A stretch of DNA of 64,000 nt from Burkholderia sp. Bp8992. Lineage in GTDB: Bacteria > Pseudomonadota > Gammaproteobacteria > Burkholderiales > Burkholderiaceae. The stretch lies in assembly GCF_003853705.1 (NCBI RefSeq), contig NZ_QTQI01000024.1, positions 62,001-126,000 of the forward strand, in the 5' to 3' direction. A program made the translations under genes and the position numbers. Each line of letters begins with the position of its first letter. Positions within the stretch are counted from its first letter, which is position 1. Under the pieces are notes generated by a model. It was given only the letters and a program-made list of their open reading frames with translations, ran no database searches and had not been told where the DNA came from. Shown one piece after another: positions 1-64,000 of the stretch.

Positions 1-1174
<1,174 letters not shown>

Positions 1175-1193
<19 letters not shown>

Positions 1194-2665
1194 GGAATTT
1201 CAATCACGAATGCGGCGCCCTCGTCGAGGCGCGCCTGCCCGCCGTGGGCCGCCGCCACTTCGCGGACGACGACAAGACCGAGACCCGTGCCGTCCGCGCG
1301 CCCCGTCACGAAAGGCTCGAAAATCCGCTCGCGCTGCGCGGCCGGCACGCCGGGGCCGCTGTCCGACACGGTGATGCACAGCCAGTCGCGCCCGGCGATC
1401 GGACGCCGCTCGGCGGCGAGCGTGACCGCTCCGCCGTCGCCCGCGTGGTGCAACGCGTTGAGCAACAGATTGTCGAGCGCCCGCCGCATCTGGTCGGGAT
1501 CGAAGGCGGGAAAATCCGACGGCCACGCGAGCCGCTCGCCCTGCCCCGCGAGCGACAACGTCAAGTCGATCGCCTGCTGCTGCGCAAGCTCGCGGTGTGC
1601 TTCGACGACCTGCGCGAGCCACGCGTCGACGTCGACGCGTGTCGCATGCGGGCGCACCGGCTGCGTCAGCGCGAGCAGGCTCGACAACTGCGCATCGATG
1701 CGCTCGATCTGCGCGAGGATCACGCGCAGCGCGTCCTGCTGCCGCCGGCCATCGCCGGCCAGCGCGTTTTCAGCCTTCAGCCGCATCGCACCCATCGGAT
1801 TGCGAATCTCGTGCGCGACCTGCGCGGCGAGTTTGCCCAGCATGCCGAAACGCTCGGCCTGCGCGAGGCGCGTACGGAGCTCGTCGGCCTGCTGTTGCAG
1901 TTGATCAGCGCGCCGCGCCCGCTCGTTGAACGCATCGATGACGCGATCGAGATCGGGTTCGCCGACGTACGGCAGGTGATGCTCGCGACCGTCGGGGCCC
2001 AGCCCGCTTTCGATCCGGGCGAGATTGCGCTTCCAGCGGCGCAGCGCCACGGCCAGCGCCGCCGCGATCGCGAGAATCACGGCGAGCACGGCCGCCAGGC
2101 CCGTTGCCAGCAATTCCCCGTGCCGGCCCAGCGGCGGGCGCGCACGGGTCAGCATCCAGACGTACAGCCCCGATCCCCCGCGTACCGGACAGGCCGCCGC
2201 GATCACGGCGTCCTGCGCGCCTTCGACGACGTTCGCCGTCGCGGCATGCGTCGCGGCCGCGGCACGCAGCGTGCGGAGGATCAGCGGCGTTTCCGCTTCC
2301 GGAACATCGTGTTTGACGCCGCTGCCCTGATAAGTGGGAAAGGAATAGGCGAGAAAGCCGCTCGCGGCGGGTGCGGCGGAGGGCATCCAGAACCCGCCCT
2401 CCATGTCCGGGGCACGCGAAAGCACGATGTCGAGGATCGCGTGCATCAGCTCCGGGGCAGGCCCGGCGCCCGCCGACGCGGCAGACGCGCCGTAACGCGA
2501 CGCGACCGCTTCGCATGCCGACGCGCCGGCGGCCTTGGCGCTGGCCACCTGCTGACTCTCGGCGGAATTCGCCGTGACCCAGACGACCGCGACCAGCGTC
2601 GCGCACAGCGCCGCGACGACTGCCCAGAGCATGACGAGTTGGGTGGAAAACGAAGGACGCTTCAT
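1175..2665 (-). CDS. Membrane sensor histidine kinase, partner of the sigma-54 regulator
   Basis: Sensor kinase of 496 residues that autophosphorylates and passes the phosphate to the downstream regulator. Start at 2665 (MKRPSF) is chosen because it puts the first transmembrane helix (about 8-30) at the N-terminus; an upstream in-frame ATG at 2740 would add 25 unlikely residues. A periplasmic sensor region spans about 31-185 and a second helix 186-208, followed by a linker. The H-box is AHEIRNP with H285. The N-box (DNLLLNALHHA) and G-boxes (SDSGPGVP, DGTGLGL) are intact. The domain order matches NtrB/ZraS-like kinases that pair with sigma-54 activators. The ligand is unknown; the sensor region is not one I recognise. 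Confidence 0.93.
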
Positions 2666-2862
2666 CGAATCGGGCTGGCGGTTGAGGACGACAGAATAAC
2701 GTATTGCATCGCACGTGAAGCCGCCGCGACCGCCATGCATCGCACCGACGGCCTGCCGGACCGGACCGGCGGCGGCTCGTCCCGGAAAGCCGGGCGAAAG
2801 CCTCGGGCGCTAGACTGCTCGCGGTCCCGCGTCCAACCCGAAACGTCCTCGTCGAGCACCTC

Positions 2863-3819
2863 ATGCGCACCGTTTCCGTTCGAGCCTTGTTCGCTGTCCT
2901 GTTCGCCGTCGGTACACTCGTCGGCACGGCCTCCGCCAGCCGCGCATGCGAAGTGCCCGCCCCCGTGCGGACGATCGATCCGCCCGGCTACTACGACGAC
3001 CCCACCGGTTATGCGCGCGACGTGAAGCCGATGCGCGACTTCGTCGCGAAGCTGAACGCCGCGGCGGATCACGGCGACTGGTCGTGCACATTGACGCTGC
3101 TCGACACTTGGGCGCAATCGGATGCGCTGATGGGCGCTATCTCCGGTTATCAGGGCTACTACGAACGCTCGTGGGCCGGCACCGATTTCGCGATGGTGAT
3201 CCTGCGCATGCCGCGCGGCTTGCGCGAAGCGAACCGCGCTCAATTCAACGCGATCGACCCGTGGCTCGAACGCATCGCGATCGCGACGCGCAATGCCGAA
3301 GCGATCAACCATCTGCACAACAATCTCGTGTACTGGGCAGGGCTTAACCTGATCGCGATCGGCACCGTCACCGACAACGCAAGCCTGATCGACTCCGGCT
3401 TGCTGCGGGTACGCGAAGGCATTCGCGACATCCGCCCGGACGGGTCGCTCGAGCGCGAGGTCAAGCGCGGCGACCGCGCACTCCACTATCACACCTTCGC
3501 GCTGCTGCCGCTCGTGTTCGCGGCCGAACTCGTGCAGCGGCGCAACATCGATCTCTACCGCGAAAACGACGGTGCGATCGGCCGCCTCGCGAACCTCGTG
3601 ATCGACGCGGTGGAAGATCCTGCAAGCTTCAAGAAGATCACGCCGGTCAAGCAGGACCTGTTTCCGTGGACGTTTCGCGACGAGCTGAGCTGGGTCGAAC
3701 CGTACTACGCGCGCTTTCACGATCGCCGCCTGCCGGCGATTATCGCGCCGCGCCGCCCGTTCAGCGAATGGCGGCTCGGCGGCGACGTGACGGCGGCGTG
3801 GGGCGCACCGCTGCCGTGA
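2863..3819 (+). CDS. Alginate lyase family (PL5/AlgL-like) secreted protein lacking the catalytic His
   Basis: Predicted exported 318-residue protein with an N-terminal signal peptide (about 1-26). It has clear AlgL landmarks: W103 region, KRGDRALHYH at 201-210 (R205, Y209, H210 match the AlgL Arg and Tyr region), LSWVEPYYARF and a C-terminal RLGGDVT. PL5 enzymes depolymerise mannuronate-rich polymers in the periplasm by beta-elimination. The family motif NNHxYW reads NNLVYW here (152-158), so the position of the catalytic histidine is a leucine. The N-terminal lysine-bearing KYEGSD segment is also not evident. It may be a non-catalytic or altered-specificity homologue. It is divergent from the kinase gene and convergent with the porin (16 bp). 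Confidence 0.8.
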   Translation: MRTVSVRALFAVLFAVGTLVGTASASRACEVPAPVRTIDPPGYYDDPTGYARDVKPMRDFVAKLNAAADHGDWSCTLTLLDTWAQSDALMGAISGYQGYYERSWAGTDFAMVILRMPRGLREANRAQFNAIDPWLERIAIATRNAEAINHLHNNLVYWAGLNLIAIGTVTDNASLIDSGLLRVREGIRDIRPDGSLEREVKRGDRALHYHTFALLPLVFAAELVQRRNIDLYRENDGAIGRLANLVIDAVEDPASFKKITPVKQDLFPWTFRDELSWVEPYYARFHDRRLPAIIAPRRPFSEWRLGGDVTAAWGAPLP

Positions 3820-3835
3820 TGCACGGCGTGTGCGA

Positions 3836-4957
3836 TCAGAAGCGGTGGCGAATGCCGACGATCGCCAGTTCCTGGTTCGCCTTGCCGCCGTCGACATACG
3901 CGTCCGCGATCACCGCCTGCGCCGGACCCGCGCCATTGCTGCCCGATGCGTGCCCGTAGCTCATCGTCGCGTAGAGATCGGTGCGCTTGCTGAGCGCGTA
4001 GTCCGCCGCAAGCGTGACCTGCTGGTACGTCGCCGACGAATCGCCGTGCGATTTCAGGTAGTTGTAACCCGTCTCGAACAACAGCGCCGGCGACGCCTGC
4101 CACGCGACGAACACCGAGCCGTTGTTGAAGCGCTCGGCCGCGCCGAACGTCGAATTTCCGTCGCGCAGATACTCCGCGTAGCTGTAGTGACCGCCCAGCG
4201 TGAACGCGCCGAGCACGTAGCTCACGCCGGCACGCGCGATATTCACCGCGCTTGCCGTCGCATAGGCGTTATTGACCGGCGACAGGAAGATCGTATCGGC
4301 GCTGCTTGCGCCGCGCGTCGACAGCACCGCGTTACCGTTGTCCAGATGCGCATAGCCGGCGGCGACGGTCAACGGACCGGCCGTGTACGACATCGCCGCG
4401 TTGTACGCCTGGCCCGAGCCGACCGAACCGGCCACGCCGCCGAACCCGTACATCGCGGCCACCTGCAGGCCGCCCCACGACGGGCTCACCCATTTGACCG
4501 CATTGCTGTTGCGGACCGAGCCGTCGGCGTTGTCGACGTCCCCGGGCGCCGTGAAGTACTCGAGAAAATTGTTCCCCTGTACCGGCAACACCAGATCCTG
4601 CAACGTATCCTGCTGACGCCCGGCCGTCACCGTGCCGAATCCGCCCGCCAGCCCGACGAACGCCTTGCGTCCGAACAGCAGGCCGCCGCTCATCTTGCCG
4701 TTGTTCACGTTGAAGCCGTTCTGCAGGTTGAACAGCGCGCTCAGGCCGCCGCCGAGATCCTCCTTGCCTTTCAGCCCCCACTGGCTGACGGACATCTGTC
4801 CCGACTGCAGCTTGACCTGGTTGCTGGCGCCGCCGGTGTTGTGCGTGTACTGAATCGATTCGTCGATGACGCCGTAAAGCGTGACCGAGCTTTGCGCAAA
4901 TGCATTGCCGCACATGCCGGCCGCGCATGCGAGGGTGGTCGATGCGATCCATTTCAT
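3836..4957 (-). CDS. Gram-negative general porin (OmpC/Burkholderia type)
   Basis: Outer-membrane trimeric porin of 373 residues. Start at 4957 (MKWIASTTL) gives a proper signal peptide ending AFA-QSSVTLYG, which is the standard start of Burkholderiales porins; an AGGAG ribosome site lies 8 bases upstream. The body shows the usual repeats of the family (LYGVIDESI, WGLKGKEDLGGGLSALFNLQNGF, GGFGTVTAGRQQ) and the protein ends with the beta-barrel closing signal GIRHRF (terminal Phe). It probably admits small hydrophilic solutes. The upstream region (4958-5117) shares the 10-mer GATTCGGATA with the promoter region of the amino-acid binding-protein gene at about 12330, hinting at common control with that locus. 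Confidence 0.95.
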   Translation of the reverse strand: MKWIASTTLACAAGMCGNAFAQSSVTLYGVIDESIQYTHNTGGASNQVKLQSGQMSVSQWGLKGKEDLGGGLSALFNLQNGFNVNNGKMSGGLLFGRKAFVGLAGGFGTVTAGRQQDTLQDLVLPVQGNNFLEYFTAPGDVDNADGSVRNSNAVKWVSPSWGGLQVAAMYGFGGVAGSVGSGQAYNAAMSYTAGPLTVAAGYAHLDNGNAVLSTRGASSADTIFLSPVNNAYATASAVNIARAGVSYVLGAFTLGGHYSYAEYLRDGNSTFGAAERFNNGSVFVAWQASPALLFETGYNYLKSHGDSSATYQQVTLAADYALSKRTDLYATMSYGHASGSNGAGPAQAVIADAYVDGGKANQELAIVGIRHRF

Positions 4958-5117
4958 TGCCGTGCTCTCCTGTCGTTGCGTGGTTGATCCATCTGATTGA
5001 CGTGCTTCCGACATCATTCTTCATTCGATTCGGATAACGAATTGATATGCGCGATGTCGATGCCGTTCTCTACCATGGCTCACCGACTACGTGAATCGCC
5101 GGCGCCCCCTTTGAGCC

Positions 5118-6086
5118 CTACCTCACCCTGCGAGCGCGATTCCTGAACAGGCAGACCAGCTCGCTCGCCACGTGCGCGGCCGCAAGCGCGGTGATGTCCG
5201 CATGATCGTAGGCAGGCGCGACCTCGACCACATCCGCGCCGACCAGGTCGACCGGCGTGAGCCCGCGGATGATCGACAGCGCCTGCGCGCTCGACAGGCC
5301 GCCCGGTACCGGCGTACCGGTGCCCGGTGCGAACGCCGGATCCAGCCCGTCGACGTCGAACGTGAAATAGGTCGGCCGCGCGCCGACGATCTCGACGATG
5401 CGTGCAATGGCCGCGTTCACGCCGTGCTCATGCACCCACGTCGCGTCGAGAACTGACACGCCCATGAAATCGTCGTTCCAGGTCCGAATGCCGATCTGCA
5501 CCGAGTGGGCGGGATCGATCAGCCCGTCCTTGATCGCCTTGTAGAACATCGACCCGTGATTGAGGCTGTCCGGCTGATCGTCGGGCCAGGTGTCGCAGTG
5601 CGCATCGAAATGGATCAGCGAAAGCGGCCTGCCGTACTTTTCCGCATGGGCCACGAGCAGCGGGTAGCTGATGTAGTGATCGCCGCCGAGTGTCAGCATC
5701 CTTGCACCGGCATCGAGTATCGTGCGCGCATGCGCGATGATCGCTTCCTTGACGGTCGACGGGTTGTGCACGTCGAGCCAGCAGTCGCCGTAGTCGATCA
5801 CCGCATAGTCGTCGAACGGGTTGATCCCCCACGGATACGGCAGCAGGACGCCGAGCTGGCTGCTCGCCGCGCGGATCGCGCGCGGGCCGAGCCGCGCGCC
5901 CGGACGGTTGGTCGTCGCGATATCGAGCGGCACACCGGTCACGGCGAGATCGACGCCGGCCAGCTCCTTCGTATACAGGCGCCGCATGAACGACACCACG
6001 CCCGCATAGGTGTTCTCCTTCGACGAACCGTATGGCGATTCGCGGCGGATCGCGCCGTCTCCGCGCACGACTGACTGCTTCTGCAT
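5118..6086 (-). CDS. speB: Ureohydrolase, agmatinase/guanidinobutyrase type
   Basis: Cytoplasmic binuclear Mn (or Ni) hydrolase that releases urea from a guanidino compound. The metal ligands of the arginase/agmatinase fold are all present: GGDH (H137), DAHCD (D161, H163, D165) and FDVDGLDP (D244, D246), followed by GTGTPVPGG, typical of agmatinase-like rather than arginase enzymes. Length (322 aa) is normal. It sits at the end of a run with gamma-glutamyltransferase, aminotransferase and a basic/polar amino-acid ABC transporter, so 4-guanidinobutyrate, agmatine or a related guanidino acid is the likely substrate. The exact substrate cannot be decided from sequence, so the symbol is a family label. 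Confidence 0.9.
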   Translation of the reverse strand: MQKQSVVRGDGAIRRESPYGSSKENTYAGVVSFMRRLYTKELAGVDLAVTGVPLDIATTNRPGARLGPRAIRAASSQLGVLLPYPWGINPFDDYAVIDYGDCWLDVHNPSTVKEAIIAHARTILDAGARMLTLGGDHYISYPLLVAHAEKYGRPLSLIHFDAHCDTWPDDQPDSLNHGSMFYKAIKDGLIDPAHSVQIGIRTWNDDFMGVSVLDATWVHEHGVNAAIARIVEIVGARPTYFTFDVDGLDPAFAPGTGTPVPGGLSSAQALSIIRGLTPVDLVGADVVEVAPAYDHADITALAAAHVASELVCLFRNRARRVR

Positions 6087-6136
6087 GATGCGTCACCCCC
6101 CCCTATTTTCGTGTGCCGACAGTCCGGGCGCCCGTG

Positions 6137-7726
6137 TCAGATGCCCAGTGCGCAACCATCCTTGCGGTGGTCGGACGCGCCGATCAGCGTGCCGGCATCC
6201 CAGTCGATCCGGATCGCCTGCGCGCCGCCGATCGCCCAGTTCGGTGCCACGAGATTGAAGCCGCGCCGCGCGAGCGCTTCGCGCGCCGCCGCGGGCATCG
6301 TGCATTCGACCTCCACCTGATCGGTGCCCGGCCGCGGAAAGATGCGCGGCAGGTCGATCGCCGTCTGCAGGTCCAGGTCGTAGTCGAGCACCTTCGACAG
6401 GAAGTGCGCATGCCCCATCGCCTGGTAGTGACCGCCCATCACGCCGAAGGTGATCTGTACCTTGCCGTCGCGCGTCACCATGCCCGGAATGATCGTGTGC
6501 ATCGGCCTGGCGTGCGGCGCGATCGCATTCGGGTGGCCCGCTTCCAGCGTGAAACTCTGGCCGCGGTTGTGCAGCATCACGCCCGTTTGCGCGGACATGA
6601 TGCCGCTGCCGAACGGATGAAACAGCGAGTTGATGAAGCTCGCGCAGTTGCGATCCTTGTCGACCACGCAGATATAGACCGTATCCTTGTGCTCCACCGG
6701 CGCCGCAACCGGCGCGCCGAGGGCGTGCAGCGCCGCGATGCGCTTGCGCAGCGACTCGATGGACGCATCCGACAACAGCGTATCGACGTCCATCGGACGA
6801 TAGCGCGGATCCGCCAGCAGCACGTCGCGCAGCGCATACGCGACGCGCGCGGCGTCGATCTCCCGGTGCAGGCGCTCGGCGCCGAGCGGATCGTCGTTCG
6901 CGTCGAATCCTTCGAGCAGCTTCAGCATCAGCAGCGCGACGACGCCCTGCCCGTTCGGGGGGCATTCGTGCACGTCGTAGCCGCGAAAGCGCGAGGTGAT
7001 CGGCGTCACGTATTCGCCATGGAACGCCGCGAAGTCGTCCATCGTGTGCAGGCCGCCCATGGCGCGCAGGCGGGCCACGATATCCTCCGCGACCACGCCT
7101 TCGTAGAACACGCGCGGGCCCGCTTGCGCGATCGTCTCGAGGGTGCGCGCAAGCAGCGGCTGCCGATGCACGCTGCCCGCCCGCGGCGCCTGGCCGGCAA
7201 CCAGCATCTGCGCGCGGCTGGTGTCGTCCAGCGACAGCAACTGCGCCTGATGCGCCCAGTCCGCCGCCGCGCGTGGCGCGACCGCATAGCCGTCGCGGGC
7301 GAGCCGGATCGCCGGCGCAAACAATGCGGAAAGCGGTAGCGAACCATGATCGCGCGCGAGCGTCGCCCACGCGTCGACCGCGCCGGGCACCGTCACCGCG
7401 TGCGGCGAATGGCGGTCGATCGACGTGACGCCGAGCGCGCGCAGCCGCTCGACGCTGGCGGCAGCCGGCGCCCAGCCCGATCCGTTGAAACCGACGATGT
7501 CGTCGCCGCCGCCGCGGGAATAGAGCGCGAAGCAGTCGCCGCCGATGCCGGTCGAGCCGGGCTCGACGACGCATTGCACCGCGCACGCGGCAATGGCCGC
7601 GTCCATCGCGTTGCCGCCCGATTCCAGGATCCGGACAGCGGCCAGCGTCGATGCGGGATGCGACGTCGCGGCCATCGCTTCGGTCGACATCACGAGCGAG
7701 CGGCCCGGTTGTTCGAAATTCCTCAT
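6137..7726 (-). CDS. ggt: Gamma-glutamyltransferase family hydrolase
   Basis: Ntn-hydrolase of 529 residues that would self-cleave into two subunits and hydrolyse or transfer gamma-glutamyl groups. Start at 7726 (MRNFEQPGRS) is preceded by GGGAGAA. Family marks: GGNAMDAAIAA (38-48), EPGSTGIGGDCF (55-66), the nucleophile Thr at the new N-terminus in HKDTVYICVVDKD (T349), and the GVMGGHYQAMGH segment with its glycine pair. No signal peptide is visible, so a cytoplasmic location is likely, unlike periplasmic Ggt of enterics. Cytoplasmic GGT-like enzymes often act on gamma-glutamyl or related amides in catabolic operons, which fits the aminotransferase and ureohydrolase neighbours. Confidence 0.92.
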   Translation of the reverse strand: MRNFEQPGRSLVMSTEAMAATSHPASTLAAVRILESGGNAMDAAIAACAVQCVVEPGSTGIGGDCFALYSRGGGDDIVGFNGSGWAPAAASVERLRALGVTSIDRHSPHAVTVPGAVDAWATLARDHGSLPLSALFAPAIRLARDGYAVAPRAAADWAHQAQLLSLDDTSRAQMLVAGQAPRAGSVHRQPLLARTLETIAQAGPRVFYEGVVAEDIVARLRAMGGLHTMDDFAAFHGEYVTPITSRFRGYDVHECPPNGQGVVALLMLKLLEGFDANDDPLGAERLHREIDAARVAYALRDVLLADPRYRPMDVDTLLSDASIESLRKRIAALHALGAPVAAPVEHKDTVYICVVDKDRNCASFINSLFHPFGSGIMSAQTGVMLHNRGQSFTLEAGHPNAIAPHARPMHTIIPGMVTRDGKVQITFGVMGGHYQAMGHAHFLSKVLDYDLDLQTAIDLPRIFPRPGTDQVEVECTMPAAAREALARRGFNLVAPNWAIGGAQAIRIDWDAGTLIGASDHRKDGCALGI

Positions 7727-7740
7727 GGTGTTCTCCCGAT

Positions 7741-9111
7741 TCAGCGTGCGGCCAGCGACCGGCGCCACGCGAGCGTATCGTCGAGCGCCTGTTTCGACGC
7801 ATCGAACAACTGGTCGATTTCGTCGTGCGTGATGATCAACGGCGGGCAGAAATTGAACGTATCGCCGAGCGCCCGCGTGATCACGCCGTACGTCAGTGCC
7901 CGCTCTCCGGCATGGATCGCCACGCCTTCGGACGGCGCGAACGGCGCTTTCGTCGCCTTGTCGGCGACCAGTTCGACGGCCGCGAGCAGCCCGGACCCGC
8001 GTGCCTCGCCCACGAGCGGATGCGCGACGAGATCGGCCACGCGCTGCTGGAAGTGCGGGATCACGCTGCGCACGTGGTCGAGCACACCGTCTTCGTCGTA
8101 GATGCGCAGCGTCTCGAGCGCGACGGCCGCGCAAACGGGATGACCGCTGTACGTGAAACCATGGCCGAAGGTGCCGATCTTCTCGCTTTCGGCCACGAGA
8201 GCACGATAGATCGCGTCGCTGACCATCAGCGCCGAGATGGGAAGGTAGCCGGCCGACAGCTGCTTGGCGACGACGATCATGTCGGGTTGCATGCCGAAGG
8301 TTTCCGAGCCGAACATATTGCCGGTTCGACCGAAACCGCAGATCACCTCGTCGGCCACGAGCAGAATGTCGTACCGCTTCAGCACGCGCTGGATCTTTTC
8401 CATGTACGTGGCCGGCGGGACGATCACGCCGCCCGACGCCATGACCGGCTCGGCAAAGAACGCGGCGATCGTCTCGGGCCCTTCGCGCAGAATCAGTTGC
8501 TCGAGCGACTCGGCGCAGCGCGTCGCGAACTGTTCCTCCGATTCGCCGGGCAACCCGTGACGATAGTAGTGCGGGCAGTCCGTATGCAGGACGCGATCGA
8601 TCGGCAGGTCGAAGTCGCGATGGTTGTTCGGCAGGCCGGTCAGGCTCGCGGACGCGATCGTCACGCCGTGGTACGCCCGCGTGCGCGCGATGATCTTCTT
8701 CTTCAGCGGCCGCCCGAGCGCGTTGTTGTAATACCAGATCAGCTTCACCGCGGTGTCGTTCGCTTCCGAACCCGAGTTCGCGAAAAACACCTTCGACATC
8801 GGCACCGGCGCCATCGAGATCAGTTTCTCGGCCAGCAGGATCGACGGTTCGGACGACTTATGACCGAACGCGTGATAAAACGGCAGCTTGCGCATCTGCC
8901 GGTCCGCCGCGTCGGCCAGCCGCGGTTCGCTGAACCCCAGCGACGCGCAGAACAGGCCGCTCAGCGCTTCGATGTAGCGATTTCCTTCCGTGTCGTACAC
9001 GTAGACGCCCTCGCCGCGCTCGATCACCATCGGCCCGACGTCGCGGTGGCGGCTCAGGTTCGTATACGGATGAAGGACATGATCGATGTCGTTCTGCTTC
9101 AGCGTGTGCAT
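7741..9111 (-). CDS. Class III PLP-dependent aminotransferase (omega-amino acid/diamine type)
   Basis: 456-residue aminotransferase that moves an omega-amino group to a keto acid acceptor such as pyruvate. PLP binding: phosphate-cup NSGSEANDTA (112-121), ADEVICGFGRTG with D254, and the Schiff-base lysine K283 in VVAKQLSAGYLP. The closest family pattern is the SpuC/putrescine-pyruvate and beta-alanine-pyruvate group. It ends 14 bp before the gamma-glutamyltransferase start, so the two are co-transcribed. In context it could act on putrescine, GABA or a product released by the ureohydrolase. Confidence 0.92.
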   Translation of the reverse strand: MHTLKQNDIDHVLHPYTNLSRHRDVGPMVIERGEGVYVYDTEGNRYIEALSGLFCASLGFSEPRLADAADRQMRKLPFYHAFGHKSSEPSILLAEKLISMAPVPMSKVFFANSGSEANDTAVKLIWYYNNALGRPLKKKIIARTRAYHGVTIASASLTGLPNNHRDFDLPIDRVLHTDCPHYYRHGLPGESEEQFATRCAESLEQLILREGPETIAAFFAEPVMASGGVIVPPATYMEKIQRVLKRYDILLVADEVICGFGRTGNMFGSETFGMQPDMIVVAKQLSAGYLPISALMVSDAIYRALVAESEKIGTFGHGFTYSGHPVCAAVALETLRIYDEDGVLDHVRSVIPHFQQRVADLVAHPLVGEARGSGLLAAVELVADKATKAPFAPSEGVAIHAGERALTYGVITRALGDTFNFCPPLIITHDEIDQLFDASKQALDDTLAWRRSLAAR

Positions 9112-9190
9112 GAGTACCTTCCTGGTTGAGTCTCTTCCATGGTCGTGTCTTCCGTGTGCGGAACCAGCCCGGATCGGTCGCCGGACCGCA

Positions 9191-9955
9191 CTACTTGAGC
9201 CCGCCGGACAGGAACTTCTGCAACCGGCTGCTTCTCGGCGTCTTCAAGATGTTGCGCGGATGGCCTTCCTCCTCCACCACGCCCTGGTGCAGGAACATGA
9301 CGTGGTTCGACACCTCGCGCGCGAAGCCCATCTCGTGCGTGACGACGATCATCGTGCGTCCTTCGTGTGCGAGATCGCGCATCACCTTGAGCACGTCGCC
9401 GACCAGCTCCGGATCGAGCGCCGAAGTCGGTTCGTCGAACAACAGCGCGTCGGGCTCCATCGCGAGCGCCCGTGCGATGGCGACGCGCTGCTGCTGGCCG
9501 CCGGACAGGTGCGCCGGATACGCATCGGCGAAGCGCGTCATGCCCACCTGCTCGAGATAGCGCTCCGCCCGCTCGCGCGCCTCCGCGCGGCCGAGCTTCA
9601 ACACGTGCAACGGCGCCTCGACGACGTTCTGCAGCACCGTCATGTGCGCCCACAGATTGAAATGCTGGAACACCATCGCGAGCCGCGTGCGCATCCGGCG
9701 CAACTGGGCGGGATCCGAGATCCTGATCCGGCCGCTGCGGTCGACCGACGTCCGCACCTCGCCGCCGCCGAGCGATACGCGGCCCGACGAAGGCGACTCC
9801 AGAAAATTGATGCATCGAAGCAGCGTGCTCTTGCCCGATCCCGACGAGCCGATCACGCTGATCACGTCGCCGGGATTGGCTGCCAGCGAGACGCCCTTCA
9901 GGACTTCGTTGTCGCCGTAGCGCTTGTGGAGATTTTCGACAGACAGTGCATTCAT
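9191..9955 (-). CDS. Polar amino acid ABC transporter, ATP-binding protein (HisP/GlnQ type)
   Basis: 254-residue ATPase of an amino-acid importer. Walker [11 protein letters not shown]-loop MVFQHFNLW, signature [15 protein letters not shown] and Walker [15 protein letters not shown] are all intact, as is the switch H in VVTHEMGFA. The length and the insertion after the Walker A region match the histidine/lysine/arginine/octopine transporter class. The start overlaps the permease stop by 4 bases (9952-9955). It works on the cytoplasmic face with the two permeases and the periplasmic binding protein encoded upstream. Confidence 0.96.
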
Positions 9956-10692
9956 GTGGCGTTGCTCCGCGATTGCGCAAGCATGGAAAGCGGCAATGGC
10001 CGCAGATGGACGAGCCAGCGCCGCTCGGCTGCCCGGACCAGCAGCGCGACGAGCCCGGTCAACGCGAAATAGACGGTGCCGACGGAAATGAACGCCTCGA
10101 ACGGTGCGTAGTAGTTCGCGTAGACATCCCGCGCGGCGCCCGTGAGGTCGATCAGCGTGATCGCGCTGACGAGCGACGTGCCGTGCAGCATCAGGATGAT
10201 TTCGTTACTGTAGGCGGGCAGGAACCGGCGCAGCGCCGACGGCAGGACGATGCGGCGCCATGCGGTCGCACGCGACATCCCGTAGGCCTGCGCCGCTTCG
10301 ATTTCGCCGTAGGCGGTGGCGCGGATCGCCCCGGCCAGGATTTCGACGGTATACGCACAGGTATTCGCCGTGAGCGCGATCATCGCGCACCCGAACGGAT
10401 CGCGCAGCAGCAAGAGCAGCGGATTGCCGCGCTGCCACGCGTCCTGGACCCACTGGAACTGGCCGAATCCGTAATAGACGATCATCAGTTGCGCAAGCAA
10501 CGGCGTGCCGCGCATGAACCACGTGTAGACCGCCACCGGACCATGCACAAAGCGGTTCGGCGACACGCGCAATACGGCCAGCGGAATCGCGAGCAGCAAC
10601 CCGAGTGCCAGCGAGCCCACGGTCAGCTGCACGGTGACCCACAGCCCGCCGGCATACGCGCCGAGCAGCGAGATCCATTGTTCATGGCTCAT
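9952..10692 (-). CDS. Polar amino acid ABC transporter permease (HisM type)
   Basis: 246-residue inner-membrane permease. Start at 10692 ([11 protein letters not shown]) is set by the ATGA overlap with the stop of the preceding permease (10689-10692). It has about five hydrophobic helices and the EAA loop ([12 protein letters not shown]) that contacts the ATPase; the [16 protein letters not shown] segment is typical of the HisM/ArtM branch. It pairs with the permease encoded directly upstream to form the translocation pore. Confidence 0.94.
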
Positions 10693-11387
10693 CCGTGCAG
10701 CCTCCCCTCTCGCATGCCGCGGTTCAGGCGCACGCGCGCACGCGCCGCGCACGCCGTCGACCCCGACGTCACCAGCAGATACACCGCGCAGGCGGCCAGA
10801 TAGAACGTCATCGGCGCCTGGGTCGTGCGGCCGGCCTGGTCGGAGATGAACATCACGTCGTGCAGGCCGATCAGCGACGCGATCGCCGTGGTCTTGAGCA
10901 GCACCAGCCAGTTGTTCACGGCGGCGGGCAATGCGAGCCGCGCCATCTGGGGAAACAGGATGCGGCGAAAGGCGAGCCATCCCGAGAATCCGTATGCGCG
11001 CGCCGCCTCCATCTGGCCGCGCGGTACGCCGAGCATCGCGCCACGGAACGTCTCCGTGTAGTACGCACCGAAAATGAAGCCGATCGTCAGCACCGCGGTG
11101 GCGAACGCGTCGACGTCGGGCGCATGCAGGCCGAAGGCGGCCGACAGCCGGTTCAACAGGATCTGGCCGCCGTAGAACACCAGCAACATCATGACGAACT
11201 CCGGCACGCCGCGAATCAGCGTGGTATAGGCGGTGGCGGCGGACACCAGCACACGCGAGCCCGACAGCTTGGCCATCGCGCCCGCCATGCCGATGCATAC
11301 GGCGAGCCCGACGGACAGCACGGCGAGCACGATCGTCACCTCGGCGCCGCGCAACAGGGCCGGCAGGTATTGCTGCAATGCGGACAT
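10689..11387 (-). CDS. Polar amino acid ABC transporter permease (HisQ type)
   Basis: 232-residue inner-membrane permease; the start at 11387 (MSALQQYLPALLRGAEVTI) matches the usual N-terminus of this family. It carries the IRGVPEFVMMLLVFYGG motif and the EAA loop QMEAARAYGFSG. It lies 73 bp downstream of the binding-protein gene and overlaps the second permease by 4 bases, so all four transporter genes form one unit. Together with the binding protein it fits the lysine/arginine/ornithine/histidine/octopine class. Confidence 0.94.
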   Translation of the reverse strand: MSALQQYLPALLRGAEVTIVLAVLSVGLAVCIGMAGAMAKLSGSRVLVSAATAYTTLIRGVPEFVMMLLVFYGGQILLNRLSAAFGLHAPDVDAFATAVLTIGFIFGAYYTETFRGAMLGVPRGQMEAARAYGFSGWLAFRRILFPQMARLALPAAVNNWLVLLKTTAIASLIGLHDVMFISDQAGRTTQAPMTFYLAACAVYLLVTSGSTACAARARVRLNRGMREGRLHG

Positions 11388-11460
11388 GACGCTCCTTTCC
11401 AGCGCTCTCGGGATTCGTTCAGGGTGCGCCGGCGCGTGCACGCCCGCCGGCGCGGCCTGG

Positions 11461-12258
11461 TCAGTAGATATCGAAATCGAAGTACTTCTTCTCGATCGAC
11501 TGATACACGCCGTTGGCGCGAATGGCCGTGATCGCCTGGTTCAGCTGCTGCCGGAGATCGTCGTCGGTCTTGCGCACCGGAATGCCGTAGCCCTCGCCCA
11601 GCAGCGCCTTCTGCTCGGGCGTCGTACCGACGATCGGCGTGCCGACGAACTTGAAGTTCGCACCTTCCGGTTTCGTCAGGAACGCCGAATACGCGGCAGT
11701 CGCGTCCTGCAACGCGGCGTCGATGCGGCCCGAGCGCAGATCGAGGTAGACCTCGTCCTGGGTCGGGTAGCGCACCAGTTGCACGCCGTTCTGCGCCCAG
11801 TACGCGCTCGCGTACTTGTCGGCCAGCGTGCCGCGCTGAACGCCGACGCGCTTGCCCTTGAGTTCCGCCGGCGTCGCGTCCTTGACTGGGCTGTTTTTCG
11901 CGACGACCAGCCGGCGCGGCGTGTTGTAGTACTTGTCGGTAAACGCGACCTTCTGCTTGCGCTCGGCGGTGATCGCGACCGACGCGACGATCGCGTCGAC
12001 CTTGTCGGCCATCAACGCGGGAAGCAGGCCGTCCCAGTTGATCTGCACCAGCGTGCAATTGGCGTGCATCTGCGCGCACAGTGCATGGATGACGTCGATG
12101 TCGAAGCCCACCGGCGTGCCGTCCGGCTGCATCGACGAAAACGGCGGATACGCGCCTTCGTAGCCGATCCGGATGTCCTTCCACTCTTTCGCCTGGGCCT
12201 GCACGGCCGCCAGCATGACGGTGGCGAGCACCAGGAATCTCATCATGGGTCGTTTCAT
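11461..12258 (-). CDS. Periplasmic amino acid-binding protein (SBP family 3, HisJ/ArgT type)
   Basis: 265-residue periplasmic receptor for the ABC importer. Start at 12258 (MKRPMMRFLVLATV) gives a cleavable signal peptide ending AQA-KEWKDI, and a GGAG site lies upstream. The mature protein shows IGYEGAYPPFSS, GFDIDVIHALCAQ, and KVAFTDKYYNTP, the standard SBP-3 ligand pocket elements. The segment CAQMHANCTLVQINWDGLLPAL resembles the lysine/arginine/ornithine and octopine/nopaline binders, consistent with a basic or guanidino ligand. The gene is the first of the transporter run, with a candidate GntR operator at 12336-12346 upstream. Confidence 0.94.
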   Translation of the reverse strand: MKRPMMRFLVLATVMLAAVQAQAKEWKDIRIGYEGAYPPFSSMQPDGTPVGFDIDVIHALCAQMHANCTLVQINWDGLLPALMADKVDAIVASVAITAERKQKVAFTDKYYNTPRRLVVAKNSPVKDATPAELKGKRVGVQRGTLADKYASAYWAQNGVQLVRYPTQDEVYLDLRSGRIDAALQDATAAYSAFLTKPEGANFKFVGTPIVGTTPEQKALLGEGYGIPVRKTDDDLRQQLNQAITAIRANGVYQSIEKKYFDFDIY

Positions 12259-12335
12259 GTTGCTACTCCGTAACGTGTTTCGGTGGAAATGACTGCGTGG
12301 TCGTGTTGCGTGGTTTTGGTACGATGATTGATTCG

Positions 12336-12346
12336 GATACCTTATC
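12336..12346. promoter_or_regulatory. Candidate GntR-family operator upstream of the amino-acid importer
   Basis: The short inverted repeat GATA-CCT-TATC lies 78 bp before the binding-protein start. A sister repeat GATA-TTTG-TATC lies at 13181-13192 upstream of the gntR gene. Two similar sites at both promoters of one locus are what an FCD-type autoregulated GntR factor would need. Inference only. Confidence 0.35.
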
Positions 12347-12387
12347 GACATGAACGAGACGCCGACCGCCGCCTCGTCCTGTTTCCG

Positions 12388-13065
12388 TCAGTTGCCGCCC
12401 GTCATCCAGTCGCGCAATGCCGGGACGGTCGCTTCGATATGCTCACGCACCACGGCCTCGAGCGCGGCAGGATCGCCTCCCCGGATCGCGTCGATCAGCC
12501 CCATGTGGTCGTCGCGCGACGTCTTCGGCTTGTAGGCCCGCTCGAGCCACAGACGCATGTGCGGTTCCACCACCGTGTGCAACCCGGCGATCTGGGTGAT
12601 CAGGCGCTGGCGCCCGCACAGCCGGCACAGATACTCGTGAAAGCTGCGATGCGCGGTGACCCACTGCTGGCCGTCGGCTTCCGCGCGCTCCATCGCATCG
12701 ATCAAGCGCGTCAGTTCGTCGATATGCTGCGGCGTGATGTTCGGCAGCGCCATGCGCGCCGCCAGCCCTTCGAGCACGCCGCGCATGCCGAACACCACTT
12801 CCATCTCGTCGACGTCTAGCCCCCGCACGACCGCGCCGCGATTCGGACGGATCACGACCAACCCTTCGCTCGCGAGCCGGCGGAACGCTTCCCTCACCGG
12901 CATGCGGCTCGTATCGATCTCGGCGGCGATGTCCTCGGGAATCAGGCGATCGCCGGCCTTGTACGTCCCCATCCGGATGCGGTAGAGCACATACGCATAG
13001 GCCTCTTCCTCGGCCGTGGCGGGAAATTGCGGATGCAGCGATGGCGTACGTGTGTCCATGTTCAT
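12388..13065 (-). CDS. GntR family transcriptional regulator, FadR/FCD subfamily
   Basis: 225-residue DNA-binding regulator. The winged helix is at about 20-85 (EEEAYAYVLYRIRMGTYKAGDRL, then SRMPVREAFRRLASEGLV), followed by the all-helical FCD ligand domain with its metal/ligand histidines (HRSFHEYLCRL, HTVVEPH, DDHMGLIDAI, REHIEA). FCD regulators usually repress a catabolic operon and release DNA when bound by the substrate or an intermediate. It is the first gene of the minus-strand locus and most likely controls the importer, aminotransferase and ureohydrolase genes. An alternative start (MDTRTP) is at 13059. Confidence 0.94.
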   Translation of the reverse strand: MNMDTRTPSLHPQFPATAEEEAYAYVLYRIRMGTYKAGDRLIPEDIAAEIDTSRMPVREAFRRLASEGLVVIRPNRGAVVRGLDVDEMEVVFGMRGVLEGLAARMALPNITPQHIDELTRLIDAMERAEADGQQWVTAHRSFHEYLCRLCGRQRLITQIAGLHTVVEPHMRLWLERAYKPKTSRDDHMGLIDAIRGGDPAALEAVVREHIEATVPALRDWMTGGN

Positions 13066-13180
13066 GCAATGACCTCTTTCGCGAGCCCTGGGCTTCGCCG
13101 CGAAGCGCTCGCACGCCGAATACGCGTGGCACGCTCTTGGACTTGCGTTCGATATTGAATGAAAGGCATTAGTAATAGTG

Positions 13181-13192
13181 GATATTTGTATC
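13181..13192. promoter_or_regulatory. Candidate operator upstream of the gntR gene
   Basis: GATA-TTTG-TATC inverted repeat, 116 bp before the gntR start, inside a locally AT-rich stretch (13150-13245) that also contains the palindrome GGGTTAACCC at 13233-13242. It resembles the repeat at 12336-12346. Probably part of the promoter region; function inferred. Confidence 0.3.
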
Positions 13193-13283
13193 TACGGCTG
13201 CACTATACGACGCCAGAAATAATGTCGAATATGGGTTAACCCTTGGGGTCGGCAATACGCTGATGCGCACGTTCCCACAAGCG

Positions 13284-13320
13284 AAAACGCCCGACACCGG
13301 GCATCCGGCGTCGGGCGTTT
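13284..13320 (-). terminator. Strong intrinsic terminator
   Basis: Read on the minus strand, a 16-bp stem (AAACGCCCGAC... pairing with ...GTCGGGCGTTT, one G-U wobble) with a four-base loop runs directly into TTTT. It stands 25 bp past the stop of the LamG remnant and would end transcription from the xylose operon side. Read on the plus strand it also ends in TTT, so it may work in both directions. Confidence 0.85.
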
Positions 13321-13345
13321 CGGCCAATTGCGGTGTACGGCGCAC

Positions 13346-13450
13346 CTACCGAGCAAGCGCGGCGACTTGCGCCGCCGTCAGCGCCCCCTGGTACATGCGG
13401 AAATCGCTCACGAGGCCGTCGAAGGCAGGATCGGCCGCCTCGTCTTTCAG
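13346..13450 (-). pseudogene. Remnant of a LamG/concanavalin A-like domain protein (C-terminal 30-35 residues)
   Basis: The minus-strand frame ends ...DGLVSDFRMYQGALTAAQVAAL followed by a stop at 13346. This is the typical last strand of a laminin-G-3/LamG domain (FDG-x-DDFRIY-x-xALS-xxEIxAL). Nothing upstream in this frame looks like the rest of a LamG domain, and there is no start codon with a plausible ribosome site. It appears to be the tail of a lost gene that kept its own terminator (13284-13320). Confidence 0.7.
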
Positions 13451-13764
13451 CGCGCGGCCGCGGGTACGGCAGCGTGCTTCGACGCGCCGTCCCGCTCGAT
13501 CCGCTCGACGATGCGTGCAAGCCGAATGATGTCGGTCAGCGCGAAATCGGCCACATCGGGCCGCGGCCGGCCGCACTCGTCGGCGATGCGCATCGCGAAC
13601 GCGAGCGCTTCGGAACGCTCCCGCAGCAATGCCCGGAGCGCATCCGCGACGACCCGGCGGTCGCGCGGGTCACCGAGGCCGAGCGCCGAACCGACATCCG
13701 GCGCCATGAGCGTGCCTGTCTCCAGTGCGGAGACATTCGGCACGCGCATCGTGTTCGTGTCCAT
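13447..13764 (-). CDS. Hypothetical protein at the end of the xylose operon
   Basis: 105-residue soluble protein that I do not recognise. It begins with a good GGGAGG ribosome site 7 bases before the ATG at 13764 and lies 36 bp after xylH, so it is probably the last gene of the xyl operon. The middle (about 35-90) is predicted to be helical: VVADALRALLRERSEALAF, then FALTDIIRLARIVERIERD. No metal or nucleotide motif is visible. Its 3' end abuts the LamG remnant, so its C-terminus may have been changed by the same deletion. Confidence 0.6.
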   Translation of the reverse strand: MDTNTMRVPNVSALETGTLMAPDVGSALGLGDPRDRRVVADALRALLRERSEALAFAMRIADECGRPRPDVADFALTDIIRLARIVERIERDGASKHAAVPAAAR

Positions 13765-13800
13765 GGAAGTCCTCCCGCCGACTCGCGATCGACCGGCACG

Positions 13801-15000
13801 TCACCGCCGGTTCGACCGCGACACCACGTCGATCCACACGGCCAGCACCAGCACCGCGCCCTTGACGATCATCTGCCAGTACGCATCGACGTCCAGCATC
13901 GACATCCCGTTGTCGAGGCTCGCCATCACGAGCGCGCCGATCAGCGCGCCGTAGACCGTGCCCGACCCGCCGCGCATCGACGTGCCGCCGATGAAGCACG
14001 CGGCGATCGCATCGAGCTCGCCCATCGTGCCGGCGGACGGCGACCCGGCCGCCAGCCGCGCGGTGTTCACGAGGCCGGCAAACGCGCACATCAACCCCAT
14101 CAGCGCAAAGATCGCAAGTTTCACGCGATCGGTGTCGACGCCCGACAAGCGCGTTGCCTCGAGATTCGAGCCGACCGCATAAACGCGCCGGCCGAATACC
14201 GTCTGCGTCGCGATCCACGAGAACACGCCGAGCAACGCGAGCAGCAACAGCACCGGCACCGGAATGCCGCCGTAACGGTCCAGCGTCGCGACGAAGGCGA
14301 ACAGCACCGCACCGGCCCCCGCGACCTTCACACCGTCCTGCCACAGCGGCGCGACCGCGAGCCGATAGCGTCGCCGCGTGCCGCGCTGCCGCACCACCAG
14401 GAGCGTCACGAGCACGAACAGCAGGATCGCGAGGCCGTCCCCCGCCATGCGCGGCAGATAGCCCTGCCCGATGAACACGAAGCCGTCGGACACCGGTGCG
14501 ATCGTCGAGCCGCCCGTCACGCCGAGCAGGATGCCGCGGAAGGCGAGCATCCCGCCGAGACCGACGATGAACGACGGCACGCGCCGATAAGTCGACCACC
14601 AGCCGTTGAACAGCCCGATCAGCACGCCGAGCGCAAGCACGGCCGGGACCGTTGCCGCGACCGGCCAGTGGCGGTTGACGTCGAGGATCGCGGCGACGCC
14701 GCCGAGCAGCCCGAGCAGCGAACCGACCGACAGGTCGATCTCGCCCGCGATGATGACGAACACCATGCCGCACGCGAGCATGCCGGTGATCGACATCTGC
14801 CGCAGCAGGTTCGATACGTTGCGCGGCGTGACGAACGCGCCGTCCGTCAGTACCGAGAAGAACGCCCAGATCGCGGCCACCGCGAACAGCAGCGCGAGCA
14901 CCTTGTAGCGCACGAAGATGCGCCGCAGCGGATGGCCGCCCGCGGCGCGCGTTTCGGGGTCCGCCGATACGGGCCGGGAAGACGAAAGTTCGGTGTTCAT
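13801..15000 (-). CDS. xylH: Xylose ABC transporter permease
   Basis: 399-residue inner-membrane permease of the ribose/xylose (BPD-transp-2) family with about ten hydrophobic helices. Start at 15000 ([11 protein letters not shown]) overlaps the xylG stop by 4 bases. Landmarks are [54 protein letters not shown] and [21 protein letters not shown]. The length, longer than RbsC (about 320), and the position after xylF and xylG identify it as XylH. Confidence 0.95.
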
Positions 15001-16556
15001 GTGGCACTCGCTGCAATGGGTTCGGCCGGACGCCGCGCGGGCTTCAGCGCGGCGCCGAGAATCTGTTCCTGCGTGAGACCGTCGTTGACGAAATCGCCGC
15101 GCAGCTCGCCCTCGCCGATCACGAGCACGCGATCGGCCAGCCCGAGCACTTCCGGCAGCTCCGACGACACGACGATCAGCGCGACGCCGCGCTTCGCGAG
15201 CGCGAAGATCAGCCGGTAGATCTCCGCCTTCGCGCCGACGTCGACGCCGCGGGTAGGTTCGTCGAGGATCAGTACCTGCGGGTCCGCCAGCAGCATCCTG
15301 GCAAGCACCGCCTTCTGCTGGTTGCCGCCGGACAGGCTCGCGATCGGCAGGAACGGATGCGCGGCGCGCACCGACAGCCGCTGCATCTCGGTGCGGATCG
15401 CATCGAGTTCGGCGGCCGCGTCGATTCGGCCGCGCGTGGCGAAACGGCGCAGCACCGCCAGCGTGATGTTGTGGCCGACGCCGAGCTGCGGCACGATCCC
15501 GTGGCGCTTGCGGTCCTCCGGCACCATCGCGATACCCGCACGGATCGCATCGGCCGGCGAGCGGACCGCCAGCGTGCGGCCGTTCATCCGCACGGCCGCC
15601 GTGCTCTCGCCCGGATACGCACCGAAAATCGCCTGCATCAACTCGGTCCGGCCCGCGCCGACCAGCCCGGCGACGCCGAGAATCTCGCCGCGCCGCACGC
15701 TGAACGACACGTCGTCGACGCGCTTGCGGCGCGGGTTCGTCACGTCGCGGCAGGTGACGTGATGGGCCTCGAGCACGACGTCGCCGATCTCGTGAGGCTC
15801 GCGCGGATAGAGATTGCCGATCTCGCGCCCGACCATCATCGCGATGATGCGGTCGGTGGTGAGCGTGCGCATCGGCTCGGTCGCAACGTGGCGGCCGTCG
15901 CGGATCACGGTCACGGTGTCGCACACCGCGTCGATCTCGTCGAGCTTGTGCGAGATATACACGCACGCGACGCCGCGGCGCTTCAGGTCGCGCACGATGT
16001 CGAGCAGGATCCTCGTTTCGGCCGCGCTCAGCGACGACGACGGCTCGTCGAGAATCAGCAGCTTCGCGCGCTTGTTCAGCGCCTTCGCGATTTCGATCAG
16101 CTGCTGGTGGCCGCCGCCGTAGTTCATCACGGGCTGTGCGACGTTGATCGCATCGATCCGCAGCTCGCGCAGCAACGCTTCCGAGCGCCGCACCATTTCC
16201 GCGTAATGCATGCGCCCGCCGGGCAGCGTGATCTCGTTGCCGAGGAAGATGTTCTCGGCGACCGACAGCTCTGGCACGAGCATCAGCTCCTGGTGGATGA
16301 TCACGATGCCCGCACGCTCGGTGTCGCGCACGCCGGACGCGACGAGCGGCGCGCCTTCCCAGCGGATCTCACCGTCCCACGTGCCGTGCGGGTAGACACC
16401 CGACAGCACCTTCATCAGCGTCGACTTGCCCGCGCCGTTCTCGCCGCACAACCCGACGCACTCGCCCGGGCGCACGGTCAGGTCGATGCCGTCGAGCGCC
16501 TTCACGCCGTCGAATGCCTTGACGATGCCACGCATCGTCAGCAGGGGTTCCGTCAT
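14997..16556 (-). CDS. xylG: Xylose ABC transporter, tandem ATP-binding protein
   Basis: 519-residue double ATPase of the sugar importer. The first half has Walker [10 protein letters not shown], signature [16 protein letters not shown] and Walker [12 protein letters not shown]. The second half has a degenerate Walker A (GLVGAGRTE), signature [16 protein letters not shown] and Walker [17 protein letters not shown]. This alternation of an intact and a degenerate site is normal for RbsA/XylG. Lies 60 bp after xylF and overlaps xylH. Confidence 0.96.
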
Positions 16557-16616
16557 TCGTTCATGCCTCGCAGGATGCGCGCGGGCGCGCCGGTGCGCTG
16601 CCCGCGCGTCGTGCCG

Positions 16617-17645
16617 TTACTGGCTCGCCAGCTGGGCCTGGGTGTAGAAGCCGTCCTTCACGACGACATCGACGTTGCGCTTGGTCAGCAGCGTCGGCTG
16701 CAGCAGCACCGTATCGACCTTCTTCTTGCCGTTGTCGTATTGCGCGTTGAACGCGGGTTTCGTCCCCTTCGCGAGATCGACCGCGAGCGTCGCGGCTTCG
16801 CTCGCGATCAGCTTCAACGGCTTGTACACGGTCATCGTCTGCGTGCCGGCGATCACGCGCTTGACCGCAGCCAGATCCGCGTCCTGCCCGGACACCGGCA
16901 CCTTGCCGGCCAGATGCTGTGCGGCAAGCGCCTGGATCGCGCCGCCGGCCGTGCCGTCGTTCGACGCGACGATCGCGTCGATCTTGTTGTTGTTCGCGGT
17001 CAGCGCATCCTCGACGATCCGCAACGCGGTCGACGCACTCCATTCTGGCACCCACTGCTGGCCGACGACCTTGATGTCGCCGCGGTCGATCGCCGGCTTC
17101 AGTACCTTCAGTTGTCCTTCGCGCAGCATCTTCGCATTGTTGTCGGTCGGCGCGCCGCCCAGCAGGAAATAGTTGCCCTTCGGCTTCGCGTCGAACACGC
17201 CCTGCGCCTGCAGCTCGCCGACCTTCTCGTTGTCGAACGAGATATAGGCGTCGACGTCCGCGTCGAGGATCAGGCGGTCGTACGACACGACCTTGATACC
17301 GGCCTTCCTCGCCTCGGCCACGACGTTGCCGAGCGTCTTCGAGTTGAACGGCACGATCACGATCACGTCGACGCCGCGCGAGATCAGGTTCTCGATCTGC
17401 GAAATCTGCCGCGCCTCGCTCGCGTCGGCCGACTGCACCGACACCTTCGCGCCGAGCTTCGTCGCCGCCGCGACGAAATAGTCACGATCGCGCGACCAGC
17501 GCTCGACGCGCAAATCGTCGATGCAGAAGCCGATCTCGGGCTTGTCCTTGCTCGCATGCGCGAGCGGCGTGCCCAGCGCGAGGATCGCCAGCGCGGCGGC
17601 GCCGGCAAGCGAACTCAATACGGTACGACGCGTCACGGTTTTCAT
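16617..17645 (-). CDS. xylF: Periplasmic D-xylose-binding protein
   Basis: 342-residue periplasmic receptor. Start at 17645 (MKTVTRRTVL) follows an AAGGAG site and gives a signal peptide ending AHA-SKDKPEIGF; the arginine pair in TRRTVLSS is close to a Tat signal but the consensus is weak. Family marks for XylF are CIDDLRVERWSRDRDYF, VIVIVPFNSKTL, VVSYDRLI, ASNDGTAGG and VSGQDADL. It binds xylose and docks to XylH. 88 bp separate it from xylB, so the operon continues. Confidence 0.96.
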   Translation of the reverse strand: MKTVTRRTVLSSLAGAAALAILALGTPLAHASKDKPEIGFCIDDLRVERWSRDRDYFVAAATKLGAKVSVQSADASEARQISQIENLISRGVDVIVIVPFNSKTLGNVVAEARKAGIKVVSYDRLILDADVDAYISFDNEKVGELQAQGVFDAKPKGNYFLLGGAPTDNNAKMLREGQLKVLKPAIDRGDIKVVGQQWVPEWSASTALRIVEDALTANNNKIDAIVASNDGTAGGAIQALAAQHLAGKVPVSGQDADLAAVKRVIAGTQTMTVYKPLKLIASEAATLAVDLAKGTKPAFNAQYDNGKKKVDTVLLQPTLLTKRNVDVVVKDGFYTQAQLASQ

Positions 17646-17733
17646 GTCTCCAAACTCCTTGTTATGGAACCACCTCACGAACCGCGGGCGGCCGCCGGAT
17701 GGCACCGCCCGCATCGAGTCACTGCAACGTGCG

Positions 17734-19212
17734 TCACGCGCCCGTTGCAAATACCGGTTCGAGCGCGCGATACAGCGCGCGAAACGTCGGCCGCCGCGCG
17801 TCGCGATACCACGCATGCCGTGCGGGATCGGGCTCGCGCACCGCGACGACCGGCGGCTGCGGACACACGTCGGCGAGCGACGCATCCGGTTCGAGCGCGA
17901 GATGCGCAAGACGCGCGGCGCCGAGCGCCGGCCCGATCTCGCCGCCCGCGCGCAGCGTCAGCACACGGCCGCTCAGGTCGGCGAGCATCTGCGTCCAGTA
18001 CGCGCTGCGCGAGCCGCCGCCGATCACCGTGATGCTGTCGGGTGCGAGACCGGACGCATGCAGCGCGTCGATGCCGTCGAGCAGCGCGAAGCCGACGCCT
18101 TCGAGCGTCGCGTTCGCGAGATCCGCGCGCCGGGTATCGGGCGTGAGCCCGTAGAACACGCCCTTCGCGTTCACGTCGTTGTGCGGCGTGCGCTCGCCGC
18201 TCAGGTACGGCAGGAACCACGGGCGGCGCTCGCGTGCGTTCGCCTCGGCATCGTCGAGCAGCGCCGCGACGCCGTCGTAGCCGGCGAGTTGCGCGGTGAA
18301 GTCGATGCAGCCGGCCGCGTTCAGGATCACGGACATCAGGTGCCATGTATTCGGCAGCGCATGACAGAAGCTGTGCACCGCCGATTCGGGATTCGCGCGG
18401 AACCCGTCCGACACCGCGAAATACACGCCCGACGTGCCGAGCGACAGCAGCGCGTCGCCGGCCCGCACGATGCCGACGCCCACTGCGCCGGCCGCATTGT
18501 CGCCGCCGCCGGCCACCACCGGAATCTCGCGCAGGCCAAGCGCACGCGCGACGGCCGGCAGCAGCGTGCCGGTCACCGCGTTGCCCTCGAACACGGTCGG
18601 CATCTGCGTGCGCGACAGCCCGCAGGCCGCGAGCAGCGTGTCGTCGTAATCGCGCTTCGCGACATCAAGCCACAGCGTGCCGGCGGCATCCGACGGATCG
18701 GTCGCGAACGCGCCGGTCAGCCGGTAGCGCAGATAATCCTTCGGCAGCAGCACGTACGCGATGCGGGCGAACACGTCGGGTTCGTGCCGACGCACCCACA
18801 GCAGCTTGGGCGCGGTGAAGCCCGGCATCGCGATGTTGCCGGCCACCGTGCGCAGCGCGGGCGCGAGCCGTTCGAGTTCCTCGCACTCCGCGTCCGCCCG
18901 GCCGTCGTTCCACAAAATCGCGGGACGCAGCACGTCGCCATGGGCATCGAGCAGCGTCGCGCCGTGCATCTGCCCGGTCAACCCGAGTGCGTCGATGTCG
19001 CGCGGATCGATGCCGGCCGTGCGTGCATCCGATACGAGCGCGGCGAGCGCAGCGCATGCGGCGGCCCACCAGTCGCGCGGCGCCTGCTCGGACCAGCGCG
19101 GTTGCGGCCGGCTCACCGTCAGCGCGCGGCTCGCGCTCGCGCGCACCGCGCCGTCGCGATCGAGCAGCACCGCCTTCACGCCCGACGTGCCGAGATCGAG
19201 TCCGATGTACAT
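17734..19212 (-). CDS. xylB: Xylulokinase
   Basis: 492-residue FGGY sugar kinase converting D-xylulose to xylulose-5-phosphate. N-terminal ATPase fold MYIGLDLGTSGVKAVLLD, substrate segment GLTGQMHGATLLD, LWNDGRADAE, and the catalytic aspartate in GGGDNAAGAVGVG. The C-terminal half has the expected FLPYLSGERTPH and TVIGGGSRSAYWTQMLAD. It starts 4 bp after the xylA stop and feeds the pentose phosphate pathway. Confidence 0.97.
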   Translation of the reverse strand: MYIGLDLGTSGVKAVLLDRDGAVRASASRALTVSRPQPRWSEQAPRDWWAAACAALAALVSDARTAGIDPRDIDALGLTGQMHGATLLDAHGDVLRPAILWNDGRADAECEELERLAPALRTVAGNIAMPGFTAPKLLWVRRHEPDVFARIAYVLLPKDYLRYRLTGAFATDPSDAAGTLWLDVAKRDYDDTLLAACGLSRTQMPTVFEGNAVTGTLLPAVARALGLREIPVVAGGGDNAAGAVGVGIVRAGDALLSLGTSGVYFAVSDGFRANPESAVHSFCHALPNTWHLMSVILNAAGCIDFTAQLAGYDGVAALLDDAEANARERRPWFLPYLSGERTPHNDVNAKGVFYGLTPDTRRADLANATLEGVGFALLDGIDALHASGLAPDSITVIGGGSRSAYWTQMLADLSGRVLTLRAGGEIGPALGAARLAHLALEPDASLADVCPQPPVVAVREPDPARHAWYRDARRPTFRALYRALEPVFATGA

Positions 19213-19216
19213 GGCT

Positions 19217-20539
19217 TCAGCGCAGCCCGTAGATCGCCTGGTTCACGATGTTCTCGAGCCGCTCCTGCGCGCCGCTCGCGTGCTGCGGATCCACGCCGCG
19301 CGCGAGCGCATCGGCGGCGAGCGATTCCAGCGTATAGCCGCCCGACAGGATCTGGCGGCCGAACGCGTCGTCCCACTTCGCGTAGCGCTGCCGGCGCAGC
19401 GCGTCGAGCCGGTCGTTCTCGACCAGCACCGCCGCGCGTTCGAGCGCGAGCGCGAGCACGTCGATCGCGCCGACGTGGCCGTAGAACAGGTCTTCCGGAT
19501 CGACGCTCTGGCGCCGCACCTTCGCGTCGAAGTTCATGCCGCCGGTCGTGAAGCCGCCGTGACGCAGGATCTCGTAGAACGCGAGCGTCAGTTCCTCGAC
19601 GCTGTTCGGAAACTGGTCGGTGTCCCAGCCGTTCTGCTGATCGCCACGGTTCGCGTCGACGCTGCCGAACACGCCGAGCGCGAACGCGTTCGCGATCTCG
19701 TGATGGAACGAGTGGCCCGCGAGCGTTGCATGATTCGCCTCGATGTTCACGCGGATCTCGTTCTGCAGTCCGTACTGCACGAGGAAGCCGTGCACCGTCG
19801 CGACGTCGTAGTCGTACTGGTGCTTGGTCGGCTCCTGCGGTTTCGGCTCGATGAGCAGCGCGCCCGTGAAGCCGATCCTGTGCTTGTGTTCGACGACCAT
19901 CGACAGGAAGCGGGCAAACTGGTCGCGCTCGCGCTTCAGGTCGGTATTCAGCAGCGTCTCGTACCCTTCCCGCCCGCCCCACAGCACGTAGTTTTCGCCG
20001 CCGAGCCGGTGGGTCGCGTCGAGCGCGTGGCACACCTGGGTCGCGGCCCACGCGAACACGTCGGGGTTCGGGTTCGTCGCGGCGCCGGCCGCGAAGCGCG
20101 GGTGCGAGAACAGGTTCGCGGTGCCCCACAGCAGCCGCACGCCGCTCGCCTGCTGGCGCTCGCCGAGATAGTCCACCATCCGCGCGAAATTGGCCGCGTA
20201 TTCGCGCAGGCTGTCGCCTTCCGGCGCGACGTCCGTGTCATGGAACGTATAGAAAGGCGTGCCGAGTTTCGTGAAGAACTCGAACGCAGCATCCGCTTTC
20301 TGCCGCGCCCGCTCGAGTGCGTCGCCCGGCTGCTGCCAGGGCCGCCGGAACGCGCCCTGCCCGAAGATGTCGTGCCCCGGCCACACGAACGTGTGCCAGT
20401 AGCAGACCGCGATCCGCAGATGCTCGGCGAGCGTCTTGCCGAGCACGCGCTTCTCGGGGTCGTAATGGTGATAGGCGAGCGGGTTGTCCGAGTGCGGGCC
20501 TTCGTAGCGAATCGCGGGAATATGTTCGAAATACGACAT
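19217..20539 (-). CDS. xylA: Xylose isomerase
   Basis: 440-residue metal-dependent isomerase converting D-xylose to D-xylulose. Start at 20539 ([14 protein letters not shown]) matches the class II enzyme N-terminus (same length as the E. coli enzyme). Active-site marks: HDTDVAPEG (catalytic His), [31 protein letters not shown] (metal Glu and His), GSVDANRGD and [11 protein letters not shown]. First gene of the minus-strand xyl operon; the 267-bp gap to the divergent xylR holds the shared control region. Confidence 0.98.
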
Positions 20540-20806
20540 GGCGTCTCCGTGCAGGTTCTTGTTGCAGCGCAACGCGCGTCGCGACGACGCACGCGGCCGA
20601 ATTCGGTTGGCTGGATCGTGCCCGTGCGCCTGCCGGCCGGCAATTGCGAAATTGCGCAGCACGCTTGATGTTTCTTGCCAGCCGCGCTCGCACCGCGCGC
20701 ATTCCGTCCTACAATCGCCGTACACCAATCCACCGCGCGCCGCCGTCGCGAGCGCACCCCGGAGACAACGGCGCCGCGTCCTCGACACGTTTGCCCCGAC
20801 ACCCAG
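20540..20806. promoter_or_regulatory. xylA-xylR divergent control region with AATTGCG direct repeat
   Basis: This 267-bp gap holds the promoters of both xylA and xylR. AATTGCG occurs twice in direct orientation, at 20642-20648 and 20650-20656, one base apart. AraC-type XylR proteins bind directly repeated half-sites that in E. coli contain an AATTG core, so this is the best operator candidate. A TACAAT box at 20711-20716 could be the xylR minus-10 element, but no good minus-35 box was found. Confidence 0.45.
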
Positions 20807-22000
20807 ATGACACGCGCCCCTTCCGCCCAGACACCGCATCGCATCGCGTTGCTGTTCAACGCGAACAAGGTCTACGACCGCGAGATCATCAGCGGCATCG
20901 GCCAGTACCTGCACACGACCCGCGTGGTGTGGGACCTGTTCCTCGAAGACGACTTCCGCTGCCGGCTCACGGGCATCGAGCGTTTCGACGGCGACGGCAT
21001 CATCGCGGACTTCGACGATCCCGCCGTCGCCGACGCACTCGCCGGCTCGCCGCTGCCGATCGTCGCGGTCGGCTCGTCGTACGAAGATCCGGCGCAGTAC
21101 CCGGCCGATGTCCCATATATTGCGACGGACAACCCGAAGCTCGTGTCGCTCGCGTATTCGCACCTGATCGGTGCGGGCCTTGCGCACTTCGCGATGTACA
21201 GCCTGCCGATCGCGCAGGAGAACCGCTGGGCGCAGCAGCGCGAGCTGGCGTTCGACCGGCTCGCGCGCGCGGACGGGCTCGACGCGCCGATCTATCGCGG
21301 GCTGTCGACCAGCGCGTCGGGCTGGAATCACGCGATCGAGCAGCTGATCGGCTGGCTGCACGCGCTGCCGAAACCCGTCGGCGTCATCGCCGTGACCGAC
21401 GCGCGTGCGCGGCATCTGTTGCAGGCCTGCATGATCGCCGGCATCGCGGTACCGGAACAGGTCGCGATCATCGGCATCGACAACGATCCGCTCACGCGCA
21501 CGCTGACGCGCATTCCGCTGTCGTCGGTGATCCAGGGCACCGAGGAAATGGGCCGCACCGCCGCACATCTGCTGCACCGGATGCTGCGCGGCGCGCGTTT
21601 TCCCGGGCAGCGCATTCTCGTGCCGCCGGTCGGCATCAACGTGCTCGAATCGACGCGCCACCAGCCGCTTGCGAGCCAGCACGTGATGCGCGCACGGCAT
21701 TTCATTCGCCAGTACGCGTGCCAGGGGATCAAGACCGAACAGGTTGCCGACTATGTCGGCGTATCGCGCTCGCTGCTCGAGGAGCACTTCCGTCGCGAAC
21801 TGCAGCGCACCGTGCACCAGGAAATCCTGCGTCACAAGCTCGAGGCCGCACAGGCGCTGCTCGCCGGCCGCCATGTGTCGAGCGCGGAAGTCGCGATCCG
21901 CTGCGGCTTCACGTCGTTGCAATACATGTACGCGGTGTTCCGCCGCGAACTCGGCTGCACGCCGCGCGAATATCAGGAACGCGCGGCTGCCACGAACTGA
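20807..22000 (+). CDS. xylR: Xylose operon activator, AraC family with sugar-binding domain
   Basis: 397-residue regulator. Start at 20807 ([11 protein letters not shown]) is chosen by alignment to the family; in-frame ATG further upstream would add a basic non-homologous tail. The N-terminal LacI-like ligand domain (about 12-280: [51 protein letters not shown]) binds xylose. The C-terminal AraC helix-turn-helix pair (about 295-392: [46 protein letters not shown]) binds DNA. Divergent from xylA, as in E. coli. Confidence 0.95.
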
Positions 22001-22027
22001 CGCCTGCCGCCCATCCGACCTCCATCC

Positions 22028-23116
22028 ATGCACCTCGATACCGACTCCTCACACCTGACACCCGGCGTGACACGCGTGCCTTCCGAGCCGTGGGGCACGT
22101 TGCCCGACGGCGAGCCCGTGCGGCGCTACACGCTGCGCAACGCGCACGGGATGCGCGTCGGCATCAGCGACCTCGGCGCGACCGTCGTGTCGTGGCTCGC
22201 CCCCGACCGCGCGGGGCGCTTTGCCGACATCGTGCTCGCCCACGACACGCCGGCCGAGTACCTCGAATCCGGTGTCTACCTCGGCGCGACGATCGGCCGC
22301 TGGGCGAACCGCATCGCCGGCGCGCGCTTCGCGCTCGACGGCGTCGACTACCTGCTCGACCGCAACGAGAACGGCAACCTGCTGCACGGCGGCGCGAACG
22401 GCTTTCATCGCGTGCGCTGGGACGTGATCGACGACTGCGGCGGGCTGACGCTGCGGCTCGATTCGCCGGAAGGCGACGCAGGATTCCCCGGCAACGTGAG
22501 CGTCCAGGTTCGCTACACGCTCGACGACGACGGCACGCTGACGATCGACTACGCGGGGTGGACCGACGCACCGACGCCGCTGAACCTGACGAATCACAGC
22601 TACTTCAACCTGAACGGGCGCCCCGGCAGCGATGTCCGCGGCCATCTGCTGCACATCGCCGCCGATGCGTTCCTCGAAGTGGACGACGCGCTGATCCCGA
22701 CCGGCACGGCCGACGTGACGGGCACGGCGTTCGATTTCCGCCAGAGCGCACCGATCGGCGCGCGCCTCGATTGGCCCCATTCGCAGCTGGCACGCGCGCG
22801 CGGCTTCGACCATTGCTTCGTCGTGGGCGACGGCGCCCGCGAGGTTCGGCCCGTCGCGCGGGTCTACGATCCGGAAAGCGGGCGCGAGTTGCTCGTGTCG
22901 ACCGATCAGCGGGGCCTGCAGCTCTATACGGGAAATTATCTCGACGGCGTACGCGTGAGCGGCGGCACGCTTTGCGCGCGACACGCCGCGCTGTGCGTCG
23001 AAGCCGGCGGCTTTCCGAATCAGGTCAACATGGCCGGCCTGAGTGACGACGTGATCCTCTATCCGGGCGCTACGTATCGGCAAACGACACGGTACCGGGT
23101 GGGCGTCCACGCGTAG
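22028..23116 (+). CDS. Aldose 1-epimerase (mutarotase)
   Basis: 362-residue GalM-family enzyme that interconverts alpha and beta anomers of aldoses, here probably supplying the xylose anomer used by XylA. Motifs: [11 protein letters not shown] (active-site Arg), [17 protein letters not shown] (catalytic His), [12 protein letters not shown] (catalytic His), and the C-terminal [13 protein letters not shown] with the catalytic Glu in place. It follows xylR by 27 bp on the same strand, so the two are probably co-transcribed. Confidence 0.93.
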
Positions 23117-23697
23117 TCCGCACGAGCCGGCATCGACGCCCACGTCAGGCAACGGCCGCTCCCTCCCCCTGCCCCGAGCCGTCACGGGCGATGCAGCCTG
23201 CGCGCGCATCGCCCTCCATTCCTCGAAACCATTCCGCAGTCAAACCCGCACGGAACCTGACCGGCAAGGCGGTCTTCCGTCGCATCGGCATGCTTTCCGG
23301 GCAATACGAAACTAGAACGACTTCGAAAGCCATCCGAAATGATTTGAAATGGAAACGAATATGTCCGTCTCCGTCTCGTCATCTTTCGATGTTCGAATGC
23401 GCACGCCCGGGCACTGCCCCGTCGCTCCCGTCCCGGCTCCGGCATGGATTCGGAACGACGGTGCGCCCGGCGTTCCGGCGTGCGGGGCGGTCGGCATTGC
23501 GCCCTTGCACGGTCTTGCGTCTTGCGTCGAGTCGTCCACTGCATGACCGCCAGGAGCAGGCCTGCGGAAAGCGGCTTGGCCCGGACTCGGCAGAATCGTC
23601 TCCCGCCGCTTTCACGCCAGTACGAGCATCGGCAGCTCCATTTCACGTGTACGGCCGGCAACGACAGCGACGCATCGACGTCGGCCAAGGATAGAGG
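23117..23697. other. 581-bp gap without a convincing gene
   Basis: Between the epimerase and the small lipoprotein gene. Several open frames exist on both strands but none has a ribosome site or a recognisable protein pattern. A slightly AT-richer part (23300-23400) may carry the promoter for the lipoprotein and phospholipase genes; no clear minus-35/minus-10 pair was found. Confidence 0.4.
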
Positions 23698-23829
23698 ATG
23701 AAAAAAACCCGGGCAGTCACCTGTCTGTTCTTGTTGCTCGCGAGCGCAATGCTTTCGGGATGCGGCGACGACAGCGGCCATATCGATTCCTCACCGGTCG
23801 CCAAGAAGATTTTTCACTGCGGCAACTGA
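23698..23829 (+). CDS. Small lipoprotein (43 aa) upstream of phospholipase C
   Basis: Short gene starting MKKTRAVTCL with a strong AGGATAGAGG site before it. The hydrophobic leader ends in the lipobox LSGC (Cys22), followed by GDDSG, so the mature lipoprotein would be only 22 residues (the D at +3 leaves outer-membrane sorting likely). It ends in FHCGN with a second cysteine. It resembles short lipoprotein genes that gene finders miss. The stop lies 20 bp before the phospholipase start, so they are likely co-transcribed. No function is known to me. Confidence 0.65.
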   Translation: MKKTRAVTCLFLLLASAMLSGCGDDSGHIDSSPVAKKIFHCGN

Positions 23830-23849
23830 TCAATTGTACGAAGCGAAAC

Positions 23850-25919
23850 ATGACCGTTAACCGTAGAGATTTCATCAGGCAATCTGCAGCAGTGTTGGGT
23901 GCGACGACGGCGATGACGCTGTTGCCGGCCAGCATACGGCGTGCGCTCGCGATTCCGGCGGCCTCGAAGACAGGGACGATCGCCGACGTCGAGCATGTCG
24001 TCATCCTCATGCAGGAAAATCGCTCTTTCGATCACTACCTTGGCCAGCACGCCGGATTTCGCGGCTTCAACGATCGATCGACGTTTCCCATCGACAATCA
24101 ACGCTCGATGTGGAATCAACCGGACGGCAAGGGTGCATATGTGAACCCCTTCCATCTCGATACCAACGCAACGAAAGCGCAAACGATCAGCTCGCTTCCG
24201 CACGGCTGGGCCGACGGGCACGGTGCGTGGAACGCGGGCCGCTGGGACAACTGGGTTTCGGCGAAAGGCGCGCTCACGATGGGCCACTTTTCGCGGAACG
24301 ATATCCCGTTCCATTACGCGCTGGCGGATGCATTCACCGTATGCGATGCCTATTTCTCCTCGTGCATGGGCCCGACCAACACGAATCGGCTCCATCTGAT
24401 GACAGGCATGATCGACGTGGCCGGCACGGGCGGCGGACCGCTGATCGACAACACGCCGGCGAATATCTTCACGTGGACGACGTACCCGGAGCGGCTGCAG
24501 AAGGCCGGTATCAGCTGGCATGTCTATCAAGGTTCGGACGGCACCGAATCGTTCAAGACGACACTCACGCCGGCCCCCGCGGGATCCACGAACGTCGATT
24601 TTCCGAATCCGTACAACGTCCTGAATTTCTTCCAGGCCTATACGTCGGCGAATGCGGACCCGGCACTCGTGGCAAACGGCACGACCAAGCGCACCCTGGC
24701 GGACTTCACCCGCGACGTGAAATCCGGCACGTTGCCCCAGGTATCCTGGCTCTTGCCGCCGTACATGTGCTCGGAACACCCCGCTCGCGCGCCGGCCGAC
24801 GGCGCGACCTATATCGCCGCCGTGCTGGACGCGCTGACGTCCAATCCCGATACATGGAGCAAGACGGCACTGTTCGTCACCTACGACGAGAACGACGGAT
24901 TCTTCGACCACGTCGTTCCGCCGTCGCCACCAGCCTCCGGCCAGGACGGCCTGTCGAACGTCCCCACCGCGCGTGAATTCTATTCGGGCAGCGCGACGAA
25001 TCCCGCGGGCCCAGTGGGACTCGGCGCGCGCGTGCCGATGTTCGTCGTCTCGCCGTGGTCCAGGGGCGCGTGGACATGCTCGGAGGTGTTCGACCATACG
25101 TCGATCATCAAATTTCTCGAGAAGCGCTTCGGCGTGGTCGAGCCGAACATCAGCGCATGGCGCCGTGCAGTGTGCGGCGACCTCACTTCGGCGTTCGACT
25201 TCACGAACCCCGACGCGAGCGCCGTTACCGTTCCGTCGGTGGCAGGATTGAGTGCGGCGGCGGCCGCACAAAGCACGCTGCCGGCCCCCACGGCGCCGCT
25301 CACCCAGGTGATGACGCAGCAGGAGCGCGGCAGCCGAAACGCGCGCGCACTGCCGTATGAGCTGTTCGTCAATGCCGCCGAAAGCCCCGCATCCGGCAGC
25401 CTGACGCTCACGTTCGTGAACAGCGGAAGCGTCGCGGCCGGGTTTGCCGTCCATTCCGGCATTTCACCCACGTCGGTCAGGCGCTATACGGTCGATACGC
25501 GAACCCGGCTGTCCGACAGCTGGGGCTTTGCCGCCGCGGCGGCCGGTGTCGCCGCATACGACATCACGGTGGTCGCCCCCAACGGCTTCGTTCGGCGTTT
25601 CAGTTCCTCCGGTTCGAATGCAGGTACACGGGAAGCGACGGTCTGCTATGAAGTCACCCAGGGCGACCTCGAGATCAGCCTGACGAATAGCGGAACATCC
25701 GGCGTGACATTCACGATCACGGACAATCGCTATGGTGTCGCGGCGCAATCCGTGACCGTGCAGGCCGGACGGACGGTACAGGTTCCGTGGTCCCTCGCGG
25801 CAAGCAAGCGATGGTATGACATCAGCATCACGTGCGACGCCGATGCCCGTTTTCTGCGGCAGTTTTCCGGATATGTCGAAACCGGCGCCCCCGGCGTGAC
25901 CGATCCGTCGATGGCCTGA
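23850..25919 (+). CDS. Phosphocholine-specific phospholipase C, Tat-exported
   Basis: 689-residue secreted phospholipase of the Pseudomonas/Burkholderia PlcH/PlcN family that cleaves phosphatidylcholine or sphingomyelin head groups. Start at 23850 (MTVNRRDFIRQSAAV) gives a canonical twin-arginine signal (RRDFIRQ). The acid-phosphatase-like catalytic domain shows ENRSFDHYLG, NTNRLHLMTGM, YDENDGFFDHV and the late SEVFDHTSII. Two C-terminal DUF756 domains follow (about 500-680). Length is normal. It may help with phosphate or choline scavenging or act as a virulence factor; no phosphate box was identified. Confidence 0.95.
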   Translation: MTVNRRDFIRQSAAVLGATTAMTLLPASIRRALAIPAASKTGTIADVEHVVILMQENRSFDHYLGQHAGFRGFNDRSTFPIDNQRSMWNQPDGKGAYVNPFHLDTNATKAQTISSLPHGWADGHGAWNAGRWDNWVSAKGALTMGHFSRNDIPFHYALADAFTVCDAYFSSCMGPTNTNRLHLMTGMIDVAGTGGGPLIDNTPANIFTWTTYPERLQKAGISWHVYQGSDGTESFKTTLTPAPAGSTNVDFPNPYNVLNFFQAYTSANADPALVANGTTKRTLADFTRDVKSGTLPQVSWLLPPYMCSEHPARAPADGATYIAAVLDALTSNPDTWSKTALFVTYDENDGFFDHVVPPSPPASGQDGLSNVPTAREFYSGSATNPAGPVGLGARVPMFVVSPWSRGAWTCSEVFDHTSIIKFLEKRFGVVEPNISAWRRAVCGDLTSAFDFTNPDASAVTVPSVAGLSAAAAAQSTLPAPTAPLTQVMTQQERGSRNARALPYELFVNAAESPASGSLTLTFVNSGSVAAGFAVHSGISPTSVRRYTVDTRTRLSDSWGFAAAAAGVAAYDITVVAPNGFVRRFSSSGSNAGTREATVCYEVTQGDLEISLTNSGTSGVTFTITDNRYGVAAQSVTVQAGRTVQVPWSLAASKRWYDISITCDADARFLRQFSGYVETGAPGVTDPSMA

Positions 25920-26000
25920 GCCATTCGACGCCGGCGCGAATGCATCGAGAGGCAAAGCAACGAGGCGGCGCCGGATGAAACCGGGGCGCGCGCGCCGGGA

Positions 26001-26029
26001 GCATGACCGGTCGAGCGGGCCGGTCATGC
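26001..26029. terminator. Inverted repeat between convergent plc and racemase genes
   Basis: Perfect 10-bp arms GCATGACCGG and CCGGTCATGC separated by 9 bases. It sits at the junction of two convergent genes and overlaps the racemase stop codon, so it probably acts as a two-way transcription end even though no T-run follows. Confidence 0.55.
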
Positions 26030-27490
26030 TGCCACGCCGGCCGCGGCGGCATAGGCGATGCATCGACGTGCCAACACCTCGGTCGGATCGACAAGCGTTG
26101 CCCGAACGCCGTTTCGCGAAACGTACTCCGTGCCGGGCAACAGGATCGGAAGCTCGGTACACCCAAGCAAGATCACTTCGACGCCGTCGGAAATCAATCC
26201 ATCGACCGCCGCCTTGATGTCTTCTTCACATTGTCCCGTCGAGAAACCCGCCTTGACGCCGTGCCTGCCGTAAATCGCTTCCATCACGCGCGCCTGCAAC
26301 TCGGGCCCCGGCGCGACTTGCGTGAGCCCCTGCGCGTCGAGCGCCTTCTTGTACACGCCGCTCTCGATCGTCCCGGACGTTGCCAGCACGCCAACCGCTC
26401 GCAGCGCCGGGTAGGTCTCGCGCAGATGAGCGACCGTGACCGTCAGCATGTTGACGATCGGGATGCCGAGCCAAGGCTGAATGCGCTCCACAAATGCATG
26501 GGCAGTGTTGCAGGGGATCGCGATGACGTCCGCGCCTCCGTCCTCGAGCTTCTTGCAGGTCGAGTACAACGAAATCGTAGGGTCCATGCCGGCGCCGACG
26601 AGATTTTCCGTTCTATCGGGAATTTGCGGGTTTTGCTCGACCAGCAGCTTGATATGGTCCTGATCGCGCGACGCCGGCGTGTTGCGCACGATCTTGTTCA
26701 GAAAATCGACGGTCGCAGCCGGCCCGACGCCGCCGACGACGCCGACCTTGAACGTCGGCGCGCACGAACCGCCCGGCGCCGAAACGGCGTACTGCGCGTA
26801 CACCAGATTGGAATCGATCAGCGGCACGCGCTGCGGGCCGAGCGTGTCCGCGACAAGTGCGATTTCCGTCAGGGCCGGGACGATGACCTGCGCCCCCTGA
26901 TCCGTCAGGTCCTCGCACGCAGCGCGCAGTCGTTCGACCGGCCGCCCTCGGAGGTTGCCGCGCTTGATCCCGTCCGGCCCGTAGATCGCGTCGGTCACGG
27001 GATCAATTTCGCCCTGCGCCCGCGGATAGAGGATCTCGAACCGCGGTGAAGGAAAGTACGTCTCGAACAATTTCTTTCCGCGTACATAGTCCGAAGCCAT
27101 CACGCCAATGCGGGTAACGCCGGGGAACGTTTGCCGCACGTAGGTGCGAAGCGCGTCGACCATGTCGACGATCGGCAGCCTCGTGTTCGCCTTCAGTTCA
27201 TCGATAAACGTATGGCTCAGAAAGCATGGGAGCACGACGGTCGTCACACCACGCTTCTCGAACTCGCGGATCATGTCGAACACATAAAGCTTGCGCTCCG
27301 TCGTGGCGGCGCTGCTCGATCCCGAGCCATTGAAGGGGCGCTGCTCGAAAATCATGTCGGCATGCTCATCATCGGACGACGCGGCAGCTGCCTTCACCAT
27401 CTTGAAGAACACGTCGGCGCTTCCGAGCGGACCAAGACCGCCGACGACGCCGAACTTCCGCCGAGCGGCCACGGATTCGGGGTGTTTCAT
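26024..27490 (-). CDS. Tandem two-domain aspartate/glutamate racemase family protein
   Basis: 488-residue protein made of two copies of the Asp/Glu racemase fold. Such PLP-independent enzymes use two cysteines to invert an amino-acid alpha carbon. Domain 2 (about 247-480) keeps both: IPCNTAH (C327) and LLGCTELP (C444). Domain 1 (about 12-235) keeps VLPCFLSH (C89), but the second site reads IVPALTEI, with L207 where the cysteine belongs. Single-domain homologues are about 230-240 aa, so this is a fused duplication with one crippled or repurposed half. Start at 27490 overlaps the symporter stop by 4 bases; D-/L-aspartate or glutamate taken up by that symporter is the natural candidate substrate. 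Confidence 0.88.
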   Translation of the reverse strand: MKHPESVAARRKFGVVGGLGPLGSADVFFKMVKAAAASSDDEHADMIFEQRPFNGSGSSSAATTERKLYVFDMIREFEKRGVTTVVLPCFLSHTFIDELKANTRLPIVDMVDALRTYVRQTFPGVTRIGVMASDYVRGKKLFETYFPSPRFEILYPRAQGEIDPVTDAIYGPDGIKRGNLRGRPVERLRAACEDLTDQGAQVIVPALTEIALVADTLGPQRVPLIDSNLVYAQYAVSAPGGSCAPTFKVGVVGGVGPAATVDFLNKIVRNTPASRDQDHIKLLVEQNPQIPDRTENLVGAGMDPTISLYSTCKKLEDGGADVIAIPCNTAHAFVERIQPWLGIPIVNMLTVTVAHLRETYPALRAVGVLATSGTIESGVYKKALDAQGLTQVAPGPELQARVMEAIYGRHGVKAGFSTGQCEEDIKAAVDGLISDGVEVILLGCTELPILLPGTEYVSRNGVRATLVDPTEVLARRCIAYAAAAGVAA

Positions 27491-28767
27491 GCGTTCAGCT
27501 CCGGCGGGTCGAAGGCGGCATTGCCCGGCACAGCCGACCGGTTGCCTTCCCACTTCGCGATCACGGCCGTCGCGACGCTGTTGCCGATGACGTTTGTCAT
27601 CGTGCGCCCCATATCGAGAAGCTGATCGATCGCGAGAACCATGGCGACGCCCGCGGCCGGCAGGTGAAACATCGGGGCCACCGCGGCCACGACGACAACG
27701 GATCCGCGCGGCACGCTTGCCATGCCCTTGCTGCTCAGCATGAGAATCAGCAGCATGACAATCTGTTGCGACAACGGCATGTGCACGCCGAAGGCTTGCG
27801 CGATGAAGATCGCTGCGAACGCCTGATACATCATCGAACCGTCGAGGTTGAACGCATAGCCCAACGGAAGCGTGAACCCGACCACCTTCTTGTCGACGCC
27901 GAACTTCTCCAGTTGTTCGGTCAGGCGTGGATAGGCAGCCTCGCTGCTCGCGGTGGAGAAGGCGATCAATGCGGGTTCGCGCACGGCTTTCAGCAGGCCG
28001 ACGACGCGTCGCCCAAGAAATGCATAACCGATACCGACCAGGATCGCCCAAAGGACGAGCAAGCCGAGATAGAACGCGCCGATCAGCTTGCCGTACGTGT
28101 AGATCACATCCAGGCCGCGAAGCGTGACCGCCGAAGCGATCGCGCCGAACACGCCGAGCGGCGCCGCTCGCATCACGTAGTTAGTCAGGCGCAACATCAC
28201 CGGCACCAGCCCGTCGATTGCCTGGATCACGACGCCGACCCGCGGGTCTTTCCTGAGTGCGCTCAGCGCGATGCCAAGGAATACCGAGAATACGAGGATC
28301 TGGAGAATGTCGTTGCGTGCCATCGCATCGAGCAGGCTGGTCGGGAATGCGTGCGTGATCACGTCCCGTGCGTTCAACGCTGCCGTATTCAGCCCCGTGT
28401 TGACCTCCGCGGCGGAGTCCGTGAGATGAAGACCGGCTCCCGGCTCCAGCGCATTGGCCATGACGAGCCCAAGGCCCAAGGAAATCAGCGACGCGCAGAT
28501 GAACCAGCCGACCGAACGAAAGCCGATCCGGCCGACGTCGTCACCGCTGTCCATCCCGGCCAGGCCCGAAACGAGTGTGGCGAAGACCAGCGGCGCAATG
28601 ATCATCTTGATCAGCCGCAGAAAGATGTCCGTCACGATCGAAAAGTAACCGGCGACCGCTTTGAGCGTACCGGGATCGGCGAGGTTCTTGTGACACACGT
28701 AGCCGGCAACGACACCTAGAACCATGCCGGCGGCGATGTTGAGAGTGAGGCGATTTTTCATGTCCAT
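27487..28767 (-). CDS. Dicarboxylate/amino acid:cation symporter (DctA/GltP family)
   Basis: 426-residue inner-membrane transporter for C4-dicarboxylates or acidic amino acids with H+ or Na+. Features: about eight transmembrane helices, FLRLIKMIIAPLVFATLVSGLAGM, the serine-rich hairpin FSTASSEAAYPRL, NLDGSMMYQAFAAIFIAQAFG, SSKGMASVPRGS and DRGRT-like DMGRTMTNVIGNS. The tandem ATGs at 28767 and 28761 are both possible; an AAGGA site 9 bases before 28761 favours the second. It overlaps the racemase start, so transport and racemisation are coupled. The upstream gap carries a long inverted repeat (28906-28930). Confidence 0.93.
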   Translation of the reverse strand: MDMKNRLTLNIAAGMVLGVVAGYVCHKNLADPGTLKAVAGYFSIVTDIFLRLIKMIIAPLVFATLVSGLAGMDSGDDVGRIGFRSVGWFICASLISLGLGLVMANALEPGAGLHLTDSAAEVNTGLNTAALNARDVITHAFPTSLLDAMARNDILQILVFSVFLGIALSALRKDPRVGVVIQAIDGLVPVMLRLTNYVMRAAPLGVFGAIASAVTLRGLDVIYTYGKLIGAFYLGLLVLWAILVGIGYAFLGRRVVGLLKAVREPALIAFSTASSEAAYPRLTEQLEKFGVDKKVVGFTLPLGYAFNLDGSMMYQAFAAIFIAQAFGVHMPLSQQIVMLLILMLSSKGMASVPRGSVVVVAAVAPMFHLPAAGVAMVLAIDQLLDMGRTMTNVIGNSVATAVIAKWEGNRSAVPGNAAFDPPELNA

Positions 28768-28905
28768 TCGTCCTTGGAGGGCGCCGGGCGGCCGAAGCCT
28801 GCGGGGCGCTGGGAATGGGCTCAAATGACGCCGGCCGGACGTCACAATTGCCGCTGGAACGAATGGTAGGGAGCGTCAATAAAACCGTGATGCCAGTGCA
28901 TCATG

Positions 28906-28930
28906 ATCGTATGCGAGATTCGCATACGAT
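28906..28930. promoter_or_regulatory. Perfect 11-bp inverted repeat upstream of the symporter operon
   Basis: ATCGTATGCGA-GAT-TCGCATACGAT, 11-bp arms around 3 bases, 139 bp before the symporter start and 10 bp after the lysR stop. It has no T-tract on either side, so an operator (for the adjacent LysR protein or another dimeric regulator) is more likely than a terminator. Confidence 0.55.
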
Positions 28931-28939
28931 GGGAAAACC

Positions 28940-29854
28940 CTAGCCGAGCCGCGGCGATGCCGAACGGAGGTGCTGCCAGAGCGTGTCCAGGAATTCGCTG
29001 CGGTTGGAGACATCGCGATAGACGCGCAGCTCGACTTCGAGATGCCACGCCGCCGGCCCGGCAGGCACGAGATCGCCGGTTTCCAGCTCTGCGGCGATCG
29101 AACTCCTGGGCAGCCACGCGACGCCCTCGCCCGCCAGCACGAGCTTCTTCAACACTTCGGCCATGTCCGACTCGTAGTGCAGCTGCAATACGGGTGTTCC
29201 GGGCGCTCGGGTGAGCAGCAACGCAAGACAACGTCCGAAGTAGCTGGTGTCCGTATACGAAATGAGCGGCAGCGGAACCTGCTTCGTCCCCGGCAGGCGA
29301 AACATGGGCGCCGAGCGCCGGTTCGGCCTGCACGCGGGCATCAGCGTATCGATACCGACGGTCACGTGCTCGTATCGGCCAGGGTCGAGATGCAACGGCA
29401 GTTCGGGATGGTGATAGGCAAACATCAGCTCGCAGTTCCCGTTGACGAGCATCAGGATCGAGTCGTGCACGTTGGTTGGAATGACGCGCGCCCGAACTTC
29501 TCCGAAATGGAGCGCAAGCGCCTTGAGCCAGCCGGGCAGAAAATTGAGCGCGATCGTGTGGCCGGCCGCAATCTGCAGACTCTTGCCGGCGATTCGTTGC
29601 TCGGTGCGAATGATGGCACGCGTATCGAACAATCGGCTGAGCACGTCTTCAGCCGTCTCGCGAAACAGTCGTCCGGCCGGCGTAAGCACCGGCGGGAAGC
29701 TGCTGCGATCGATCAGCTCCGCGCCGATCCACTGCTCGAGCGACTGGATTCGGCGACTGAAGCCCGACTGCGTGACGTTGCGAAACTCCGCGGCGCGGGA
29801 GAAGCTCTGGTATTGCGCGAGGGCGATGAAATCCTCGATCCACTTGATTTCCAT
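28940..29854 (-). CDS. LysR family transcriptional regulator
   Basis: 304-residue regulator with an N-terminal winged helix (MEIKWIEDFIALAQYQSFSRAAEFRNVTQSGFSRRIQSLE, cited in part: SRAAEFRNVTQSGFSRRI) and a periplasmic-binding-like effector domain from about residue 90. The recognition segment QSGFSRRIQ is close to the YjiE/HypT-type subgroup. Co-oriented with and immediately upstream of the symporter-racemase operon, which it probably controls; an acidic amino acid would be a sensible effector. Confidence 0.92.
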   Translation of the reverse strand: MEIKWIEDFIALAQYQSFSRAAEFRNVTQSGFSRRIQSLEQWIGAELIDRSSFPPVLTPAGRLFRETAEDVLSRLFDTRAIIRTEQRIAGKSLQIAAGHTIALNFLPGWLKALALHFGEVRARVIPTNVHDSILMLVNGNCELMFAYHHPELPLHLDPGRYEHVTVGIDTLMPACRPNRRSAPMFRLPGTKQVPLPLISYTDTSYFGRCLALLLTRAPGTPVLQLHYESDMAEVLKKLVLAGEGVAWLPRSSIAAELETGDLVPAGPAAWHLEVELRVYRDVSNRSEFLDTLWQHLRSASPRLG

Positions 29855-29937
29855 AGTTGCCTGGGCAAGCCGTGAGCGGTCCGAATTGGAGACACATTAA
29901 CAAACGGGCAGACAAATCGGTAGGCAAAAACCGCCGA

Positions 29938-30858
29938 TCAATGCGCTGCACCGAACAGTCGAATCACGACGCCGCGCAGCCACCGGTTGCCGGCCTCATG
30001 GTGATAGCGCGCATGCCAATGCTGCCGTACCGCGAAACCTTCGACCGGAATCGGGCATGCATGAACCGCCAGATCGCCGGCATGAGCCAGCGTCTCGCCG
30101 ATGTGCCGCGGTAGCGTCGTGATCAGGTCGGTCGTCTGGACGATCGCCCCCAAACCCAGGAAACCCGGCAACTCCAGCACGATGTCCCGCTCGATGCCCG
30201 CCTGCCGCAACGCCTGTTCGAGGAGTTGCGCCCCCGTCCCCCCCGTGATGGCGACATGTCCTTCGGAACGATACTGCTTTGCCCCGAGACGACTACGGAT
30301 CCTCGGGTGATGCCGGTTCGCCAGACAGACCCAGTCCTGGTCGTACAGCTTCTGCTGATAAATGCCGCCGCCCAGCCATGGCACATAGCCGATCGCGAGA
30401 TCGGCTTCGCCGGATTCGAGCGCGCGTTCCGTATTGCCGTCGATCCGTGCGGCTTCCAGCCGGACACCGGGCGCCTGCGCCCGGACATGGGCCAACAGCC
30501 GCGGCAGCAGCGTGATGTGGCTCGCATCGGTCATGCAGATGCGAAAGCGCCGCTGCGCCGTCGCAGGATCGAACGCGATCTCCCACGCGGTGAAGCGCCG
30601 CAGAGACTCGAGAATTTCCCGGCAGGGCCCGATCAGCGCGTCGGCCTGCGGCGTCGGCGCCATGCCGCCGGGTGTCCGGACGAAGAGCGGATCGTGCAGG
30701 TATTCCCGCAGGTGCCCGAGCCAGATACTGACCGTCGGCTGGCTCTGGCCCAGTTGCTCGGCCACGCGCGTGACGCTGCGCACGTCGTACAGGAGATCGA
30801 AAAGCTGAAGCAGCTTGAGGTCAGGCAGGTCGGCGGGCATCGTCACGTTATTGTCCAT
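29938..30858 (-). CDS. LysR family transcriptional regulator (NahR/NodD-like subgroup)
   Basis: 306-residue regulator. Start at 30858 (MDNNVTMPADLPDLKLLQ). The helix-turn-helix spans about 16-70 (LLQLFDLLYDVRSVTRVAEQL, GQSQPTVSIWLGHLREYLHDPLFVR); the DLKLLQLFDLLY start and DPLFVRTPGGMAPTPQA are typical of the NahR/NodD/DntR branch that controls catabolic operons. It is divergent from the five-gene operon starting at 30940, with only 81 bp between them, and is the likely activator. A perfect palindrome lies directly before its start (30861-30874). Confidence 0.94.
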   Translation of the reverse strand: MDNNVTMPADLPDLKLLQLFDLLYDVRSVTRVAEQLGQSQPTVSIWLGHLREYLHDPLFVRTPGGMAPTPQADALIGPCREILESLRRFTAWEIAFDPATAQRRFRICMTDASHITLLPRLLAHVRAQAPGVRLEAARIDGNTERALESGEADLAIGYVPWLGGGIYQQKLYDQDWVCLANRHHPRIRSRLGAKQYRSEGHVAITGGTGAQLLEQALRQAGIERDIVLELPGFLGLGAIVQTTDLITTLPRHIGETLAHAGDLAVHACPIPVEGFAVRQHWHARYHHEAGNRWLRGVVIRLFGAAH

Positions 30859-30860
30859 GG

Positions 30861-30874
30861 CAATGACGTCATTG
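30861..30874. promoter_or_regulatory. Perfect 14-bp palindrome in the lysR/panE-like divergent promoter
   Basis: CAATGACGTCATTG reads the same on both strands. It begins 3 bases before the lysR start codon and lies 66 bp before the TTG start of the divergent operon, followed by an AT-rich stretch (ATTGTATCCATTGTATTGTGAA). The location fits LysR autorepression or activation; binding is inferred. Confidence 0.5.
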
Positions 30875-30939
30875 TATCCATTGTATTGTGAATATGAACG
30901 ACGACTCCTATCGTGAAGCCAACCATCGAGGAGACACCG

Positions 30940-31890
30940 TTGAAAATTGCAATTCTGGGCGCTGGCGCACTGGGCTGTGCGATCGGCGCCGCCCTCACCC
31001 AAGGCGGCCATGAGACCTGGCTGATCGGCCGCTCGCCCGCGCACGTCGACGCGATGAACCGCGACGGCCTGCGCGTCGACGACGCGGGCGGCACCCGCCA
31101 GGTACGCGTGCACGCGACGACGCAGGCAGCCGAAGTCGGCACGGCCGACGTGGTCGTGGTGCTGGTCAAGTCGTTCCACACCGACGCTGCGATCCGCGGC
31201 GCCCTGTCGCTGGTCGGGCCCGATACCGTCGTGCTGTCGCTGCAGAACGGCCTCGGCCACGAGGACATCCTCAGCGACGCCGTCGGCCGCGAGCGCGTCC
31301 TCGCCGGCAAGACTTACGTCGGCGGCGTGCTGCGCGGCGCGGGCCATATCGAATCGGGCGTGATCGGCAAATACACCTATATCGGCGAACTCGACGGCCG
31401 CATCACGCCGCGTGTGCAGGCGATCGCGGACGCGTTCAATACGGCCGGCCTCGCGACGACGATCAGCGACAACATCGTCGGCACCATGTGGGACAAGCTG
31501 CTGGTGAATGTCGCGACCGGCGCGCTGACGGGCCTGACCGGCCTCACCTACGGGCAGCTTTACGACGAGCCGCTGCTGAAGGCGACGGCGCTCGCCGCGG
31601 TCGCCGAAGCGATCGCGGCGGCGCAAGCGGCCGGCGTCAAGCTGTCGATGACCGATCCCGAACAGGCATGGACGCTCGCCGCGGAGGGCCTGCCCGCCAC
31701 CTTCAAGACCTCGATGCTGCAGAGCCTCGAGAAGGGCTCGATCACCGAGATCGACTTCATCAACGGTTCGGTCGTGCGTGCCGGACAGCGCTACGGCGTG
31801 CCGACGCCGGTCAACGCCACGCTCGTCGCCTGCGTCAAGGGGCTGGAGCGCGCGATGGCCGATCGCCAACGCGAGGAGGCTGCCGCATGA
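30940..31890 (+). CDS. Ketopantoate reductase family NAD(P)H-dependent reductase (PanE/ApbA-like)
   Basis: 316-residue cytoplasmic oxidoreductase reducing a 2-keto acid to a 2-hydroxy acid (or the reverse). The Rossmann motif LGAGALGCAIG lies at the N-terminus; VVLVKSF, LSLQNGLGHED, GTMWDKLLVNVATGALTGL and TSMLQSLEKGSITEIDFINGSVV (in part) are standard PanE features, with the catalytic Lys in WDKLLVN. The TTG at 30940 is preferred because GAGGAG lies 7 bases before it and it places the Rossmann motif at residue 4; a GTG at 30913 would add 9 residues. The catabolic neighbours make pantothenate synthesis unlikely. Confidence 0.85.
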   Translation: MKIAILGAGALGCAIGAALTQGGHETWLIGRSPAHVDAMNRDGLRVDDAGGTRQVRVHATTQAAEVGTADVVVVLVKSFHTDAAIRGALSLVGPDTVVLSLQNGLGHEDILSDAVGRERVLAGKTYVGGVLRGAGHIESGVIGKYTYIGELDGRITPRVQAIADAFNTAGLATTISDNIVGTMWDKLLVNVATGALTGLTGLTYGQLYDEPLLKATALAAVAEAIAAAQAAGVKLSMTDPEQAWTLAAEGLPATFKTSMLQSLEKGSITEIDFINGSVVRAGQRYGVPTPVNATLVACVKGLERAMADRQREEAAA

Positions 31891-32279
31891 GCGCCACGAA
31901 AGCCTATCTGGAACACGTCGCGATCTGGGTGAAGGATATCCACTGGCACATCCGCTTCTTCGAGGACGTGCTCGGCATGCCCCTGCGCGAAGTGGACGGC
32001 ACGCTCGACGCGCCGCGGCAGTACTGGACGCTCGGCGGCCTGCAGTTCATCCACGCGCCGGAACACGAAGGCCCGGAAGGCCGGCTCGCCCATCTCGGCG
32101 TGATGTGCGAAGACCTGGAGGCCGCGCTGGCTGCGGCACAACGATTCGGCGTGACGGAGATGCCGCAGGGGCGGAACTGGATTCGCCTGCCCGACGGGCT
32201 TGCCGTCGAACTGATCCAGGCCAGACCGGCTTCCTGCGTTGCGCAGGCGCTGGCCATCAATCCGCGCGCGGAGGCGTGA
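31887..32279 (+). CDS. VOC (glyoxalase/dioxygenase fold) family protein
   Basis: 130-residue protein with two beta-alpha-beta-beta-beta modules. The start overlaps the upstream stop (ATGA). Candidate metal ligands are H10 (LEHVAIWV), H68 or nearby (RLAHLGVMC) and E in LAVELIQ, the normal spacing of VOC metal sites. Members act as glyoxalases, epimerases, extradiol dioxygenases or resistance proteins. In this operon an isomerase or lyase role on a CoA-linked or hydroxy-acid intermediate is possible but unproven. Confidence 0.82.
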   Translation: MSATKAYLEHVAIWVKDIHWHIRFFEDVLGMPLREVDGTLDAPRQYWTLGGLQFIHAPEHEGPEGRLAHLGVMCEDLEAALAAAQRFGVTEMPQGRNWIRLPDGLAVELIQARPASCVAQALAINPRAEA

Positions 32280-32281
32280 AC

Positions 32282-32740
32282 ATGACGATCGTCGAAAAAT
32301 ACTGGGACGACGCCCGCGAGGGCGACGTATGCACGAGCCCGAGCTACATCGTGACCAAGGCGCGCATTCTCGCGTATGCCGATCTCACCGGCGACCATAC
32401 GCCCGTCCACGTGGACGAGGAATACGCGAACGCGAGCCATTTCGGCTGCCTCGTCGCGCACGGGCTGTTCGGCCTGTCCATCGCCGACGGCCTGAAGACG
32501 CAGAGCGACTACCGCTTCCTGCCCGGCATGTCGCTCGGCTGGACGTGGGACTTCGCACTGCCGATCAAGGTCGACGACGTGCTTCACGTCAAGTTCCGCG
32601 TCGGCTCGATGCGCGCCAGCAAGAGTCGCCCGGGTTGGGGCATCGTGGTGCTGCCGTCGGAGCTGATCAATCAGGACGGCCAGGTCGTTCAACACGGCGA
32701 ACATCGCCTGATGGTGCCGCGGCGCCCGGAGGCCCTGTAA
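32282..32740 (+). CDS. MaoC-like hydratase/dehydratase
   Basis: 152-residue single hot-dog-fold enzyme of the R-specific enoyl-CoA hydratase class. The hydratase-2 motif appears as YADLTGDHTPVHVD, with catalytic D38 and H43; the usual Asn of GDxNPxH is Thr. The protein would hydrate an enoyl-CoA or dehydrate a 3-hydroxyacyl-CoA. It starts 2 bp after the VOC gene stop and overlaps the CoA-transferase start by 1 base, so it is tightly coupled to CoA chemistry. Confidence 0.88.
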   Translation: MTIVEKYWDDAREGDVCTSPSYIVTKARILAYADLTGDHTPVHVDEEYANASHFGCLVAHGLFGLSIADGLKTQSDYRFLPGMSLGWTWDFALPIKVDDVLHVKFRVGSMRASKSRPGWGIVVLPSELINQDGQVVQHGEHRLMVPRRPEAL

Positions 32741-33960
32741 TGCAGGCTCGCCCACTCGAAGGCATTCGCGTCGTCGACTACAGCCATTTCCTTGCCGGTC
32801 CGTATGTCGGTCGCTGTCTCGCCGCGCTCGGCGCCGAAGTCATCAAGGTCGAGCGCCCCGGCTCCGGCGACGCCGGACGCCAGCACGCGACCGTGCTCGA
32901 CGACCAGCAAAGCGGCTACTTCCTCCAGCTCAACATGGGCAAGCGCGGCGTGAGCGTCAACATGAAGGACGCGCGCGGCAAGGCGTTCATGCAGCGCCTG
33001 TGCGACTCGGCCGACGTGTTCATCGAGAACTATCGGCCGGGCGCGCTGGACAAGCTCGGGCTCGGCTATGCCGAATTGTCGGCACGCAATCCGGGCCTCG
33101 TCTACTGTTCGATTTCGGCGTACGGACACACCGGTCCCGATGCGCATCGCGCGGGCTTCGGGCTGATCGCGGAAGCCAAGAGCGGCATCATGCAGATGGT
33201 GGGCACGCCGGGCGAGCGGCCGCCGCTGCTGCGCATCTCGCTCGGCGACATGTACACCGGCATTCATGCGGTCGCGGCCATCAATGCCGCGCTGCTGGGG
33301 CGCGTGAAGAGCGGCCGCGGGCAACACGTCGACATGGCGCTGTACGACACGCTGGTATCGATGCACGAATACGCGGTGCAGTGCTACACGCTGCAGGGCG
33401 TGCTGCCCGAGCAGACCGGGCACGACATGCCGACCTCGACGCTCTACGGCGTATTCCGTGCCGCGGACGGCGATCTCGTGATCGCCGCGCAGGTCGACGA
33501 CGCGTGGAAGCGCTTCGCCGGACTGATCGCGGCGCACGGCGGCCCGGCTGGCTTCGGCACCGACACGCGGTTTCACGACAGCACCGGACGCAACGCGCAC
33601 CGTGCGGAGATCCTGTCGGTCGTCGAGCCGTGGGTGGCCGCGCGTTCCGTCGCGTCGGTACTGGATCTGCTGGACGGGATCGACGTTCCCTGCGCGAAGG
33701 TGCAGCGCATCGACGAGGTATTGAACGATCCGCAGATCCAGGCCAGAGGCATGGTCGTCGAGCAACACCATCCGCGCTACGGGACACTGCGCCTGCCCAA
33801 TCTGCCGTTCCGGTTTTCCGATTGCGATACGACGATTCGCGACGTCGCGCCCGATCTCGGGCAGCACAACGCGGAAATCGCGCGCTCCCTCGGGTTCGAT
33901 TCGGCCGAAATCGATGCGATGCAGGCCGATGGCGTCCTCTATTCGAAGGAGAACCAATGA
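32740..33960 (+). CDS. Family III CoA-transferase (CaiB/BaiF type)
   Basis: 406-residue cytoplasmic CoA-transferase that moves CoA from an acyl-CoA donor to a carboxylic acid by a classical Asp-anhydride mechanism. N-terminal LEGIRVVDYSHFLAGPYVGRCLAALGAEVIKVE (in part) and the catalytic aspartate D170 in LRISLGDMYTG are intact, as are QHVDMALYD and VPCAKVQRIDEVLNDPQ. It activates the pathway acid so that the MaoC protein can act on it. It overlaps the upstream gene by 1 base (TAATG) and the next gene by 4. Confidence 0.94.
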   Translation: MQARPLEGIRVVDYSHFLAGPYVGRCLAALGAEVIKVERPGSGDAGRQHATVLDDQQSGYFLQLNMGKRGVSVNMKDARGKAFMQRLCDSADVFIENYRPGALDKLGLGYAELSARNPGLVYCSISAYGHTGPDAHRAGFGLIAEAKSGIMQMVGTPGERPPLLRISLGDMYTGIHAVAAINAALLGRVKSGRGQHVDMALYDTLVSMHEYAVQCYTLQGVLPEQTGHDMPTSTLYGVFRAADGDLVIAAQVDDAWKRFAGLIAAHGGPAGFGTDTRFHDSTGRNAHRAEILSVVEPWVAARSVASVLDLLDGIDVPCAKVQRIDEVLNDPQIQARGMVVEQHHPRYGTLRLPNLPFRFSDCDTTIRDVAPDLGQHNAEIARSLGFDSAEIDAMQADGVLYSKENQ

Positions 33961-34793
33961 TGACCGACCAATACGCGGTGATCGGCAATCCGATCGGGCA
34001 CACGAAATCCCCCCTGATTCACGGCCTCTTCGCACAAGCAACGCGGCAGGACATCGTCTATACGGCCATCGAGGGCCCCGTCGAGCCGGCGGGCGCCTTT
34101 GCTGCCGCGGTTCGTGCGTTTTTCGACGGCGGCGGCAAGGGCATCAACGTCACCGCGCCGTTCAAGCTCGACGCGTTCGCGATGTCGGACGAACGCAGCG
34201 AGCGCGCGCAGCTCGCGGGCGCGGCCAATGCGCTGAAGTTCGACGGCGGCCGCATCCTGGCGGACAACTTCGACGGAATCGGACTGGTTCGCGATATCGA
34301 AGCGAACCTCCATCTGCCGATGGCCGGCAAGCGCGTACTGGTGCTCGGTGCAGGCGGCGCCGCACGCGGCGCGCTGTTGCCGTTCCTCGAAGCCGGACCG
34401 GCCGAACTCGTCATCGCGAATCGCGACGTCGACAAGGCGCGTGCACTCGCCGCGCAGGTCGCCGGACGCGGTTCGCTCGTTGCCACCGGCTATGCAGACC
34501 TCGCGCGGATGGGGCGTTTCGACCTGGTCGTCAACGCGACGTCGGCCAGCCTGACCGGCGACCTGCCGCCGGTCCCGCCGAGCGTCTTCAGTCCGGCCGG
34601 CACGGCCTATGAACTTGCATACGGCAAGCGCCTCACGCCGTTTCTCCGGCTCGCGAAAAACGCGGGGGTGCACGGGATCGCGGACGGCGTCGGCATGCTG
34701 GTCGAGCAGGCGGCTGAAGCGTTCGCGTGGTGGCGCGGCATACGCCCCGAGACCAGCTCGGTGATCGACCGGCTGGCCGTGCCGTTCGATTGA
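33957..34793 (+). CDS. Shikimate dehydrogenase-like NAD(P) oxidoreductase (AroE paralogue)
   Basis: 278-residue AroE-family protein, last gene of the operon. It keeps GNPIGHTKSP (10-19), the catalytic lysine K70 in NVTAPFK, the nucleotide loop GAGGAARG (131-138) and DGVGMLVEQA. Several signature positions differ from biosynthetic AroE: HSKSP is HTKSP, GAVNTL is GAANALK, and the NTDG substrate loop is DNFDG (T to F at 105). These changes suggest it acts on something other than shikimate in the aromatic pathway, for example a quinate-like or other polyol acid. Starts with two ATGs at 33957 and 33960. Confidence 0.85.
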   Translation: MMTDQYAVIGNPIGHTKSPLIHGLFAQATRQDIVYTAIEGPVEPAGAFAAAVRAFFDGGGKGINVTAPFKLDAFAMSDERSERAQLAGAANALKFDGGRILADNFDGIGLVRDIEANLHLPMAGKRVLVLGAGGAARGALLPFLEAGPAELVIANRDVDKARALAAQVAGRGSLVATGYADLARMGRFDLVVNATSASLTGDLPPVPPSVFSPAGTAYELAYGKRLTPFLRLAKNAGVHGIADGVGMLVEQAAEAFAWWRGIRPETSSVIDRLAVPFD

Positions 34794-35122
34794 ACATGCG
34801 GTGGGGTGCCGTGTCGTGCGCAGGTACCCTGCCGCAGCAACTGCTACCGTCGCCCCGATGATGTGGCAGTACCTGAGCCTTGTTTGACAAGGCTCGGCAC
34901 ATGAATCTTCGCCAGGACCGATGCTCGCCCTCCTTCGGGCACCATTAGCGACCCTAATCAAGCAGTCGCACATTGCAAAGCGGACACAGGCGAATCGCGC
35001 GAACAGGCGCGAAGCACCTCCTAATGCCTACGCACAAGTAGGGTGCTTACCCATCCGGACCATTCGGCGCCCATGACACAATTCCGGCAACGCACCTTCC
35101 GGTAAGCGATTGCGCCACCGTC
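34794..35122. other. 329-bp gap with a stem-loop after the aroE-like gene
   Basis: No gene is visible. A stem-loop GAGCCTTG-TTTGA-CAAGGCTC at 34875-34895 (8-bp perfect stem) lies about 82 bp past the aroE-like stop and may end the operon. The rest probably carries the promoter of the DUF2946 gene; no clear boxes found. Confidence 0.4.
34875..34895 (+). terminator. Candidate stem-loop terminator
   Basis: Perfect 8-bp stem with a 5-base loop (GAGCCTTG / CAAGGCTC) downstream of the five-gene operon. There is no T-run after it, so efficiency as an intrinsic terminator is doubtful. Confidence 0.4.
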
Positions 35123-35503
35123 ATGTCCGCTCTATTCCGCAGGAAGATGGGCAGCATCCTGGGATTGCTTGCAATCCTGATGGCGACGCTCGCGCCAACG
35201 GTATCGCAGAGCCTTTCGTCCGAACGCCAGTTCGACGCGGTATCCGGGGCGCTCTGTACCGCGCGCAACGGCGCGGACAATACCACTCCCGACCACTCGC
35301 CGCTACCTGGGGATGCGGCCCACTGGCAGGCATGCGCATATTGCGGGCTGCTTGCCGACATACCCGCGTTGCTGGGCGGGGTCACGGGATTCGTGCCGAT
35401 CGATTCGGCCGCTCATCGCGCTTCGGCTACCCCGTTTCAAACGCTCCACGGCACGTTCCACTTCGCTGCGGCACAGCCGCGTGCGCCTCCATTTCCATCC
35501 TGA
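35123..35503 (+). CDS. DUF2946 family protein (copper-cluster associated)
   Basis: 126-residue exported or membrane-anchored small protein. It starts with a signal-like hydrophobic segment (residues 12-27) and carries the family core HWQACAYCGLLADIP with its CxYC cysteine pair, followed by a proline-rich tail ending PPFPS. DUF2946 genes commonly sit next to copper resistance or TonB-receptor genes, as here (copC two genes on). A metal-binding role is likely but unproven. Confidence 0.8.
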   Translation: MSALFRRKMGSILGLLAILMATLAPTVSQSLSSERQFDAVSGALCTARNGADNTTPDHSPLPGDAAHWQACAYCGLLADIPALLGGVTGFVPIDSAAHRASATPFQTLHGTFHFAAAQPRAPPFPS

Positions 35504-35608
35504 TCGAGTCAGCCCGACGACGATGCAGATGCCTTTGCATCGCCGTGTCCTTGCGCGTCGTCTTACAGGCTCGCGAGCACGTTTCGCGCCTCACACAAGG
35601 ATCGAATC

Positions 35609-36541
35609 ATGCGCACCATTCCTCCACGCGGCGGTATGCCGATGTTTGCGGCCGTCATCGCGCCGGCTACGCTTGCACTCCCGCTTCTGTTCCCCTCACC
35701 CGTTTCAGCGCACGCTATCGCCGGTAACCGGGTTTTCCCGGCGACGATGGCGGTCGACGACCCTGGTGTCGGCGACGAACTCAATCTGGAATTCGGCCAC
35801 GTCAAATCGCTGACCGACGATGGCGACCAGCAGAACACCAATACGACATCGCTCGAATGGGACAAGCTGATCACGCCCAGTTTCGCCCTTTCAGTCGTCG
35901 GAACCTACGTCAACATCAACGCGCCGAACGACGGATCGGCCCGCGGCTTCGACAATTTCGCCATCGGCGTCAAATACCGCTTTTACGTGAACGAACGGCA
36001 CGAGTTCATGGCCTCCGTTGGCGCGGTCGCGGAACTGGGCGGCACCGGAGCAAGCGCGATCGCCGATCCACACTCGGCGATCACGCCAACGCTTTATGTC
36101 GGCAAGGGATTCGGCGATTTGCCGGATAGCCTGAAGTATCTGAAGCCGCTCGCGATCACCGGCACCCTCGGTCCGCGCCTGACGTTGAACAGCGCCGACC
36201 CGGATGCGTTTAGCTGGGGCGTCACCGTGCAATACAGCCTTCCGTACCTGCAGAATGTCGTACAGGATGTGGGACTCAAGGCGCCGTTCAATAACTTGAT
36301 CCCGGTCGTCGAGTTCCCGATGAGTACCTGTACCGGCGGTCCGTGTGCGGGACACACGACGGGCAGCATCAATCCCGGCCTGCTCTGGCTCAACCGATGG
36401 GGCCAGTTTGGCGCCGAAGCGGTCATTCCAGTCAACCATGCAAGCGGAAAGAGCGTAGGTGTCCTGTTTCAGGCGCACCTGTTTCTGGACGACGTCATGC
36501 CCCGCTCGCTCGGTAAGCCATTTTTCGGGAAAGGGGAATAG
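35609..36541 (+). CDS. Outer-membrane beta-barrel protein in copper cluster
   Basis: 310-residue exported protein with a signal peptide ending VSA-HAIAGNRVF. The mature part is rich in alternating amphipathic strands (ALSVVGTYVNINA, NFAIGVKYRFYVN, FMASVGAVAELGG, AITPTLYVGKGFG, GVLFQAHLFLD), typical of an outer-membrane barrel of the phenol-degradation MetA-like/transporter class. It has a CTGGPC cysteine pair in a loop (about 232-237). The stop is 2 bp before copC, so it is in the same transcript, perhaps handling periplasmic metal export or uptake. Confidence 0.75.
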   Translation: MRTIPPRGGMPMFAAVIAPATLALPLLFPSPVSAHAIAGNRVFPATMAVDDPGVGDELNLEFGHVKSLTDDGDQQNTNTTSLEWDKLITPSFALSVVGTYVNINAPNDGSARGFDNFAIGVKYRFYVNERHEFMASVGAVAELGGTGASAIADPHSAITPTLYVGKGFGDLPDSLKYLKPLAITGTLGPRLTLNSADPDAFSWGVTVQYSLPYLQNVVQDVGLKAPFNNLIPVVEFPMSTCTGGPCAGHTTGSINPGLLWLNRWGQFGAEAVIPVNHASGKSVGVLFQAHLFLDDVMPRSLGKPFFGKGE

Positions 36542-36543
36542 TC

Positions 36544-36918
36544 ATGCCGGTATTTAAACGAGATCGTCCCGGTTTGCGCTCAGCCGCCATCGCGACAGGC
36601 ATCTTGCTCGCGTCGACGGCATTCGCTCACGTGTTTCCGCAAAAGCAGTCACCGTCGGCGGGCGCCGAAGTCGTGGCACCGACAAGGGTGGCGATCGAGT
36701 TCGACGGACCGCTTGAACCTGCGTTCAGCTCGTTGAACGTCAGCAATGCAAATGGTCAGCAGGTGAATACCGCGAAGGCGGAGGTCGATCCGAACAACAC
36801 GAAGTCAATGCATGTTTCGCTGCCGACGTTGCCGCCCGACACGTACACGGTGCATTGGGTCGCGGTCGCGTCGGACGGACATCGCACGCACGGCGACTAT
36901 TCGTTCAAAGTGAAGTAA
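36544..36918 (+). CDS. copC: Periplasmic copper-binding protein CopC
   Basis: 124-residue periplasmic copper chaperone. A signal peptide ends TAFA-HVFPQKQSP, so the mature N-terminal histidine, the Cu(II) ligand of CopC, is preserved. The beta-barrel marks IEFDGPLEP and YTVHWVAVASDGHRTHGDYSF (in part) contain the conserved second-site histidines. CopC normally passes copper to the membrane protein CopD; here copD follows directly (TAATG overlap) but is broken. Confidence 0.92.
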   Translation: MPVFKRDRPGLRSAAIATGILLASTAFAHVFPQKQSPSAGAEVVAPTRVAIEFDGPLEPAFSSLNVSNANGQQVNTAKAEVDPNNTKSMHVSLPTLPPDTYTVHWVAVASDGHRTHGDYSFKVK

Positions 36919-37229
36919 TGAACGCGGCGACGGTGTTCTCATCGAGCGTGGTCACCGTCGTCGCCAACGTAGCAGCCGCGTGTGCAATCGGCGCTGTTTC
37001 TTGCTGGAAGATGCTTAGAAACTTTACTAAGATCATCAGGCTAGCCGGCCTCGACATCGAATCTTGCGGAGGTTTCCTTGAAAGCGAAAAGCAAGTTCAG
37101 CTTTTTTCCCGACCACCAAGCTCCGCAATCCGTTCGAGCCGCAGTCGCGGTCTACTGGCTTGTATTTTCAGTTTCCTTCCTGCGAATCGTTGCTGGAGTG
37201 GGCGTTCCGCCTTTCAACACGACGAATGA
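36918..37229 (+). pseudogene. copD: Truncated copD (N-terminal fragment)
   Basis: The frame begins MNAATVFSSSVVTVVANVAA at the copC TAATG junction, exactly where copD should start. The first 33 or so residues form a plausible first helix of CopD (AAACAIGAVSCWKML). After about 37015 homology is lost, base composition falls, and the frame runs to a stop at 37229 without further hydrophobic helices. Full-length CopD is about 300 residues. The fragment is best read as copD cut off by a deletion or insertion. Confidence 0.7.
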
Positions 37230-37512
37230 AAGGGAAGCGGCAATCACGTTGTTTGGGTTGCTTGCGGTATTTCTTGTATCTTACGCATTCACCATCACGC
37301 GCCTTTCAGCCGGAAAGCTCTGGGCAAGGAACCTTGCACTTTTCGTTACGGCACTCCTTGCCGCAGCTGCGCTCCATCATCTTTTTGCGGATGGACTATC
37401 CTCCGGGCAGAACAACGTCGTGGGCTTGATAAGCATCGCCATAGAAATTGTTGCGGGGTTATTTTTGCTGACCTCGGAAAGTACCGCGTGGTTCAAATCA
37501 AAGATCAGCTAA
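37078..37512 (+). CDS. Four-helix membrane protein in a lower-GC segment
   Basis: 144-residue predicted inner-membrane protein that I do not recognise. A TTG start at 37078 is supported by GGAGG 5 bases upstream. Hydrophobic helices at about 20-38, 53-75, 84-102 and 115-134. Base and codon use (TTT, AAA, TTG more common) is unlike the surrounding genes, suggesting recent acquisition. It overlaps the copD remnant, consistent with it arriving with the event that broke copD. Confidence 0.65.
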   Translation: MKAKSKFSFFPDHQAPQSVRAAVAVYWLVFSVSFLRIVAGVGVPPFNTTNEREAAITLFGLLAVFLVSYAFTITRLSAGKLWARNLALFVTALLAAAALHHLFADGLSSGQNNVVGLISIAIEIVAGLFLLTSESTAWFKSKIS

Positions 37513-37602
37513 ACCGACGTACCCGGCGCTCGCCCTTTTTGGGTGGGACCGTTATCGACCCGCTCCATGCTTATCGGTGTCGGTGTGCCTACGTAAAATG
37601 GA

Positions 37603-38445
37603 TCAGAGTCGCTCGAGAAATTCGAGGAAAAGCAAGATGACGATGAGGACGCCAATCCATCTCACCGTCACATTGAGGTTTGCGAGCTTGAGGCCCAGCG
37701 AGACCACCGAATCCGCGACGAGTTTCGTCGTAGCGTCGGTTCCCTGCTCTCCGCTCCGCTCGGTGCCACGCAATGAAGTCGTCGCAAAGTCGATTCGAAG
37801 GCCGGTGACATAACCCGTTGCAATCGTCGGCCATTCGATCGTGTCGTCGGGTTTGAGAAAAAGTCGGGACTGCTGCGCGGCGTCGGCCGTCGGGCGCCCG
37901 GCCAAATAAAGGTGTCGCATGGTCAATCCCAACTCTACCGCGCCAAGCTGGCCATCCGCGCTTGCCTTCGCAAGCACCTGCAGGCAAGCGTCGGGAATGT
38001 GGCAGGCGAGCCACCATTGGTCGGGCTCGTCGACTTCGTCGTCGGCACGATTGAAGCCGAGTCGGGCACTGCCGAGCGCGACGTCGGACAACGAGGTACC
38101 CAGCTCGTCTTCCAGCGCACGCAGGCCCAGCAGGTCGGCCGCGGTGACGTCGCGCGCCTCGAAAGTCACCTGAAGCGTGCGCGTCGAGCGGTGCGTGTCG
38201 CCCATGATCGACAACTCGTGCCCTTCGATACCCGCCACGCCGTGTAGCGACGTGGAAAGTGTCGGCTGCTTGCCTGCGTCCAGTGGCTCGACGAGTTGTT
38301 GCACGATCTGAAGCTGCTCCAGCTTCAACCACATGGACGTCGCCGCGTGGTACGTCTGTTTCTCGTCGTCGGACCCGACGTGTTCAACGGTGCGAGCCCT
38401 CTGCCCGATCGGACGCACCGCCCGCCCTGTTTCCAGAAAATCCAT
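37603..38445 (-). CDS. Hypothetical protein with C-terminal membrane anchor
   Basis: 280-residue protein of unknown function. It is mostly soluble, with a mixed alpha/beta look, and ends in one hydrophobic segment (about 258-276, WIGVLIVILLFLEFL) that would anchor it in the membrane with only a few residues after it. No enzyme motif is visible. The N-terminal MDFLETGRAVRP is preceded by GGGGGTG. It stands alone on its strand, between the copper cluster and the NTF2-like gene. Confidence 0.6.
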   Translation of the reverse strand: MDFLETGRAVRPIGQRARTVEHVGSDDEKQTYHAATSMWLKLEQLQIVQQLVEPLDAGKQPTLSTSLHGVAGIEGHELSIMGDTHRSTRTLQVTFEARDVTAADLLGLRALEDELGTSLSDVALGSARLGFNRADDEVDEPDQWWLACHIPDACLQVLAKASADGQLGAVELGLTMRHLYLAGRPTADAAQQSRLFLKPDDTIEWPTIATGYVTGLRIDFATTSLRGTERSGEQGTDATTKLVADSVVSLGLKLANLNVTVRWIGVLIVILLFLEFLERL

Positions 38446-38579
38446 GACACCCCCCGCTGCTGCCCGTTACATCAAGCTCCTCGCTGGCGAAAAAACGCGA
38501 GTGTCATCCGTCTGACCATGTGATCGAATCATCCGTTGTTTCGGACCGCCTCGCAGTAGGGGGAAACGTGGCATTTTGC

Positions 38580-38696
38580 TTACGACGCGCCTTCGCCAAT
38601 CGTGTACTGAATCGGCACGATCTCGAAGTGAAACCCGTCAAGCGCGCGTCGAATGTCCGTATGCTGCAGCAACACCTGCTCTCGAGCGACACCGAT
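38580..38696 (-). pseudogene. Possible C-terminal gene remnant
   Basis: A 38-codon open stretch just after the NTF2-like gene ends in GFHFEIVPIQYTIGEGAS and a stop at 38580. It looks like the well-composed last strands of a protein rather than random frame, but it has no proper ATG start and I cannot name the family. It could be the tail of a deleted gene; a GTG at codon 8 leaves open a very small real gene. Confidence 0.3.
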
Positions 38697-38700
38697 TCAG

Positions 38701-39126
38701 TCACGCATACTTGTCGCCGACCGTACTGCGAATCGGATGGGTGTCGTAGATGATGATCATCCGTTCGATCAGCCCCGCCGCGTCGAACTCGAACACGTCG
38801 ACGCACTCGAAGCGCGCGACCGAGCCGTCTTTCAGCGCCCAGTCGTAGATGAAGTAACCTGTCGCACGTCGAGCCCCGCTCGCGCTGACGCAGATATCGA
38901 TCGGTGTAATCTTGCTTTCTCCCGACGCGGCAGCGACCTTCGAAAAGAAGGGTTCAGGGTGCATCCAGCCGAGAAATGGCGAGAAAATCTGCGCGTCCGG
39001 CGTAAATAGCGCACAGATGGCACCGACATCGCCTCGCTCCAGTTCCCGAAGGTAGGCGCGAACCTGTTGCGCATGGCGTGATTCCGACATTGAGTTCAAA
39101 ATTATCCTCCGATCATTCGTCGACAA
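38701..39126 (-). CDS. NTF2-like/SnoaL-like domain protein
   Basis: 141-residue (or 129-residue) small soluble protein with the cone-shaped NTF2/SnoaL fold: helical start (HAQQVRAYLRELERGDVGAICALFTPDAQIFSPFLG, cited in part) followed by strands GYFIYDWALKDGSVARFECVDVFEFD (in part) and IIYDTHPIR. Related proteins are ketosteroid isomerases, cyclases and stress proteins. Start is uncertain: ATG at 39126, TTG at 39099 with GGAGG 6 bases upstream, or ATG at 39090. Divergent from a LysR gene 55 bp away, which likely regulates it. Confidence 0.75.
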   Translation of the reverse strand: MSTNDRRIILNSMSESRHAQQVRAYLRELERGDVGAICALFTPDAQIFSPFLGWMHPEPFFSKVAAASGESKITPIDICVSASGARRATGYFIYDWALKDGSVARFECVDVFEFDAAGLIERMIIIYDTHPIRSTVGDKYA

Positions 39127-39181
39127 CCCCGTTCATTCGTCAGAACAGGACATCCAGTAGACGCACGATAGCGACGCACCG

Positions 39182-40123
39182 ATGACCGAACAATCGAAAA
39201 ATTTGCAATCCGGGTATGCAGCGCAGGCATATCCGCTGGCTGACCTGACGCGGCCGCTCCCGCCGTTGGCAGCGATCCAGTCATTCGTCGCTGCGGCGCA
39301 GCTCGGCAGCGTCAGCAAGGCTGCGGATCATCTCTGCCGTACGCAAGGCGCGGTGAGCCGCCAGATACAGCAGCTGGAATCGCATTATGGATGCGCGCTC
39401 TTCGTGCGCCATGTATCGGGCCTGACGTTGACGGCAGAAGGAAATGCACTGCTGACGGTCGCGGTCAACGTGCTCACGCAACTGGTTCAGCACGCGGACG
39501 TCCAGGCACGGGCGACCTCGGTTCTCACGTTGCAGCTGCCGTCCACGTTCGCCATTCGCTGGTTGCTCCCGCGGCTGCCGGAGATTCATCGCGCGATGAG
39601 CGGGACGGAGCTTCGTATTTCGACATCCGCGGACGATACGCCGGACTTCACGACGTCCGACGTCGACGCCATCGTCGTACGGGGCACGGGACAGTGGACC
39701 GGCATGGAAGCGGTACCGCTGTTTTCCGAGATGCTCACGCCGATGTGCGCGCCCGCGTTGGCGACATCACTGCGATCCGTTGCCGACCTTGCGCATGTCG
39801 ATCTGCTCCATCCCGGGCCCAGCCACGCGGAGTGGAAATGCTGGCTCGATCATGTCGGCGCACACCAGATCGATGCGGGGCGCGGCCTTGTATTCGATAC
39901 CCTCGAATTGACGCTCGCGGCATCGATGGAAGGACACGGCATTGCCATCGGCGACCCACGAATGGCAAGAGACCGGCTCCGTGCCGGATCGCTGGTGACA
40001 CCGTTCGAGGATGTGGTTCAGGACGGCCTTTCCTACTTCCTCGTCTATCCGCCCCAACGTGCGGCACAACCGAAAATTCGCGCCCTCGCCGACATCCTGC
40101 TGCGACTTGCGCGAGAAGACTGA
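39182..40123 (+). CDS. LysR family transcriptional regulator (GcvA/AmpR-like)
   Basis: 313-residue regulator with an N-terminal extension of about 25 residues, then a winged helix (LPPLAAIQSFVAAAQLGSVSKAADHL; QGAVSRQIQQLESHYGCALFVR) and an effector domain. The LPPLxALxxFxAAA start is typical of the GcvA/AmpR subgroup. Divergent from the NTF2-like gene and probably its regulator. Confidence 0.92.
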   Translation: MTEQSKNLQSGYAAQAYPLADLTRPLPPLAAIQSFVAAAQLGSVSKAADHLCRTQGAVSRQIQQLESHYGCALFVRHVSGLTLTAEGNALLTVAVNVLTQLVQHADVQARATSVLTLQLPSTFAIRWLLPRLPEIHRAMSGTELRISTSADDTPDFTTSDVDAIVVRGTGQWTGMEAVPLFSEMLTPMCAPALATSLRSVADLAHVDLLHPGPSHAEWKCWLDHVGAHQIDAGRGLVFDTLELTLAASMEGHGIAIGDPRMARDRLRAGSLVTPFEDVVQDGLSYFLVYPPQRAAQPKIRALADILLRLARED

Positions 40124-40264
40124 TCGCCAGGCGAGCGTCCGATACCTGGGTGGTGTCGATATTCATATCCCCCGCCCAAAGTACCTCGGAAGCGCTGTCG
40201 CCGATGCCGGTTGCCAGGATGGTCGGACTCGACGCAAGCTCATAGCCCGCCGGGGTCCGCCGCC

Positions 40265-41134
40265 TCAAGCGCACGCCGCGCCGCGCGCGGGCAGGTCGAC
40301 GACCGATTGCATGAACCGCTGATCGACCGTCGCGGCGATACGTTGGGCCGTTTCGTACAACGCCGCACCGATCTGCGTGACCGACCTCGCGCCCGCCTCT
40401 CCCGGCAGCGCCAGGTACGGGCACGCGAGGATCGCGATGGCCGAACCCGACTTGTCGATGATCGGCGTCGCGATATCGGTGATGCCGGGAATGCGCGCGT
40501 TGGGGCGGCAGAGATAGCCGTCGGCCAGATGGGGTGGCAACGCGTCGTCGCCGGGCGGCGGATTGCGCGGGCCAACATCGTGCCCGCCGGCCCGCGACAA
40601 ACCGGCCCGCACCGCTTCGTCCTGAAAGGCCAGGTACATCTCGCCCGCCGCGCTGCCGTGCAGCGGCACACGCGTCCCGACACGGACCGCGATGTTCCAT
40701 TCCGTTTCGGCGCCGGCCGTTGCGATAACGATCATCGTGTCCCCGTCGAACACCGTCAGGTAACACGACTGGACCATCTGCAATGCGAACTGCTGCAGCA
40801 GCGGCGTGACGAGCGCGCCCAGCGATCGGGTCGGCGCATGATGCTGTCCGAGGAAGTAGAGCTTCATGGTCAGCGCGTACCGGTCGTAGCGATCCACCCT
40901 GTAGATGTAGCCGCGGTCCTCGAGCACCTGCATCATCCGGTACAGCTCGCTTCGGCTGCGCTTCAACGCGCGACAGATTTCCGCCTGCGCCATGCCGTAC
41001 TGGCGATCGATGAGCAGCTCGAGGATATCGAGGCCTTTCTCGAGCGCCGGGGCGCGATAGCTGGTCTTTTTCCGGGGTTCCACACTGTCGGGAGGATCGA
41101 CCGGGTCCGTATCGGGATTCCGCATATGCCACAT
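40265..41134 (-). CDS. IclR family transcriptional regulator
   Basis: 289-residue regulator. An IclR winged helix lies at about 28-90 (APALEKGLDILELLIDRQYGMAQAEICRALKRSRSELYRMMQVLE, cited in part), followed by the GAF-like ligand domain (about 100-280) with YLTVFDGDTMIVIA, GSAAGEMYLAF and ITDIATPIIDKSGSAIAIL. It has no obvious target nearby: downstream (40264-40124) is a gap and upstream is the H-NS-like gene. Alternative start at 41125 (MRNPDT). Confidence 0.92.
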   Translation of the reverse strand: MWHMRNPDTDPVDPPDSVEPRKKTSYRAPALEKGLDILELLIDRQYGMAQAEICRALKRSRSELYRMMQVLEDRGYIYRVDRYDRYALTMKLYFLGQHHAPTRSLGALVTPLLQQFALQMVQSCYLTVFDGDTMIVIATAGAETEWNIAVRVGTRVPLHGSAAGEMYLAFQDEAVRAGLSRAGGHDVGPRNPPPGDDALPPHLADGYLCRPNARIPGITDIATPIIDKSGSAIAILACPYLALPGEAGARSVTQIGAALYETAQRIAATVDQRFMQSVVDLPARGAACA

Positions 41135-41162
41135 TGCCTCTGGAATTCAGTTCACTCTCGCC

Positions 41163-41181
41163 ACGCCGGCATGACCGGCGT
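41163..41181. terminator. Small inverted repeat between the H-NS-like and IclR genes
   Basis: ACGCCGG-CATGA-CCGGCGT, 7-bp perfect arms, 30 bp past the H-NS-like stop and 29 bp before the IclR start. It may be a weak terminator or an operator; no T-run is present. Confidence 0.3.
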
Positions 41182-41210
41182 CGCATCGGGACGCCTGCAC
41201 CGATCGACCG

Positions 41211-41537
41211 TCAACGTGCTTCGGGCCACCACGGCTGCGGCGTTTCCCGGATCAGGTAGTCGTCGAGGTTCTTGCCGGCCAGCCACCGGGGACGTGCGCC
41301 CTTCCCCGACCACGAGCGGCCCGTGTTCGGGTCGTAGTATTTCGCCGGCGCCTTCCGGGGCTGCGCCTTGATGAAGCCTGCCGCGCGCAGCAACTCGATT
41401 TCGGTGATGCCGAACTGCCGGACGTGCTCGGCAATCTCCTTGAGCCGGGCCTGCTTCTCCTTCTGCCGGACTTCCTCGACGATCAGGTTAAGTTGACCCA
41501 GTTGCTGTTGCAGTTCGCGAATGGTGGGACTTTTCAT
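41211..41537 (-). CDS. H-NS histone family protein (Bph/MvaT-like short form)
   Basis: 108-residue nucleoid-associated protein. The N-terminal half is a coiled-coil oligomerisation region (about 5-45, IRELQQQLGQLNLIVEEVRQ). The C-terminal half has the H-NS DNA-binding core, YYDPNTGRSWSGKGARPRWLAG (shown in part as GRSWSGKGARPRWL). Such proteins silence horizontally acquired, AT-richer DNA. It sits just beyond the end of the exopolysaccharide operon on the same strand, 90 bp away, and may be part of its control. Confidence 0.92.
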   Translation of the reverse strand: MKSPTIRELQQQLGQLNLIVEEVRQKEKQARLKEIAEHVRQFGITEIELLRAAGFIKAQPRKAPAKYYDPNTGRSWSGKGARPRWLAGKNLDDYLIRETPQPWWPEAR

Positions 41538-41627
41538 TTGACACGTTCAGGGAAGACTCGACAGTTGCGGTTCGACCGCACGCGACATGGCGCGGCTTCG
41601 CATGCTAAAAAAAGGCGGAACGCCCGC

Positions 41628-42923
41628 TCACGAACGCTGGATCGCATGGATCACGCCGCGCAGGTTCCTGCATGACGCCTCCTTGACGCGCGGCAGCGCC
41701 GCGTGCACCTGGGCGCGCAGTTGCGGAAGTTCCGACACGAAGCGATCGAGCACCGCCGCCAGGCGCGCGGCACGCATCGCTTCGTCGGGTTTCAACAGGA
41801 AGGTATCCGGCAGTCCGAAATGACTGAAGAGCCCCTGGAACTTGTCCTGGTAGGTCAGCGCCGCGACGGGTACACCCATGCCGAGGCTGGCGATCGCGAG
41901 ATGCATGCGGCCGGTCACCACGCCGTCGACCTGCCCCGAAATGGCCTTCAGTTCGGCCGCCGACATGCGGGCACGCGGGTAGCACAGCCGGTCGCCCATC
42001 GTCGCGGCCAATGCGTCGTGCAGCGGCTCCAGACAGGTATCGTCGCCGTCGCGGCCGCGATAGTCGTGAGACAGCAGGACGATGCTGACGCGATGCTGTG
42101 TCGCGAGTCCGCGCAGCGCCTCCTGCGCCGACGCGACGAGCGCGGCGATATCCGCGTCGCTGGCCCGGCGGATCAGCATCGGGTGCAGGTTGAATGCGAT
42201 CGCGATGTCGCCGGCCGCACGCCGCGATGCGACCCACGACGCCGTACGCCTGACGCAATCCGACGCGTCGTCCGGCTGAAGCATGAAGGCGGAATCCGCC
42301 ACGAGCTCGGCGGGCGTCGAACTGAAACGCCTGAATCGGTCGAGCGAGACGCCGTCGCGCACATTGACCAGCAGCCGCGCGTCGATTTGATCGAATGCAT
42401 GCCTCAGTTGCCGGTACGGCTGGCGGTTGAAGCTGAAGCCGAGGATCGTACCGGCCACGCCGCGCCTGACCAGCAGGTCGGCCGTCGCCAGCAGCCGCAG
42501 CGACGTCATCGGCGAGTAGTAGCCGTCCATCACGTCGGCGCCGATGACGACCACCGCGCTCGGCCGCAATGCGGCCAGCCGTTCGACGGTGTCCATCAGG
42601 CGCCATGGTTCGCGCCATGCGTCGACCGCCTGAAAGCCGAGCCGGGTCGCGGCGTCCGCCGCCTCCGGCGTGGCCGTGACGACCGACACCTTCAACGCGC
42701 CATTGGCAAGACGCAAGCGCTCGACGACTGCACGCAGCATCGCCTCGTCGCCTTTCGAGCCGACCAGCGTCCACGGATCGCACGGCAGGATCAGCAGATG
42801 GGCGCCCGGTGCGGCAGCATTTTCCGCGCCACGCCGTGCGGCCTCGCGACGCCATTGCCTGGTCAGCCGCATGACATACAGCCACACGCGCAGCCGCTGC
42901 TTCAGATCGGCCAGTTTCGACAT
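41628..42923 (-). CDS. Polysaccharide pyruvyl transferase family protein
   Basis: 431-residue protein of the WcaK/AmsJ/CsaB family that adds a pyruvate ketal to a sugar of the polymer repeat. Start at 42923 (MSKLADLKQRL). Family marks: N-terminal SKGDEAMLRAVV, VVIGADVMDGYYSP, and the C-terminal QVDGVVTGRMHLAIASLGMGVPVAALTY with the GRMH motif. Last gene of the exopolysaccharide operon, 45 bp after a glycosyltransferase. Pyruvylation would add negative charge to the polymer. Confidence 0.9.
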   Translation of the reverse strand: MSKLADLKQRLRVWLYVMRLTRQWRREAARRGAENAAAPGAHLLILPCDPWTLVGSKGDEAMLRAVVERLRLANGALKVSVVTATPEAADAATRLGFQAVDAWREPWRLMDTVERLAALRPSAVVVIGADVMDGYYSPMTSLRLLATADLLVRRGVAGTILGFSFNRQPYRQLRHAFDQIDARLLVNVRDGVSLDRFRRFSSTPAELVADSAFMLQPDDASDCVRRTASWVASRRAAGDIAIAFNLHPMLIRRASDADIAALVASAQEALRGLATQHRVSIVLLSHDYRGRDGDDTCLEPLHDALAATMGDRLCYPRARMSAAELKAISGQVDGVVTGRMHLAIASLGMGVPVAALTYQDKFQGLFSHFGLPDTFLLKPDEAMRAARLAAVLDRFVSELPQLRAQVHAALPRVKEASCRNLRGVIHAIQRS

Positions 42924-42968
42924 GTTCGATTCCCCAGTGTGGTTCGACGGTTTCGGTGGATGCATCCG

Positions 42969-44186
42969 TCACGCGTGCGCCGCAACCGGCCGGCGCCGGA
43001 GCGTCTCGCGCAGGACACCCAGCTGCGTTTCGTGCCAGGCCAGCGCAGCGTCGCGCGCGGCCGCGCCCTGCGCGACACGCTGCACGCGGTCCGTCGCGAG
43101 CCGGACGACGGCATCCGAGAAGCCCTGCGGATCGCCGTCCCGCACGACGGTCACGCCGCGCAGGTCGTGTTCGCCGAGGCCGCGCGCGCCGGTCCGCGTG
43201 CTGACGATCGGCACGCCGAGCGCCATGCTCTCGAGCAGCTTGATGTTGATGCCGGTACCGAGCAGCATCGGATTGATCGAGATCGGCGCGATCGCGAACG
43301 CGTCGCCGAGCTCGGCGACGATGCCGCGCTTGACGATGTGCGGCCCGTCCGGCACGGCCGCCGCGATCGTGCCGGCGAGATGCAGGCGAAACGCAGGCAA
43401 ACGGGCCACGACGTGCGGCAGGATCTCGTCGACGAAGTACTTCACGGCATCGCGATTCGGCTGGTTGTCGCTGCCGAGAAAAGTCGCATCGGCATGCCCG
43501 GCGCAGTCCACCTGAGGCGGAAACGCGAGCAGGTGACTCAGGACCGCGACCGACGGCGTGTCGCCGCCGCCGAGGCGCGCCGCCAGCAGGTCGCCTTCCT
43601 CGGCCTGGATGGCCAGCGCGACGTGCGCACGGCGCAGTCCGTCGCATTCCCGCTCCGGCGGAATCGAGAACATGTAGCGCTTCGCGCCGGGACGGCCGAT
43701 GAACGGCACGTGCCGGTCCGCGAAGATGTCGTGCGTGTCGACGACCTTCACGACCGTATCGGGAAACGCATCGAGCGCACGCGAATAGAACACGTACTCG
43801 ACGAACACGGCGTCGAATGCATGGCGGTGCTGCAGCGCGCGCAACTGCCCGGAGAAGCTGTCGCTGAACAGCTCGTCGAGCCCGGTGTAATACGCATGCC
43901 GGCTGCCGGCCGCTTTCGCGGCGAGGCGACGCACGAGCCACGCGACCCGCTTGAGTCGATAGCGCGCCAGCGCCAGGCCCGCTCGACGCAATACCGACAC
44001 GCGGTCCGCGCCGAACTCCTCGCGATGCGCATCGAGATCCATGCCGCCCGTCTGGCGCGACTCGAGATAGACGAAATGCACGTCGCAGCCGAGCGACCTC
44101 ACCGCCCGCGCGAGATTCAGGACGCGACTGCGGTTGCCGGCATTGACGGGAAACAGCGGAATGGGCGAAACGATGGCGACTTTCAT
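42969..44186 (-). CDS. Glycosyltransferase, GT4-like (GT-B fold)
   Basis: 405-residue cytoplasmic glycosyltransferase. Start at 44186 overlaps the DUF4838 gene stop (ATGA). N-terminal acceptor domain MKVAIVSPIPLFPVNAGNRSR; C-terminal donor domain with VAELGDAFAIAPISINPMLLGTGINIKLLESMALGVPIVSTRTGARGL (in part), which contains the GT4-type E-x7-E-like KLLE motif. It adds one sugar of the repeat unit; donor and acceptor are unknown. Confidence 0.88.
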   Translation of the reverse strand: MKVAIVSPIPLFPVNAGNRSRVLNLARAVRSLGCDVHFVYLESRQTGGMDLDAHREEFGADRVSVLRRAGLALARYRLKRVAWLVRRLAAKAAGSRHAYYTGLDELFSDSFSGQLRALQHRHAFDAVFVEYVFYSRALDAFPDTVVKVVDTHDIFADRHVPFIGRPGAKRYMFSIPPERECDGLRRAHVALAIQAEEGDLLAARLGGGDTPSVAVLSHLLAFPPQVDCAGHADATFLGSDNQPNRDAVKYFVDEILPHVVARLPAFRLHLAGTIAAAVPDGPHIVKRGIVAELGDAFAIAPISINPMLLGTGINIKLLESMALGVPIVSTRTGARGLGEHDLRGVTVVRDGDPQGFSDAVVRLATDRVQRVAQGAAARDAALAWHETQLGVLRETLRRRPVAAHA

Positions 44187-46570
44187 GAGACGTTTCCTTT
44201 CAGCGGAACGGGCGGCGGCGCGCCGTCCGGTGCACGGTGACGAACGGCGACGAAGGCGCCCACGCGCACGGACTGTCCTCGCGCGAAGCCGACACCGTGG
44301 ACATAGATGCCTTTCTCGTGATCGGCGTCGTACTCGAACGGGCCGCCCGGCACGGGCAGCCACCGGAACTGCGCGTCGTCGAGCGTGCGCGCCGGCGTGT
44401 CGGTGCGCAGCGTCATCGGCGGATAGGCGCCGACACGCACGGCGGCCGCGCCCGTCGCGCTGCCTTCCGGCACGCGCACCGATGCGTAGAGATCCCAGCG
44501 CCCGTCGCGCGGCAGCTTGTCGAGCTTGAGCTGGATCGCCCAGGCGCCCGAATCGCCGCGAATCGCGATCGCCGCGCCATCGAGCGAAGCCGGGTCGGCC
44601 ACCATGCGCGCGCTGTCGTAGAGATTCACCCGCGACACGTCGATCGCGCGCCAGTCGCCGTCGGCAAGGCCCGTCACGAGCGGCGGCGCGACGACGGGAT
44701 GCCGGTCGATGTCGAGCAACGCGCCGAGTGCCGCGAGATTGCCGCTTTGCCGATACTGGCGGATGCCCGCGGCCGCGATCGCCGCGTCGAGACGCGCGCG
44801 CCGCGCGCCGACATCGAGATCCCAGCCGTCCTCCGCGGCCCGCGCCGCGTAGCGGTCGCGCAGTGCGAGGATCACGAAATCGAGCGGCAGGCGCGCCTGG
44901 CGCACGCGCGCGCTGCGCACGGCATCCGCGTCGACGGCACGGGCGGCTGCGTCGAAATCGCGTTCCGACTGGCGCACGAAGTCGTACGTGTACATCGACA
45001 TGCCGACCGGCGTCTGCTCGGCGAGCACGTCGCCGCTCGCGCGCAACGCCGCATGCATGCGGTCGATATAGCGCATGACGGCCGGGGCCGCCGCGCCGTA
45101 ATAGGCGTCGCAATATTCGCGGACGAGCGTGCGCGGGTCCGCCGTCGGCGTCCACAGCATCCGTGCGATCAGCCACACGCGCAGGCTCGCGAATTCGCCG
45201 CCGCGCGACTGCCAGTCGCCTTCCGCGAAGTAGCCGTCGACGTTCGGCAGCGTGGCGAGCCACGCAATGCTGCGGCCGACCGGATAGAGATTCGGCGTCG
45301 GCTGCAGGTAGCCGCCGAAGTTCACGACGTGATCCCAGACGGTGATGTGCCGCGCGATCCCGTTCCATTGCCGCAGGCCGTCGCGCAGCCGCGCGTTGCG
45401 GTCCTCGTCGAGCGCGACGCTGTAGTCGACCTGGATCGTCATCGGATACACGCGAACGTGATCCGGCACCTGCATGCCGTCCGGCGGCGTGAAACCCCAG
45501 TGATAGGCCGGCATCGCGAAACGCGCGCCGGGCACCGCGACCCGGACCTGCGCCGACACGTCCCGCACCATGTCGAGAAACGCCGCCGACAGCGCGCCGC
45601 CGTGCGCATCGGCGAATGCGCGGCTGGCCGCGTCCGGGTCCCAGCCCCAGTCCATGTCGCGGATGCCGAACCAGATGCGGCCCGGATCGGGAAGACGCTT
45701 CAGGCGCTTCACGATCTCGGCGGCCAGTGTGGCGCGGACGTCGGTCGACATCATCGCGAGTTGCCCGCCCGCATACCAGGACGGATGGGCGGCCGCGTAA
45801 CGATCATGCGGCACGAGCGTCCAGAAATCGGCGTCGCCGTCCCGCGCGAGCCAGCTGCGATCCCACATGTCGATCCCGGGCGGGGATGCGCGATACGACG
45901 TGCCGTGCGACTCGCCGTTCAGCAGGTTGTGCGCGCGAAACGGCTTGTCCTCGCCTTCCGCGCTCAACACCTCGCGGTACGCGAAGCGCGGCACCTGCCG
46001 GACCGGTGCCGCGTCGACGCGCAGCTCGGCCTGCCGGGGCACTTCGGTCGCATCCGGCGCGAGCCACTTCACGCCGAGCTTGCGGTCGAGCCACCAGTAG
46101 GCGCCGAACAGCGTGCCGCGCGGGGTGTCGCCTGCAATGACGAGGTCGCCACCGCTGCGGCAGATGACGAAGCCGTCGCTGCCGAGCCCCGCCGCGTTCG
46201 CCGGCCCGCATCGCTGCGCCGCGTGCTCGCCGCCGACGACGATGGCAGGCATCCGGTCCTGGCCGTGGTCCGACACGGCGAACGAAGCACCGCTGATCCG
46301 CGACAGGTAATCGGCAATCTCGTCGGCCGCATGGCGCGTGACGGCATCCGCCGCGCCGGCATGCACGCCGTAGCGCGCGACACCGCCCTGCGCGAGCAGC
46401 ACGCTCGATGCCGACGCCGATGCCCGCACGTGCCCGCTGCCCGCATGCACGCCGTGCACCGGCGGGACGGTCTGCGCGCCATCGGCGCCGTGCGCGGCCA
46501 GCGCGCACAGTGCGCACTGTGCGGCGGCAACGGCACGCAGGACCACGCGACACGGCCGGACGTGCGTCAT
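44183..46570 (-). CDS. Secreted DUF4838 protein, alpha-glucuronidase-like glycosidase candidate
   Basis: 795-residue protein with an N-terminal signal peptide (to about AHG-ADGAQ). It begins with the small domain found before GH67/GH20 catalytic barrels (AADEIADYLSRISGASF, GTLFGAYWWLDRKLGVKWLAPD) and continues with a DUF4838 barrel (PRFAYREVLSAEGEDKPF, IWFGIRDMDWGWDPD, VYPMTIQVDYSVALD, ITVWDHVVNFGGYLQPTPNL in part). Acidic residues of GIRDMDWGWD are candidate catalytic groups. Polysaccharide loci often encode a periplasmic hydrolase that trims polymer or frees the exporter. Coupled by 4-base overlaps on both sides. Confidence 0.8.
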   Translation of the reverse strand: MTHVRPCRVVLRAVAAAQCALCALAAHGADGAQTVPPVHGVHAGSGHVRASASASSVLLAQGGVARYGVHAGAADAVTRHAADEIADYLSRISGASFAVSDHGQDRMPAIVVGGEHAAQRCGPANAAGLGSDGFVICRSGGDLVIAGDTPRGTLFGAYWWLDRKLGVKWLAPDATEVPRQAELRVDAAPVRQVPRFAYREVLSAEGEDKPFRAHNLLNGESHGTSYRASPPGIDMWDRSWLARDGDADFWTLVPHDRYAAAHPSWYAGGQLAMMSTDVRATLAAEIVKRLKRLPDPGRIWFGIRDMDWGWDPDAASRAFADAHGGALSAAFLDMVRDVSAQVRVAVPGARFAMPAYHWGFTPPDGMQVPDHVRVYPMTIQVDYSVALDEDRNARLRDGLRQWNGIARHITVWDHVVNFGGYLQPTPNLYPVGRSIAWLATLPNVDGYFAEGDWQSRGGEFASLRVWLIARMLWTPTADPRTLVREYCDAYYGAAAPAVMRYIDRMHAALRASGDVLAEQTPVGMSMYTYDFVRQSERDFDAAARAVDADAVRSARVRQARLPLDFVILALRDRYAARAAEDGWDLDVGARRARLDAAIAAAGIRQYRQSGNLAALGALLDIDRHPVVAPPLVTGLADGDWRAIDVSRVNLYDSARMVADPASLDGAAIAIRGDSGAWAIQLKLDKLPRDGRWDLYASVRVPEGSATGAAAVRVGAYPPMTLRTDTPARTLDDAQFRWLPVPGGPFEYDADHEKGIYVHGVGFARGQSVRVGAFVAVRHRAPDGAPPPVPLKGNVS

Positions 46571-47397
46571 TGCCGGGCGATCCGCGACACGCCGGGCGGC
46601 AACGACAGCGGCACGTGGAACTTGCGGTAGAACCGCCACAGGCTGCGCAGATGATGCCGTCCCGCCCGCGAGACGGGGCTCGCCGCCGACTGCCGCTGAT
46701 GCTCGTGCACGAGCGTGACGCCCGGCATGCCGAGCACGCGATAGCCGGCCAGCCAGGTGCGCGCACACAGATCGACGTCCTCCATGTAGAGGAAATACGA
46801 TTCGTCCATGCCGCCGAGCGACTCGAACAGGTCGCGCCGCACCACGAAGCCCGTTCCCATCACCCATTCGGCATCGAACGGATTGCCGCACGACCAGGCA
46901 TCGATCATCAGGTGCCGTGCCATCCGCGCGCGAAAGCGGTTCGAGCGGCCGAGCGCGGTACGGCGCGCGAGGATGTCGAGCCAGCTGTAGAACCGTCGTG
47001 CCGAATACTGGCGCCGGCCGTCGGGATACTGCAGGTCGAGCCCGACGAGCCCGGCCTCCGGGCGCGTGTCGAACAACTCCAGCACCCTGGCCAGCCCGTT
47101 CTCGCTGAAACGCGTATCGGGATTGACCACCAGCACGTAGTCGCGCCGGCAGGCGGCCATGCCGAAGTTCACACCCGAGCCGAAACCGCGATTGCATGCG
47201 GCATGCAACAACCTCACGCCGCCCGGCAGCTCGCGTCGCAACCGCGCGTACGAGTCGTCCGGCGACGCATTCTCGACGACGACGATATCGTCGGCGAGCG
47301 CGACGCGCAGCGACGTCAATGACGCCACGCATCGAATCGTCAGGTCGGGCGTGCCGTAATTGACGACGATGACGCTGATTCTTCCTTCGGTTTCCAT
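46567..47397 (-). CDS. Glycosyltransferase family 2 (rhamnosyltransferase-like)
   Basis: 276-residue GT-A glycosyltransferase. ISVIVVNYGTPDL at the N-terminus, a donor/metal site NPDTRF (about 93-98), and acceptor-side YFLYMEDVDLCART match the WbbL-like rhamnosyltransferase group. Overlaps the DUF4838 start by 4 bases. It lacks membrane segments, so it acts at the cytoplasmic face on the lipid-linked repeat. Confidence 0.9.
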   Translation of the reverse strand: METEGRISVIVVNYGTPDLTIRCVASLTSLRVALADDIVVVENASPDDSYARLRRELPGGVRLLHAACNRGFGSGVNFGMAACRRDYVLVVNPDTRFSENGLARVLELFDTRPEAGLVGLDLQYPDGRRQYSARRFYSWLDILARRTALGRSNRFRARMARHLMIDAWSCGNPFDAEWVMGTGFVVRRDLFESLGGMDESYFLYMEDVDLCARTWLAGYRVLGMPGVTLVHEHQRQSAASPVSRAGRHHLRSLWRFYRKFHVPLSLPPGVSRIARQ

Positions 47398-47464
47398 CGT
47401 GATACCCCGCGCCGTGGTTGATCATGTCGGCCGGTTTGCCCGGCTCTGTGGGTTGATGCGTGCG

Positions 47465-48535
47465 TCATGCCGACGCGCCGACCTGCTCGACGAGCTGCCA
47501 GAACCTGCTCGCCGATGTGTCCCAGTCGAACCGGCGGATCTGCTCGCGCCCTCGCGCGACGAGCGCGTCCCGCGATGCGGCCTCGGTGCCGAGCCGGCGC
47601 ATCGCGACCGCGATGTCGACGACCGACAGCGGATTGACGAGCATCGCGGCGGCTCCCGCCACTTCCGGCATCGCCGACACGATCGACGTCAGCACGGGTA
47701 CGTCGGACGCCATCGCTTCGAGGATCGGCAAGCCAAATCCTTCGTACTGCGACACGAACGCGACGAACAGCGCACCGCGGTACAGCTTCGGCATCGCGTC
47801 GTTCGGCAATACGCCCGCGAACACCAGGCCTTCGGCGCAGCGGTGCTGCGCGGCATGCGCAAGCAGCGCCGGGTCCGGTTCGCCGGTCAGCATCAGGCGG
47901 ACGCCGAGCGGCAACAGCCCGCTCGCGCCGAACGCCTCGATCAGCCGGTGCAGGTTCTTGTAGTTGCGCCGGTTGCCCGGATACAGCACGTACGGAAACG
48001 GATAGCCGAGCGTGTCGCGGTTGCGCCGGTACGCATCGTCGGTTCCGTTGTGGATCACGTGAACGCGCTCCGGCGGCATGCCCGACCAGCGCAGGAACTC
48101 GTCGCGCGTGAACTCCGATACGCAGACGATCGCCGTGCAGCGCCGGTACAGCGGCCGGAGGACCGTGTCGTAGTAGAAGCGGTGCGCACGCGTGTAGAAG
48201 TGGCGATGCGTGAGGTCGTGCACGACGACGACCGACGGAAAGTCGGGCAACGTGGCCGGTACGAATCCGGGATTCCAGAACACCGCATCGCGGGCCGGCA
48301 GCCGCCGCAGCGCCCGGCTCAACGCGAGCGGCGACAGCGGGTGCGCGACCGCGCCGCCGACCGTCAGCGGGGCGATGCGCACGCTCGACGGCGCGCGCTG
48401 GGCGTAGGCCGCCATCACGTTGTAGATGCCGGTGCCGACCGGCCAGCGCGTGTCGGTGTAGACCGTGAGCGGTGCGCGCCCGGTGCGACCGGCTCGTGCG
48501 TCGATGTCCGTCGACGGGGAGAGGATCGAGCTCAT
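47465..48535 (-). CDS. Glycosyltransferase, GT4 family
   Basis: 356-residue GT-B enzyme with a mannosyltransferase-like look: VVVVHDLTHRHFY, IVCVSEFTRDEFLRWSG, VLYPGNRRNYKNLHRLIEAF, and the donor site SQYEGFGLPILEAMASDVPVLTS (E-x7-E). Starts 3 bp after the previous gene stop. It transfers one sugar of the repeat. Confidence 0.93.
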   Translation of the reverse strand: MSSILSPSTDIDARAGRTGRAPLTVYTDTRWPVGTGIYNVMAAYAQRAPSSVRIAPLTVGGAVAHPLSPLALSRALRRLPARDAVFWNPGFVPATLPDFPSVVVVHDLTHRHFYTRAHRFYYDTVLRPLYRRCTAIVCVSEFTRDEFLRWSGMPPERVHVIHNGTDDAYRRNRDTLGYPFPYVLYPGNRRNYKNLHRLIEAFGASGLLPLGVRLMLTGEPDPALLAHAAQHRCAEGLVFAGVLPNDAMPKLYRGALFVAFVSQYEGFGLPILEAMASDVPVLTSIVSAMPEVAGAAAMLVNPLSVVDIAVAMRRLGTEAASRDALVARGREQIRRFDWDTSASRFWQLVEQVGASA

Positions 48536-48538
48536 CGT

Positions 48539-49375
48539 TCAGTCCATCCAGCCGAGCAGCCGATGCGACGCGGCGATCCAGTAGTACTTCGCCCGCCGCG
48601 GATTGCGGCGCGCACACGACAGCACGCAGCCGGCCACCGGCCGCGCGATCATGTAAAGGACGTACGCGAGCGGATAGCGATTGATGCGCAGCACATGCCC
48701 GAACCCGCGGTTGTAGCGCCGGCCGCGCGCATACGCCTGCTCGTCGAGCACGGCGAGCGGCTCGGGATGATGGACGCGCAGGTGCGGGTCGTAGTCGATC
48801 CGGCAGCCGGCCCGCAACGCACGGACCAGGAAGTCCACCTCTTCCCCCGCGCCCCAGCGCGAGGTCGCGCCGACGCCCAGGTCGACGTCGAACTGCCCCG
48901 CCGCGGTCACGGCGGTGCGGCGCAGGAAGATCGTGTACGACGTCGCGCACACCCACACGCTGAAGCGGTTCACGGTCTGCGCCGACGTCGCCCACCGTCC
49001 TTGCGACGGCCGGCCCGCGGCATCGACGCTCATCCCCGTCACGCCGTCGATCGTGCGGTCGGCCGACAGGCGCGCCGCGACCGCATGGAGCGTCCCCGGC
49101 CGATACCAGCAGTCGTCGTCGGGAAAGCCGACCACGTCGCCCGTCACGGCCTTCAGGCCGACGTTCGTCGCGCGCGACTTGCCCTTCTGCGATCGCAGGT
49201 GGACGATCGTCAGCCGGTCGCGATAGCGTTCGACGATCCGCTCGACGCGGTCGTCCGAATTCTGGTCGACGACGATGACTTCGAGGTCGGCATAGGCCTG
49301 CAGCAGCAGCGAATCGAACATGCGCTCGATCTCGTCGCTGCGGCCGAGCGTCGCCATGATGAGGGAGAATTTCAT
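48539..49375 (-). CDS. Glycosyltransferase family 2
   Basis: 278-residue GT-A enzyme starting MKFSLIMATLGRSDEIERM at 49375 (overlapping the wzy stop by 4 bases). The DxD site is GFPDDDCWY; the acceptor region shows GAGEEVDFLVRAL. A C-terminal stretch (about 235-255) is mildly hydrophobic and may lie on the membrane. Role: one step of repeat-unit assembly. Confidence 0.9.
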   Translation of the reverse strand: MKFSLIMATLGRSDEIERMFDSLLLQAYADLEVIVVDQNSDDRVERIVERYRDRLTIVHLRSQKGKSRATNVGLKAVTGDVVGFPDDDCWYRPGTLHAVAARLSADRTIDGVTGMSVDAAGRPSQGRWATSAQTVNRFSVWVCATSYTIFLRRTAVTAAGQFDVDLGVGATSRWGAGEEVDFLVRALRAGCRIDYDPHLRVHHPEPLAVLDEQAYARGRRYNRGFGHVLRINRYPLAYVLYMIARPVAGCVLSCARRNPRRAKYYWIAASHRLLGWMD

Positions 49376-50598
49376 CGAATAGGCCCGGACGGGAAAAAGG
49401 ATCGGGGCCGCGGGACGCGCGGCGCGGTGCGGGTTTCCCGGCGTGCCGCCCGCGGAACGAAGGCGAACGACGCGAGAAAGCCGATGAACAGGTACGACGT
49501 TTCGCTCTGGTGCATCGGGTTGATCAGCGACCACGCGGCGATCGGCGCCAGCACGACCATCGCGCGCCGGCCCTGGCCGAGGCCGCCGAAGAACACCGCC
49601 CACGCAAGCAGTCCGATCGGGCCGGCGACCAGCATCAGGTCCAGCGGCGCGCAGAAGACGGCGCTCGTGCCCTCGCCGAGCCCGCGGACGGCGACGGCCG
49701 AATGCGAGAAGTAGTGTTCGACGAAGCCGAAGCCGTGCCCGATCCAGTCGCGGCCGACCAGCTTGATCGACTCCGTGAAGGCCAGCCCGCGCTCCTGCTG
49801 GAGGCGGACCTGCAACTGGTCGCCGGTCAGTTCGCGCGTGAACATGTACAGATAGAACCCGGCCCCGGCGGCCATCGCCAGCACTTTCGCGAAGAAGTGG
49901 CCGCGCACCTGGAACAGGATCACGATCGCGCATGCGATCAGCACCGTCTTCGATTCGCTCAGCAGCGTCACGACCAGTGCCAGCACCACGAACTTCGCGA
50001 CGTCGGGAATGCGGCGCGGCGACTGCAGGAAGCATGCGTAGGCGGCCAGGAAGAAGAACGCGGCAAACCAGTTCCGCTCCTTGAACGACCCGTGAATCGC
50101 GTTCTGCATGAAATCGACTTTCTCGTACAGCACCGGGACGTCGAAGTACTGCAGCGCATACTGAAACGCCAGGAATCCCGCGATCGCGACATAGCCGAAC
50201 GGCAGCGGCCGCCGGCGCGCCCGAGCGCCGTAGTAGCGGCCGATCAGGTAGAACGCCGGCATCACGAACACGAATTTCACGATCTGCTCGGCCGCCTTGA
50301 AGTGCGGATAGCCGGACAGGAACGTCGTCGACAGCGCGGCACCGACGAACAGCACGAAGGTCCAGATTTCCCACGCGCTGCCGGGGATCCGGCGCCGCAC
50401 CAGCAGCACCGGCAGCACGAGCACCGCGAACAGCTGGCCGAGCTGCGCGCCGCCGATCTTCAGGAACTGGATCGAGTTCAGCAGCAGCAGCACGAGCAAC
50501 ACGGCGTCCGCGAGATCGAAGCGCGCGTGCGGCACGAGCGCCGCCGCGCCCGACGACGACGCGTGCTGCCGCGGCACCGGGCGGACGAGGCCGTTCAT
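49372..50598 (-). CDS. wzy: O-antigen ligase/polymerase-like membrane protein (Wzy)
   Basis: 408-residue protein with about ten transmembrane helices and a longer periplasmic loop near 255-310, the usual topology of Wzy polymerases. Wzy joins repeat units on the periplasmic side after Wzx flips them. Sequence conservation is low in this family; the call rests on topology, length and its place directly after the wzx gene (4-base overlap). The SESKTVLIACAI segment resembles the Wzy_C/O-antigen ligase core. Confidence 0.85.
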   Translation of the reverse strand: MNGLVRPVPRQHASSSGAAALVPHARFDLADAVLLVLLLLNSIQFLKIGGAQLGQLFAVLVLPVLLVRRRIPGSAWEIWTFVLFVGAALSTTFLSGYPHFKAAEQIVKFVFVMPAFYLIGRYYGARARRRPLPFGYVAIAGFLAFQYALQYFDVPVLYEKVDFMQNAIHGSFKERNWFAAFFFLAAYACFLQSPRRIPDVAKFVVLALVVTLLSESKTVLIACAIVILFQVRGHFFAKVLAMAAGAGFYLYMFTRELTGDQLQVRLQQERGLAFTESIKLVGRDWIGHGFGFVEHYFSHSAVAVRGLGEGTSAVFCAPLDLMLVAGPIGLLAWAVFFGGLGQGRRAMVVLAPIAAWSLINPMHQSETSYLFIGFLASFAFVPRAARRETRTAPRVPRPRSFFPSGPIR

Positions 50599-52124
50599 GC
50601 CGCTTTCCTCGCATCGCGCAACGCGATCAGCATCGACAAGGTGTGCCGGGCGGCGTCACGGCGCAGCATCCAGGTCGCCCCGGCATACGCGGCAACGAAG
50701 CCGACGATCAGCAACGGCAACCGGACCATGACCGGCACGCCGCCGAGGTGCGCGCCGAGCCGCGAGACGAGCAGCGCGCAGCCGAGCGCGATCAGATACG
50801 GCGGCACGAGCCGGCCCAGCAGGCGGCCGGGTTCGACCGACAGCTCGACGACGACGGCGCCGAAGCTGAGCGGCGTGATGAGCAGCACCGCACCGACGTA
50901 CAGCCACGCCAGCCCGGCGACGTCGTGCGACGGCAGGCCCAGCATCGCGCCCAGCACCAGCACGAGCTTGACGACCGTCAGCCACATCGTGACGTTGGGG
51001 CGGCCGCGCGCCGACAGGAAGGCGCCGTTGACGAACTGGACCGTCTGGATCGCGCCGAGCGCCATCAGCGGCGTCATGATCGCGGCGCTGCCGGCCCAGC
51101 GCGCGCCGAACAGCACGAAGGTGATGTCGCGGCTCAGCACGGCCATCAGCACGAACAGCGGCGCCGCGGCCATCGCGGCCAGCCCCGTGACGTCGAGGTA
51201 GGTGGCCGCCATCTTCCCGGCGTCGTGCGCGACACGCGACAACACCGCGAGCGCGACGTCGGTCGCGGCGCGGCACAGCAGTTCCAGCGCGGTCTGGTAG
51301 AGTCGCGCGCCGATCGCATAGATGCCCAGCCCGGCCGCGCCGTACAGCGCGACGACGATCAGGTCCACGGTGCGCGTCGCCCACCAGTCGATCAGCCGCG
51401 ATGCGACGACGTGGCCGCCGAAGCGCGCGATGGGCCAGAAGGTCGACGCGTTGCGGCGGCCGCGCGGACGCCAGACCGGTCTGCGCCAGAGCCAGAGCGC
51501 GGACATCGTCATGAAGGTCGCCGCCTGCGCGATCAGGCTCCACGCACCGGCGCCCGCAACCGCCAGCGCGACCGCCACGGCGCCGGCGACGCTCACCGCC
51601 ACGAGCTGGCGCATCGCCAGCGTGCGGAAATCCAGCCGCCGCTTGTACAGCCCTTCCTGGAACGAACTCGCCGAACCGACCGGGACGAACACGCAGGCCA
51701 CCCGCAAGTACGGCGCGAGGCCCGGTACGCCCAGCCAGGTCTCGACGTGCCCGGCCAACGCGAACAGCACGGCCGCGAGCACGACGGCCATGGCGATCGA
51801 GAACACGAACGGCCACTCGAGATCGTCGTCGTCGAGCGTCGCGCGCTGCACCACCGCGTCGCCCAGGCCGCCCTCGGCGATCATCAGGACCAGCGACAGC
51901 GACAGCGTGACGGCCGCCGCGAGCCCGACGTCGGCCGGACCGAGCCAGCGCGCGACCAGCAGATACGTGACGAGCGTGACGAGCTTGCCGCCCCATGCCT
52001 GCACCAGCGCCCACGCCAGGCTGCGCACGGTGCGCGCACCGAGCCGCTCGGCGCCGGACGACGCGTGGTCGCTCGCGGCGTGCAGCGCGAGGTCGCGCAT
52101 CGCCGGCTCAGTGCTCGGTTTCAT
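50595..52124 (-). CDS. wzx: Lipopolysaccharide/exopolysaccharide flippase (Wzx, PST family)
   Basis: 509-residue membrane protein with 12-14 helices of the MOP/PST superfamily (ARTVRSLAWALVQAWGGKLVTLVTYLLVARWLGPADVGL in part, GIYAIGARLYQTALELL). Start at 52124 (MKPSTEPAM) overlaps the wzc gene by 17 bases; an upstream ATG at 52145 is less likely. It moves lipid-linked repeats across the inner membrane. Confidence 0.93.
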   Translation of the reverse strand: MKPSTEPAMRDLALHAASDHASSGAERLGARTVRSLAWALVQAWGGKLVTLVTYLLVARWLGPADVGLAAAVTLSLSLVLMIAEGGLGDAVVQRATLDDDDLEWPFVFSIAMAVVLAAVLFALAGHVETWLGVPGLAPYLRVACVFVPVGSASSFQEGLYKRRLDFRTLAMRQLVAVSVAGAVAVALAVAGAGAWSLIAQAATFMTMSALWLWRRPVWRPRGRRNASTFWPIARFGGHVVASRLIDWWATRTVDLIVVALYGAAGLGIYAIGARLYQTALELLCRAATDVALAVLSRVAHDAGKMAATYLDVTGLAAMAAAPLFVLMAVLSRDITFVLFGARWAGSAAIMTPLMALGAIQTVQFVNGAFLSARGRPNVTMWLTVVKLVLVLGAMLGLPSHDVAGLAWLYVGAVLLITPLSFGAVVVELSVEPGRLLGRLVPPYLIALGCALLVSRLGAHLGGVPVMVRLPLLIVGFVAAYAGATWMLRRDAARHTLSMLIALRDARKAA

Positions 52125-54339
52125 ACGCGTATTTCCCTTCGCCATACGCGCCGTAGACGGCCTGGCGCCGCGGCACGTCGTTCAGCACGACGCCGCTGAT
52201 CGCGATGCCCGCGTTGCGCAGGCGACGCTCCGCCTCGCGAATCTCCGGCATGGAACTGCGGCCATGCCGCACGCACAGCAGCGTCGTCGCGCCGTGGCGG
52301 CCGATGGTCGCCGCATCGTGCAGCGCGAGGATCGGCGCCGTATCGACGATGACGATGTCGTAGAGCCGCGCCGCCGTGTCGAGCAGTACCTTGAAGCGAC
52401 CGTCGTTGAACAGCTCCGACGTGCGCGCCACCGCACCGCGCGCCAGCACGTCGACACCGGCGATCGCCGAGCGCTGGACGCCGCGCTCGAGCGCACCGCT
52501 CGCGATCGCGTCCGGCAGGCCCGGCGCCGGCTGCAACCCGAAGTGACGGTGCGCCTGGCCGCGGCGGATATCCGCGTCGATCAGCAGCACGCGCTTGCCG
52601 CCCGATGCGAACAGCGATGCCAGGTTCGCGCAGAGGAACGATTTGCCCGCATTGGGCTGCGGGCTCGTGACCATGATCACGTGGTGCCCCGACTCGGACA
52701 TCGTGAACTGCAGCGTCGTGCGCAGGCTGCGGATCGCGTCGACGGTCACGTCCTCGGGAATTTCCGACGCGAGAACATGCGCGCCCTGCATCGTCCGTTG
52801 CTGGCTTCGCACCAGACGCCGCTGCTCGCGGCTATGCGGGACCACCGCGTAGACCGGTACGCCCAGCGCCTGCTCGAGGTGCTCGGAATGCTCGACACGC
52901 CCCCACACCGCCCGCTGCGCGAACGGCGCGGCCACGCCCAGGGCGATCCCGAGACACAGCGACAGCGCAACCAGCAGCAGGCGCTTGGGCTTGACCGGCT
53001 TCACCGGCAGGACCGGCTCGTCGACCGCCCGCACGTTGCCGATCTCGCTTTGCCTGGCGATCTTGAGCTGCTGTGCGGTATTCAGCAGGTTGGTGTACAG
53101 CTCGGTGTTGACGCGCACGTCGCGCAGCACCGCCAGCCCTTCCCGCTCCGTACTCGGCAACCTCGCTTCACGCGCCTTCAGCTCCTGCGCCTTGCCCGCC
53201 AGCTCCGCCAGGTTGGCGTCGAGGGCCAGCACGGCCGGATGGCCGTCGGCGAATCGCGCGATCAGGTCGACGCGCTTCTGCTTGAGTTCGAACGTGCGCG
53301 TCTCGATGTCCACTTCCTGGCCGAGCAGCAGCTTGCCCTGCTCGTCGAGATCGACCGTGCGCGTCCGCGAACGAAACGCCGCGTACCGCTCCTCGGCATC
53401 CTTCAGCGTCTTCTCGACCGTCGGCATGCTGGCCTCGAGCGATTTCAGCGTCGCGGCGGCCTCCTCGCTCCGGTAATCCCGGTTCTGCGCCACGTAGCCG
53501 TCGACCACGGCCTTCAGGATCTCCCGGATGCGCACCTTGTCGTCGCCCTCGAGCGTGACGGACAGGATGCCGGATTGCTTGGCCTTTTCCTCGACGGTCA
53601 GGTCGTCCTGCAGCTGCGACACCGCCTCGAGCTGCGGGATGCGCTTGAGCCGCAGCACCGTGCCCGGGCGCGCATCGAGATCGGCGACCAGCAGCGTCAA
53701 CGGCTGCCCCTTGAACTCCCCGTGCGCCGGCACGCCGGCCGCGCCCTTCAGCACGACGTCGTCGTCCTCGTTTCGGAGCACGTAGCGACCGCCGCGTTCG
53801 GCGGTCACGGTGAACCAGATTCCGTCCAGCACGTCGATGCCGTCGTGACTCTTCTTGCCGGCCGTCTCGAACGTGACGACGTTGAACCGCTCGCCGCCCC
53901 ACGCAAACCGCGACAATCCCCACAGCGGCGGCGCCACGCCGTCGTCGCGGTAGCGGCGTGCGACCCAGCGGCCGATCAGCGGGAAGTAGCGCGGTTCGGC
54001 AATGACGTTGAGATGCTGCTTCGACACGACCTGGTCGATCACCATGCGCGCGCGCACGAGCTCGAGTTCGGCGGCGGTCGTGCTGCCGTTGTCGAGCAAC
54101 GCCGCGATGTCGTGCAGCGGCGAATTGCCGGCCGCCGTCGACTCGTTGACCTGGATCGTCGCGTCGACGCGGTAGATCGGCGTCGCGAACACCACGTACA
54201 GCAGCCCCAGCAGGAACACGCCGGCCGCGATGCCCAGCACCAGCCGCCACCGCGCCAGCACGATGTCGACGTAGGACGAAAGGGGCGCCTCGTCGTACAG
54301 CGCCGCATCGTACAGCCGTGCTTCGGAAAGGTCGGTCAT
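52108..54339 (-). CDS. wzc: Polysaccharide co-polymerase and tyrosine autokinase (Wzc/BceF type)
   Basis: 743-residue inner-membrane BY-kinase controlling chain length and export. The N-terminal Wzz domain has TM1 at about 32-51, a long periplasmic coiled-coil part (about 200-420), and TM2 near 450-470. The cytoplasmic kinase has Walker A in PQPNAGKS (560-567), Walker A' LLIDADIRRG and Walker B IVIVDTAP. The C-terminal tail carries four tyrosines (Y729, Y732, Y737, Y739) for autophosphorylation, the target of the Wzb phosphatase encoded upstream. Start at 54339 (MTDLSEARLY). Confidence 0.95.
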   Translation of the reverse strand: MTDLSEARLYDAALYDEAPLSSYVDIVLARWRLVLGIAAGVFLLGLLYVVFATPIYRVDATIQVNESTAAGNSPLHDIAALLDNGSTTAAELELVRARMVIDQVVSKQHLNVIAEPRYFPLIGRWVARRYRDDGVAPPLWGLSRFAWGGERFNVVTFETAGKKSHDGIDVLDGIWFTVTAERGGRYVLRNEDDDVVLKGAAGVPAHGEFKGQPLTLLVADLDARPGTVLRLKRIPQLEAVSQLQDDLTVEEKAKQSGILSVTLEGDDKVRIREILKAVVDGYVAQNRDYRSEEAAATLKSLEASMPTVEKTLKDAEERYAAFRSRTRTVDLDEQGKLLLGQEVDIETRTFELKQKRVDLIARFADGHPAVLALDANLAELAGKAQELKAREARLPSTEREGLAVLRDVRVNTELYTNLLNTAQQLKIARQSEIGNVRAVDEPVLPVKPVKPKRLLLVALSLCLGIALGVAAPFAQRAVWGRVEHSEHLEQALGVPVYAVVPHSREQRRLVRSQQRTMQGAHVLASEIPEDVTVDAIRSLRTTLQFTMSESGHHVIMVTSPQPNAGKSFLCANLASLFASGGKRVLLIDADIRRGQAHRHFGLQPAPGLPDAIASGALERGVQRSAIAGVDVLARGAVARTSELFNDGRFKVLLDTAARLYDIVIVDTAPILALHDAATIGRHGATTLLCVRHGRSSMPEIREAERRLRNAGIAISGVVLNDVPRRQAVYGAYGEGKYAYETEH

Positions 54340-54371
54340 GGCAAATCCAGTGTCTCTCGGGTTCTGGCGGG

Positions 54372-55532
54372 TCATTTCGCGACCAGCGCGCCGGTCATGC
54401 CGGCATTGATGGCGGGCAGCAGCAGCGACAGCACGCGGCTGAGCCGGACGAGGCCGTTGCCGTCGACGTAGACGACGTCCTTCGGCGCCAGCCTGAAGTC
54501 GTTCGCGAGCACCATCGCAACCGGCGACTTCGCGTCGAGGTGGAACACGTCGGGCGTGCGCGAGCCGCGACCGCGAATCACGTAGACCTGCGCGGTGTCC
54601 GCGGTGCCGCTGTTGAAGCTGCCGGCCTGCTGCAACGCATCGCCGAGCGTCAGCGAGCCGTCGCGAAGCGGCAGCGCGAGCGTCGGCTTCGTGACCTCGC
54701 CCATCACGAACGCACCGCTGTCCTCGCGCGACTGCACGCGCAGCACGTCCCGGTTGCGCAACAGGATGCGGGCCGGGTCGATCCGCCGCGCGACGAGCTG
54801 GGACAGGTTCAGCACGTAATGCTCGTCGCCGCGCATCAGCTCGATGCGGCTTCGGTCGGCCGTCGGTTGAAGGCCGCCCGCGCGATCGAGCGCCTCTGTC
54901 AGCGTCATCGGCACGTCGTTGATCGGCTGACCGCCCGGATTGCGTACCTCGCCCTCGACATAGACCTGCTGGCTGCGGTACGACGTCACCCGCACGGTGA
55001 CCTGCGGGTCGCGGAACGTCTTCGTCAGCGCGACGCGGAATGCATCGCGGACCTCGGTCGTCGTCCGGCCCGCGACCGCGATCGTGCCGACATACGGAAA
55101 CTGCACGGTGCCGGTTTCATCGACGACGAAGCCGCCGACGGGGTCGCTCGGCCGTTGCGTCGACGACGACTGGCTCGTCGGTGCCGCGGCAGACAGCTCG
55201 GGGTGGTCCCATACCGTGATCTGCAGCACGTCGCCAGCGCCGATCCGATAGGCGCCCTTCGCGCGCTCACGCAGCAGCGTGTCGACATTCGCGGCCGCAT
55301 CGCTGTCGTCGCGCATCGCGTTCAGCAGGTCGACGTCGATTTCCCGGATCGGCACATCGAGCGACTGCGCCGGCTCGCCGTTGCGCGCGCTGGTCACCGG
55401 CAACGCCTGCGAACCGGTCATCCGCATGCCGGGCGCGACGGCGCATCCCGTCAGGAACATGGACAGCACGAGCGCTGCCAATGCGTGGCCCCGTCTGCTG
55501 CGTGTCGATACCACGTCGAATGATTTACCCAT
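54372..55532 (-). CDS. wza: Outer-membrane polysaccharide export lipoprotein (Wza/OPX)
   Basis: 386-residue outer-membrane channel. Start at 55532 ([10 protein letters not shown]) places the signal and lipobox correctly: [10 protein letters not shown] with Cys30; an ATG at 55547 is possible but lacks a ribosome site. The Poly_export domain ([19 protein letters not shown]) and SLBB domains ([33 protein letters not shown]) follow, and a short C-terminal hydrophobic helix would form the pore. Works with Wzc to span the envelope. Confidence 0.95.
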
Positions 55533-55655
55533 TGCTGCCTGCCTCATATGTCGCGCTGTCGTCCATGCCGTCCGTGGCGCGTTGCCCACGGCTGTCTTCA
55601 TTGCGTCGCGCGATGGCGCTAGCCATCCCGCCTCCATCTCGTGCGGTGCGGCCGG

Positions 55656-56060
55656 TCACCATGGCGAGTGCGACCAGGGCGGCGCGATGCCCGGCCAGTC
55701 GTCCGCCGTGCTGTCGGTCCCGCCGTGCGCCCGGATCGGGACGCGCGGCGCACGGCGCGTGCGAGGCGCGCCCGGCATGCCCGGCGCGTCGATCGACAAC
55801 GCACGCATCTGCCGCTCGATCGGCAGCGGCGCATAGTTGCCGGCCGACGGCACGGCGACGCCGGATGCGGCCGCCGGCTTCGCGATCGAACCGCGCCAGG
55901 GATTCGACGTTTTCGACGCGGGATCCGCGAGGCCGGCGATCCACCGCGGCGGATTCGGCGCGGCGTTCATCGCGGGGCGCGCCGCCGGCGCGCTACCGTG
56001 CGCAGCCGACGCACACGCGAGACCGACGAACAGCGCGAAGTGACGGGCGAGGTGTCGCAT
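55656..56060 (-). CDS. Small secreted protein of the exopolysaccharide operon
   Basis: 134-residue protein with a clear signal peptide (MRHLARHFALFVGLACASAAHGSA) and a low-complexity, proline- and alanine-rich mature part with no recognised domain. Start at 56060 overlaps the wzb stop by one base (TGATG), showing translational coupling. Its place between wzb and wza suggests a periplasmic or surface accessory role. It may be hard to detect by homology because of low complexity. Confidence 0.6.
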   Translation of the reverse strand: MRHLARHFALFVGLACASAAHGSAPAARPAMNAAPNPPRWIAGLADPASKTSNPWRGSIAKPAAASGVAVPSAGNYAPLPIERQMRALSIDAPGMPGAPRTRRAPRVPIRAHGGTDSTADDWPGIAPPWSHSPW

Positions 56061-56512
56061 CAGCCGCCTCCGCGTGCGATAGCCGCCGGAATCCGCGCGA
56101 TCCAGTGCGCGACCGCGCGCTCGATATGACGCGCCACCGCGTCGAAGACGTCCGTCGACTGCCCGACGGGATCCGCGATGTCGTGTTTCGTCGCATGGTC
56201 GAGCTGGAAAACGCGGCCGCGCGCGAACGGATAGCGGCGCTCGATCTCGCGGCATTGCACGAGCGTCATCGCGAGAATCAGCTGCGATGCGCGCACGTGG
56301 CCGAGATGTACCGGCTGCGCGATATGGGACGTGATGTCGAAGCCGCGCTCGCGCATGACGTCGATCGCGGCCTGTGCGGCCGGTCGCCCGGCCAGCGCGA
56401 TCAGCCCGGCGCAGCGCACCTGCACGGACGGCAGTGCGCGCGCCAGCATCGCGCTCGCCATCGGGCTGCGGCATGCATTGCCGTCGCAGACGACCAGAAT
56501 GCGTTCGATCAT
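56060..56512 (-). CDS. wzb: Low-molecular-weight protein tyrosine phosphatase (Wzb/BceD type)
   Basis: 150-residue cytoplasmic phosphatase that dephosphorylates the Wzc tail. Start at 56512 (MIERILVVCDGNACRSP); the P-loop CxGNxCRSP reads CDGNACRSP (C9 nucleophile, R15). The general-acid aspartate is in DIADPVGQS. Lies 8 bp after the sugar-transferase gene stop. Cycling of Wzc phosphorylation sets polymer length. Confidence 0.94.
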   Translation of the reverse strand: MIERILVVCDGNACRSPMASAMLARALPSVQVRCAGLIALAGRPAAQAAIDVMRERGFDITSHIAQPVHLGHVRASQLILAMTLVQCREIERRYPFARGRVFQLDHATKHDIADPVGQSTDVFDAVARHIERAVAHWIARIPAAIARGGG

Positions 56513-56520
56513 GGCCGCGC

Positions 56521-57891
56521 TCAGTAGGCGTTCGGATGAACGAAGCCCTTCAGCACCGTGGCGGCGACAATCTTCATGTCGAACCCGAAGGACCAGTTGC
56601 GCAGGTAATAGAGGTCGTGCTGCACGCGGCCGACCATCTTGTCGAGGTGATCCGTTTCGCCTCGATAGCCGTTGACCTGCGCCCATCCGGTGATGCCGGG
56701 CTTGATCCGGTAACGATGGATGTAGCCTTCGACGAGCGGCCGGTACAGATCGTCGTGCTCGATCGCGTGCGGTCGCGGCCCGACGACCGACATGTCGCCG
56801 CGCAGCACGTTGAAGAACTGCGGCAGTTCGTCGAGGCTCGTGCGGCGCAGGAACGCGCCGATGCGCGTGATGCGCGTGTCGCCGCGCGTGGCCTGGCGCA
56901 CGATGCCTGCCTGTTCGGCGTGCACGCGCATCGTGCGGAACTTGTAGATGCGGAACACCCGGCCGTCGGCGCCTTTGCGGGTCTGCGTAAACAGCACGGG
57001 GCCCGGCGACGACAGCTTGACCGCCAGCGCGATCGCGCCGAGCAGCGGCGCCAGCGCGACGAGTGCCGCGGCCGCGAACACGCGGTCGAACAGCGCCTTC
57101 TGCATCAGCGCGCGGTGCGACATCGGCGACGCCACCAGGTTGATCGCCGGCATGCCGACGAGATCCATCATCGTGCCGCCGAGCAGCGCGATGCTGCACA
57201 TGTCCGGCATGAAGCGGATGTTGATCAGATCGTCGCCGAACGTCTTCAGTACCTTCCGGATCGTCCGTTCCTCCGAGATCGGCAACGCGAGCCAGATTTC
57301 CGTCGCGGCTTCGGCACGCACGGCCGCGGCGAACTCGGCGAAATCCGCGATCGCCGGGACGATGCCGTTGGATCGTCCCGCGAGGTCGTGGAGCACCACG
57401 GGGCGGAACCCGCTGGCCGGGGACAGCGCGAGCGTTTCGATCACCCGCACCGCATGCGCGCCGTTGCCGACGATCGCCACCTTGCGAAGATTCAGGCCCG
57501 CATGCCGGACCCGCGCGAGCATCGTGTACGCGACCAGACGGATGACGATGAATCCGCATGCCGCGATCGCCGTCCAGTAGACGAACCACAGCCGCGACAC
57601 ATGATCGACGCGATGCATCGCGAACAGCAGCACGAGGTCGCACGCCTGCACGGCGACCCATGCGGCACTGATGCGGCTGATCATCGCGATCCACGACCGA
57701 CCGCGCCACGACTGGTACACCTGGCATGCCGGGAAGACGGCAAGCGTCAGCATCACGACGAACGGGACGACCATCGCGTCCGGCCGGCCGAGCGTATCGT
57801 CATCGAAGCGCACATAAGACGCGGCGGCCGCCGCCAGCACCACGACGAGTGCATCGAGCAGACGAGCAACAATCGACTGAACTCCGAACAT
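56521..57891 (-). CDS. Undecaprenyl-phosphate glucose phosphotransferase (WcaJ/BceB type)
   Basis: 456-residue polyisoprenyl-phosphate hexose-1-phosphate transferase that starts the repeat unit on undecaprenyl phosphate. N-terminal membrane helices (about 7-110), a CoA-binding-like middle domain (VAIVGNGAHAVRVIE), and the C-terminal sugar transferase domain (about 265-456): KLSSPGPVLFTQTRKG, FRIYKFRTMR, RTSLDELPQFFNVLRGDMSVVGPRP (in part), YRIKPGITGWAQVNGYRG. First intact gene of the operon, start at 57891. Confidence 0.94.
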   Translation of the reverse strand: MFGVQSIVARLLDALVVVLAAAAASYVRFDDDTLGRPDAMVVPFVVMLTLAVFPACQVYQSWRGRSWIAMISRISAAWVAVQACDLVLLFAMHRVDHVSRLWFVYWTAIAACGFIVIRLVAYTMLARVRHAGLNLRKVAIVGNGAHAVRVIETLALSPASGFRPVVLHDLAGRSNGIVPAIADFAEFAAAVRAEAATEIWLALPISEERTIRKVLKTFGDDLINIRFMPDMCSIALLGGTMMDLVGMPAINLVASPMSHRALMQKALFDRVFAAAALVALAPLLGAIALAVKLSSPGPVLFTQTRKGADGRVFRIYKFRTMRVHAEQAGIVRQATRGDTRITRIGAFLRRTSLDELPQFFNVLRGDMSVVGPRPHAIEHDDLYRPLVEGYIHRYRIKPGITGWAQVNGYRGETDHLDKMVGRVQHDLYYLRNWSFGFDMKIVAATVLKGFVHPNAY

Positions 57892-57932
57892 GATTCTTCT
57901 CCAGGCAGCGCGCGACGGCGCCGCATTTGCCG

Positions 57933-58088
57933 TCAAACGCGCCCGTATGCGCCGTCGAAGCACGCGATGTCGCGTTCGCCGAGATGGCTGCCGGTCTGCA
58001 CTTCGATGATTTCGGGCGACAACTGCCCCGGGTTTTCAAGCCGGTGCCCGACGCCGTTGTCGACAAGTTCGATCGCGCTCAATTTCAT
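57933..58088 (-). pseudogene. C-terminal remnant of a mannose-1-phosphate guanylyltransferase/mannose-6-phosphate isomerase
   Basis: A 51-codon frame (MKLSAIELVDNG...) whose second half reads GHRLENPGQLSPEIIEVQ and SHLGERDIACFDGAYGRV. This matches the very end of the cupin domain of ManC/BceA-type bifunctional enzymes (THRLENPG...EVQSG-YLGEDDIVRF-YGR). The other roughly 430 residues are missing from the window on either strand. The operon has probably lost its own GDP-mannose gene and relies on a copy elsewhere, or the fragment marks where a cluster was swapped. Confidence 0.8.
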
Positions 58089-58724
58089 GCACTCCTCAAC
58101 ATCCGGTTTTTCAGCGCGCGACGCCCCCATCGCACCGCCCGGCCATGCCCGCGCTGACGCCGGACATGCTCCACCCTCGGTATCCCGATGCATCGACAAC
58201 ATTCATCCCGGACGCCAATCGTCCATCGATGAATTAATCAATAAATTCGCATTCCTATATGAAATCGAACGCGCCTTTATTGGATGAACGGTTCGATTCC
58301 CGCCAGGAATCCAGACGACGAACGGACTGCGAGTTGCTTAGGCGTACGCCTCCGCACCGATGCGCTGACGCCGCGATGGCGCATCGACACGGCTCGGCAT
58401 GACAAAGGAGATGCCGCGCCCGAGCCATCCCGAATGGATGGGCGCATGAACGCGATTGATCAAGTGAAGGCCCGGAATCGACCGCTTCGCCCCCGCGTCG
58501 CGTCCGGATATCGGAATCTGGATGTGATTCATGATTGGTCTAGCGTTATGGTATTAACTACTTCGGCACGCACCATTTAACGCACGAACCATGCCATCAA
58601 GCTCCGCATTTTTGCTGCAACGCAGAAAACCCTTGTTAAACCAAGGACCTATGTACGCAAACAGAAAGGTATGAATAAATCAAAATAATCGAGTGCAACG
58701 TTTGCGCGACTGAAACGTTCGCAC

Positions 58725-58738
58725 CCGTTACGTAACGG
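58725..58738. promoter_or_regulatory. Perfect 14-bp palindrome in the exopolysaccharide control region
   Basis: CCGTTACGTAACGG is identical on both strands, followed 3 bases later by a further GCCGTAACG half-site. About 640 bp upstream of the manC remnant. Candidate operator; regulator unknown. Confidence 0.4.
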
Positions 58739-58855
58739 CACGCCGTAACGCGCGCCGGATGGGAACATGTTCCGGAACGCCCCGATCGTTGCCATTGCGG
58801 AATGGTTGCGTCCGAAAAACACGAGCTGAATGGATCGTCAAACGCCTTGGCGCGT

Positions 58856-58992
58856 GCCGGTATTTACCTTCGCAATATCGGCACGTCGACGGATTCACGA
58901 CACTTTTCGGCACGTGGGGGAATCCGGTAAATACCGGCGGCCGGCAGGCTTAAATCCACCCAAAAAAACTGTCAATCGATTTAAATACCGGC
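58856..58992. repeat. Three copies of a GCCGGTATTTA motif
   Basis: Copies at 58856-58868 (GCCGGTATTTACC), 58924-58938 (CCGGTAAATACCGGC, palindromic) and 58981-58992 (TTAAATACCGGC). Spacing of about 60-70 bp, roughly six helical turns, would put them on one face of the DNA. Candidate cooperative binding sites. Confidence 0.45.
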
Positions 58993-59366
58993 AAGGTGCG
59001 CTGGAAATGGCGGACGCCCGGCTGGTCAGGCCGCCCTCGTCACGACGGCATGACGAAATCGATCGGCGATCTCGCATCGTCACGCACGCGACTCGGAATG
59101 GAACGTGGGAGCGTGGCGGCAGATCATGACGTGCCGCGCACGGCGGGCGGGCCGATCTGCGCCGTGCCTGATTGCGCGTGATCCGGTTCGTCCGGTCGAT
59201 AACGTCGATCGACTCGTGTGCGACGTACCGAGCGTCGCGGCCGGGCATCTGGCGACCGCAGGGGCGCGTGCGCATCGTCTCGCCCCCGCGGTGCCTGTGT
59301 TGCTGGCGACAGCCAGGCGTTGCCGGCCGTCACCTGATCCATCACCGACTCAAGTCCAAACCCGCA

Positions 59367-60782
59367 TCAGGCCTTCAGCATGCCGAACACCTCGTTCAGC
59401 ATCGACTTCGCGTCGCCGAACAACATGCGGTTGTTGTCCTTGTAGAACAGCGGATTGTCGACGCCCGCATAACCCGACGCCATGCTGCGCTTCATCACGA
59501 TCGATGTCTTCGCCTTCCACACCTCCAGCACCGGCATGCCGGCGATCGGGCTCGTCGGGTCGTCCTGCGCCGCCGGGTTCACGATGTCGTTCGCGCCGAT
59601 CACCATCGACACGTCGGCTTCGGGAAAGTCGTCGTTGATCTCGTCCATTTCGAGCACGATGTCGTACGGCACCTTCGCTTCGGCCAGCAGCACGTTCATG
59701 TGCCCCGGCATGCGGCCCGCGACCGGGTGAATCGCGAAACGCACGTCGACGCCCTTCTCGCGCAGCAGCTTCGTCAGCTCGAACACCGTGTGCTGGGCCT
59801 GTGCAACGGCCATCCCATAGCCGGGTACGATGATCACGCGCTTCGCCTCGCGCAGCAGCTCGGCCGTTTCCGCCGCGCTCACCGCGACCGCCTCGCCAGC
59901 CGGTTGCGCCGCGCCGCCGCCGGCTGCCGCCGGTGCGCCCGCGCCGCTGCCGAAACCACCGGCGATCACGCTGATGAAGTTGCGGTTCATCGCGCGGCAC
60001 ATGATGTACGACAGGATCGCACCCGACGAGCCGACCAGCGCGCCGATCACGATCAGCAGGTCGTTGCCGAGCATGAAGCCGGTGGCCGCTGCCGCCCACC
60101 CCGAGTAGCTGTTGAGCATCGACACCACGACCGGCATGTCCGCGCCGCCGATCGCCATCACCATGTGCACGCCGAACAGCAGCGAGATCACCGTCATCAC
60201 GACGAGCGGCAGCATGCCGTCCTGGATCGTTTCCGCATGCAGGAACGCGCGGCCGTAGTAGATCACGATCAGCAGCGCGGCGAGGTTCATCCAGTGCCGC
60301 GCCGGCAGCAGCAGCGGCTTGCCGCCGATCTTGCCCGACAGCTTGCCGAACGCGATGATCGAACCCGCGAAGGTAACGGCGCCGATCAGGATGCCGACGT
60401 AGATCTCCACTTCGTGGATCGCCTTCTCCGCGCCGGTGAATTGCAGCGACGTGTCGATGTAGCTCGCGAAGCCGACGAGGCAGGCCGCGAGACCGACCAG
60501 GCTGTGCATCAGCGCGACCAGTTCCGGCATCTGCGTCATCTGCACTTTCTTCGCGGCGTACAGGCCGACGGCGCCGCCGACGACCAGCGCGGCGACCACG
60601 TACGGAATGCCCGCGGCCGACACGCGCGGACCGGCCACGGTGGCCAGCACGGCGATCAGCATGCCGATCATCCCGAGCAGGTTGCCGCGACGCGCGGTTT
60701 CAGGGTTGGCCAGCCCGCCGAGGCTGAGGATGAACAGGATCGCGGCGCCGATATAGGAGACGGTAGTCAGGTTTGCAGTCAT
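59367..60782 (-). CDS. pntB: NAD(P) transhydrogenase subunit beta
   Basis: 471-residue inner-membrane subunit of the proton-pumping transhydrogenase. About nine transmembrane helices (1-265, e.g. [17 protein letters not shown] and [17 protein letters not shown]), then the NADP(H)-binding domain III ([64 protein letters not shown]). Starts 15 bp after the pntA stop. Uses the proton gradient to make NADPH. Confidence 0.96.
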
Positions 60783-60797
60783 TGTTTTGTCGTCCCC

Positions 60798-62396
60798 TTA
60801 TTTGCGGAACATCGCCAGCATGCGTCGCGTGACCGCGAAGCCGCCGAACATGTTGACGGCCGTGAGCGTGAGCGCACCGACCGCGAGGCCGAGGATCAGC
60901 CCGGACGGGCGGTCGCCGGCGTTGGCCAGCTCACCGAGGGGCGGCGCGACCTGCACGAGCGCGCCGATCGCAATGATCGACGAGATCGCGTTGGTCACGC
61001 TCATCAGCGGCGTATGCAGCGACGGCGTGACGTTCCAGATCACCATGTAGCCGACGAAGCACGCGAGCACGAATACCGTGAAGTGCGACAGGAAGCTGGC
61101 CGGTGCGAACTGGCCGACCAGCAGGAAAGCCAGCGCGCCGACGGCGAACACGATCGCGAGCGCCTTGGCCGACATCGGCTCGCCGCTGTGGCCGTGGCCC
61201 TTGGACTTCGCGGGCGCAGCCGCGACAGGTGCTGCCGGAGGCTTGGGCGCGACGACCGCCTGCTTGATCGGCGGCGGCGGCCACGTAATGTTGCCTTCCT
61301 TGATGACGGTGAGGCCGCGGATCGCGTCGTCGTCGAAGTCGACGTTGATCGTGCCGTCCTTGGCCTTGCACAGCTCCTCGACCACGCGCAGCAGGTTGGT
61401 CGCATACAACGTGGACGACTGCCGCGACAGGCGCGACGCCAGATCGGTATAGCCGACGATCGTCACGCCGTGGCGCACGACGGCCTCGCCGGGCACCGTG
61501 AGTTCGCAGTTGCCGCCCTGTTCGGCGGCCATGTCGACGATCACGCTGCCGGGCTTCATCGACTGCACCATCTCGGCCGTGATCAGCTTCGGCGCGGGCT
61601 TGCCGGGGATCAACGCGGTCGTGATGATGATGTCGGCGTCCCTGGCCTGCTGCGCGTACATCGCGCGCTGCGCCTGCTGGAAGCCTTCGCTCATCACCTT
61701 CGCGTAACCGCCGCCGCCCGAGCCTTCCTCTTCGTAGTCGACCTTGACGAATTCGCCGCCCAGCGACTTGACCTGGTCGGCCACTTCCGCTCGCGTGTCG
61801 TTGGCGCGCACGATCGCGCCGAGGCTGGCCGCGGTGCCGATCGCGGCGAGGCCCGCCACACCGGCACCTGCGATGAAGACCTTGGCCGGCGGGACCTTGC
61901 CGGCCGCCGTGACCTGGCCGTTCAGGAAGCGGCCGAACGCATGCGCGGCCTCGATCACCGCGCGGTAGCCGCTGATGCCGGCCATCGACGTGAGCGCGTC
62001 CATCTTCTGCGCGCGCGACAGCGTGCGCGGCAGCGAATCGATCGCCAGCACGGTGGCGCGCTTCGCGGCCAGCTGCTCCATCAGTTCGGGATTCTGGGCC
62101 GGCCAGACGAAACCGATCAGCGTGCCGCCTTCGCGCATCAGCGCGACTTCGTCGCTGGTCGGCGGGCGTACCTTGAACACGATGTCGCTGCCGGACCAGA
62201 GCTCGGCCGCCGTCGCGGCAACGGTTGCGCCGGCCGCACGGTAGGCGTCGTCGTCGAAATTCGCCCCTGCCCCGGCGCCGCTTTGCACGGCCACCGAGAA
62301 CCCCAGCTTGATCAGTTTCTCGACCACCTCGGGTACGGTCGCTACGCGCCGTTCGCCGGTGGCTATCTCCAGAGGAATCCCAATCTGCAATGTCAT
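60798..62396 (-). CDS. pntA: NAD(P) transhydrogenase subunit alpha (undivided PntA)
   Basis: 532-residue subunit. The NAD(H)-binding domain I is at about 1-380 (GIPLEIATGERRVATVPEVV, GAGVAGLAAIGTAASLGAIVRANDTR in part, VDMAAEQGGNCELT), a Pro/Ala-rich linker at about 385-430, and four transmembrane helices at 440-530. Many proteobacteria split this into pntAA and pntAB; here it is one chain, as in E. coli. Start at 62396 (MTLQIGIPLE). Confidence 0.96.
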   Translation of the reverse strand: MTLQIGIPLEIATGERRVATVPEVVEKLIKLGFSVAVQSGAGAGANFDDDAYRAAGATVAATAAELWSGSDIVFKVRPPTSDEVALMREGGTLIGFVWPAQNPELMEQLAAKRATVLAIDSLPRTLSRAQKMDALTSMAGISGYRAVIEAAHAFGRFLNGQVTAAGKVPPAKVFIAGAGVAGLAAIGTAASLGAIVRANDTRAEVADQVKSLGGEFVKVDYEEEGSGGGGYAKVMSEGFQQAQRAMYAQQARDADIIITTALIPGKPAPKLITAEMVQSMKPGSVIVDMAAEQGGNCELTVPGEAVVRHGVTIVGYTDLASRLSRQSSTLYATNLLRVVEELCKAKDGTINVDFDDDAIRGLTVIKEGNITWPPPPIKQAVVAPKPPAAPVAAAPAKSKGHGHSGEPMSAKALAIVFAVGALAFLLVGQFAPASFLSHFTVFVLACFVGYMVIWNVTPSLHTPLMSVTNAISSIIAIGALVQVAPPLGELANAGDRPSGLILGLAVGALTLTAVNMFGGFAVTRRMLAMFRK

Positions 62397-62913
62397 TTTG
62401 TGATCTGTCAGTTGCGGCCGCGCGCAGCATTCGGCCCCGCGTTTCGCGTTGCCAAATTCAGGCGCCCGGCCTTGGTGAAACAGGTCAACCTGGATCAGCA
62501 GCGCAGCCCTGATGCAGCCGCGAACATGTTGTCTCCATCGCCAGGTTCCGTACTCGATATCCGGCGTCGGCCCTGTGGCCGGCGACACAAAGCATACCGG
62601 CCGACGCGGTCTTCTCGAAATTTATCTTCTGAATCGAGCAGCATTCGTTTCATGAATCCCGTGCCGAGGATTCAGCGACAGTCTGACGGTTTCGGTTTAC
62701 TCGTACAAGTCACGTGTGGAGGCAGCCGGCGATCGCCCGTCATCCCCTTTCCCGCCAGGAATTCAAAGGAATCGGTTCACCCCGACGAAATACCCGGCCA
62801 ATCGCCGCAAATCATCCAGTTTTCCAAAGTGCGTGCGCTGACAACGGACGCCGGCCGATCCTTATGATCGAGCCCCTTAATTGAATATGATGCGGACGCG
62901 TCCCGATCCACCA
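62397..62913. other. 517-bp gap between pntA and the GGDEF-EAL gene
   Basis: No gene is visible. It should contain the pntA promoter on the minus strand (62397-62600) and the 3' region of the GGDEF-EAL gene; no clear promoter boxes or terminator hairpin were found. Confidence 0.35.
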
Positions 62914-64000
62914 TCAAACGTTCTTGATCGCATTGCCGTGCGTGGCCATTTCGATGAAGTGATCGGCCGGCATCGGACGCCCGAGCAGGAAGCCCTGCAG
63001 CGAATTGCAGCCGAGTCTCGTCAGGAACTGCTGCTGCGCCGTCGTTTCAACGCCTTCCGCGACGATCTTCAGGTCGAGTGCCCGACCGAGCGCGACGATC
63101 GCGGAAATGATCGCGGCATCTTCGGTGTCGTGTTCGAGATCGCGGATGAAGCCGCGGTCGATCTTGAGCTCGCTGGCCGGCAAGCGTTTGAGATAGAGCA
63201 GGCTCGAATAGCCCGTCCCGAAGTCGTCGATGGAAATGCGCACGCCCATGTCGTGAAGCTGCTGCAGGATTCTCAAGCTGGCGTCGGCGTCGCGCATCGC
63301 CGTGGATTCGGTGATCTCCAGCGTCAGGCAGTGCGGCTCCAACCCGTGCCGTTCCAATGCCTCCTGCACGACCCGGATCAGGCTCGCGTGGCCGAATTGC
63401 AGCGGCGACAGGTTGACGGCCATCGTCCAGTCGGTTCGACCTGCATCGCACCACGCGCGCATCTGCCGGCAGGCCTCGTCCAGCACCCATTCGCCGATCG
63501 GCACGATCAAGCCGGTCTTTTCCGCGATCGGGATGAACTGATCGGGTGAAATGAGGCCGCGTGTCGGGTGCATCCATCGCAACAACGCCTCGACGCCGAT
63601 GATCGGCCCATGGGGCACCTCGAACTTCGGCTGGTAATGCAGGACCAGTTCACGCCGCTCCAGCGCCAATCGGAGTTCCTGCACGATTTTCAAGTGCTCG
63701 CGGACATTCGCGTTCATCGATGCTTCGAAGAAACAGTACGCGTTCCGGCCGAGTGCCTTCGCGTGATACATCGCGGCATCGGCGTTGGTCATCAGGTCCC
63801 GGAAATCGCTGCCGTTGCCCGGATAAAGCGCGATACCGATACTGGCCGACACGCGCAATTCGTGCTCGGCCACGCGGAACGGCTGTCGAATCACCGCCAG
63901 CACCTTGTCCGCCACGTCGGCCGCGTCCGCCGGCTCGGCCACCGCCACGACCAGCACGAATTCATCGCCGCCGAGACGGGCGATCGTGTCCTGCGAGCGC
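62914..64000 (-). CDS. GGDEF-EAL protein (cyclic di-GMP turnover), N-terminus cut by window edge
   Basis: Partial signalling protein; the last 362 codons are visible. The visible part starts within a GGDEF domain whose active-site motif RLGGDEF is intact (63955-63976), followed by an EAL domain with EALLRW, metal site residues DDFGTGYSS, the lysine in LKIDRGF and the glutamate in AEGVET, all expected of an active phosphodiesterase. Both cyclase and esterase motifs are therefore complete. Cyclic di-GMP often controls exopolysaccharide operons like the one 5 kb upstream. Sensor domains lie outside the window. Confidence 0.93.
   Translation of the reverse strand, partial: RSQDTIARLGGDEFVLVVAVAEPADAADVADKVLAVIRQPFRVAEHELRVSASIGIALYPGNGSDFRDLMTNADAAMYHAKALGRNAYCFFEASMNANVREHLKIVQELRLALERRELVLHYQPKFEVPHGPIIGVEALLRWMHPTRGLISPDQFIPIAEKTGLIVPIGEWVLDEACRQMRAWCDAGRTDWTMAVNLSPLQFGHASLIRVVQEALERHGLEPHCLTLEITESTAMRDADASLRILQQLHDMGVRISIDDFGTGYSSLLYLKRLPASELKIDRGFIRDLEHDTEDAAIISAIVALGRALDLKIVAEGVETTAQQQFLTRLGCNSLQGFLLGRPMPADHFIEMATHGNAIKNV

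Follow-up and report, generated by a model that had tools for sequence, protein, structure and literature searches.

A five-gene operon of Burkholderia sp. Bp8992, encoding a ketopantoate-reductase-like dehydrogenase (KPR), a VOC protein, a MaoC-type hydratase/dehydratase, a CoA-transferase and an AroE-like enzyme, is real and widely conserved in bacteria; its probable role is the processing of plant acids that resemble quinate or shikimate, via coenzyme A (CoA) intermediates. Most likely, the set represents hydroaromatic-acid catabolism in a new variant. Both quinate and shikimate are plentiful in plants, and the textbook bacterial route for them leads to protocatechuate. In the open-access literature, judged from result listings, no description was found of the five-gene set or of a CoA-linked setting for the AroE-like enzyme (Ael1, see below), in agreement with the initial annotation, which could match no named pathway to these genes. 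Passages of two papers (PMC12383815, PMC6009893) deal only with inhibition of a P. putida shikimate dehydrogenase.

Organization and Conservation of the Operon

The features of the locus, which lies within a 64-kb stretch of DNA analysed as a whole (the window), are listed in Table 1. All six gene assignments, i.e. the five operon genes and the LysR gene, are above their own Pfam cut-offs. The tight linkage read initially was confirmed in both coordinates and spacing: the start of the VOC gene overlaps the end of the KPR gene by 4 bp (31887-31890), a gap of 2 bp separates the VOC and MaoC genes, and the MaoC and CoA-transferase genes overlap by 1 bp. The AroE-like gene starts at the ATG at 33960, which gives a 1-bp overlap with the CoA-transferase gene, or at 33957, which gives a 4-bp overlap.

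Table 1. Features of the operon and its upstream region (window coordinates).
Feature	Coordinates	Strand	Supporting matches and motifs
LysR-family regulator	29938..30858	-	Pfam HTH_1, LysR_substrate
Putative LysR-binding region	30850..30888	.	ATTG-N7-CAAT 30850-30864; palindrome CAATGACGTCATTG 30861-30874; more ATTG repeats to 30888
Ketopantoate-reductase-like dehydrogenase (KPR), TTG start	30940..31890	+	TIGR00745, 247 bits vs. cut-off 141
VOC protein, single-chain	31887..32279	+	Pfam Glyoxalase_4, Glyoxalase
MaoC-type hydratase/dehydratase	32282..32740	+	Pfam MaoC_dehydratas
CoA-transferase, family III (CaiB/BaiF)	32740..33960	+	Pfam CoA_transf_3, 387 bits
Ael1-class shikimate-dehydrogenase-like enzyme (AroE-like)	33960..34793	+	Best structure match 3pwz

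Comparison of gene neighbourhoods, as proposed in the initial annotation, revealed that the set recurs beyond this locus. Because the order (exactly KPR-VOC-MaoC-CoA-transferase-AroE) and strand of the five genes are the same in 103 of 111 loci, which come from Burkholderiales, Pseudomonas and Bradyrhizobium, the arrangement is more than chance. It should be noted that these loci were picked mainly via the AroE-like gene and that one was counted twice. Among the eight exceptions, three lie at contig ends and five were re-examined, three of which contain all five genes. Of the 103 loci, 95 have a KPR/VOC overlap of exactly 4 bp. Furthermore, the cassette genes are under purifying selection (dN/dS 0.05-0.22 in 18 comparisons of the five genes and LysR with three relatives).

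A class-wide scan with the MaoC profile matched 1 of 274 genomes, namely the centre genome itself, and so gave no information; a phylum scan matched 6 of 398, two of these matches being weak paralogues. A 200-genome sample of a single family gave 57 matches, reduced to 55 after two genomes with weak matches only (G935 and G960) were dropped. In this sample, the cassette MaoC forms a discrete orthologue group, scoring 309-326 bits compared to at most 120 for the next MaoC.

Taking the first ATG of the LysR gene, the regulator is divergent from the operon across 81 bp, as had been annotated; its earlier label as 'NahR/NodD-type' is loose, the best NCBIfam matches being BsrA (204 bits, cut-off 480) and then LeuO, both below cut-off. 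Most loci have an orthologue of this LysR gene near the cassette; in 82 of the 111, it is divergent and lies no more than 170 bp from where KPR starts. Several bases within 30850-30888 are among the best conserved in 81 aligned upstream regions, and we infer that this stretch is a putative LysR-binding region. The upstream DctA, racemase and LysR genes are found together near the cassette in only two other loci of 95 (L065 and L093).

The AroE-like Enzyme

Judged by its sequence, the cassette 'AroE' is an orthologue of the protein in PDB entry 3pwz, which is its best match among solved structures (361.8 bits; next 254.4). Identity to 3pwz is 64.5% for the window protein and reaches 91.5% for cassette proteins from Pseudomonas, so that 3pwz belongs to this cassette's enzyme. 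We take both to be of the Ael1 (AroE-like 1) class, which is reported to be active on shikimate and not on quinate. Ael1 was reportedly studied as an isolated enzyme, with shikimate; what the operon partners add to the same enzyme is a CoA-linked setting.

The altered residues noted initially were upheld in part: the enzyme is specialised, F104 above all and T15 in addition, but the 'AANALK' segment is ordinary. K69, N90, F104 and D105 occur in all 111 AroE-like copies, with the Lys/Asp pair kept, and T15 in 104 of the 109 copies that have a residue at that position. The canonical AroE loop motif is Asn-Thr-Asp-Gly; its Thr is replaced by Phe in 111 of 111 copies, and the AroE-like protein lacks the motif. 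An Asn-Arg pair and a Lys, presumably an NADP-type site, are kept in all nine aligned Ael1 sequences. The protein passes the curated AroE model NF001310 (329.5 bits vs. cut-off 221). The three relatives checked have both genes, the second AroE scoring 242-286 bits, and for this reason the AroE-like gene was not taken to be simply the biosynthetic aroE of the strain.

The KPR-like, VOC, MaoC and CoA-transferase Proteins

Residue roles in the KPR-like protein were assumed to be those of E. coli PanE, namely: K186 and E270 as the catalytic Lys and Glu, and N184 as the second substrate Asn. K186, N190, S258 and E270 are kept in all 105 copies. Thus, the protein shares its family and catalytic pair with PanE and differs from it at the N184-equivalent position, G194, which is Gly in 105 of 105 copies; this bears out the initial view that the PanE-like protein is out of a vitamin context. 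A pantoate pathway was rejected on the grounds of gene content and model scores, and the operon has no pantothenate genes.

The VOC protein has H10, Q53, H69 and E108 in 105 of 105 copies, which we take to be the His/Gln/His/Glu metal set of methylmalonyl-CoA epimerase-like proteins. Its profile gives weak and mixed VOC matches in the PDB, with epimerases at E 0.046 and 0.076. In MaoC, D38 and H43 are invariant (106 of 106 copies). D170 of the CoA-transferase, presumably the catalytic residue, is found in all 106 full-length copies (of 109). The best curated model for this protein is succinate-glutarate CoA-transferase, under cut-off.

Genes Associated with the Cassette

A special AroQ (type II 3-dehydroquinate dehydratase) is encoded directly downstream of the cassette in 50 of the 111 loci. 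Its representative is above the type II dehydroquinate dehydratase cut-off, and the motif LHG[IV]N in 60 of 63 copies marks it as a subfamily of its own, in which H8, I10 and H12 are altered and the catalytic residues are kept in the aligned copies. In the 200 genomes of one family, the special AroQ occurs in 35 of the 55 genomes with the cassette MaoC vs. 4 of the 145 without it (P ~2e-20, a value inflated because the species are related). No AroQ was found in the 64-kb window, and an intact special AroQ is absent from 11 of 18 genomes whose cassette has none nearby; therefore, AroQ is not obligatory.

In 13 loci, the special AroQ is separate from the cassette; there, its locus also holds a ShiA-like MFS transporter (12 of 13) and a Gfo/Idh/MocA dehydrogenase (9 of 13). 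ShiA-like and Gfo/Idh/MocA genes are present in only 18 and 11, respectively, of the 111 cassette loci. The representatives are below the curated cut-offs for the shikimate transporter (253 of 538) and inositol 2-dehydrogenase (106 of 355). A Bradyrhizobium run combines the five genes with a second shikimate dehydrogenase (SDH), an ABC importer, an AroQ with the canonical motif and a Gfo/Idh/MocA dehydrogenase, and locus L136 holds a second run of this kind. In locus L088, which lacks the CoA genes, Ael1 is found with an ABC importer and a second SDH. In addition, a crotonase gene directly follows Ael1 in 4 of 95 loci.

The recurrence of AroQ, ShiA-like transporters, Gfo/Idh/MocA dehydrogenases, second SDHs and, in few loci, QuiC points to quinate/shikimate-type acids as substrates. 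The initial proposal of a catabolic CoA-thioester route for a (poly)hydroxy acid remains probable and is sharpened by these partners to hydroaromatic acids of the quinate/shikimate type, to which they point instead of to the itaconate, citramalate, pantoate or sugar acids also considered.

Comparison with Known Pathways

The route from quinate and shikimate to protocatechuate resembles the cassette loci in its logic and in the genes found nearby: AroQ (in part of the loci), dehydrogenases of the SDH and Gfo/Idh/MocA types, ShiA-like transporters and, in few loci, QuiC. The cassette differs in adding a CoA-transferase, MaoC, VOC and KPR-like enzymes, in an AroQ that is mostly of its own subfamily, and in the clustering of QuiC with it in only 3 of 95 loci (L005, L082 and L089).

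Itaconate/mesaconate CoA routes (Ict-Ich-Ccl, succinyl-CoA:mesaconate CoA-transferase) resemble the cassette in using a family III CoA-transferase and a MaoC hydratase. They were rejected on the scores for RipB/Ich (48.6 bits vs. cut-off 340) and mesaconate CoA-transferase (257 vs. 700); the operon, which holds only the five named genes, has no citramalyl-CoA lyase gene. Carnitine cycling of the CaiB type employs the same CoA-transferase family, able to swap CoA between substrate and product, and its other enzymes are unrelated. The L-carnitine CoA-transferase model likewise failed (142 bits vs. cut-off 413).

Proposed Pathway and Alternatives

Our model is based on gene order, protein families, conserved residues and co-occurrence, from which the substrate class and every reaction, with its order and direction, are inferred. 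We see about an even chance that the operon supplies the CoA half of a peripheral module, switched by the divergent LysR protein, for the catabolism of polyhydroxycyclohex(en)e carboxylic acids of the quinate/shikimate type. In the full form of this module, the acid would enter through a ShiA-like transporter, be turned into the 3-keto acid by a dehydrogenase (a second SDH or one of the Gfo/Idh/MocA type) and lose water through the special AroQ. Ael1 would perform redox chemistry of the shikimate/3-dehydroshikimate type on the free acid, and the CoA-transferase would pass CoA from another thioester to the α,β-unsaturated acid. MaoC would add (or remove) water at C1-C2, the KPR-like enzyme would oxidise or reduce the hydroxyl so formed, and the VOC protein may catalyse a shift or epimerisation at the acidic α-carbon. 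The sequence would end in ring opening, or in release into the 3-dehydroshikimate/protocatechuate route. A tentative and somewhat doubtful version of the model is a CoA-dependent, non-aromatising degradation of these acids in which α,β-unsaturation through keto-dependent water loss (by the dehydrogenase, AroQ and Ael1), CoA loading, hydration at C1-C2 by MaoC and formation of a β-keto thioester by KPR would lead to ring opening, bypassing protocatechuate. Against our model as a whole, the loci compared share no constant ring-cleaving enzyme.

No QuiC match was found in the 64-kb window. A full-length QuiC-like protein is present in all 37 cassette genomes searched vs. 19 of 27 controls, and QuiC above the model cut-off in 17 of 37 vs. 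16 of 27, so the contrast is weak. Since cassette genomes also have a QuiC-type protein, the CoA branch may be dispensable for quinate itself; in the one genome examined (that of L173), the standard quinate route is encoded separately. The presence of QuiC-like proteins in every cassette genome searched, and of QuiC near the cassette in three loci, would also suit a pathway in the supply direction, which we consider rather unlikely. Here, the CoA enzymes would turn an unusual cyclohexane carboxylate into shikimate, by carnitine-like CoA exchange (CaiB being a family III transferase) with dehydration or epimerisation, and Ael1 would oxidise the shikimate to 3-dehydroshikimate, feeding QuiC and the protocatechuate route. 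However, QuiC-like proteins also occur in ordinary Pseudomonas (17 of 20 controls), the presumed NADP-site signature of Ael1 fits reduction at least equally well, and we know of no fitting natural substrate.

Less probable still is recruitment of the AroE- and AroQ-like enzymes to a non-hydroaromatic substrate, e.g. a branched di- or tricarboxylic acid, with the resemblance to quinate enzymes due to ancestry only. This would account for the changed residues (F104 in AroE, H8/I10/H12 in AroQ, G194 in KPR), the tricarballylate genes (tcuABC) that adjoin the cassette in 4 of 95 loci and the top curated model of the CoA-transferase, but it is at odds with the recurrent ShiA-like, Gfo/Idh/MocA, second SDH and QuiC partners and with the canonical AroQ motif in the Bradyrhizobium run. 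Finally, it is very improbable that the operon is biosynthetic and makes a secondary metabolite for secretion from diverted 3-dehydroquinate or shikimate: the presumed NADP-type signature and the efflux-type MFS genes in some of the 111 loci (nine Bcr/CflA-like and nine DHA2-like, models under cut-off, the latter type directly behind AroQ in six Pseudomonas loci) would fit it, but the ShiA-type transporters and dedicated LysR do not, and the neighbours include no constant synthase, ligase or tailoring enzyme.

Significance

If our model of a catabolic, CoA-linked cassette is true, it represents a second branch of quinate and shikimate utilization, or a route for relatives of these acids that the standard pathway cannot handle. 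In that case, the automatic labels 'aroE', 'aroQ' and 'panE' mislead for these genes. Defined partner genes, present in strains of Pseudomonas, a genus whose laboratory strains lend themselves to knock-outs, give the crystallised protein of 3pwz, whose purpose is unclear, a testable pathway setting.

Organization and Conservation of the Five-Gene Operon

The initial annotation had described an operon of five genes encoding a ketopantoate-reductase-like protein (KPR), a VOC protein, a MaoC hydratase, a family III CoA-transferase and a protein similar to AroE, i.e. to shikimate dehydrogenase (SDH). Both the gene positions and, according to Pfam and NCBIfam, the family assignments were confirmed, the VOC protein being a small one. 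Consecutive genes overlap by 4 bp at the first junction, are 2 bp apart at the second, and overlap by 1 bp at the third and by 1 or 4 bp at the fourth. A LysR gene (Pfam, NCBIfam) diverges from the operon. The region between LysR and KPR contains two sequence elements (see table), several bases of which are among the best conserved in 81 aligned upstream regions. Since the LysR start codon as used here overlaps the ATTG-N7-CAAT element, the true start may lie further inside the gene.

In a megablast search, the operon matched 18 plasmid records, 16 of which cover 80% or more of it. We compared 111 loci, namely: 80 contig loci (the best among 548 matches in a genome-contig scan), 14 plasmid loci, the window and 16 Pseudomonas regions. 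It should be noted that L091 and L127 coincide, leaving 110 distinct loci, and that the loci were picked through operon DNA or the AroE-like gene; those having the other genes without the AroE-like gene would escape. Two regions found through MaoC outside this sample (L136 and L137) were opened, and both contain the whole cassette.

In 103 of the 111 loci, all five genes follow one another in exactly this order on a single strand, and in 95 of these 103 KPR and VOC share exactly 4 bp. Among the eight exceptions, three lie at contig ends (L059, L072 and L086); L022, L115 and L121 proved on re-inspection to have all five genes, which gene calling or clustering had missed or split. At L066, in a Paraburkholderia symbiont, the cassette has decayed: pieces of KPR, VOC and CoA-transferase remain and no MaoC was found, as would be expected of a dispensable catabolic set. 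The last exception, L088, has the AroE-like gene without the CoA genes; thus, its product can be used apart from them. In L088, this gene is accompanied by a second SDH gene and an apparent branched-chain-type ABC importer.

Comparison of the window with three relatives gave dN/dS values of 0.05–0.22 for the five genes and LysR. Across the operon and its regulator, Burkholderia stagnalis (93.7%) and B. ubonensis (93.5%) come closest among the relatives found. The orthologue of the cassette MaoC is present in 55 of 200 genomes sampled from the family of a Burkholderia genome, and the AroE-like gene in 17 of 199 sampled from the genus of a Pseudomonas; MaoC and CoA-transferase lie beside it in all 15 loci available from those 17. 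One genome, G904, has the cassette MaoC twice at full strength, on separate contigs (C60 and C6).

Coordinates of features in the window and in compared loci
Feature	Locus	Position	Strand
ATTG-N7-CAAT, LysR-KPR intergenic region	window	30850-30864	
14-bp palindrome, LysR-KPR intergenic region	window	30861-30874	
Racemase, transporter and LysR genes	window	26024-29854	-
Decayed cassette	L066	7165-10837	
AroE-like, second SDH and apparent ABC-importer genes, without CoA genes	L088	1477-7567	
Ligase-family/crotonase pair	L007	1675-4570	
Ligase-family/crotonase pair	L008	304-3199	

Conserved Residues of the Five Enzymes

The closest structure to the AroE-like protein, by a wide margin, is PDB 3pwz (64.5% identity; up to 91.5% for the Pseudomonas cassette proteins). 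This Pseudomonas putida structure is taken as the one on which the Ael1 class was founded. Lys69, Asn90, Asp105, Tyr221 and Gln250 are conserved in 111/111 copies of this protein, hereafter Ael1. The canonical Thr is replaced by Phe104 in all 111, and Ser by Thr15 in 104 of the 109 copies in which that position is occupied. Three cassette genomes each have a second AroE.

KPR retains the catalytic Lys and Glu, and its substrate Asn is replaced by Gly in 105/105 copies. Equally invariant are H10, Q53, H69 and E108 of VOC (105/105), D38 and H43 of MaoC (106/106), and D170 of CoA-transferase (106/106 full-length copies). Given the accepted functional roles of these residues, all five proteins look like working enzymes, with KPR and Ael1 apparently tuned away from their textbook substrates.

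A Special AroQ as the Sixth Gene

In 50 of the 111 loci, a gene for AroQ (type II 3-dehydroquinate dehydratase) follows closely, its start lying anywhere from 4 bp ahead of the Ael1 gene end to 46 bp beyond it. An LHG[IV]N motif in 60 of the 63 AroQ copies of these loci marks a subfamily of its own; ordinary type II dehydratases carry the canonical LNGPN at this site, as does the AroQ of L008. The catalytic residues of the special AroQ are intact in the aligned copies. AroQ is absent from the 64-kb window, and a 57-residue match remains in L022.

Among 18 genomes with a cassette and no special AroQ nearby, seven have an intact special copy elsewhere, in one of them (G904) beside a second cassette copy; the other 11 have ordinary AroQ relatives only, together with a broken fragment in G1049. 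In the 200-genome family sample, special AroQ occurs in 35 of 55 cassette genomes compared to 4 of 145 others; since the species are related, the P value exaggerates this association. Weaker matches (253–277 bits, plus partials) were tallied separately; with all matches pooled, the counts are 35/55 and 11/145.

Neighbouring Genes and the Standard Route

Of 13 fetched loci in which special AroQ stands apart from the cassette, 12 have a ShiA-like MFS transporter and nine a Gfo/Idh/MocA dehydrogenase (0 and 1, respectively, at four fetched weaker-group loci). Around the cassette itself, ShiA-like, Gfo and second SDH genes occur in 18, 11 and 9 of 111 loci, QuiC (3-dehydroshikimate dehydratase) in 3 of 95, and a crotonase directly behind Ael1 in 4 of 95. 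Since representatives of ShiA-like, Gfo, SDH and QuiC fall below curated NCBIfam cut-offs, these names denote family, not function. A single run in Bradyrhizobium combines all of the cassette associates except QuiC with an ABC importer and a canonical-motif AroQ.

Other neighbours include the tricarballylate-type genes tcuA, tcuB and that of a TcuC-like transporter (4/95 loci: L003, L011, L046 and L077) and two families of efflux-type MFS proteins (each 9/111). In Variovorax and Bradyrhizobium, the cassette recurrently has an acetate-CoA-ligase-family protein with a crotonase nearby, which may provide a CoA step further along. The window also encodes a fused tandem Asp/Glu-racemase protein, which matches the cysteate racemase model over two stretches, a DctA-like transporter and a LysR protein; members of the racemase and LysR families are again neighbours of the cassette at L065 and L093.

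A full-length QuiC-like protein, the usual outlet for the enzymes acting on the free acid (dehydrogenase, AroQ and Ael1), was found in each of 37 carrier genomes searched, of which 17 are Pseudomonas and 20 belong to the 55 other cassette genomes, compared to 19 of 27 controls (Pseudomonas 17/20, others 2/7); above the model cut-off, the counts are 17/37 and 16/27. As QuiC is present in carriers, and in one of them (L173) lies in a separate standard cluster, the cassette seems to add to the standard quinate/shikimate route instead of replacing it.

A Paralogous Cluster and the Proposed Role

A distinct but related MaoC (42–46% identical) shares its locus with another SDH-like gene in four of eight paralogue loci opened (L140, L141, L144 and L145); no SDH-like gene is among the genes listed for the other four. 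Of the four clusters with an SDH-like gene, three have a class I CoA-transferase, while L144 has one of family III on the opposite strand; a DUF993 protein is lacking from L141 alone, and at least two of the four have a TIM-barrel gene. Families were assigned by Pfam for L145, and by likeness of protein starts for the others. This second cluster type supports the logic of the cassette, and possibly handles a comparable ring acid through a CoA route of its own, in parallel.

The free-acid enzymes, i.e. the dehydrogenase, AroQ and Ael1, make sense for quinate/shikimate-type rings. The CoA branch would either consume a shikimate-like acid or render an unusual acid accessible to the standard route. 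We tentatively favour consumption, because shikimate is alpha,beta-unsaturated, and hence suited to CoA loading and hydration by MaoC, and because Ael1 retains an NADP-type signature. Among the papers listed in searches of the open-access literature, which takes in few subscription-journal papers, none describes the five-gene set and none contains a shikimoyl- or quinoyl-CoA term. Taken together, the enzyme families are all known, while what looks new is that they are combined in this way and linked with hydroaromatic acids.
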